The notes beneath the pieces are model-generated. The model was not told the origin of the DNA and made no database searches. It saw only the letters and a program-made list of their open reading frames with translations. The position numbers and the translations under genes were made by a program. From Synechococcales cyanobacterium bin59.metabat.ball.084 (lineage in GTDB: Bacteria; Cyanobacteriota; Cyanobacteriia; Cyanobacteriales; Chamaesiphonaceae): a DNA stretch of 32,558 bases. Location: positions 1-32,558 of the forward strand of contig JAAFHZ010000043.1 in NCBI GenBank assembly GCA_013297675.1. The letters are read 5' to 3'. Positions 1-32,558 of this stretch are shown here, piece by piece (position 1 is the stretch's first letter; each line of letters begins with the position of its first letter).

Positions 1-213
1 ATTCTGCCAAAATGGTAATGTGAAGTAAACAAAGTGCAAATTTGGTACAGGTCGAATTGCCAACTCTGCTTCGATCGCTGCTTTGCTTTCATCTGGTCGA
101 GTCAATACCCATACTTCATGATGATTAGCAACTTCTCGCACTACATTCCAACCAACTCCTCGCTCTGAACCCTTAGCCGGTTCACAAGAATAAGCTGACA
201 TTAGAATTTTCAT
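1..213 (-). CDS. Glycosyltransferase family 4, N-terminal fragment (cut by window edge)
   Basis: The frame is open from an ATG at 213 to the window edge, giving 71 codons with no stop. The product begins MKILMSAYSCEPAKGSERGV and continues with a VGWNVVREVANHHEVWVLTR stretch. This is the usual opening of a family of cyanobacterial GT-B glycosyltransferases, in which the short first strand and the Gly-rich loop form the acceptor-binding N-terminal Rossmann half. The catalytic C-terminal half lies outside the window, so donor and acceptor cannot be inferred. It reads in the same direction as the next gene, 34 bp away, and so probably belongs to the same leftward glycosyltransferase operon of the exopolysaccharide cluster. 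Confidence 0.8.
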   Translation of the reverse strand, partial: MKILMSAYSCEPAKGSERGVGWNVVREVANHHEVWVLTRPDESKAAIEAELAIRPVPNLHFVYFTLPFWQN

Positions 214-247
214 GGTTTTATATCCCCTAAAATATTAAACTTATGGC

Positions 248-1396
248 CTAATGTTTGTAAGCCGATTCATAAAGTAAAGATTTGTAGACTTGTACTACTT
301 GCTCGGTTGAAATTTTCCAAGAAAATTGCTTGGTTCTGGCAAGTCCTTTTTCGATATAGCTTTGACGCAACTTTGCATCGCTTCGCAAAATGCAAACAGC
401 ATCTGCGATCGCCTTCACATCTAATGGATCAACTAAAATTGCTGCATCACCAGCTACCTCCGGTAAAGAGGATACATTGGCTGAGATAACTGGTGTTCCA
501 CAAGCCATCGCCTCCAAAATTGTTAAGCCAAAACCCTCGTAAAGAGAAGGTGCAAGTAGAGCATCCGCAGCATTATAAAGGCGGCGTAGAGTAACTTTAT
601 TGGGGGAACTTATAAATGTGATTATTGATTCTAAGTCATGTAATCGAATAAATTTTTGCTGTTCTGTACTGAACTCAGATCCCACTTTCCAAAGTTTTAT
701 AGGTATCTCTCGATCGCGAAGTAAGACCAAAGCTTTTAAAATATTAGTGATGTTTTTACGCTGATGGTTGGTACCTACATTTAGCAAGCAAAAAGTACCT
801 GGTAAACTTTCATAATTATTTCTTGTGTCTTGCACTTCATTTGCTGGTAATTGATAAAATTCTTTCTCTACTCCATTTGAAACTACTACAACTTTTTCTT
901 GGGCAATTGGTAGCATTTTAGTAACGTCTTGTGCTGTGTTTGTGGATACCGCAATTACTCGATCGGCATCTTGCATTCCCCGAACAGAATATTTCCATGA
1001 AGCTAAGCTAAGAGCAGGGAAACGAGATTGATCATTAAGAATTTCTGGACAGATAAACTGCACTAAATCATGGCATGTCACGACCACGTTACGTTTCTTT
1101 TTCTTTAACCAATAAGCAACATGAGCATTGCTATGGTCGATGATATGAAAAATATCAGCTTCTAAACAACTAACAGCATAAGGATGTCGCCATAATCTCT
1201 CTATATTTTTATTGACTCCTGTACCAGAATGCCACTGATTTGTCTTATTAGTCCATGGCTTAGGTGCAATTTCAACAATATCCCAACTTGGCTGAATTGA
1301 TTTTAGCTCAGCCACTAAGTTATCTGCATATACATCCATACTTGATGATACGCCTCTTTCTCGGCGAACTATCACGATTCTTTGTGTATCAATCAT
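248..1396 (-). CDS. Glycosyltransferase family 4 (GT-B fold)
   Basis: The protein of about 382 residues is a GT-B retaining glycosyltransferase that would add a sugar from a nucleotide donor during exopolysaccharide assembly on the cytoplasmic face. The C-terminal half carries the typical LLNVGTNHQRKN strand and the EX7E motif (EGFGLTILE), followed by AMACGTPVISANVSSLPEV and the LVDPLD donor-site strand. An earlier in-frame ATG at 1408 exists, but the ATG at 1396 has a GGTG six bases upstream and starts just before the first beta strand (RIVIVRRERG), so I prefer it. Sugar specificity is unknown. It lies 34 bp from the partial glycosyltransferase downstream and 142 bp from the one upstream, all in the same direction. 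Confidence 0.88.
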   Translation of the reverse strand: MIDTQRIVIVRRERGVSSSMDVYADNLVAELKSIQPSWDIVEIAPKPWTNKTNQWHSGTGVNKNIERLWRHPYAVSCLEADIFHIIDHSNAHVAYWLKKKKRNVVVTCHDLVQFICPEILNDQSRFPALSLASWKYSVRGMQDADRVIAVSTNTAQDVTKMLPIAQEKVVVVSNGVEKEFYQLPANEVQDTRNNYESLPGTFCLLNVGTNHQRKNITNILKALVLLRDREIPIKLWKVGSEFSTEQQKFIRLHDLESIITFISSPNKVTLRRLYNAADALLAPSLYEGFGLTILEAMACGTPVISANVSSLPEVAGDAAILVDPLDVKAIADAVCILRSDAKLRQSYIEKGLARTKQFSWKISTEQVVQVYKSLLYESAYKH

Positions 1397-1538
1397 TTTA
1401 AGCACCATATATAATAATTTTCATTACTTAAAGCACATACACAGCCAATAAAAATAAGTATAAAATCTTGCGTTTTCTGTGTTCCTTCTGAGATAAATAC
1501 AGATTGTTTTTTAACCTCTCAATTTATAAATTAATATT

Positions 1539-2696
1539 CTAGTTGCTCATGTTTTGTACTAAATCTATTGCTTCTAAAAATCCAGTAGATATATTTTCAG
1601 CATCAGACATAATGTTTGCTGATTTTTCTCCCATTGTTGTAACCAACTCTGGCAAATCTAAAAATTGAGCCATGTATTTTGCTAATTGATTGGGATTAGT
1701 TGGATCATATACAAAACCATTTATATTCTCATCAACCATTTCTACTGCTCCAGCGGCTAATGAACATATTACAGGTTTACCAAAAGCCATTGCTTCTGTT
1801 AAGACCATCCCCCAGATATCATCATAAGTGGGAAAAATAAACACATCAGAAAATTTAAAATAAGCTCCTAAATGATGGTACGGAATTTTTCCTGCCCAAT
1901 TAATTTCTTGTTGCAAATCATGCTGCTGAATAAATTCTTCTAACTCCTTTTGTTGCTGCCCCTCACCCACGATTAATAAAGTAAAAGTAAGTTTCTGTTG
2001 TTTTAATTGGTAACAAGCTTCTAAGAGAGTTTTTAGACCTTTACGAGGGATGATTTGTCCTACAAACAAGAAGATTGGCCGAGGTAAAGAATCATCCAAC
2101 TGTGGGGCATCAGTTTTTGAATATTGCTGTAGAGCATTTAGACTTGGCAGCAAAAATGGGCGAGAAAAAGTTTTCTCTGGCTTAGCTTGTAAAATATCGA
2201 GAAAGTAAGATTTACTAGCCCGACTATTTATCACAAAAGCGTCAGCCACCTTCACCATCCAACGTCGTGCCTGATAGCGAATGGCTGAACAAGTATCCTC
2301 ATAAACAGCCGATCCACCCTCATAGGTTATGATCACCTTCCAATGACCTATTGGTTTAAGTATTATTGCAATAGCAGTCCAAATAGTGAAAGAATTAGCA
2401 AAAATTATTTGGGGTTGAAACTTTAATAAATGATAAATAATTTGAGGTGATGCAAAAGAAAAGCCGATCGTATAGCCGTTGAGAGTATTCTTAAATCCAA
2501 TGTACTGAGTTGAACCAATTTCTTTAACTGCAAACGTATCTTCTAACCCCCGCACAAAACCTGGCCACTGCCCCGTAAAAATAATAGTTTCAGGGAAGAT
2601 TTTAGTGAATTCACAAAGTAAATGCTGGAAAGACAGTCCTCCATTTCCCATGGTTGGCAACAACCAGGCAACTCTATGATGATCAGTTTGATTCAT
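1539..2696 (-). CDS. Glycosyltransferase family 4 (GT-B fold)
   Basis: The 385-residue product opens with VAWLLPTMGNGGLSFQHLL, a Gly-rich acceptor-domain loop. The C-terminal half has FLFVGQIIPRKGLKTLLEA, LLIVGEGQQQKELEE and PTYDDIWGMVLTEAMAFGKP. The first acidic residue of the EX7E motif is Asp rather than Glu (DIWGMVLTE), a substitution found in many GT4 enzymes. This is a normal full-length GT4 enzyme of polysaccharide assembly; donor and acceptor are not predictable from the sequence. It is part of the leftward run of four glycosyltransferase genes. Confidence 0.88.
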   Translation of the reverse strand: MNQTDHHRVAWLLPTMGNGGLSFQHLLCEFTKIFPETIIFTGQWPGFVRGLEDTFAVKEIGSTQYIGFKNTLNGYTIGFSFASPQIIYHLLKFQPQIIFANSFTIWTAIAIILKPIGHWKVIITYEGGSAVYEDTCSAIRYQARRWMVKVADAFVINSRASKSYFLDILQAKPEKTFSRPFLLPSLNALQQYSKTDAPQLDDSLPRPIFLFVGQIIPRKGLKTLLEACYQLKQQKLTFTLLIVGEGQQQKELEEFIQQHDLQQEINWAGKIPYHHLGAYFKFSDVFIFPTYDDIWGMVLTEAMAFGKPVICSLAAGAVEMVDENINGFVYDPTNPNQLAKYMAQFLDLPELVTTMGEKSANIMSDAENISTGFLEAIDLVQNMSN

Positions 2697-2746
2697 ATAA
2701 TTTGCTTCTATATTATTAATTTTAATCTTCAGTTTTAACTACAGGA

Positions 2747-3754
2747 TCAGCCCCTGCTCATCAATATTTGCTTGACTACAGGAGAAAACATCACAGCCTC
2801 AAAAGTTTGTTGAACAAAAGTAGGCTTGGGGTTATGCTCATGCAGGTAGTTGCAAAGCCATTGATACTTTGGCGTTGAGAAATTGAATGAGTTTAACCAT
2901 TTGAGTGTTTTTAACCATGTTCTTTCTCGATATCGCTCTTTTCTCGGGCGAAATAAGTGATCATGAATACAAACTATTTCTTCAAAACTGCCTAAACGCT
3001 CGGTTAATGGCATAGCATTGTGAGAGTGGATGGGATAGTTATATCCAACAGTAAAATTAAAGACTCTCTCGGGAGATGTTAAGGCGCAGATAGTTGCAGA
3101 AAGAGCCGACTGCTCATAGTACCAGTTTTCTTTGGTGATACCTGCACCCTCTGGTAAAAGCTGCTCGATCGTATTTTTCCAAGCTGTAAAAATGCCAGAC
3201 TTTCTTCTGACTGCAACCACTCCAGAATTCCAAAAAGCTCGGATTCTTTGTTGATCTACTGTTGTTGTAACAAATCGATCGAGAGCTTTTACCCCCGCAA
3301 TGCCATAAAGCCACATCCAGTAATTCTCATTTGGATCAGCAGCACCTTTTGACCCAATCATTTTATGATGCTCAGGTCGAATACCAACGTCATAATCTGG
3401 ATGTAGTCTAAACTCCTGAGGCTCGGAGAAGAACACTAAATCGCTGTCTAAGAACACTAAAATATCAGCATCTATAACTTGTTCAGCATAGGCACAGAGC
3501 AGGGGCTTATTGGCCAGTGGGTAGTTGGGATACTTAGTATTCAAAACTACTTTTTGATGCTTCACATCCATTGCTGTTAATTTATCAATGGTTTCTTGTG
3601 AAACATCATTACCTTCTCGCACCTGAAAGCTGTAAATCTGGGCATATTGAAAACTACCAGCAAATTCGCGGAAGCTTTTGACCATCAAGAGTGACTCTTG
3701 TTCAAGCTGTCCGCCTCCCTCCGTACACATAACAAACGCGATCGACTCAGGCAT
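2747..3754 (-). CDS. GT-A type nucleotide-sugar transferase-like protein
   Basis: The product of about 335 residues resembles GT-A nucleotide-diphospho-sugar transferases. It begins MPESIAFVMCTEGGG and has a DxD-type metal-binding motif in ILVFLDSDLVFF. Conserved aromatic and His positions follow (RPEHHKMIG, WMWLYGIAGV, NSGVVAVRR, CIHDHLFRP). The open frame extends upstream to an ATG at 3826, but the extra 24 residues look non-coding. The ATG at 3754 has an AGGTGG Shine-Dalgarno a few bases upstream, which decides the start. It is the first gene of the leftward glycosyltransferase operon, divergent from the methyltransferase. The specific reaction is unknown. Confidence 0.75.
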   Translation of the reverse strand: MPESIAFVMCTEGGGQLEQESLLMVKSFREFAGSFQYAQIYSFQVREGNDVSQETIDKLTAMDVKHQKVVLNTKYPNYPLANKPLLCAYAEQVIDADILVFLDSDLVFFSEPQEFRLHPDYDVGIRPEHHKMIGSKGAADPNENYWMWLYGIAGVKALDRFVTTTVDQQRIRAFWNSGVVAVRRKSGIFTAWKNTIEQLLPEGAGITKENWYYEQSALSATICALTSPERVFNFTVGYNYPIHSHNAMPLTERLGSFEEIVCIHDHLFRPRKERYRERTWLKTLKWLNSFNFSTPKYQWLCNYLHEHNPKPTFVQQTFEAVMFSPVVKQILMSRG

Positions 3755-4137
3755 AACACCACCTAATAGAGTATTTCTCAGTAATAGAAAGCACAAATAA
3801 ATCCGCACGAAATTTAGGTTATTCAATGATTAAGGAATAAACTAAACTGCTATGGAGGTGACTTAGTAAGTAGATCTTTTAAATAAATAAGGCGCATCTA
3901 TATATTAGCCCATCTGATTTAAGCAAATTATATTATTTTATACAAAATCATGCTTTATATAAAAACACATACTTTTAATGATTCGACTACTGTTTGATAT
4001 CCTAATATTCTCGGCCAAGTGTTTTCGTAGCACAGCATACATATTCTAATAATTAAAATCTTAAGCCAAAAAATAAATGGCATAAAGTAACATAACAAAC
4101 AGTTTTAGATAATCCGATAGAATAATCTCATCAAAAG
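3755..4137. promoter_or_regulatory. AT-rich divergent intergenic region
   Basis: This stretch of about 380 bp separates the leftward glycosyltransferase operon from the rightward polysaccharide block and must hold the promoters for both. It is strikingly AT-rich. No ORF, RNA gene or convincing operator is visible. There are many TATAAT-like hexamers but none with a clear -35 partner, so no individual promoter is called. Confidence 0.4.
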
Positions 4138-5085
4138 ATGTTTTTTCTACCATACAACGTTTACTACAGTAGACTGGGATCTAAGCTTGTGAAAAAATCC
4201 ATTCCTTCGCTGGCTACATTGGAACAGCTTCTGTTACCAAACGCCACTGTTTGCATCAACTCAGATAATCTTCTTGCCTCTGAAGTTCCCAGGTTTAGTT
4301 CTGCCATGGCGGCAAATAGCTATTTCTTTGGACATCCTATTTGGGGGAAAGAATACTTTGAGACTAGTCATCGTCACAATAAATTCCGCGATCGTTGGCA
4401 AGCAGCAACGGGTAGTTGGGATAACAAGGTGGTGGTAGATATTGGTTGCGGCCCAGGAAATCTCTATGCAACAATTGGTGGTTCACCGAGAGTTCTTATT
4501 GGAATTGATATTTCACCTGGAGCCTTGAAAATGGCTAAAGAATGCGGATATGTGCCTTTATTAGCAGATGCGCAAAATTTACCGTTAGCTGATGGCTGTG
4601 CAGACTTAGTGGTTGCTAATGCTACTATTCATCACTGTGATGATATGGCTAAAGCTTTGGCGGAAGCCGCGAGAATCGTTAAACCTGGAGGATTATTAGT
4701 AACCGACAAAGATGCTCAAAGCACAGCTTTAAATCTCAGTGGGCTAGGACTTTTCCTACGCAATATTCGTTTCTTCTTTTATTGGATTACTAAAAGTAAA
4801 TACTATCTATCACTAGATTACCGTATTGCAAGGCAGGCTACCGAAACTCATAATCGGAAGCCCGGTGATGGAATAACTCCAGAAATTTACTATACAACTC
4901 TTACACCACTTGGTTTTGAGGTAAACATTTTCCCCCATAATCATGATTTAGGTATTGAGGTTCTAGCTGGAGCCATTGGAAAAATGCCCTGGAGAAGAAG
5001 ACTGTTGCAGCGACTCTCTAGAATAAATCCAGATACCCCAGAAGCAGCCCAATCAATTATGTGTATTGCTCAACGGAAGGTTTGA
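4138..5085 (+). CDS. Class I SAM-dependent methyltransferase
   Basis: The 315-residue protein has a canonical class I methyltransferase core. Motif I is VVVDIGCGPGNL at about residues 98-109. The acidic strand-2 region is GIDISPGALKMAKECG, followed by LLADAQNLPLADGCADLVVA and the post-motif ARIVKPGGLLVTD. The C-terminal third has aromatic-rich helices that may bind the acceptor. It is the first gene of the rightward block and is surrounded by glycosyltransferases, so it most likely methylates a sugar, a lipid-linked oligosaccharide or a related carrier; a small-molecule substrate cannot be excluded. The ATG at 4138 lacks a strong Shine-Dalgarno, so the true start might be a few codons downstream. 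Confidence 0.82.
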   Translation: MFFLPYNVYYSRLGSKLVKKSIPSLATLEQLLLPNATVCINSDNLLASEVPRFSSAMAANSYFFGHPIWGKEYFETSHRHNKFRDRWQAATGSWDNKVVVDIGCGPGNLYATIGGSPRVLIGIDISPGALKMAKECGYVPLLADAQNLPLADGCADLVVANATIHHCDDMAKALAEAARIVKPGGLLVTDKDAQSTALNLSGLGLFLRNIRFFFYWITKSKYYLSLDYRIARQATETHNRKPGDGITPEIYYTTLTPLGFEVNIFPHNHDLGIEVLAGAIGKMPWRRRLLQRLSRINPDTPEAAQSIMCIAQRKV

Positions 5086-5216
5086 CAGTTCACGAAAAGA
5101 TTGTTTGTATTGATGATTTTGTCAGAAAATATGAAGCTTTGCGATTTGGAAAGAATCATTATAGATTTCATGAAGAGCCACTAAAAATTAATCTAAATGC
5201 CAGCATGTTTGTATGA
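5061..5216 (+). CDS. Small ORF or gene remnant joined to the next glycosyltransferase by ATGA overlap
   Basis: A frame stays open from 5022 to a TGA at 5214-5216. It overlaps the end of the methyltransferase gene in another frame, and its stop shares an ATGA with the ATG (5213) of the next glycosyltransferase. The best candidate start is GTG at 5061, giving about 51 residues; TTG at 5082 is an alternative but its purine-rich stretch is too close. The peptide (VHEKIVCIDDFVRKYEALRF and onward) has a soluble, protein-like composition, not the composition of a random frame. I do not recognise it. It may be a real small coupled gene or the C-terminal relic of a lost gene. The 4-bp overlap is the main evidence. 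Confidence 0.35.
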   Translation: MYCSTEGLTVHEKIVCIDDFVRKYEALRFGKNHYRFHEEPLKINLNASMFV

Positions 5217-6418
5217 AGAAGATTTTTCTATTAGATCATATTTCCGACGGTCATCACTCTACTTATATTAAATTCTTGGCCAAGAGCTTAATTCAATTAG
5301 ATTGTCAGGTCGTTATCTTTTTTCCTGATACAGAAGAAATTAATGCTTGGATTAGCGAGAATAATTGGCGTCAAGAAAATATTCAATGTTTGAAGTTTAT
5401 ATTGCCAGAATCAGGGAGGTTTCCCGTAGCAAAACTACGGGTTATGCTCGATACAATTACCAATTGGAGGACAACAAGAAAACATATTGAGAAAGCTATT
5501 TTGTCACTCTCTATTCAACCAGACTTAATATTTTTTGCATGGTTAGATACCTACATACGCGGAAATCTTGTTTACCCTATTATAGACAAAATATTTCCCT
5601 ATCCTTGGACTGGTTTGTATTTTCAACCTTCTCATCTTCGGTATCCGCCAAATCACTCTTGGCTCCGCTTTGGCCCATTAAACCCTTCACATATTCTAAA
5701 GTCTACTAATTGTAAAGGGGTTGCCATTTTAGATGAAGGTATTATTCATTTATTACAAGCTTCTATTGGAAATGTTCCAATACTTACTTTTCCCGACTTT
5801 ACCGACACATCTGTACCAAATAATAAATTTGAGGTGATAGATGAGATCAAGAAGAGAGCTAACAATAGATGTATAGTAGCTTCTATTGGCATTTTACAAA
5901 AACGAAAAGGATTTTTAACTCTAGTAGAAATTGCTAAAAATAATCTCTCTGATAATTGCTTCTTCGTATTTGCAGGGGAATTAGACAAGAACAATTTAGG
6001 ACAAGAAGAAATGAATGATTTTCTAGATTTCGTAAATACCAAGCCTGAGAATTGTTTTTTTTATTTAAAACGAATCCCTGACGAATCTCATTTTAATGCC
6101 ATTATCAGTGTTGCTGATATTTTATATGTTGTTTATGATTATGCTTACAGTAGTAACATACTGACCAAAGCAGCTTTTTTCAAAAAACATGTTGTCTCTA
6201 GTAATAAGTTTTGTATTGGAGAGAGAGTAAAGCAATACTCACTTGGTCTTACTGCTAGCCCAAACGTGACAGCAGAAAGTGCCTTTGCAATAAATGAACT
6301 ATCCCAACAAATTCAAAATGGCTTGGTAAATTTTTCTCCCAAATTTCAACAATATCAACAGATGCATTCGGTAGAAAAACTCTGCTCTCAAATGCAGCGC
6401 CTTATATTTGATATCTAA
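5213..6418 (+). CDS. Glycosyltransferase (GT4-like, paralogue of the gene at 15626)
   Basis: The 401-residue protein begins with IFLLDHISDGHHSTYIKFLA, where the Gly-His-His loop after strand 1 marks a distinct GT-B subfamily. A nucleotide-binding half follows with VASIGILQKRKGFLTLVEIA, FVFAGELDKN and a C-terminal SSNILTKAAFFKKHVVSSNK block. It resembles the product at 15626-16900 along its whole length (GGHHGIYIQHL, LFGALDERKGVYQLLE, SGILLLAAAAGKPVLSSNYG), so the two are paralogues. The EX7E motif is not evident in either; the region around it is replaced by the SxILxxAA block. The ATG at 5213 overlaps the stop of the preceding small ORF. Sugar specificity is unknown. Confidence 0.8.
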   Translation: MKKIFLLDHISDGHHSTYIKFLAKSLIQLDCQVVIFFPDTEEINAWISENNWRQENIQCLKFILPESGRFPVAKLRVMLDTITNWRTTRKHIEKAILSLSIQPDLIFFAWLDTYIRGNLVYPIIDKIFPYPWTGLYFQPSHLRYPPNHSWLRFGPLNPSHILKSTNCKGVAILDEGIIHLLQASIGNVPILTFPDFTDTSVPNNKFEVIDEIKKRANNRCIVASIGILQKRKGFLTLVEIAKNNLSDNCFFVFAGELDKNNLGQEEMNDFLDFVNTKPENCFFYLKRIPDESHFNAIISVADILYVVYDYAYSSNILTKAAFFKKHVVSSNKFCIGERVKQYSLGLTASPNVTAESAFAINELSQQIQNGLVNFSPKFQQYQQMHSVEKLCSQMQRLIFDI

Positions 6419-6563
6419 TTACAGAAATTCGCTTTAAACTAAGCTCTTTAACTATTTTTAATAGTATTTAATTTCTATTTCTAGAGCCAAGATCTCAAAA
6501 GACTATTGCAGTAAATTAAAAATATAAGCTATCCCATACTTGAAAATCAAAATGGAGACCAAT

Positions 6564-7337
6564 ATGATTGAAAATACATTGACTAAACCCAGTTTTAAAG
6601 ATGTTGCAGCAATAGTGACTGCAATGACTGATGCTGAACAACCATTTATCTTTCAAACTTTGGAATCAGTACTAGCAGATATTAACATTGGCCAAATTAT
6701 TCTTTGCGTTGAAGAGAATAATTCCTGGGTAAACGCTACGATTGCCAACTTAGCTGGTGATCCTCGCTTATTAGTAGTCAGAATGCCAATGGCTTTTCTA
6801 GGAGAAGTTCGTAACAAAGCATTAGAGCATGTAAGTATGCCGTGGGTCGCGTACTGTGATGGCGATGATATTTGGTGTAGTAATAAGACCCAAGTACAGA
6901 GATCTTGGGCAGATAATAAGGGTAATGATTTTGTTGGTGCAGATCACTACTTAGTAAATGAGCATGGAAAAATATGTGCTTTTGCTTTTGCCCGCAATAT
7001 TCCGATGCCTTCATCTTGGTTAGTGCGCACCACAATTATGAGGCAATATCCATTTGAAGGATCACTAGCTACTGCTGAAGATGGTGAATGGTGGATTCGA
7101 ACAAATGACTTAGTTAATAAAGCCAGATGCCCAGAGATGCTGTTGAAATATCGAGTGCGTTCTGGTAGCCTAAGTTCTAAAGCCGTATCGAAGAAAAGAA
7201 AAGCAAGGGTAGTAGAACTTGCAAACCTACCTATTTTAAGAGCAATTATTATCTTTTTTAGCTGGTTTATTTGGCTGTTTACAAAACGTGAAAGGTATAT
7301 TTGGCTTGAAGAATGGAATCAGCAACTGCATACTTAA
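6564..7337 (+). CDS. Glycosyltransferase family 2 (GT-A)
   Basis: The product of about 257 residues is a GT2-like inverting glycosyltransferase. An N-terminal VAAIVTAMTDAEQPFIFQTL is followed by a DxD-type metal site in WVAYCDGDDIW and by the acceptor-region motif ATAEDGEWWIRT, where ED would hold the catalytic base. The last 50 residues include a hydrophobic segment (AIIIFFSWFIWLF) and a basic stretch, suggesting membrane attachment. The open frame begins with TTG at 6540 and has ATG at 6552, but the ATG at 6564 has GGAG exactly six bases upstream and is the best start. It sits between a glycosyltransferase and the Wzc-like gene in the same direction. Confidence 0.82.
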   Translation: MIENTLTKPSFKDVAAIVTAMTDAEQPFIFQTLESVLADINIGQIILCVEENNSWVNATIANLAGDPRLLVVRMPMAFLGEVRNKALEHVSMPWVAYCDGDDIWCSNKTQVQRSWADNKGNDFVGADHYLVNEHGKICAFAFARNIPMPSSWLVRTTIMRQYPFEGSLATAEDGEWWIRTNDLVNKARCPEMLLKYRVRSGSLSSKAVSKKRKARVVELANLPILRAIIIFFSWFIWLFTKRERYIWLEEWNQQLHT

Positions 7338-7509
7338 GATAATACTTATAGCCAGTTTTAATCAGATCGGGACATGACCTGTCGAATATCTTAGAATGTT
7401 TTCCTGGACGAGATGTAAGTTGAACTGAGAATAAGAGGTTGTATTCCTAGTATTTAAAGTCAAACATAGAAAATCACACAACTTTTTAACAACTTTAGGA
7501 ATGCTATAG

Positions 7510-9852
7510 ATGAACATCGATCGAAAACAAGGATTAGTTCCCGATGGAGAGAACCAACGCTATGGACAGATGCAAGCAGGCCAGCCACATCCCAATGCTC
7601 TGAATTTTTCAGATCTCTCGATAATTACAACGACCAATGCTGTAAGTAAAAACAACTCAGAGGAAGGAGGACTAGATCTGGGTCGAGTTCTCAAAACCCT
7701 CCAAAGACAGATTTGGCTAATTATATTAGCCAATATTTTGATGGCAGGTGCATCGATCGCCTGGAATAAAAGTCGTCCGCCAGCTTATGAAGGAAGCTTT
7801 AAGATATTGATAGAACCTGCTACAGCGGAAGGCCAGGTAGTTTCATCTTTAAAAGGCAATCAAACCAGCGTAGAAGAGCAAGATCTCAGTAGTGCTAACT
7901 CTAAAGTTACCTTAGATTATCCAACTCAAATCCAAATACTGCTAAGCGACAAAACATTATTACCGGTTGTACAGCAACTCCAGATATCTTATCCAGAAAC
8001 TTCTTATTTAAAGTTACGAGGTGCTTTAACAGTTAATAGATTTAAAGAACAATCTGATACGAAAATATTAGAAGTTAAATATGTGTCCGGTACATCTAAT
8101 GAGACTAAACAAGTAGTGGATCTAGTTTCTCGTGCATATATTCAATATAGTTTGACTGAGCGACAAACTAATGTACGGCGAGCCATGCAGTTTGTAGATT
8201 CACAGCTACCTAAGATTCAATCTCAAGTGCGTGAGTTGGAGATGGCATTACAAGGTTTTCGTGAAAAAAATCAGTTAATTGATCCAGTAACAATGGGTTC
8301 TCAAATCGGCTCTCAAAATGGAAATGTTCAACAGGAACTTGTTAATACCCAAATTGAGTTGGCCAAAACCAGACAACTTTACAGCTCTCTAGAAAAGCAG
8401 TTGCAACTTCAGCCAAACGATGCGGAAGCGGCATCGGTACTGAGTGAAGCCCCAGGATATCAGCAGTTAGTCAAACAGTTGCAAGATATTGATGTGGAGT
8501 TGCAGATTCAATCAGCACAGCTCACCGATGAAAACCCTAGAATAGTCTTACTGCGCGAAAAAAGAGCACGAATACTACCTTTGCTTCAACAGCAGGCCAG
8601 TGCAGCGTTAGGCAATAATTTATCTCAAAAAACTGCAAACGTGCAGGCACTGCCCTATCAAAATGCGCTTCGACAAGAGCTTAGCAAACAGTTTATAGGT
8701 GCAGCTAGTCAGATACAAGTTTTGGAAGCGAAGTTAAGTAGCTTAAACTTGGCCAGCCAAAAACTATCTATTCAAACTGGTCAGCTCCCAGTTATATCTC
8801 GTCAGTATGAAAATTTACAAAGAAGACTAAAAACTGCAACTGAGCAGCTTAGCAAGTTTTTACAAAAACGTGAGGAGCTAATGATTAATGCTGCTCGGCA
8901 AGAAGTTCCTTGGGAGTTAATAGCTTCTCCTTCGGTAAAAGCAGTTTCATCATCTGGTTTGCTCAAAGACTTACTCTTGGGGCTTGGCATAGGTTCTTTG
9001 CTAGGAGCCGGAGTTGCCATCCTGCGCGAAAAAATGAACGACGTAATTTATTCTGTAAAAGATTTAAAAGAGGAGCTGAATTTATCTGTTTTGGGCATGA
9101 TTCCTGATATTAATGAAGAAAGAAGGCTGCAAAATAATCAAAAAGGCCGCAAACAGAAGCTCACCAGCGGTTATCGGTTTTCTCCTTTTACAGAATCTTT
9201 TAGAGCACTTAACTCCCAAATTCGCTTGCTTCGCCCAGACTCGCCTATCAGATCATTGGTGATTAGTTCGTCTCTACCAAATGAAGGTAAGACAACTATA
9301 GCACTACACTTGGCTCAGGCTGCTGCTGCGATGGGGCAGCGGGTACTGTTAGTAAATGCGGACATGAGGAAAGTAAACACACAGCAATCAACGAGTAAAA
9401 ACTCGATCGAGGGCTTAACTGATGTTATTGCTGGCACCATCCATTTAATGGATGCAATTCAACTACTGCCAGACAATAACAATTTATATATTCTCCCTGC
9501 TGGTTCTACCATAATGGACCCTAGCAGTCTTTTGGGATCAAACAAAATGCGAAATTTAATGGAAATCTGCAAACACAACTTTGATCTTGTTATTTATGAT
9601 ACTGTTCCTCTAAGTTTTGCTGATTCTCTATTGCTTATACCTCAGACTGATGGCTTATTAATGGTAGCTAGGCTGAGCAAAATTCACCGAGAAGATCTTC
9701 ATGATTCACTAAATTTGCTAGGTGTATCTAAAGTTACGGTATTGGGTTTGGTTGTAAATATGGTGAACAGAGCGAGATCTCCAGGCATTAGGTCTCGTAG
9801 TAATACGCTAAAACAGCAGGGAGCATTAAACTCAGCTAGCTCAACAAAATAA
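7510..9852 (+). CDS. Wzc-like polysaccharide co-polymerase / BY-kinase-type ATPase
   Basis: The 780-residue protein would control polymer length and export in the inner membrane. It has a cytoplasmic N-terminus, a first membrane helix (about 68-84), a Wzz domain with long periplasmic coiled coils (about 200-460) and a second helix (about 484-506). The C-terminal P-loop domain has Walker A SSLPNEGKTT (Lys594) and Walker B VIYDT (Asp697). The Walker A' motif reads VLLVNADMR, with Asn616 where BY-kinases have the first Asp. No tyrosine occurs after Tyr696, so the usual C-terminal Tyr cluster is absent and the tail ends NSASSTK. It may therefore be a structural co-polymerase with weak or no autokinase activity. 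The ATG follows AGGA at 10 bases. Confidence 0.9.
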   Translation: MNIDRKQGLVPDGENQRYGQMQAGQPHPNALNFSDLSIITTTNAVSKNNSEEGGLDLGRVLKTLQRQIWLIILANILMAGASIAWNKSRPPAYEGSFKILIEPATAEGQVVSSLKGNQTSVEEQDLSSANSKVTLDYPTQIQILLSDKTLLPVVQQLQISYPETSYLKLRGALTVNRFKEQSDTKILEVKYVSGTSNETKQVVDLVSRAYIQYSLTERQTNVRRAMQFVDSQLPKIQSQVRELEMALQGFREKNQLIDPVTMGSQIGSQNGNVQQELVNTQIELAKTRQLYSSLEKQLQLQPNDAEAASVLSEAPGYQQLVKQLQDIDVELQIQSAQLTDENPRIVLLREKRARILPLLQQQASAALGNNLSQKTANVQALPYQNALRQELSKQFIGAASQIQVLEAKLSSLNLASQKLSIQTGQLPVISRQYENLQRRLKTATEQLSKFLQKREELMINAARQEVPWELIASPSVKAVSSSGLLKDLLLGLGIGSLLGAGVAILREKMNDVIYSVKDLKEELNLSVLGMIPDINEERRLQNNQKGRKQKLTSGYRFSPFTESFRALNSQIRLLRPDSPIRSLVISSSLPNEGKTTIALHLAQAAAAMGQRVLLVNADMRKVNTQQSTSKNSIEGLTDVIAGTIHLMDAIQLLPDNNNLYILPAGSTIMDPSSLLGSNKMRNLMEICKHNFDLVIYDTVPLSFADSLLLIPQTDGLLMVARLSKIHREDLHDSLNLLGVSKVTVLGLVVNMVNRARSPGIRSRSNTLKQQGALNSASSTK

Positions 9853-10264
9853 TAAGGCGATTTGAAATTTGAAATTCTCAGAATTTTTACTTGAATGAAA
9901 GTCTAATGTAAAAATGGATGGCTTCACTGTAAAGATTACCAATATCTTGAAATACAAATAAAATATCAAATACAGGTAATCTGTGTCTTGATATACAGCG
10001 ACTCTCAGCATGGCCTTGTATTATTTGCACATATAGACTTGATAAATCACCTGAATTTATAGCAGTTTTACACTACGTAATAGCTAAAGATGGATTTAGG
10101 TATTTAATAATATTTGTGTTTTATGATTTGGCATTAAAATCGGAAAACTGATAAATTTCACTTCAAAAAGACTCAGGCAAATAGTTTCTTGCTGTTTTCA
10201 TACTCCTGTTTAGGGGTTGAACGCGGTTGTAATCGGCATTTACTCCTAAATCTTCACCTTGAGT
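9853..10264. other. Intergenic region without recognisable genes
   Basis: About 410 bp between the Wzc-like gene and the sugar transferase contain only short, stop-rich frames. I see no terminator with a T tract and no clear operator. It is long for an operon of this kind, so the sugar transferase may have its own promoter here. Confidence 0.4.
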
Positions 10265-11788
10265 ATGAGAAACCACATGAATGATTTTAAAGAACCCAAC
10301 CCCAATGGTATTTTGTGGCCGTCCAAAGATATCAGTGCAGTTAATTTGGCTCTAGATATTAGCAAGGTGAATCTAGCGCTAGACATTCGCGCCTCTAACG
10401 TATCTTTGCGGTGGCGAACCTTAATAATTGGCCTACAACTAGTTACTCTGATTGTGTTAGATGTATCTATGCTTTTTGCATCATGGAGCCTAGCAGACTT
10501 AATTAATGGGGCAAAAATTGAGCTGAGTATTTATAGATCAATGCTGCCAATATTAGCCGTGAATCTAGGCATTCTTACTGTTTCAGGATTTTATGGAGCC
10601 GACGAAAAGCTTAATCGATTTGCAAAGTTGTTTAAATCTCTTACCGTTGCCCAAATTGTTTTATTAACTATTGCTTTTTTCTATAAACCTAAGCTTCTGA
10701 TATTGCATTCAGTAATTCTCACTGCTTGGCCACTAAATTTTGTTTTTATTGGTGGAGCTAGATTTCTATTTTACCTATCGATGATGCAGATTCGTAAGCG
10801 AATACCATTGTTTCAACAGTCAATTGTTCTAATTGGTCATCAGATTGATATTGAGCGTATCAGAAAGCTGCTGCGCCGATCGCAACAATTTAAGATAGAC
10901 AGCGTGATTGATTTAGCCAACTGGGATATTCAAAGTCAGTTGGATCAAGTCTTATCTCAAGTAAAATCGCGTAAAGTTAGTGAGGTTTTTATTTGCTCTC
11001 CAAACTCGATCGACAATCAAATTATTTTGTTTTGGAGTCTAAAGGCTTTGGGTATCCATCTGCGGATTGTGCCTACTGAATTGCAATTACCTCAAAGGGC
11101 TTCTGAGACTAAGATGATCGAAGAAATTCATACCACTCGATTTAACTCTTTGCCTTTTGTAGGAATTAATTTCTGGTTGAAGCGAGCATTTGACCTAGCT
11201 GCATCCTCGATGGTTTTAGCCTTGATTTCACCAGTATTAGTATTGATTGCTATCGCCATTAAGGTTTCATCTCCAGGGCCGATTTTTTATCAGCAATATC
11301 GAGTAGGTCTTAAAGGTCGTCGGTTCCAAGTCTGGAAATTTAGGACTATGGTGAATAATGCCAGCAATCTGCAAAAACAATTGGAGTCTCAAAATGAGGT
11401 TCAAGGTGGAGTACTGTTCAAGATTAAGAATGATCCGAGAATTACCAAAGTCGGCAAATTTTTACGCGATTACAGTCTAGATGAGCTACCACAGCTCATT
11501 AATGTGCTCAATGGGCAAATGAGTATTGTGGGGCCGCGACCTTTAGCAATCAGAGATTATGAGCTGTCGATGCAAGAAACAGATCAATCTGATAGAAATA
11601 AGCTGCTGCGCTACGAGGTTCTACCTGGCATTACTGGGCTATGGCAAGTTAAAGGCCGAAAAGACACCAGCTCTGGTGAGATTTTCTATTGGGACACAAT
11701 TTATATCCTTCAGTGGTCTTTGGCTCTTGATCTCAAGATAGTTCTTGAAACAATCAAAGTTGTATTGCTTAAGGAAGGGGCGTGTTAG
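10265..11788 (+). CDS. Polyprenyl-phosphate sugar-1-phosphate transferase (initiating glycosyltransferase)
   Basis: The product of about 507 residues transfers a sugar-1-phosphate to undecaprenyl phosphate, the first committed step of repeat-unit synthesis. The N-terminal half holds about four membrane helices (roughly residues 52-175) and a Rossmann-like CoA-binding-type region. After another membrane helix (about 308-335) comes the bacterial sugar transferase domain: VWKFRTMVNNA, NDPRITKVGKFLRDYSLDEL, MSIVGPRPL and LPGITGLWQVKGR. It is the expected partner of the Wzc-like protein upstream. The frame opens with TTG at 10259, but ATG at 10265 (or 10277) is more likely; no strong Shine-Dalgarno decides. 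A short internal repeat, VNLALDI twice, lies near the N-terminus. Confidence 0.9.
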   Translation: MRNHMNDFKEPNPNGILWPSKDISAVNLALDISKVNLALDIRASNVSLRWRTLIIGLQLVTLIVLDVSMLFASWSLADLINGAKIELSIYRSMLPILAVNLGILTVSGFYGADEKLNRFAKLFKSLTVAQIVLLTIAFFYKPKLLILHSVILTAWPLNFVFIGGARFLFYLSMMQIRKRIPLFQQSIVLIGHQIDIERIRKLLRRSQQFKIDSVIDLANWDIQSQLDQVLSQVKSRKVSEVFICSPNSIDNQIILFWSLKALGIHLRIVPTELQLPQRASETKMIEEIHTTRFNSLPFVGINFWLKRAFDLAASSMVLALISPVLVLIAIAIKVSSPGPIFYQQYRVGLKGRRFQVWKFRTMVNNASNLQKQLESQNEVQGGVLFKIKNDPRITKVGKFLRDYSLDELPQLINVLNGQMSIVGPRPLAIRDYELSMQETDQSDRNKLLRYEVLPGITGLWQVKGRKDTSSGEIFYWDTIYILQWSLALDLKIVLETIKVVLLKEGAC

Positions 11789-11910
11789 TGACTCATCGTG
11801 ACGATAAAAATAGTGTTGTCAGAGTGGAATCATGAATTCGCTAAATAGCTAAATCAATCAACAAATAATATTCCTTGACCTTTATTGCTTCTATTCTTTT
11901 GGTGAACTCA

Positions 11911-13707
11911 ATGCAAAAGCAGCTTATAAAATCTTTGTATATTCTTGATGGCAGGCAAAAAAGTCTAATTCTAATGGTGACTCTCTTTCTTTTTGTTTCT
12001 GGCATAGAAGTAATTAGCACTGGATTAGTTGGGCAGTTTATATCTCTCGCAACTGATCCAGGTTCGATCTCTAAGAGTGATTTTTTTAACGCAGTCTATC
12101 AGCGGCTAGACTTAAATTCTCAAAGTCAGTTTTTAGTAGTGCTTGGGAGCTTAGTGGTTGCTATGTTTTATTTTAAATCTTCTCTTAGCTTCTTTTCGCA
12201 AAAAATAATCTTTGAGTTTGGATTTAAACTCCAAGGAGACTTGTCTGCACGACTAATGAATTTATATTTGGATGCGCCATACACCTTTCACCTAAGTAGA
12301 AATAGTGCGTCTCTTATTCAAAATATAATTAATGAAACAAGTCGCTTTAGCCAAGGAGTAATAGCACCTGGACTCACCTGTATATCTAATGCTGTGATTA
12401 CAATTGCCCTGGTAGGACTTTTGATCAAAATTAATATAATGGCTATGGTTGTAATTACCTGTATTCTATTGCTTTCATACCTTTTGATGCTATCTCTAAA
12501 AAGTAGAATTTCACTTTGGGGAAAACAAGGATCAGATGCCAACACTGAGATGATCAGAGTAATTAACCATAGTTTAGGGGGGCTTAAAGAGACAAAGGTA
12601 ATTGGTTGTGAGTCATATTTTGAAGATCAGATGGAAACTCAAACAAAAAAATATTCTACCAGTGCGAGTCTAGCTCTAAGTTTTGGCAACTTGCCTCGCT
12701 ATGTTATAGAGGCTTTTTTGATTAGCTTTTTAATTGGTTTTACTTTTTTATTCTTGGCTACCAACCAAGGGAATACTCAAGGTTTAAGTGCGACTTTGGG
12801 AGTATTTGCTCTGGTCTCAATACGATTACTTCCAGCGGTAGGAAATCTACTTACTTCGATAAATGGTATTAGGTACAGCGCCTATTCTATAGATAAAATA
12901 CATTTAGATTTAATGGAGCTAGAAAAAAATGCAATTATAAGGAGAAAGAGTAAGCCTTTTGTTTTAAATGCTAGACCAACTTTGCCATTTGAAAATAGTA
13001 TTATATTGGAAAATGTTACTTACAGTTATCCTAATGCTCAGATGAAGTCGCTGGAGGGAATTTCTTTGACGATTAGAAAGGGTGAATCTATCGGATTGAT
13101 TGGTAAGTCTGGAGCAGGTAAAACAACTCTTGTCGATGTGATATTAGGGCTACTATCTACTCAAATTGGAGATATAAAGGTAGATGGCACCTCTATTTAT
13201 AAGGATTTAAGAGCTTGGCAAAATATGATTGGATATGTTCCTCAATCAATTTTTTTAGTAGATGATACTTTGGAAAAAAATATTGCGTTTGGTGTCTCTG
13301 GGCATTTAATAGATAGTCAGAGGTTAAGAAAAGCAATTTTAGCTGCTCAGCTTGAAGAACTAATTGAGCATTTGCCTAACGGTTTAAACACTATAGTTGG
13401 TGAGCGTGGAGTGCTTTTATCTGGTGGCCAGCGACAGAGGATAGGTATTGCAAGAGCACTCTATCATGAAAGAGAGATCCTGGTTTTTGATGAAGCAACT
13501 GCTGCTTTAGATAATGAGACGGAAAGTTTAGTAACCGAAGCAATAAAATCATTAAGTGGCACTAAGACAATGATAATTATTGCCCATCGCCTGAGCACAA
13601 TTCAACATTGTGATCACATATATCAATTGAGTCAAGGTCATGTTCTAAATTCAGGGAGCTATGATGAAGTAATTTTAGGTAAGAAGGTGCAATATGAAGC
13701 TATTTAA
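11911..13707 (+). CDS. ABC transporter, fused membrane and ATPase domains (PglK/MsbA-like lipid-oligosaccharide flippase candidate)
   Basis: The product of about 598 residues has six predicted membrane helices in its first 320 residues. The nucleotide-binding domain follows, with Walker A GKSGAGKTT, Q-loop YVPQSIF, signature LSGGQRQRIGIARAL, Walker B ILVFDEATAALD and H-loop IIAHRL. All catalytic motifs are intact, so it should work as a homodimeric exporter. Its position directly after the initiating sugar transferase suggests it flips the lipid-linked oligosaccharide, as PglK does, although lipid or peptide export is possible. The frame extends to TTG at 11875, but ATG at 11911 has GGTGA five bases upstream and is preferred. 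Confidence 0.88.
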   Translation: MQKQLIKSLYILDGRQKSLILMVTLFLFVSGIEVISTGLVGQFISLATDPGSISKSDFFNAVYQRLDLNSQSQFLVVLGSLVVAMFYFKSSLSFFSQKIIFEFGFKLQGDLSARLMNLYLDAPYTFHLSRNSASLIQNIINETSRFSQGVIAPGLTCISNAVITIALVGLLIKINIMAMVVITCILLLSYLLMLSLKSRISLWGKQGSDANTEMIRVINHSLGGLKETKVIGCESYFEDQMETQTKKYSTSASLALSFGNLPRYVIEAFLISFLIGFTFLFLATNQGNTQGLSATLGVFALVSIRLLPAVGNLLTSINGIRYSAYSIDKIHLDLMELEKNAIIRRKSKPFVLNARPTLPFENSIILENVTYSYPNAQMKSLEGISLTIRKGESIGLIGKSGAGKTTLVDVILGLLSTQIGDIKVDGTSIYKDLRAWQNMIGYVPQSIFLVDDTLEKNIAFGVSGHLIDSQRLRKAILAAQLEELIEHLPNGLNTIVGERGVLLSGGQRQRIGIARALYHEREILVFDEATAALDNETESLVTEAIKSLSGTKTMIIIAHRLSTIQHCDHIYQLSQGHVLNSGSYDEVILGKKVQYEAI

Positions 13708-13913
13708 TCAGTCAATTTTAATATTTTGTGCTGTTCATCAACCATTTGTTACTGTTATGATAAACTACTTCGAGCAAATCTTTAAATATCAAAATCACCA
13801 AGAAATACTCGCCTCTATAAGGTTGATTTTATTCTCTTTTATTTGATTTGAAGTGTGGAAAGTCCCAATAAAATCAATGATTATACGTTCGTTTTCTCAT
13901 TTTATTTAATGTC

Positions 13914-14843
13914 ATGTCATATTCAAAGCCCATTGTGTTTATTATTTTTAGAAGACCAGAATCTACGGCAAAAGTCTTTGCGGCAATCCGTCAAATGCAG
14001 CCAAAAAAGTTATTTGTGATTGCAGATGGCTCACGTCATGATCAACCTGGCGAGGCGGAGAAATGCGCAGAAACTAGAGCTATCATTGATCAAGTTGATT
14101 GGAACTGTGAGGTATTCAAACATTATGCCGAAAGTAACTTAGGTTGTGGAGTAAATATCTCTCAAGGGATTAGTTGGGTATTTGAGCAAGTGGAGGATGC
14201 CATTATTCTTGAGGATGACTGCTTACCTCATCCTGACTTCTATCATTTTTGTGAACATCTGCTGGACAAATACAAAAACGATGAGCGAATTATGCATATT
14301 TCTGGTAATCATAATTTATTAAACTATAATAGAGAAATAAAATATAGCTATTATTACTCACGCTACCCAATCATTTGGGGCTGGGCAACCTGGCGAAGAG
14401 CTTGGGAGAAATATAGTTTCACCATGGATAACTGGTTAGAGTGCTTAGAGGGAGAGTGGCTCGATCGATTCTTTGATGATAAAAGAGCTAGCTATGTATG
14501 GCATAGAAATCTCAAGGATGTTTATACAAACCAGTACACATGGGACTATCAGTGGTTCTTCACCTGCTGGACTCAATCGGGCTTGTCAATTATGCCCAAA
14601 GTAAACTTAGTTTCTAACATTGGCTTTGGTGATGGAGCAACTCATACTAGTGATCCCAATAATCCTTGGTCAAATCTACCGGTAGAATCTTTATCTTTCC
14701 CTTTAGAACATCCACCTTTCATCATTCGAGATACTTTTGCCGATCATCATTTGCAAAATACTCAGTTTGATCCGAGCAAGATAAATAAACTAGCAATGTC
14801 CATCAACCAACTTCCATTAATGCGACTTGGAGGGAGAAGATAG
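13914..14843 (+). CDS. GT-A family glycosyltransferase (often annotated HlpA-like)
   Basis: The 309-residue protein has a GT-A fold beginning SKPIVFIIFRRPESTAKVF, then KKLFVIADGSRHD, and a metal-binding site in AIILEDDCLPHPDFY. Characteristic Trp-rich blocks follow: YPIIWGWATWRRAWEKY and YTWDYQWFFTCW. Database relatives are often labelled hemolytic protein HlpA, but the motifs are those of a glycosyltransferase, and the surrounding sugar genes support a role in exopolysaccharide synthesis. The gene is complete and starts at the ATG at 13914. The 206-bp gap upstream of it could hold a promoter. Donor and acceptor are unknown. Confidence 0.8.
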   Translation: MSYSKPIVFIIFRRPESTAKVFAAIRQMQPKKLFVIADGSRHDQPGEAEKCAETRAIIDQVDWNCEVFKHYAESNLGCGVNISQGISWVFEQVEDAIILEDDCLPHPDFYHFCEHLLDKYKNDERIMHISGNHNLLNYNREIKYSYYYSRYPIIWGWATWRRAWEKYSFTMDNWLECLEGEWLDRFFDDKRASYVWHRNLKDVYTNQYTWDYQWFFTCWTQSGLSIMPKVNLVSNIGFGDGATHTSDPNNPWSNLPVESLSFPLEHPPFIIRDTFADHHLQNTQFDPSKINKLAMSINQLPLMRLGGRR

Positions 14844-14882
14844 TATAAATGCTGTGATTATTAGTATGGAGTTCTTCTTTTG

Positions 14883-15623
14883 ATGATTGAATTAGCAAGT
14901 GAATTATTAACGCCTCTATTCTACAAGTTAAAATACTTTTATTGCCGAGCACAGAACCCCACATTATCTTTGAGTATCAGCTCAAAGCTCAGGAGAAATC
15001 TGATTTTTGGTAATAATGTTTCGATAGGAAAAAATACCCTAGTCAGTGATATTATTGTTGGAAACAATGTAACGGTTCAACATGATTGTTGTTTGATCAA
15101 TGTCTTAATTGGAGACTTTAGCTATGTATCTTCTGGAACACAATTAGATCTTACTCAGATCGGGAAATTTTGTTCTTTAGGCCCTCAAATATTAGGTGGA
15201 TGTGGGGGGCATCCAACAGATCTGGTTAGTACTAATCCAGTATTCTTTTCAACTTTCAGCCAATCCAGCGTTACCTTTGCCGAAAAAGATTGTTTTCAAG
15301 AAAAAAAGGATATTATCATCGGTCACGATGTTTGGATTGGAGCAAGGGCATTTATTAAAGATGGTGTAAAGATAGCTCATGGGGCTATTGTTGCCGCAGG
15401 AGCTGTTGTCGTTAAAGATGTTCCAGCTTATGCCATTGTTGGCGGCACTCCAGCCAAGATTATTCGGTACAGATTTCCACCAGAAGTTATCCAAGAGTTA
15501 CTCTTGATTCAATGGTGGGATTGGCCAATAGAAAAACTATATAATGCTCGATCGTACTTTAATACTAATAATATTCAATCCTTTATAGAATGGGCAAGAA
15601 ATACTGAAATACCTGGGAGCTAA
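14883..15623 (+). CDS. CatB/XAT-like hexapeptide-repeat O-acetyltransferase
   Basis: The product of about 246 residues is a left-handed beta-helix acyltransferase. Two blocks of hexapeptide repeats are visible (about 42-90 and 145-190), ending in [15 protein letters not shown], the standard last coil of sugar O-acetyltransferases. GGHPTD carries the His expected to act as catalytic base. It would transfer acetyl from acetyl-CoA to a sugar of the polymer or repeat unit. A TTG at 14880 in the same frame is also possible, since GGAG at 14868-14871 is 8 bases from TTG and 11 from ATG. The downstream glycosyltransferase begins two bases after its stop, so the two are probably translated together. 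Confidence 0.85.
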
Positions 15624-15625
15624 AA

Positions 15626-16900
15626 ATGGAATTACAGTTGATGAATGATGCTACTCTTTTCCCACAATTCACTCCAAAGCAGCCTAGATTGATGCTGTTT
15701 GATATGGCTTTGGGAGGGCATCATGGTATTTATATCCAGCACTTGATTGACTATGCTCATGAAAAAAAAATTATCGGAGAGATCGATATTGTGGTGTTAC
15801 CGCAGTTTGCGGACGTTCATCAAGATACGGTAAAAGCCATTGCTGCTGCTTGGCATCTGCAAATTAACTTGGTTCCTATTTCAATTGCAGAAGAAACAGC
15901 CTTAGGATCTCGCGGTTCAGGTATCAGTCGATCGATCCGCAATTTTCGGGAGTGGGAGATTTTTTGTAGATATGCTCAAAAGCTACAAACAACTTACGCG
16001 CTCATTATGTATTTAGACACTTATGCTTTACCCATAGCTTTTGGTAGAAAATCGCCCTGCTCTTTTTCTGGGATTTATTTTAGACCAACTTTTCACTACA
16101 GCACTTTTACTAACTATCAACCTTCCTGGAAAAATGACCTCCAGCATTGTCGAGAAAAAATCATATTAAATCAGGTTTTGCGCCAATCTCAATTAGACAA
16201 ACTGCTCTGCCTTGACCCTTTTGCTGTCAAATCATTACCATCGGCTAAAATGATCCATTTGGCAGATCCTGTCAAACCTAGACCTGCAATAATTGGCGAT
16301 CTGTCAGGCTTTCGAGCAAAGCTAGGTATTGAAAAACATCGCCGGGTATTTTTGTTATTTGGGGCATTAGATGAACGCAAAGGAGTTTATCAACTTCTGG
16401 AATCGATCGAACTATTGCCCTCAACACTCACTCAGAATTTGTGCTTGCTCATTGTGGGCAAAACTAATATAAATGAACAAGCTAGGATTCAGCCCAAAAT
16501 ATCTACATTACGGCAAACACATCCAGTTCAGATTTTAGAGTTTTATGACTTTATCCCCGAAAATGAGGTTTCACAATATTTTCAATTAGCAGATGTAATT
16601 TTAGCGACCTATCAGCGTCACGTGGGCATGAGCGGAATTCTTCTTTTGGCTGCGGCTGCCGGAAAACCAGTATTAAGCTCTAACTATGGTTTAATGGGAG
16701 AGCTAGTTACGCATTATAGATTGGGCTTAGCAGTAGATTCAACTGTACCCAAAGAAATAGCGCAAGCAATTTCACAGTATATATTAGCAACCCCAGCAGC
16801 ATTTTGTGACTGTGCTAAAATGAGAATATTTGCAGAACAAAACTCGGTAGAAATTTATGCTGAGACTGTTTTTAAATGTTTAGCTGCTGTCAGGCACTAA
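15626..16900 (+). CDS. Glycosyltransferase (GT4-like, paralogue of the gene at 5213)
   Basis: The 424-residue protein starts two bases after the acetyltransferase stop and has GGGAG upstream. It shows a LFDMALGGHHGIYIQHL opening loop, a Rossmann-type second half with LFGALDERKGVYQLLESIE and LCLLIVGKTN, and a donor-site block SGILLLAAAAGKPVLSSNYG. The glycine/histidine loop and this C-terminal block are shared with the gene at 5213-6418. It is a complete enzyme of the exopolysaccharide cluster. The specific linkage is unknown. Confidence 0.82.
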   Translation: MELQLMNDATLFPQFTPKQPRLMLFDMALGGHHGIYIQHLIDYAHEKKIIGEIDIVVLPQFADVHQDTVKAIAAAWHLQINLVPISIAEETALGSRGSGISRSIRNFREWEIFCRYAQKLQTTYALIMYLDTYALPIAFGRKSPCSFSGIYFRPTFHYSTFTNYQPSWKNDLQHCREKIILNQVLRQSQLDKLLCLDPFAVKSLPSAKMIHLADPVKPRPAIIGDLSGFRAKLGIEKHRRVFLLFGALDERKGVYQLLESIELLPSTLTQNLCLLIVGKTNINEQARIQPKISTLRQTHPVQILEFYDFIPENEVSQYFQLADVILATYQRHVGMSGILLLAAAAGKPVLSSNYGLMGELVTHYRLGLAVDSTVPKEIAQAISQYILATPAAFCDCAKMRIFAEQNSVEIYAETVFKCLAAVRH

Positions 16901-16957
16901 AAGTCACTATAGAGGCTACATGAAGTTCAGCGGCATTTATCATAGACTCATGATAGT

Positions 16958-17884
16958 TTATTCTGATTTATAGCTTCTAAGTATTTCCTTAACAGCTTTT
17001 TGCTCACCTTTAATCTGTGCAAAATAAAATCCCTTTTCTTGCTTGGACATTTTTAACGATCGCAAAAAGCCCAATACTTTTTGCCCCCAGGTTCTTTTTG
17101 ATGGGGATATTTGCCCTCTGCGTAGATAGGTAAGATGTGTACCAGAATAACTAATGCCCTCCATTAAGCGTAGCAAATATCCTTCTTGAATACGAGCTGC
17201 CGGAATCAAATGAATAAGCTTTAGAGCAGTAAATTGCCCGGTACCTAAACCCATATCACAACTAGTAAAAGCTAGGTCAGAATCTTCACAAGAAGTGAGC
17301 TGATCGCCTTTCCGCCCCAAAGCATTTCGATTAGTGTTTTGCTGAACCTGGTGAGCATATTTTTCAGCAACTGCCCGACGTAAACACAATCCTGCCCCGC
17401 ATGGCGTAGAGTCATTATGACCACTACAGTTAGACCATCGATCGCGATCGAACTCTCTAATAGCTAATATTGGCCAATATGGCTTTGTCCATTCAGGAGG
17501 CTCGGTTTCAAATTCAGGAAAAATTTGTCCTCCCCAAGCGCCTATATGGCGATGTTTGCTGCTAATTTCTAGCGCCAATTCTAAGTACTCAGAATCTAAA
17601 ATATTATCATCATCAACAAAAATAATCATCTCAGCTTGAGATTCGTAAATTCCTCTTAACCTTGCTGGGGTAAGCCCCAGATGTTCTTCTCGGATATGAC
17701 GAGCGTGGGGGTGCCAGCTAAGATCTACGTCTAGAGAGAGATGCTTTTTACTAGCATTATCAATCAGTAAAAACTCCCAGCGGTTATTAGGCAGAGTTTG
17801 TGTTTTCAATGATTGCAAAACTCTATCAAGGTAATCGCGGCGAGGATTGTGTGCGCAAAGAATAACGCTGACTGCTACTGACAT
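16958..17884 (-). CDS. Glycosyltransferase family 2
   Basis: The product of about 308 residues is a classic GT2 enzyme. It opens with AVSVILCAHNPRRDYLDRVL, then FLLIDNASKKHL, with the DxD metal site in MIIFVDDDNILDSEYL and the acceptor-side block GAGLCLRRAVAEKY followed by SCEDSDLAF. The frame reaches an ATG at 17899, but the ATG at 17884 has GAGG nine bases upstream and starts directly before strand 1, so I use it. It is the only leftward gene within the rightward polysaccharide block and converges on the preceding glycosyltransferase with only 57 bp between them. Confidence 0.85.
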   Translation of the reverse strand: MSVAVSVILCAHNPRRDYLDRVLQSLKTQTLPNNRWEFLLIDNASKKHLSLDVDLSWHPHARHIREEHLGLTPARLRGIYESQAEMIIFVDDDNILDSEYLELALEISSKHRHIGAWGGQIFPEFETEPPEWTKPYWPILAIREFDRDRWSNCSGHNDSTPCGAGLCLRRAVAEKYAHQVQQNTNRNALGRKGDQLTSCEDSDLAFTSCDMGLGTGQFTALKLIHLIPAARIQEGYLLRLMEGISYSGTHLTYLRRGQISPSKRTWGQKVLGFLRSLKMSKQEKGFYFAQIKGEQKAVKEILRSYKSE

Positions 17885-18246
17885 TAATTTATGCCTCATT
17901 AACTTGCACGATCGAAATATTCTGATTCATCATTATTTCTCTTGGGAATGAGTGACAGCAATTAATCATTTTAAGTATTATTCCGGGAAGCTGGCGCAAT
18001 TTTTGTATAATATTTAACAAGATTATTAATGGTGAATGCTTTGACCTGTTTTAGTTGATCACTTGTAATTTGATGATTTTAGTAACAAGTATAACAGCAG
18101 TGTATTTATTAAGCCTGTTATCTTAATAATTGCGATAGTGCATAGCCTGTCTAACCAAAAAATAAAGGGTTAAAGCTGCTATTATTGTACAGAAAGCTCA
18201 GACAGGGTACATTCTGATTCACATTTTTATTTTTGATTCTTAACCT
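17885..18246. promoter_or_regulatory. Divergent intergenic region with a candidate -10 element
   Basis: About 360 bp separate the leftward GT2 gene from the rightward Uxs-Ugd pair, so promoters for both should lie here. A perfect TATAAT at 18006-18011, preceded by TG with one base between (TTTTGTATAAT), is the best candidate for the rightward genes. No good -35 hexamer is present at 17 bp, so the call is weak. No ORF or RNA gene is visible. Confidence 0.3.
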
Positions 18247-19215
18247 ATGAAAATTTTAGTGACTGGTGGAGCTGGTTTTATTGGATCACACCTGATCGAT
18301 CGACTGATGAAAGAGCAGCATGAAGTGCTGTGCTTAGACAATTTCTATACGGGCACCAAGCGCAATATTCGTCAATGGATAGGGCACCCTAACTTTGAGT
18401 TAATTCGTCATGACTTGACTGAACCAATTCGCCTAGAGGTCGAGCAAATTTATCATTTGGCGTGTCCAGCTTCTCCTGTCCACTATCAATACAATCCAAT
18501 TAAGACTACGAAGGTGAATTTTCTGGGCACGTTAAATATGTTGGGGTTAGCCAAAAGAGTAAAAGCTAAATTTTTGCTGGCTTCCACCTCCGAAGTTTAC
18601 GGAGATCCTGATGTTCATCCCCAGCCCGAAGACTATCGTGGTAACGTCAATCCGATCGGTATTAGGTCTTGCTACGACGAAGGCAAACGCATTGCCGAGA
18701 CTCTTACTTTTGATTATCATCGCGAGCACAATGTAGATATTCATGTGGCGAGAATTTTTAACACCTATGGGCCAAGAATGCTGGAAAATGATGGTCGAGT
18801 AGTTAGTAATTTTATCTCTCAGTCTTTGCGGGGAAATCCATTAACAGTGTATGGAGATGGCTCTCAGACCCGCAGCTTCTGCTACGTAGAAAATTTGGTG
18901 GATGGATTGATCAAATTGATGGAGAGCGATCGCCCTGGACCAATAAACTTGGGCAACCCCGAAGAATATACTATCCTGGAGCTAGCCCAAAAGATCCGCG
19001 ATCGACTTAATCCCCACCAAGAAATTATCTTCAAACCACTGCCGCAAGATGATCCGCAGCAGCGCAAGCCAGATATCACTAAAGCAGAGAGTTGGTTGAA
19101 TTGGCATCCCAATATTCACTTAGAAGAAGGATTGACCAGAACCATCGCTGAGTTCAAACAACGTATCGAAGTAACTCCGCACCTGGCCGCAGCTTTAACC
19201 ACAGCGACTATTTAA
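18247..19215 (+). CDS. uxs: UDP-glucuronate decarboxylase (UDP-xylose synthase), SDR family
   Basis: The 322-residue enzyme converts UDP-glucuronate to UDP-xylose using bound NAD. It has the SDR NAD-binding motif [11 protein letters not shown], the [17 protein letters not shown] stretch diagnostic of Uxs, the STSEVYGD strand, and catalytic Tyr143 and Lys147 in [20 protein letters not shown] and [12 protein letters not shown] follow. Length and motifs match bacterial and plant soluble Uxs. The next gene encodes UDP-glucose 6-dehydrogenase, which makes its substrate. One position is unusual: the common [11 protein letters not shown] reads [12 protein letters not shown] dTDP-glucose dehydratase-like role is possible but less likely. 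Confidence 0.9.
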
Positions 19216-19262
19216 ACCAGGCCAATTTCATAGCTTCAATAACCTTGCAGGAGATTAATATA

Positions 19263-20675
19263 ATGAAAGTTTGTGCAATCGGTACTGGCTACGTCGGTTT
19301 GGTAACAGGAGTCTGCTTGGCACACATTGGCCATGAGGTGCTGTGTGTAGATAACAATCCGGCAAAAATTCAGATGATGCAGGCTGGTAAGTCTCCGATT
19401 CATGAACCGGGACTGGCGGAAATGATGCAAGTGGCGATCGATGCTGGTAAGCTGCAATTTACCACCGACCTGGCTGCTGGTGTAAAGCACGGTGAAATTT
19501 TGTTTATTGCTGTTGGCACTCCCCCGCTTCCCGATGGCTCTAGCGATACTCAGTATGTAGAAGCTGTTGCTCGGGGTATTGGTCAACATCTCAATGGCGG
19601 ATACAAAGTGATTGTTAATAAATCTACCGTGCCGATCGGTTCTGGCGACTGGGTACGAATGCTGGTACTGGATGGAGTTAAGGAAAGAGCGCCTCAGCCA
19701 GTTCTAGTGGGAGCTGGCGGCGTTGCTGTCTCTCGATCTGAACCACGGTTTGATGTAGTTAGTAACCCGGAATTTTTGCGAGAAGGCTCGGCAATTTATG
19801 ACACTCTCAACCCCGATCGGATTGTTTTAGGTGGTAACAGTAGCCAGAGGGCGATCGATTTAATGCTGGAACTATATGCGCCGATTATTGAAAGAAAATA
19901 TGCTAATGCAGATGCCTATCGACCACCAGTAAACGTTTTAGTTACCGATTTAGGCTCAGCAGAAATGATCAAGTATGCGGCAAATGCCTTCTTGGCCACC
20001 AAAATTAGTTTTATTAATGAGATTGCTAATATTTGTGAGCGTGTCGGTGCCGATGTTACTCAAGTCTCTAAAGGCATTGGCCTAGATTCTAGAATTGGCA
20101 ATAAGTTTCTCAATGCCGGAATCGGCTGGGGTGGCTCTTGTTTCCCCAAAGATTTGGCAGCTTTAATTCACACCGGAGCAGACTATGGCTATGAGGCGCA
20201 GTTGCTGAAAGCTACAGTGAGCGTCAACCAACGCCAACGAGCTTTGGTGGTAGAAAAACTGCAACAGTATTTGAAAATACTCAAAGGCAAAACGATCGGC
20301 CTATTGGGTTTAACGTTTAAGCCAGATACGGATGATCTACGGGATGCGCCTGCTTTAGATTTGATTGGGATGTTGGGTAAACTGGGGGCTAAAGTCAAAG
20401 CCTATGACCCGATCATTTGTGACCAAAGTAATTTGTTACCACCGCACCCCGGCCTAGGGAATGTTGGAATGTGTGAAAATCCTGAGCAACTAGCGACTGG
20501 TTGTGATGCAATTATTTTAATGACAGAATGGCAGCAGTTCCAGGATTTAAACTACTCAGAATTGGCTGAGCTAATGAGGGTGCCACTGATCATTGATTGC
20601 CGCAACTTTTTATCACCACAAGCAATCAGCGATGCCGGTTTAAAATGGGTGGGTATGGGGGTTCCAAGTCTTTAA
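19263..20675 (+). CDS. ugd: UDP-glucose 6-dehydrogenase
   Basis: The product of about 470 residues oxidises UDP-glucose to UDP-glucuronate with two NAD. It has the N-terminal MKVCAIGTGYVGLVTG Rossmann motif, VGTPP, VNKSTVPIGSG, SNPEFLREGSAIYD and the catalytic Cys in WGGSCFPKD (about Cys293). The C-terminal domain has GLTFKPDTDDLRDAPAL. A TTG at 19245 lies in frame, but ATG at 19263 follows AGGAGA by eight bases and is clearly the start. It lies 47 bp after uxs, and together they make UDP-GlcA and UDP-Xyl for the polymer. A strong terminator begins seven bases after its stop. Confidence 0.95.
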   Translation: MKVCAIGTGYVGLVTGVCLAHIGHEVLCVDNNPAKIQMMQAGKSPIHEPGLAEMMQVAIDAGKLQFTTDLAAGVKHGEILFIAVGTPPLPDGSSDTQYVEAVARGIGQHLNGGYKVIVNKSTVPIGSGDWVRMLVLDGVKERAPQPVLVGAGGVAVSRSEPRFDVVSNPEFLREGSAIYDTLNPDRIVLGGNSSQRAIDLMLELYAPIIERKYANADAYRPPVNVLVTDLGSAEMIKYAANAFLATKISFINEIANICERVGADVTQVSKGIGLDSRIGNKFLNAGIGWGGSCFPKDLAALIHTGADYGYEAQLLKATVSVNQRQRALVVEKLQQYLKILKGKTIGLLGLTFKPDTDDLRDAPALDLIGMLGKLGAKVKAYDPIICDQSNLLPPHPGLGNVGMCENPEQLATGCDAIILMTEWQQFQDLNYSELAELMRVPLIIDCRNFLSPQAISDAGLKWVGMGVPSL

Positions 20676-20681
20676 ATCAAT

Positions 20682-20718
20682 AAAAAAACCTCCAAACACA
20701 ATGTTCGGAGGTTTTTTT
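20682..20718. terminator. Bidirectional rho-independent terminator
   Basis: A perfect 12-bp stem pairs AAAAAAACCTCC with GGAGGTTTTTTT. Inside it, after one A/C mismatch, AACA pairs with TGTT around a three-base loop. T tracts occur on both strands, so the hairpin can stop transcription from ugd on the left and from the DUF3386 gene on the right, which converge here. Confidence 0.92.
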
Positions 20719-20728
20719 GACTGGCACT

Positions 20729-21373
20729 TTACTTAGAAATCATTTGAAAGTCAGTGAATTCAAACTTGGTGACAGCGGGCTGTCCTGCTTCGTCAGATTC
20801 CAAAATACGTTCACTGATTAAAAAGTAGTCACCGGCTTTGGTATAGTTATCGGTAAACAGGGTTTTGCCGCCTTTTGCTTCGCCAGTTTTGGGGTCAGCA
20901 TAGACCGAATCGTAGCGGTGAGACAAATAGCCTGCGCCAGTATCATGGCTGCTAGAGGTATGGATTGTGACCACAATACCGTGGATGTGGCGATGCACCA
21001 TTACTACTTCGTTGTTGCGCAAATGGTATTTGTCGCCGCTGGATTTGCCACCGATTAAGATTTCTACAGCTCCGTTGGCGAGGGTTTCTCCATACTCAAA
21101 GGAGTTCTTGCCGTGAGTTTCTTCAAAGGTGCGACGAATGCGGTGAATGGCTACTTCCCGCAGTTGACCCTTGATCGAGTCGGCAGCATCGGTGTTATCT
21201 ATGCCAGATACGGTAGCGCTCAGGTCGGCGTTGACTTGCACTTTACCAGTAAAGATCTCATCGCCTTGAGTGAGGGTAACGGTTGCTGTATAGCCAGGGA
21301 AGTTCTTATCCCAGGTGTAGCGGTTTTCGTAGGCAGCACGAAATAAATCGGTAGCGGATACTTGGGTAATCAC
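20729..21373 (-). CDS. DUF3386 family protein of unknown function
   Basis: The 214-residue protein matches the cyanobacterial DUF3386 family, which typically opens LFRAAYENRYTWD and continues with FPGYTATVTLTQGD, as here. Other visible blocks are HRHIHGIVVTIHTSSSHDTG, YLSHRYDSVYADPKTGEAKG and a C-terminal FTDNYTKAGDYFLISER. There is no signal peptide or membrane helix. The start is a GTG at 21373 with GAGG eight to nine bases upstream. The family has no firm biochemical function that I know of, and neighbours give no further clue. It ends 11 bases from the shared terminator. Confidence 0.8.
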   Translation of the reverse strand: MITQVSATDLFRAAYENRYTWDKNFPGYTATVTLTQGDEIFTGKVQVNADLSATVSGIDNTDAADSIKGQLREVAIHRIRRTFEETHGKNSFEYGETLANGAVEILIGGKSSGDKYHLRNNEVVMVHRHIHGIVVTIHTSSSHDTGAGYLSHRYDSVYADPKTGEAKGGKTLFTDNYTKAGDYFLISERILESDEAGQPAVTKFEFTDFQMISK

Positions 21374-21465
21374 GGGTTAGTCCTCAATGCTTAATCATTC
21401 TTCATTCTATTGAGATTCTTCATCCCGAACAAGGTAGCGCAGATACCCAGTGATGACTAATTGGA

Positions 21466-22398
21466 CTAGGAGCCTGAAAGTTGCTCGGATTTTTCCTCGA
21501 TCGATCCATTGATTTGCTTGATAGCTTCGCTTGCACCGGAGGTGAGCGCTTCATTGGCAGTCCCGGTCAGGGCAATGCTTGTCCCCGCAGGCAGAGAAGC
21601 CGCAGCGCCGATGCTAGCTAGCGGTAAGTTTGCCGATTTACTGGCAGATGCTACCGAGTCGCCAAACTGCTTGGCCATGTTCACAAATTCTGAAGGAATC
21701 ATTACCAAGGTAGTAGTGTTGTTTTCAGCGCCAATCTCGGTCAACATCTGCATCCGGCGCAGCTCTAGAGCCACGGGGTTAGCTGCGATCAACTGGGCTG
21801 CTTCGGTGAGTTTCTGGGAAGATTCTTGTTCTGCTGAAGCTTTGATGATTCGGGCGCGTTTTTCTCTTAGTGCCTCGGCCTCTTTGGCCATCGCCCGCTG
21901 CATCGAGGGCGGAATTTCGACATCTTTCATTTCTACCCGCTCAATCTCAATGCCCCAAGGCTCGGTAACTTCATCGACTATTTCTTGGACTTTGACGTTG
22001 ATTTTGTCCCGATTTTGCAATACGTCATCGAGGTTGTTTTGGCCAACCACGTTACGCAGGGTGGTTAGAGCGATCTGGTAGACGGCCTGCTGATAGCTTT
22101 CTACTCGGGTAATGGCTTTGGTCGGTTCTATAATGCGGTAATACAGCACGGCATTAACTCTAATGGTCACGCTGTCTGCGGTGATGGTTTCTTGTGGCTC
22201 AATGTTGATGGTTTTGGTGCGGTTGTCTATTTGCACTTTTTGATCGATCATCGGGGCAATCCAGTATATGCCTGGCCCTTTAACGGCATGGGTACGCCCC
22301 AAGCGAAAGATCACGCCGCGCTCGTATTCTCGATCGATCTTAAATCCGCTAGCAGCAAAAATAACGAAGGCTGCAAAAGGCGCAAGAAGTAATTCCAT
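21466..22398 (-). CDS. Slipin / stomatin-like SPFH membrane protein
   Basis: The 310-residue protein has a single N-terminal membrane segment (MELLLAPFAAFVIFAASGF) and then an SPFH (band 7) domain: REYERGVIFRLGRTHAVKGPG, VRVNAVLYYRI, QIALTTLRNVVGQ and EPWGIEIERVEMKDVEIP. A coiled-coil helix follows (AMAKEAEALREKRARIIKASAEQ and onward). The tail from about 255 is Ala/Ser-rich. Such proteins oligomerise at the cytoplasmic membrane and organise membrane domains or regulate proteases. In many bacteria slipin genes pair with an NfeD-type gene, but none is next to it here. Confidence 0.88.
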   Translation of the reverse strand: MELLLAPFAAFVIFAASGFKIDREYERGVIFRLGRTHAVKGPGIYWIAPMIDQKVQIDNRTKTINIEPQETITADSVTIRVNAVLYYRIIEPTKAITRVESYQQAVYQIALTTLRNVVGQNNLDDVLQNRDKINVKVQEIVDEVTEPWGIEIERVEMKDVEIPPSMQRAMAKEAEALREKRARIIKASAEQESSQKLTEAAQLIAANPVALELRRMQMLTEIGAENNTTTLVMIPSEFVNMAKQFGDSVASASKSANLPLASIGAAASLPAGTSIALTGTANEALTSGASEAIKQINGSIEEKSEQLSGS

Positions 22399-22521
22399 AT
22401 AGCTCTGAGAGATATTCTCTGAAGACTTGATGCTTTGATCTTAGCGAAAACTTAGCAGTTTGATTCTTTTCAGAGACACTTTGTGAAGTGTTGCGGGATA
22501 GCGGCTCAATGAGTTACTGCG

Positions 22522-22542
22522 GCACAAACTCATTTTTTGTGC
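22522..22542 (-). terminator. Small hairpin just after the Uma2 gene
   Basis: GCACAAA and TTTGTGC form a perfect 7-bp stem around a seven-base loop, eight bases past the leftward Uma2 stop. It lacks a T tract on the relevant strand, so it is at best a weak terminator or an mRNA 3' end stabiliser. Confidence 0.3.
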
Positions 22543-22550
22543 TATTCCAG

Positions 22551-23138
22551 TTATCTTTCAGCGACATTTTTCGGCACAAATACAATATCTTCGTAAACTT
22601 GCTCAATTGGAAACGTCAATTTGATACTGGCTAGCTCCACCATACTCCCTTGCTCATAGTCAATAAGGCTCCAGTTATGATCAATTTTGCGAAATAGCTC
22701 GATCGACATTGTTTCAGCGTCAACCAGGACATATTCTTGGAGACAAGGATTACGCCGATAAAGCTTGAATTTATTCCCTCTGTCGTAAGCCTCAGTAGAA
22801 GATGACAGCACTTCGATGACCAAGCAAGGATAAGCAATGTACTGAGTGGTGTTTTTATCTCTTTCATCACAGGTAACGCTTACATCAGGGTAAACATAAT
22901 GAGACGATTCTAATATTTTTACTCGGGCATCTGAATTCAGCGTCTTACAACCGCTGCCTCGTAGATGAATTTTAAGCAAGGAGCCAAAATTCAAGGCAAT
23001 TTCACTATGACTGATGGTTCCACCACTCATTGCATAAACTTCGCCATCAATATATTCATGGCGTTCTAGCTGTTGTTCTTCCCAAGCGAAGTACTCTTCG
23101 GGAGTGAATTTAGGGAAGTTATCTCTAGCTGCTATCAC
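22551..23138 (-). CDS. Uma2 family putative endonuclease (DUF820, PD-(D/E)XK fold)
   Basis: The product of about 195 residues shows the family's core: FTPEEYFAWEEQQLERHEYIDGEVYAMSGGT, SHSEIALNFGSLL, VYPDVSVTC (catalytic Asp) and LVIEVLSSSTEAYDRGNKF with the Glu and Lys of the nuclease site. These proteins are abundant in cyanobacteria, in many copies per genome, and are often linked to mobile or defence DNA; their substrates are uncertain. The frame reaches TTG at 23180, but GTG at 23138 has AGAGG seven bases upstream and starts just before the conserved block, so I prefer it. It lies next to a region rich in repeats and conflict-system genes. Confidence 0.85.
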   Translation of the reverse strand: MIAARDNFPKFTPEEYFAWEEQQLERHEYIDGEVYAMSGGTISHSEIALNFGSLLKIHLRGSGCKTLNSDARVKILESSHYVYPDVSVTCDERDKNTTQYIAYPCLVIEVLSSSTEAYDRGNKFKLYRRNPCLQEYVLVDAETMSIELFRKIDHNWSLIDYEQGSMVELASIKLTFPIEQVYEDIVFVPKNVAER

Positions 23139-23202
23139 ATCAAAGCCTCTGAAGTGCTGATAAAAATGATTTGTACTCAAAATTGTATATTAAAAAATAA
23201 TC

Positions 23203-23249
23203 GATCGCTGAAAGCGTAAGCGAAGCTATCGCCTACGGCGAATAAGGAG
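23203..23249. repeat. Dispersed GC-rich repeat, copy A
   Basis: A 47-bp copy of a repeat shared with 24967-25014. Both run GATCGCT, AAAGCG, AAGCGAAGCTA, CGCCTA and GGCGAAT through to AGGAG in the same order and orientation. It contains small inverted repeats, CGCT with AGCG and CGCC with GGCG. It follows the stop of the short FGE gene by about 45 bp. It resembles short palindromic repeats widely scattered in cyanobacterial genomes. Confidence 0.75.
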
Positions 23250-23282
23250 TGAAAAGAATACAGAGCAGAGGCTAGAGTGCGA

Positions 23283-23420
23283 GAGGGTAGAGGATTACGA
23301 AGTCCTGGGGATTTCACACATAACTCGAAACCCAATTACGTAGCTATTAGTATCGGGGTTGATGTTGCGAGTAGCAGAGCGGCAGTATCTCGGAATGTTG
23401 TTCCAGGAACCGCCCCGAAT
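23283..23420 (-). other. Putative DGR variable region (VR), copy 1
   Basis: This 138-bp tract spans the last 42 codons of the short FGE gene and about 15 bases past its stop. Compared with 25012-25152, 27 of 28 codons for shared amino acids are identical at the DNA level. The remaining codons are clustered and differ, and in most of the substitutions one copy has A on the coding strand. This fits adenine-directed mutagenic copying from a template repeat. No template is present in the window. Confidence 0.6.
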
Positions 23421-24131
23421 AACATAACTAGGATTCTCTCTATCGGACAACCAAGCACTACCATCGATCGGTGCTCCTTCATAAGTATTATGCCAATGAT
23501 CTAAGCACCATTCCCAAACGTTGCCATGCATATCGTATAAGCCGTTGGCATTGGGCAGAAATGTATTGACCGGAGTTGTTGCTTTACGGTGGATGCCTTT
23601 TTCTCCTTGACCATAAGAGCCTGACCAACTGCCATCAGTATTATCAGTCCCATCATAATTAGCTAAATCGGTAGAGATTGTTTCACCAAAATGAAATGGT
23701 TGCTGGCTACCGGCTCTACAGGCATATTCCCATTCGGCTTCGCTGGGAAGTCGATATTGGCGTTGGCTATATATTGTAAGCCGATCGCAAAATTCTACGG
23801 CATCAAACCAGTCAATGCTTTCTACTGGGTTAAAATCCTTATCTTTGAAGTACGCTGGCCGAAGCTTCAGTTGTCTCTTTACTGCGGGCATTTTTTGAGC
23901 TACTGCTGCCCACTGAGCCTGAGTAATCAAGTATTCACCCATGAAAAATGAGGGCACTGTCACTTCATGCTGTGGGCTTTCGGTAGATCGTCGATCGATC
24001 TCACCATCTGGAGAACCCATCATAAATTTGCCACCCTCAATCAGCACCATTTTCAACGGTGGTAAACCGGGCAGTGGCTCTGCAAAAAAGTGGATTTGCT
24101 TGGTGTGGGACTTAATGATTTGCTGGGGCAT
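23295..24131 (-). CDS. FGE-sulfatase / C-type-lectin-fold protein with variable C-terminus
   Basis: The 278-residue protein is a stand-alone FGE-sulfatase domain: MVLIEGGKFMMGSPDGEIDR, VTVPSFFMGEYLITQAQW, PVESIDWFDAVEFCDRL, RLPSEAEWEYACRAG, GLYDMHGNVWEWCLDHWH and a final RGGSW block. Human and actinobacterial formylglycine-generating enzymes have a Cys pair in the region after RGGS; here the first is missing (RGGSWNNIPRYCRSATR), so enzymatic activity is unlikely. The fold more likely binds a ligand. The last 42 codons behave like a DGR variable region and match the larger FGE gene at 25024. It lies 36 bp after the HigA gene in the same direction and may be co-transcribed. No strong Shine-Dalgarno precedes the ATG. 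Confidence 0.85.
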   Translation of the reverse strand: MPQQIIKSHTKQIHFFAEPLPGLPPLKMVLIEGGKFMMGSPDGEIDRRSTESPQHEVTVPSFFMGEYLITQAQWAAVAQKMPAVKRQLKLRPAYFKDKDFNPVESIDWFDAVEFCDRLTIYSQRQYRLPSEAEWEYACRAGSQQPFHFGETISTDLANYDGTDNTDGSWSGSYGQGEKGIHRKATTPVNTFLPNANGLYDMHGNVWEWCLDHWHNTYEGAPIDGSAWLSDRENPSYVIRGGSWNNIPRYCRSATRNINPDTNSYVIGFRVMCEIPRTS

Positions 24132-24167
24132 GAGAAATCAAACATGTTGGTGAGTCGATTTTTATGA

Positions 24168-24584
24168 CTAAATAAATAAGCTAGAAGACACTTTAAACAT
24201 CTCACCTAGTTTTTTGGCCTGAGCCTTACTAATGGTTCGACTACCATTTACTATTTCTGAGACTACCCCCTTGCTGCCAATAATACCCACTAAATCTATC
24301 TGTTTAGTATTACTAGCAGCCATAATATGCTGCAAAATTTCATGAGGCGCAGATTTTCCCCAGTCATCCAAATTGTAATGTTGAGATTCGTAGTCTTCAA
24401 TGAGTTTTACTACTAACCGAAACAGGGTAGTTTCTTCTGGGGTACGCAGGTTTTTTTTAGTGAGCAGATCCTCGGCCACTGCCAAAAATTGTCTGTATTC
24501 AGCTTCGGTTTCAATTACTTTAGGGCTAATTTTTGCTGCTTCCCAAAGTTGTAAGTAGCTATTTTGATTAATAGTGAGGGTCAT
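24168..24584 (-). CDS. higA: HigA-type antitoxin, HTH transcriptional regulator
   Basis: The 138-residue protein has an N-terminal helical region (TEAEYRQFLAVAEDLL) and a C-terminal helix-turn-helix: EILQHIMAASNTKQIDLVGI followed by GSKGVVSEIVNGSRTISKAQ. This is the layout of COG5499 HigA-like antitoxins. It would bind and neutralise the HigB toxin and repress the shared promoter. Its ATG lies inside the end of the toxin gene (17-bp overlap), giving translational coupling in the toxin-first order typical of higBA. Confidence 0.88.
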   Translation of the reverse strand: MTLTINQNSYLQLWEAAKISPKVIETEAEYRQFLAVAEDLLTKKNLRTPEETTLFRLVVKLIEDYESQHYNLDDWGKSAPHEILQHIMAASNTKQIDLVGIIGSKGVVSEIVNGSRTISKAQAKKLGEMFKVSSSLFI

Positions 24585-24867
24585 TTTTCCATTGCTCCTT
24601 GTCGTATTCAGCGTGAGTTAAAAAATATTTGTAGTAAATAACTTGTTCTTCATAATCGATCGAGACAATCAGGCGATATTTGTTACCTTTGATGTTAAAA
24701 ACAGTGAAGTTACTTACGGCTTCTGCGTCTCGATACACGGCCTGAACATCAATTAAACTTTGCCACTCGGCTGTTTTTACGATGTCGTACCATTCTTTAA
24801 GCTGTTTTTGAACATCTGGGTATGGTGCAGCATCTTGACGTAGATTGCTAATTGTAATGAGGTGCAT
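24568..24867 (-). CDS. higB: HigB-type mRNA interferase toxin
   Basis: The 99-residue protein matches the HigB toxin family in the RelE superfamily. It has an N-terminal helix ending LKEWYDIVKTAEWQSLIDVQ, the strand motif FNIKGNKYRLIVSIDYEEQV and the family's C-terminal KYFLTHAEYDKEQW. Such toxins cleave mRNA, usually on the ribosome, when the labile antitoxin is lost. Length is normal and no disruption is visible. The pair sits between two related FGE genes, so it may have been inserted there or may stabilise the region. Confidence 0.88.
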   Translation of the reverse strand: MHLITISNLRQDAAPYPDVQKQLKEWYDIVKTAEWQSLIDVQAVYRDAEAVSNFTVFNIKGNKYRLIVSIDYEEQVIYYKYFLTHAEYDKEQWKNDPHY

Positions 24868-24895
24868 GGCCTTATTAATTGGCTAGTTCTTTTAG

Positions 24896-24912
24896 GTTCT
24901 CATACAGAGAAC
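24896..24912 (-). promoter_or_regulatory. Candidate operator of higBA with adjacent -35 element
   Basis: GTTCTC and GAGAAC form a perfect 6-bp inverted repeat separated by five bases, about 30 bp upstream of the higB start. A TTGACA hexamer reading leftward lies at 24922-24917, immediately upstream. The position fits autorepression by HigA, since such antitoxins bind palindromes overlapping their promoter. A matching -10 hexamer at standard spacing is not obvious. Confidence 0.45.
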
Positions 24913-24966
24913 TGATTGTCAATGTATAGGTTCTATTGGTAGATTGCTCATTTTAAAAAAATATTT

Positions 24967-25014
24967 GATCGCTAAAAGCGCAAGCGAAGCTACCGCCTAT
25001 GGCGAATCAAGGAG
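24967..25014. repeat. Dispersed GC-rich repeat, copy B
   Basis: A 48-bp copy of the same repeat as 23203-23249, in the same orientation, ending about 10 bp past the stop of the larger FGE gene. It keeps the same internal inverted repeats (CGCT with AGCG, CGCC with GGCG). The spacing to the stop differs from copy A by about 35 bp. Confidence 0.75.
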
Positions 25015-25152
25015 GGTAAAGGATTACAAAGTCCTGGGGATTTCACACACAACTCGAAACCCAATTTCGCTGTTACTAGTTTCGGGGATGAGGTAGTTGC
25101 GAGTAGCAGAGCGGCAGAAGCTTGGTCTGTAGTTCCAGGAACCGCCCCGAAT
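25012..25152 (-). other. Putative DGR variable region (VR), copy 2
   Basis: This 141-bp tract spans the last 43 codons of the larger FGE gene and continues past the stop to the same CTACCCTC-like junction as copy 1. It has one codon more than copy 1 in the loop after CRSATRN. Upstream of ATTCGGGGC the two genes differ at ordinary synonymous sites; inside the tract they do not. Confidence 0.6.
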
Positions 25153-26832
25153 TATATAGCTAGGGTTATCTTGATCAGATAACCAAGCGTTGAAATTGAT
25201 CGGTGCCCCCTCATAATTATCGTGCCAGTGATCTAAACACCATTCCCAAACATTTCCATGCATATCAAATAATCCAAATCTATTTGCTGCCCTAAATGAA
25301 CCTACCGGAGTTGTTTTTTGTCGATATTCTCCTAATTGGCCAGAGCCATATTTACCAGAATAAGTTTCGTTTTCATATTCCCAATCTTGAGCGGAATAAT
25401 TGGCCACTTCCGAGCTAATGGTTTCCCCAAAATGAAACGGGGTTTTTGTCCCAGCCCTACAAGCATATTCCCATTCGGCCTCTGTAGGTAATCGATAATT
25501 TCGCCCAGTATGCTGTGAGAGCCGAACACAAAATTCCTGAGCATCCCACCAGCTAACTTTCTCTACCGGTAAATCATTTCCCTTAAAACGTGCCGGGTCA
25601 TCGGTTAGTTCATGCTCCATTTGGGGCAAACCCGCCACAAATCGCCATTGTGTCTGAGTAATCGGATACTTACCCAAGAAAAACGCGGGTACCGTCACCT
25701 GATGCTGAGGGCTTTCATCTGCATATCGATCGATCTCAGTATCTGGCGAACCCATCATAAAAGTGCCCCCAGGAATTGCCACCATTTCTAAACTAACATC
25801 CTGACCCAGCGGCTCCTTAAATGCCTTAGCCCTCCCCATCTCCGCAGGCGTAATACTGCTGCCAGTGGCAGTAAGCATAACGATCTCAAACTCAAATTCA
25901 TACAGAGCATCCCCCGCCTCGATCGCCGTTTCGCTAACTTCGATCGTGTTGTAAGTAACCTCACCGCTCTGCAATACCGGGAAATCAGCTTGGGTAACGA
26001 TTTTATAGACTCGATCAGTTTCCCCAGTGAATAGAGAATCGATCGATACCTGTCGTACCAACTCATCCCAAAGAACCGGTGAAAGATTTGTTCGATCGAG
26101 CACCCCCGGCATATTGCTATCCACCTCCGACCACCGAATCAAATCCTTTAAACCATCAGATCTCTCTAACAATTCCCGCAAATACTGAGTAATTTTTTCA
26201 GTATTTTCGGCACCCTTTTTCAAATAAGCCAAAGCAATCCACTCTAGCGGCTCACCCAAAATTTTGCCCCGCAGCTTTTTATCTACCTGCATTCGATAAT
26301 AAACATAGTCTGCCATCCATAGCCCCAATTCCTCTAACCTAGACACCCCTTCGGCTTCAGCTAATTTACTTAACAGTACTTCCCGCAGCGGCGCACCCAT
26401 CGCATACAAATCAGCCCCGATCGTGTCACACAAATTAGAAAGCAACAGCTCTGGGGCAGCAGTCCAAGGCAAATTTATCCCATATTTTTCTTGCACTAAC
26501 TGCCGCAATAAATAGGCCAATTCTGTAGTTAAGGTCAAAGGCAAAGCCGCATGGCAAGCATATTGCAGCATTTTTTTGCCATATTCTTCACCATACAGCT
26601 CTGCAAACTCCATTTCAAACAGTTCAATTTGCCTCTGGGCAATTTCCCGCTCCCGAATAAAATTAATATCCACTACAGATAGCATCGAAAGACCCTCACC
26701 CCAGCTCTCTCTCAAGGCAAGAGACTTCGCTTTGTGCTCCTGCCCCCCTTCTCCCTCCTTGGGAGAAGGGGTTGGGGGATGAGGGTCTTTCCCTGTATTC
26801 CACGTCTCATTACTACCAATCGTCATCATCAA
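25024..26832 (-). CDS. Helical-domain plus FGE-sulfatase/C-type-lectin-fold protein, probable ligand-binding output of a MoxR-vWA system
   Basis: The 602-residue product has three parts. Residues 14-49 are encoded by a dispersed repeat. Residues about 50-340 are mostly helical (INFIREREIAQRQIELFEME and onward) with a domain found beside SAV_2336/MoxR genes. Residues about 347-602 are an FGE-sulfatase fold: MVAIPGGTFMMGSPDTEIDR, RLPTEAEWEYACRAG, MHGNVWEWCLDHWH and RGGSW. The first catalytic Cys of true formylglycine-generating enzymes is absent. The ATG at 26832 overlaps the stop of the SAV_2336 gene by 20 bp. An alternative ATG at 26685 has GAGG eight bases upstream, supplied by the repeat, and would give 553 residues. 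The C-terminal 43 codons look DGR-diversified. Confidence 0.85.
   Translation of the reverse strand: MMMTIGSNETWNTGKDPHPPTPSPKEGEGGQEHKAKSLALRESWGEGLSMLSVVDINFIREREIAQRQIELFEMEFAELYGEEYGKKMLQYACHAALPLTLTTELAYLLRQLVQEKYGINLPWTAAPELLLSNLCDTIGADLYAMGAPLREVLLSKLAEAEGVSRLEELGLWMADYVYYRMQVDKKLRGKILGEPLEWIALAYLKKGAENTEKITQYLRELLERSDGLKDLIRWSEVDSNMPGVLDRTNLSPVLWDELVRQVSIDSLFTGETDRVYKIVTQADFPVLQSGEVTYNTIEVSETAIEAGDALYEFEFEIVMLTATGSSITPAEMGRAKAFKEPLGQDVSLEMVAIPGGTFMMGSPDTEIDRYADESPQHQVTVPAFFLGKYPITQTQWRFVAGLPQMEHELTDDPARFKGNDLPVEKVSWWDAQEFCVRLSQHTGRNYRLPTEAEWEYACRAGTKTPFHFGETISSEVANYSAQDWEYENETYSGKYGSGQLGEYRQKTTPVGSFRAANRFGLFDMHGNVWEWCLDHWHDNYEGAPINFNAWLSDQDNPSYIIRGGSWNYRPSFCRSATRNYLIPETSNSEIGFRVVCEIPRTL
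26687..26791. repeat. MITE-like repeat with terminal inverted repeats, in frame inside the FGE gene
   Basis: The element is 105 bp, a multiple of three. Its ends are inverted: GAAAGACCCTCACCCC at the left and the complement GGGGGATGAGGGTCTTTC at the right, with one small mismatch. In the leftward gene it is translated as GKDPHPPTPSPKEGEGGQ and onward with no stop. It is related to the repeat at 28880-28975 and to a class of GC-rich repeats scattered in many bacterial genomes. Confidence 0.75.
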
Positions 26833-28084
26833 ACTCCTGGTTTTCGATCGATCCCAACGATGTTAGCTGCACATTTGCTGTAAATTGCTTGGTGCGAGTC
26901 AGCCGCTGCCAATTAGCTGCTTCCAAAGATATCATTCTGCCCGCTAAAGCGGCCTCGATCGGCTCTGCCGCAGTCCCCGGCCAGCGCTCTGGCGGCAGCG
27001 GATTCACCCATAATACCTCGCGCACCGCTGGCAGCAGTCGAGCTAAAAAAAACCCTACCCCGCTCACCTGCTCCTGTTGATAAATAGGGCTAATTGCCCC
27101 AGCATCACTGATAATCACTACCATTGTTCTTTGCTTACTCCAGGTTTTGGCCACCTCCACCAGCGGCACCGCCCACAGTGGCCGCTGCCAGGGATATAAA
27201 TAGTCGCCAGGATATTGATTAAACCGATAAATGGGCGACTGCCCTTGGCCAAGCTGCATGATCATCTGCACAAATGGCTCCACCACTGGCATAAATGGCC
27301 GCATTCCATTACTATCATCCACTAACAGCAACAAATTGACTTTTTTCGGGCTGAAAGGACGCATTACTTCCGCACTAAACCGTCCTTCTCGACCAATTTT
27401 TTCTACAGTAGCTGCTACATCTAACTCCGGCCAGTGCCAATTGGGGAGCGATCGAGGCAAGTTTGCCGCACCGCGCCGCAATAAAGCTACATCGATCGGG
27501 GTTTTGATCGTGAACTTGGTTTCTTGAGTTTGATTAGGCGAGGGTAAATCTTTAACTGCATCGGCAGCTAGGCGATTGGTAGATTTATTGGTGGTCGTCG
27601 GTGTTCCAGGTGGTCGATCGGCAGCATCTGGCGGTGGTCTTTTGCGGGGCGGTGGAGTTAGGGGTAAATCTGTTGTCTGCTCACTCTGTTGGTTATCATG
27701 AACTTGCTGTGGTGGCCACAGGCTGCTTAGTTGATCTTGCTGATTCGATCGATACTGGGCAAATTCTCGCTCAAATATTTGGGCATCGTAATTTAAGCTG
27801 GGTTTGACCCATAACAGCCGACAAATATCCTCTAGATCTGACCAATCAGCTAAGCCAAACCCCGAGGCGATCGATCGGCGCAGTTGCTCATAGTCTTCGA
27901 TCGTCAGAGTCATGCCCGCCCGCCGCAGTTGCCAAAACAAATCCCAACAGGGCATAAATGCCTGGTTTTCGGGGAGTTGCTCCTGATTCAGGGTCATGCC
28001 TGCTGCCCGCAGTTGCCGAAAAGATTCCCACAGGGTGGTAGATGATGGGGGGTGAGCGCTCGATCGTTTATTCCGATTCGCCAT
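26813..28084 (-). CDS. SAV_2336 family protein with degenerate vWA domain
   Basis: The 423-residue protein has an N-terminal helical SAV_2336-type domain (about 15-115), a Pro-rich, low-complexity linker (about 116-195) and a vWA-like domain from about 248 (VNLLLLVDDSNGMRPF). The metal-binding DxSxS motif is D256-D-S-N-G, so its third residue is Gly; the second strand, VVIISDAGA, is present. It probably couples to the MoxR ATPase encoded just upstream, as vWA partners of MoxR usually do. Its ATG overlaps the MoxR stop by 17 bp and its stop overlaps the FGE start by 20 bp, so the three proteins are translated as a unit. An 84-bp offset tandem duplication lies in the N-terminus. Confidence 0.85.
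   Translation of the reverse strand: MANRNKRSSAHPPSSTTLWESFRQLRAAGMTLNQEQLPENQAFMPCWDLFWQLRRAGMTLTIEDYEQLRRSIASGFGLADWSDLEDICRLLWVKPSLNYDAQIFEREFAQYRSNQQDQLSSLWPPQQVHDNQQSEQTTDLPLTPPPRKRPPPDAADRPPGTPTTTNKSTNRLAADAVKDLPSPNQTQETKFTIKTPIDVALLRRGAANLPRSLPNWHWPELDVAATVEKIGREGRFSAEVMRPFSPKKVNLLLLVDDSNGMRPFMPVVEPFVQMIMQLGQGQSPIYRFNQYPGDYLYPWQRPLWAVPLVEVAKTWSKQRTMVVIISDAGAISPIYQQEQVSGVGFFLARLLPAVREVLWVNPLPPERWPGTAAEPIEAALAGRMISLEAANWQRLTRTKQFTANVQLTSLGSIENQEFDDDDW
27909..28036. repeat. Tandem duplication (84-bp unit) in the SAV_2336 gene
   Basis: About 44 bases beginning GTCATGCC recur at 27909 and 27993, 84 bp apart. The translated copies are FRQLRAAGMTL and FWQLRRAGMTL, 28 residues apart. The high DNA similarity suggests a recent duplication of one helix, while the phase is kept. 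Confidence 0.65.
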
Positions 28085-29267
28085 AAATAAAACTCTCGTG
28101 GTTTTTGCGGTACAGCTCTTGGTCGGCTTGGGTTTTTAAGATCATGCCCAGCAAATGCGGCTGTTCTCCCAATGTTTCTAAAGCGGCTAACTCGGCCTCC
28201 CCTGCTTGCAGAGTGATTTCTAGGTAATCTAGCAACTCGCTGGTGCCGGGTAACTTACTACCCAGCTTGCCTTTCAACAAATCCCGAATTTCATAAAAAT
28301 GCCCAATGGTATCAGCCACATACTGCCTTTGCGCAGTACTTTGCTTCCCAAAGCGTTTGTCAATTATTTCTTCTAGCCCCGTCTTTGCCGGGAATTTTAA
28401 ATAATAATACAAGCATCGCCTTAAAAATGGTTCGGGCAATTGGCGCTCCTGGTTACTGGTAATAATCACGATCGGCTTTGGTTGCCAATTACTGCCCAGT
28501 ACGGGGTATCTTTCACCGGTTTCTGGAACCTCAAAATATTGCCGCTCTAGCTCTAGCAGCAGATCGTTACAAAAATCATTGTCTGCTTTATCAATTTCAT
28601 CAATCAGCACGATCGGGCGCAGTATATCTGTCTGATGTAATGCCTCACCCAGCTTCCCAAACTCCACATATTTTGTTTTGTCGCGTAATCGTTCTTTGAC
28701 ATTATTAAATTCTTCACCCATCAATTCTTCTAAATCTTGAGGATTCAGCCCCATTAGTTGAGCATCCCGCAATCTGGCGACCGCATCAAAGCGATATAGT
28801 CCATCTCTAGCCTGGGAGTTAGATTTTACATTCCAAACATAATAATTCCACCAAATTTTAGGCGGGGAACAACTCGACTGCCCTTCTTCCACAAGGGGAG
28901 CGAGAAACTTCGCCCCGTGCTCCGGCTCCCCTGCTCCCGCCTTGGGAGAAGCAGTTGGGGGATGAGGGTCTTTTCCTGCTATCTCTATGGTCTTTGTTCC
29001 ACTTCGAGTTGCAGCCCTTTCTGGCTCCTGATTTACTCGTAAATATTTCTGAGTAAACTGATAAGCCAATGAATAAGCCAACTGGGTTTTGCCGCAACCC
29101 GGCTCTCCTTCGATCAGCAGCGGTCGCTTTAACTGAATCGCTAAATTCACAGCTTTAACTAACTTCGGGTCAGGAATATATGGATAATAACCATTCACTT
29201 GCTCTGCCTCAGGAGGTTGTAGCTCATCTGTTGGATATTCGTATTCTGGATTTTGTTGATTAGTCAT
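28068..29267 (-). CDS. MoxR-type AAA+ ATPase
   Basis: The product of about 399 residues is a MoxR-clade AAA+ chaperone. It has Walker A GEPGCGKT (Lys60), Walker B VLIDEID (about 220-226), sensor-1 ITSNQER and the arginine-rich EPFLRRC. It keeps the VWNVKSNSQARDGLYRFDAVARL stretch typical of MoxR ATPases linked to vWA partners. Between Walker A and this stretch (about residues 99-132) there is an extra segment encoded by a dispersed repeat, without which the protein would be a normal length. TTG at 29282 is in frame, but ATG at 29267 shares an ATGA with the stop of the upstream gene and is the real start. It would remodel the vWA protein or its target using ATP. Confidence 0.9.
   Translation of the reverse strand: MTNQQNPEYEYPTDELQPPEAEQVNGYYPYIPDPKLVKAVNLAIQLKRPLLIEGEPGCGKTQLAYSLAYQFTQKYLRVNQEPERAATRSGTKTIEIAGKDPHPPTASPKAGAGEPEHGAKFLAPLVEEGQSSCSPPKIWWNYYVWNVKSNSQARDGLYRFDAVARLRDAQLMGLNPQDLEELMGEEFNNVKERLRDKTKYVEFGKLGEALHQTDILRPIVLIDEIDKADNDFCNDLLLELERQYFEVPETGERYPVLGSNWQPKPIVIITSNQERQLPEPFLRRCLYYYLKFPAKTGLEEIIDKRFGKQSTAQRQYVADTIGHFYEIRDLLKGKLGSKLPGTSELLDYLEITLQAGEAELAALETLGEQPHLLGMILKTQADQELYRKNHESFIYGESE
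28880..28975. repeat. MITE-like repeat, in frame inside the MoxR gene
   Basis: The right end (GGGGGATGAGGGTCTTTT) and the centre (CTTGGGAGAAG, ACTTCGC, GTGCTCC) match the element at 26687-26791. The left end has diverged, so its boundary is approximate. It is in the same orientation and read in the same frame, giving GKDPHPPTASPKAGAGEPEH. Confidence 0.65.
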
Positions 29268-30385
29268 GATCCTAAATCCCAATTATTTTTAATTGTTGTA
29301 ATTCCATCCGGTACACCAAGTGTTTCACAAATTTTATCCAACACATCCTGTGGTTTTTGCCAGTCTAACAAAAGCCCTGATAAAATTCCCTCGTATTTGG
29401 CTAAAATCTTATGCTTCTCTTTGTGTGTTTCTATCCACTTATTGATATCACCTAAGCTTATTTCATTTAATGGATCTAAGCTAACTAAGAAGCTTTCACT
29501 TGGCATATTAAAGCATGGTGGTGATCGATCGTTCCAGAAAATCACTAATCTGGGATGCGCTGAGGAGCTACGGTTGTTTTGGAAATAGTTGAACAATTTT
29601 TTGGTGAATTCTTCCAAGATTTCATTATCTTCCTGAAAATTACAAATATTTAAAACTGTTGGGAAATTACAATCACAAATAATTGCTAGCTTCTGATCAT
29701 CTGTCGAAGATTGATGATCTGAGATACCGATTATCTTAATTAACTCATCAAGAAATCTAGAGTATTTTACACATTGTAAATTACTCATGTTGATCAAATA
29801 CAACTTTGAGCAACCAGGCCATTTTTTAGTAAGACTGGAGAATAATCTTTTTAACAAATAATTTCGGACAAGAGAAGTTGGGGCAATTACAGAAAAGTTG
29901 TAAAAGCTATGAGACTGTAGAAGACATTGCCCAAATTCATCTTCTTGATTAGCACAGTTGAGAAGGTCAAGTGCATTCACTATTTTCTTCTCAGTATTTT
30001 TTGAAATCTCAGACCTCTTGATCCAAACGACAGGAATTTCCCAACTCTTTTTATTTTCATATTCATTGCAGCGACAATAAGTGAAATAAACTTGCAAATG
30101 GTTATTTGTATCTGCAAACCCTTGCAATGCTAACTTGGGGTCTTTTCGAGCCTTAGATTCAATCTCTTCAATCGCTGTTGTAAAAAAGATCTTGAGAGAC
30201 TTTAATGTAAAAGGTTTGCCGGAATTTCCAAGCATGGCAGAAATTACCTCTTTATCCATTTGCAAATGCTTACGAACATCAGCAATAGTTTTTCTTGAAC
30301 CTGGAAATTTACCGGTAAGTGCTGATATTACAGCATCACAAGCCTTTTTGCCCTCATCCGTAAAAGTGTACCAATTTTCATCCAT
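29264..30385 (-). CDS. Putative inactive-STAND-like protein, first gene of the MoxR-vWA operon
   Basis: The product of about 373 residues starts with a winged-helix-like domain (WYTFTDEGKKACDAVISALT, then RKHLQMDKEVISAMLGN). A region resembling a STAND-type NTPase follows: CNEYENKKSWEIPVVWIKRS, FSVIAPTSLVRNYLLKRLFS at the P-loop position without GxxxxGK[ST], then a Walker-B-like strand KLAIICDC and the end block DPLNEISLGDINKWIE. If this is right the domain is a catalytically dead sensor. The open frame extends to ATG at 30535, but ATG at 30385 has GGTGG four bases upstream and lies past a perfect palindrome, so I choose it. Its TGA overlaps the MoxR ATG by four bases. I am not certain of the family. 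Confidence 0.55.
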   Translation of the reverse strand: MDENWYTFTDEGKKACDAVISALTGKFPGSRKTIADVRKHLQMDKEVISAMLGNSGKPFTLKSLKIFFTTAIEEIESKARKDPKLALQGFADTNNHLQVYFTYCRCNEYENKKSWEIPVVWIKRSEISKNTEKKIVNALDLLNCANQEDEFGQCLLQSHSFYNFSVIAPTSLVRNYLLKRLFSSLTKKWPGCSKLYLINMSNLQCVKYSRFLDELIKIIGISDHQSSTDDQKLAIICDCNFPTVLNICNFQEDNEILEEFTKKLFNYFQNNRSSSAHPRLVIFWNDRSPPCFNMPSESFLVSLDPLNEISLGDINKWIETHKEKHKILAKYEGILSGLLLDWQKPQDVLDKICETLGVPDGITTIKNNWDLGS

Positions 30386-30404
30386 AAAGCCACCCATTTT
30401 GCTG

Positions 30405-30428
30405 AACCGATAATTTGAATTATCGGTT
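30405..30428. promoter_or_regulatory. Perfect palindrome upstream of the conflict operon, candidate operator
   Basis: AACCGATAATT is followed, after two bases, by its exact complement AATTATCGGTT. A further GGTT-x6-AACC half-site overlaps the right arm (30425-30438). The element lies 20 bp before the preferred start of the operon's first gene, where a repressor could block transcription or where an mRNA hairpin could hide the ribosome site. Confidence 0.5.
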
Positions 30429-31102
30429 GCCGATAACCTGAAGGATATCTTAGCAGAAAATTGCTGCAATATAGACAGCAAACAAATCACAGCGAGGCAT
30501 TCGGAATTGAAAATTAAAATAGTTATCGATTTCAATGACAGCTAGTAATCAATATTGGTATTGGTATAGACATCAGCAGAAAGTTCTTGCATACAAGGTT
30601 TCAGCCGATAGACAAATCACCCAAAAGCAATATGAATCACCAAAAATCCAAAAACTCTCAAGACCGCGCTATTCTGCTATTAGTAATTCGTTTGATCCTC
30701 TCGATCGCTTGCCAAATAGCCGAATCTGGTTGGTGGCAAGACGGGCTTAGCTCTCACCCAGAAAGCACCAAAAGTGAGATCATGGAACGCAATGCAGAGC
30801 AAGGCTCTTGCGATATTCACCCACCTGAAGATCAGTGAATTTCTCTGCTCCCCAGCAGACATTACAACGGAGCAAGGGTGATTCGATCGCCCTTGCCAAA
30901 CAACTACATCTTAACCACAATCAACCTCTGGCAAAGACATCGGATCAGAATCTATCCCCAAAACCTTCACCAATCTTCACAGATCTGCTTTCAACCTCTT
31001 AGGCTAATTGTTCACCTGAGCAAATAGACCAACTTAGGAACCTTTTTGACGCACAGACAACAGTATGATCATTAACAAAATTGTAAATCTAGGGTCTCGA
31101 CA
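30429..31102. other. Intergenic region with a possible small membrane ORF and a strong hairpin
   Basis: About 670 bp separate the divergent conflict operon and the GHL10 gene. A rightward frame with ATG at 30632 encodes about 68 residues containing one hydrophobic helix (AILLLVIRLILSIACQI). It has no Shine-Dalgarno, so it is doubtful. A 30872-30896 hairpin follows its stop. Promoters for both flanking operons should lie here, but none is convincing. Confidence 0.4.
30872..30896. repeat. Hairpin with 11-bp stem
   Basis: GCAAGGGTGAT pairs with ATCGCCCTTGC, with one G-U wobble, around a TCG loop. There is no T tract on either side, so it is not a clear terminator. It includes a CGATCG core and may be a small dispersed repeat. 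Confidence 0.5.
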
Positions 31103-32374
31103 ATGTTTTCTGGTTTCTGGGCAGCTACTTTTTTCCGCGCAAAACGCCGGTGGTTAACGAGTTTAGGCTCTATCACCCTCATTTTAATCTTGCTCATCCC
31201 AGGATTCTCTGGAGCAATGCCTACCAAAATCGCCAACAGATCAGAAATTCGCGGAGTTTGGATCACCAACATTGACAGTGACGTATTGTTCGATCGAACC
31301 CGCCTTAGCAACAGCATCGGTCAACTGCAAAAGCTCAACTTCAACACCCTCTATCCCGTAGTTTGGAACTGGGGATATAGCCTATATCCCAGCAAAGTAG
31401 CCGCCCAAGAAGTCGGACAGGCGATGATGCCCAAAAAATCGATCGAGACTCTACTAGGCCGCTCCTTACCTGCCAAAGAAGGATTAGCAGGCCGAGATGT
31501 ATTAAAAGAAATCATCGATCGAGGCCACAAAGCAAAAATGGCCGTCATCCCCTGGTTTGAATTTGGCTTTATGACCACCGCCCCCAGCGACCCCGCCGGT
31601 TCTGACCTAGCCAAACGCCACCCCGCATGGCTCACCCAAAAAGCCGACGGCAGCAAAATATCTAAAGAAGGCACTCACGAGCGAGTCTGGTTGAATCCAT
31701 TAAACCCAGAAGTGCAAACTTTTATTAAAAGCCTATTAGTAGAAGTAGTCAAAAACTACGACGTAGACGGCATTCAGCTCGATGATCACTTTGGCTATCC
31801 CTATCAATATGGCTATGATCCACTGACAGTCAAAATGTACCAAGCCGAACACCAGGGCAAAAATCCACCTCCAGACCCCAAAGATGTGGAATGGACAAAC
31901 TGGCGGGCAGGCAAAGTCACCGCCTTCATGAAAGATTTGTTTAAAGATATTAAAAAAGCCAATCCCCGCGCCATTATTTCAGTATCCCCTAACCCCCAAG
32001 AATTTTCTAAAGAGTTCTTTTTGGCTGACTGGGAAGCCTGGGAACGAGCAGGCTTAGTAGAAGAATTAGTGATTCAGCTATATCGAAATGATTTATCTAG
32101 ATTCAAATGGGAAATGCAAAAGCCCGAAGTGCAACGGGCTAAAACCCATATTCCGGTAGCGATCGGGGTATTAGCTGGCATCAAACCTCGTCCGATCGCG
32201 ATGAAACAAATCCAGGAACAAGTAGCAGCCATTCGCCAAGAAAAGCTGGCTGGAGTATCATTCTTTTTCTATGAAACTTTATGGAATCTCAAACCGGCCA
32301 ATGAGAAAGTTGTCGATCGACAAACTGGTTTCCAAAAGTTGTTTCCGGCGGGGGTCGATCGGCCAAAATTATAA
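31103..32374 (+). CDS. GHL10-type glycoside hydrolase-like protein (DUF187), exported
   Basis: The 423-residue protein begins with a basic stretch and a hydrophobic segment (LTSLGSITLILILLIPGFSGA), so it is a secreted or membrane-anchored protein. The mature part is a TIM-barrel of the GHL10 family: IRGVWITNIDSDVLF, FNTLYPVVWNWGYSLYP, MAVIPWFEFGFM, NYDVDGIQLDDHFGYPYQYG, SVSPNPQ and FFFYETLWNL. The Asp pair in IQLDDHFG sits where related families carry catalytic acids. It may cut peptidoglycan-like or extracellular sugar polymers; no substrate is proven. The ATG has AGGG eight bases upstream. Confidence 0.88.
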   Translation: MFSGFWAATFFRAKRRWLTSLGSITLILILLIPGFSGAMPTKIANRSEIRGVWITNIDSDVLFDRTRLSNSIGQLQKLNFNTLYPVVWNWGYSLYPSKVAAQEVGQAMMPKKSIETLLGRSLPAKEGLAGRDVLKEIIDRGHKAKMAVIPWFEFGFMTTAPSDPAGSDLAKRHPAWLTQKADGSKISKEGTHERVWLNPLNPEVQTFIKSLLVEVVKNYDVDGIQLDDHFGYPYQYGYDPLTVKMYQAEHQGKNPPPDPKDVEWTNWRAGKVTAFMKDLFKDIKKANPRAIISVSPNPQEFSKEFFLADWEAWERAGLVEELVIQLYRNDLSRFKWEMQKPEVQRAKTHIPVAIGVLAGIKPRPIAMKQIQEQVAAIRQEKLAGVSFFFYETLWNLKPANEKVVDRQTGFQKLFPAGVDRPKL

Positions 32375-32404
32375 GATAACCCATAAACTTAGAGGATAAA
32401 TCTA

Positions 32405-32461
32405 ATGAATAATAAAGAGATTTATCAGCAATTCCAAATTCCTTGTAACAAGCCAGGTTGA
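32405..32461 (+). CDS. Possible 18-residue ORF, perhaps a truncated gene
   Basis: An ATG at 32405, preceded by AGAGGA at eight bases, opens an 18-codon frame (MNNKEIYQQFQIPCNKPG) that ends at the edge of a double-hairpin repeat. It could be a real small peptide or the first codons of a gene cut by the repeat. It lies 30 bp after the GHL10 stop. Confidence 0.2.
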   Translation: MNNKEIYQQFQIPCNKPG

Positions 32462-32463
32462 TG

Positions 32464-32514
32464 CTGGGGGCTTGCCCCCAGACCCCCATTGGAGGGCATT
32501 ACGCCGCCCTCCAA
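32464..32514. repeat. Double-hairpin GC-rich repeat
   Basis: Two perfect hairpins stand side by side: CTGGGGG with CCCCCAG around CTTG (32464-32481), and TTGGAGGGC with GCCCTCCAA around an eight-base loop (32489-32514). Such paired hairpins are a common dispersed repeat type in cyanobacteria and may also terminate or protect the GHL10 transcript, although no T tract follows. Confidence 0.7.
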
Positions 32515-32558
32515 ACCTCCCAACGTAAGGGTTGATCTTGCTGAGTTGCCGCATTGTC

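Follow-up and report, generated by a model that had tools for sequence, protein, structure and literature searches.

Two FGE-fold genes of a cyanobacterium share a probable DGR variable-repeat tract for which no matching template is found in the assembly

Results

A shared tract at the 3' ends of two FGE-fold genes

The neighbouring FGE-fold genes C159a and C159b very probably encode DGR variable proteins that belong, together with a third gene on another contig (C3a), to one template (TR) family, whose TR has been lost, is unassembled or lies on an accessory replicon. Both genes end in a tract that is nearly identical in its shared codons, and the base differences within the tract almost all involve A and change an amino acid. 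The same genome carries a complete DGR on contig C181, but no TR matching the tract was found in the assembly. The window, i.e. the whole stretch of 32,558 nucleotides analysed here, is contig C159 of this genome (G000), which comprises 4.64 Mb in 220 contigs. Features of the window are collected in Table 1.

Table 1. Features of the window relevant to the two FGE-fold genes.
Feature	Position	Strand	Remarks
Gene 1 (C159a), FGE-fold (C-type lectin type) probable variable protein 1, 278 aa	23295..24131	-	PF03781, E 5.9e-55
Probable variable-repeat tract of C159a, IRGGSW to stop	23295..23420	-	similarity to gene 2 extends to 23283
AGGACT, IMH-like end of gene 1	23301..23306	-	same in control target C181a; C181 TR has AGCACT
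HigB partner, possible HTH antitoxin	24168..24584	-	weak HTH_3, E 0.016, below cut-off
HigB-type toxin gene, between both FGE genes	24568..24867	-	PF09907, E 5.5e-31
Gene 2 (C159b), FGE-fold probable variable protein 2, 602 aa, FGE at residues 349-595	25024..26832	-	PF03781, E 5.8e-58
Probable variable-repeat tract of C159b	25024..25152	-	similarity to gene 1 extends to 25012
AGGACT, IMH-like end of gene 2	25030..25035	-	same in control target C181a; C181 TR has AGCACT
vWA-domain protein	26813..28084	-	PF05762, E 2e-8, over cut-off
AAA+ ATPase, MoxR-like by position	28068..29282	-	PF07728, E 3.5e-8, over cut-off

An AAA+ gene and a vWA gene, as in MoxR-vWA systems, adjoin gene 2 on its upstream side. 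The AAA+ protein is taken as MoxR-like because it adjoins vWA and FGE genes; the subtype is thus an assignment by context, and its match to the MadB ATPase model NF047784 lies far under the cut-off. A vWA gene also precedes the FGE gene on contig C3. A VMAP protein was not recognised: the reading frame at 29264-30535 matched no family over the cut-off, and profile searches found no family in the N-terminal part of gene 2. The FGS domains of MoxR-vWA ternary conflict systems have been reported as DGR-diversified, according to the available part of the paper (PMC7159879). A HigB-type toxin gene and its possible antitoxin (24168-24867, minus strand) separate C159a from C159b. Among the 78 loci listed for gene 1 in the named genome collection, all but two carry cyanobacterial titles.

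Over the last 41-42 codons of C159a and C159b, 27/28 codons with a shared amino acid are identical at the DNA level, versus 76/129 upstream, over the remainder of the domain (Fisher P 3.5e-5). An earlier note on this DNA had claimed this identity for 42-43 codons, and on recomputation the 27/28 holds for the slightly shorter tract. Its further claim of five synonymous differences in the 15-codon block just upstream, DMHGNVWEWCLDHWH, where the two proteins are identical, was confirmed from the DNA, and synonymous sites upstream of the tract are heavily changed in general. The one-codon difference in tract length is also real. Past the stop codon, similarity continues as had been proposed, but for 12 bases with one mismatch (ending at 23283 and 25012) rather than as about 15 bp of identity. 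Both tracts form the 3' ends of C-type-lectin/FGE-fold genes, as seen from PF03781 and an alignment with TvpA.

A third member of the family

The genome has 17 matches to PF03781, 16 of them over the cut-off; the 17th is the C181 TR. Excess C-terminal codon identity was assessed for all 120 pairs of the 16 FGE genes, with a Bonferroni threshold of 4.2e-4. The four highest-ranking pairs are C159a/C159b (P 4.2e-5), C159b/C3a (0.0012), C159a/C3a (0.0013) and the control pair C181a/C181b (0.0017), of which only C159a/C159b passes the corrected threshold, and the fifth-ranked pair follows at P 0.022. From this ranking two families stand out, namely C159a/C159b/C3a and the C181a/C181b pair beside the resident DGR. 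C3a, an FGE gene on contig C3, has the same tract as the two window genes, and codon identity in the tract is 27/28, 27/31 and 26/29 for the three family pairs versus 58-60% upstream. C3a shows one clear non-adenine difference, a C/T at column 38.

Signs of adenine-directed diversification

Within the tract, A is involved in 16/18 base differences between C159a and C159b, versus 134/219 upstream in the same pair (P 0.014). The adenine bias that the earlier note had described is present, although its count of 14/16 becomes 16/18 on recounting. The two exceptions are a T/G difference and a C/T difference in the last codon (TCG/TTG). Before the last codon there are 17 base differences, 16 with A and the 17th being the T/G, which is still compatible with adenine mutagenesis because an A in a template could yield it; together these change the amino acid of 12 codons and leave one change silent. 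Across the three family pairs the excess of A is modest (P 0.014, 0.12 and 0.028).

At 30 positions, half or more of 12 real TRs have an A, and variable columns of the family occupy 17/30 of these, versus 11/88 of the remaining positions (P 4e-6); these 11 columns sit where most other TRs have no A. We note that TR adenines lie in loop codons that might be variable anyway. Since the family's own TR was not found, the argument for adenine specificity is built on the comparison of variable repeats (VRs) with one another and on the TRs of other families.

Codons with changed amino acids also tend to keep their third base, as predicted from AAC codons in a TR: this is seen in 10/13, 8/10 and 10/13 such codons of the family pairs, and in 28/81, 28/87 and 27/82 upstream. 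The same test is positive for C3b/C181a (12/14, P 2.6e-5) and C159a/C181a (12/19, P 0.011), so it is perhaps unspecific, and the third-base pattern may mark ancestry from AAC-rich TRs in general rather than from one shared TR.

In the alignment of TRs (A1), 8/12 end in AGCACT or AGTACT. The AGGACT of the window genes recurs in 6/16 FGE genes of the genome and in 4/18 VR-like ends of four relatives, and since it is not general we give this end little weight. In eight VR-like FGE genes, those of the window included (23271-23294 and 25000-25023, minus strand), pyrimidines dominate the 24 bases 3' of the stop (mean 0.79); the means are 0.53 for 76 control ORFs and 0.50 for the other eight FGE genes, where the grouping by end and pyrimidines was chosen after the sequences were inspected.

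A complete DGR on contig C181

Read along the minus strand, contig C181 carries an FGE target (C181a), bAvd, an RT of 355 aa and a TR, with a second FGE gene (C181b) further on, such that all parts of a DGR are present. The bAvd exceeds the cut-off of both PF22296 and NF033474. The RT matches PF00078, and its best PDB match is 8ub7, 'Reverse transcriptase' (E 2.2e-47), which we take to be a DGR RT; the IGNLTSQ motif of the C181 RT is presumably DGR-typical. RT matches from PADLOC and NCBIfam are generic, the latter lying below the cut-off. Two other RTs were considered: the C101 RT was rejected as a DGR RT, as it is a group II intron RT (GIIM), and the C78 RT, a 276 aa ORF near a contig end, matched RVT_1 only and has no match to our TR RNA model (R1, below) nearby.

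The C181 TR directly follows the RT stop codon, and the RNA downstream of it is an R1 match of 103 bits (this copy is in the R1 training set). C181a differs from the TR at 13/111 compared positions, a count that omits the differing IMH end, and 13/13 of these are TR adenines. C181b shows 16 differences, 12 of them at TR adenines. The end of C181b (C181:19251-19284, minus strand; L046) carries the TR-type AGCACTCT plus 26 more bases of the TR downstream RNA region, and this TR-like stretch stops at the apex of a predicted hairpin. Possibly it derives from a cDNA that brought spacer sequence into the target, or from recombination with the TR.

At 85 non-adenine positions, the C181 TR mismatches C159a at 26, C159b at 23 and C3a at 24. 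As homing copies the non-adenine bases, this indicates that the C181 TR did not write the window tracts, and it was rejected as their direct source. The earlier note had ascribed both genes to one DGR with its RT and template elsewhere. A DGR-type RT with bAvd does exist elsewhere in the genome, on C181, but no matching template was found in the assembly.

Searches for the family's own template

The earlier note saw no template or RT in the window, which is correct for the window itself; the genome does contain both, on C181, with a TR that does not match. Searching the assembly with the VR DNA gave no second TR. A pattern search that allowed up to 3 mismatches and left most variable sites unconstrained hit five places, each within a known FGE gene, and BLAST of the genome with an inferred TR returned five places in known genes plus 12 matches of 25 bases or fewer. 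R1 found only the C181 copy in G000, where 150/1002 first-look candidates were scored, so a decayed TR copy could be missed.

In G001, a genome of the same genus, we found no DGR RT at E 1e-40, no R1 match and no template, and R1 gave no match in G005 either. The closest FGE homologue in G001 (G001:C62, L222) is interrupted by in-frame stops and ends abruptly; a second contig (G001:C28, L220) has a VR-like remnant close to its start. In a search for a donor TR among 388 genomes of the class, with at most two candidates at E 1e-14 or better scored per listed genome, the best match lying outside G000 reached 82% over 105 bases. In the 100 relatives, values were 68-77% for matches of at least 89 bases and 80-86% for shorter ones (51-60 bases). 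Six plasmid records gave 73-83%, and phages gave no match.

A conserved RNA next to templates, and templates apart from an RT

A conserved, covarying RNA lies directly 3' of cyanobacterial DGR templates (alignment A2, from which R1 was modelled). RNAalifold on 12 TRs predicts 25 pairs, in 15 of which both partners have changed. The TR end, ACTCTTC, is paired with GAAGAGT of the downstream RNA, and this pairing may explain why TR and VR ends differ. A scan of four loci against Rfam assigned the TR RNA to no family; the two miRNA matches below threshold fall elsewhere and are dismissed as chance. The first TR collection read one strand and yielded a TR from 10/18 RT loci. G066 and G019, both single-contig genomes, have two R1 matches apiece, of which one lies outside the training set. 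Such an RNA offers a means of finding templates even when their target is not known.

Among 100 relatives (G000 included), R1 matches occur in 24 genomes under stricter filters and an RT at E 1e-40 in 16, all of which fall within the 24. Loci were available for 30 of the 31 R1 matches listed, and when both strands were inspected, 12/30 had no RT within ~1.5 kb, although an RT may be further off. The clearest RT-less TR among these loci is in G066, where a VR and an intact TR are 290 bases apart at 3.47 Mb (G066:C1:3474829-3475517; L256:4830-5518). This locus of 3.1 kb contains no RT match, and none was recognised among the listed ORFs of 12 kb; the sole DGR RT match of the genome is 1.4 Mb away.

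Plasmids carry DGR parts as well. R1 matches outside the training set were found on Microcystis aeruginosa NIES-2481 p1 and Acaryochloris marina pREC1, and the plasmid records with DGR template RNAs are NZ_AP026076.1 (L282) and NZ_CP025929.1 (L281). In the record of pREC1, Avd and an RNA-directed DNA polymerase are annotated; two transposase genes separate Avd-RT from the TR on this plasmid. The RT ORF seen on p1 is only 235 aa long.

Discussion

That both window genes are DGR targets, as first put forward in the earlier note, is well supported: in an otherwise identical tract the differences are A-compatible and nearly all alter an amino acid. The FGE/C-type-lectin fold, the AGGACT end shared with C181a, the copy in C3a and the presence of a real DGR in the genome are further evidence. 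We propose that one TR would have supplied the VRs of C159a, C159b and C3a via adenine-specific mutagenic reverse transcription, with AGGACT as the end at which homing took place. Either the C181 DGR, in trans, or an element now lost could have provided the RT and bAvd, and the family TR would since have been lost, or would be unassembled or on an accessory replicon. Precedents for a missing TR are the RT-less TR in single-contig G066 and the DGR parts on cyanobacterial plasmids.

An alternative that we consider unlikely is that the tract was made uniform across the three genes by ordinary gene conversion, with positive selection on loop residues thereafter. The layout would suit it, as C159a and C159b, similarly oriented and separated by ~1.7 kb, have the tract in common but many synonymous differences just upstream, and the pairwise excess of A is modest only. 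Yet 16/17 differences before the last codon include A, the 17th is compatible and a single codon changes silently; gene conversion alone is inadequate, because the differences nearly all include A and change codons. Further points against it are that variable columns coincide with the TR adenines of other DGRs, that the tract recurs in C3a on another contig, and that the genome has a DGR whose target is of this type.

We see very little chance that the C181 DGR, with the TR it has now, is itself diversifying the window genes, even though its RT and TR RNA are the only ones of DGR type found in the genome and remote targets are known in cyanobacteria, by the accessible portion of PMC7517822. 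The 23-26/85 non-adenine mismatches exclude this for the tracts as they stand. It is just as improbable that the tracts represent old, conserved C-termini of FGE genes whose identity is maintained by DNA or RNA constraint, with no role for a retroelement. The motifs RGGxW, CRSx and GFRx do occur in nearly all 16 FGE genes of the genome, but other FGE pairs, the C181 pair excepted, have no such excess of codon identity (next best P 0.022), and the upstream block that is identical in protein has five synonymous differences. A lost, unassembled or accessory TR remains our preferred reading.

A broader and more speculative reading, which we hold to be possible but doubtful, is that cyanobacterial DGRs are separable modules, in which free-standing TR RNAs, some of them plasmid-borne, would be gained and lost over time and would borrow one resident RT-bAvd in trans. 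If so, a cell would keep VR families written by templates now absent, and the window family would attest to a template that has departed or is unassembled. Here one genome holds two VR families, one with a template and one without, and with two such families in one genome, template turnover and the trans use of a single DGR RT become testable. In the non-subscription literature searched, we found no paper on an 'orphan' DGR variable protein. Remote cyanobacterial VRs (PMC7517822), as well as trans use and a locus with no TR match (PMC10907252), are already published, as the available parts of both papers indicate.

The setting of the window genes resembles the MoxR-vWA (VMAP) ternary conflict systems of Kaur et al. 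2020 (PMC7159879), which likewise have adjoining AAA+, vWA and FGE genes. In the sections of that paper available, vWA and FGE are mostly fused, whereas in the window they are separate genes and no VMAP is recognised. By analogy with these systems, the diversified FGE domain is probably the ligand-sensing end of a MoxR-vWA-FGE conflict locus.

TvpA, the DGR variable protein of Treponema denticola (PDB 2y3c), comes from a different organism and its likeness to the window proteins is a sequence match only; it has the FGE/C-type-lectin fold, and the window VR aligns with its C-terminal region. The remote variable proteins of cyanobacterial DGRs described by Vallota-Eastman et al. 2020 (PMC7517822) resemble those of the window in that a C-type-lectin VR lies at the C-terminus, at a distance from the DGR cassette. 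As described in the accessible text, those VRs were tied to the DGR of their own genome by a 50% identity threshold, whereas for the window non-adenine sites rule out the resident TR, and no TR of the family was found. Also comparable are the DGR loci of Thiohalocapsa PB-PSB1 described as degenerate and trans-diversified (Dore et al. 2024, PMC10907252), where VRs likewise lie at loci without RT or TR. While the window is read from an assembly alone and belongs to a cyanobacterial host, in PB-PSB1, on the evidence of the part of the paper available, variants in which RT and TR are intact were detected by long reads.
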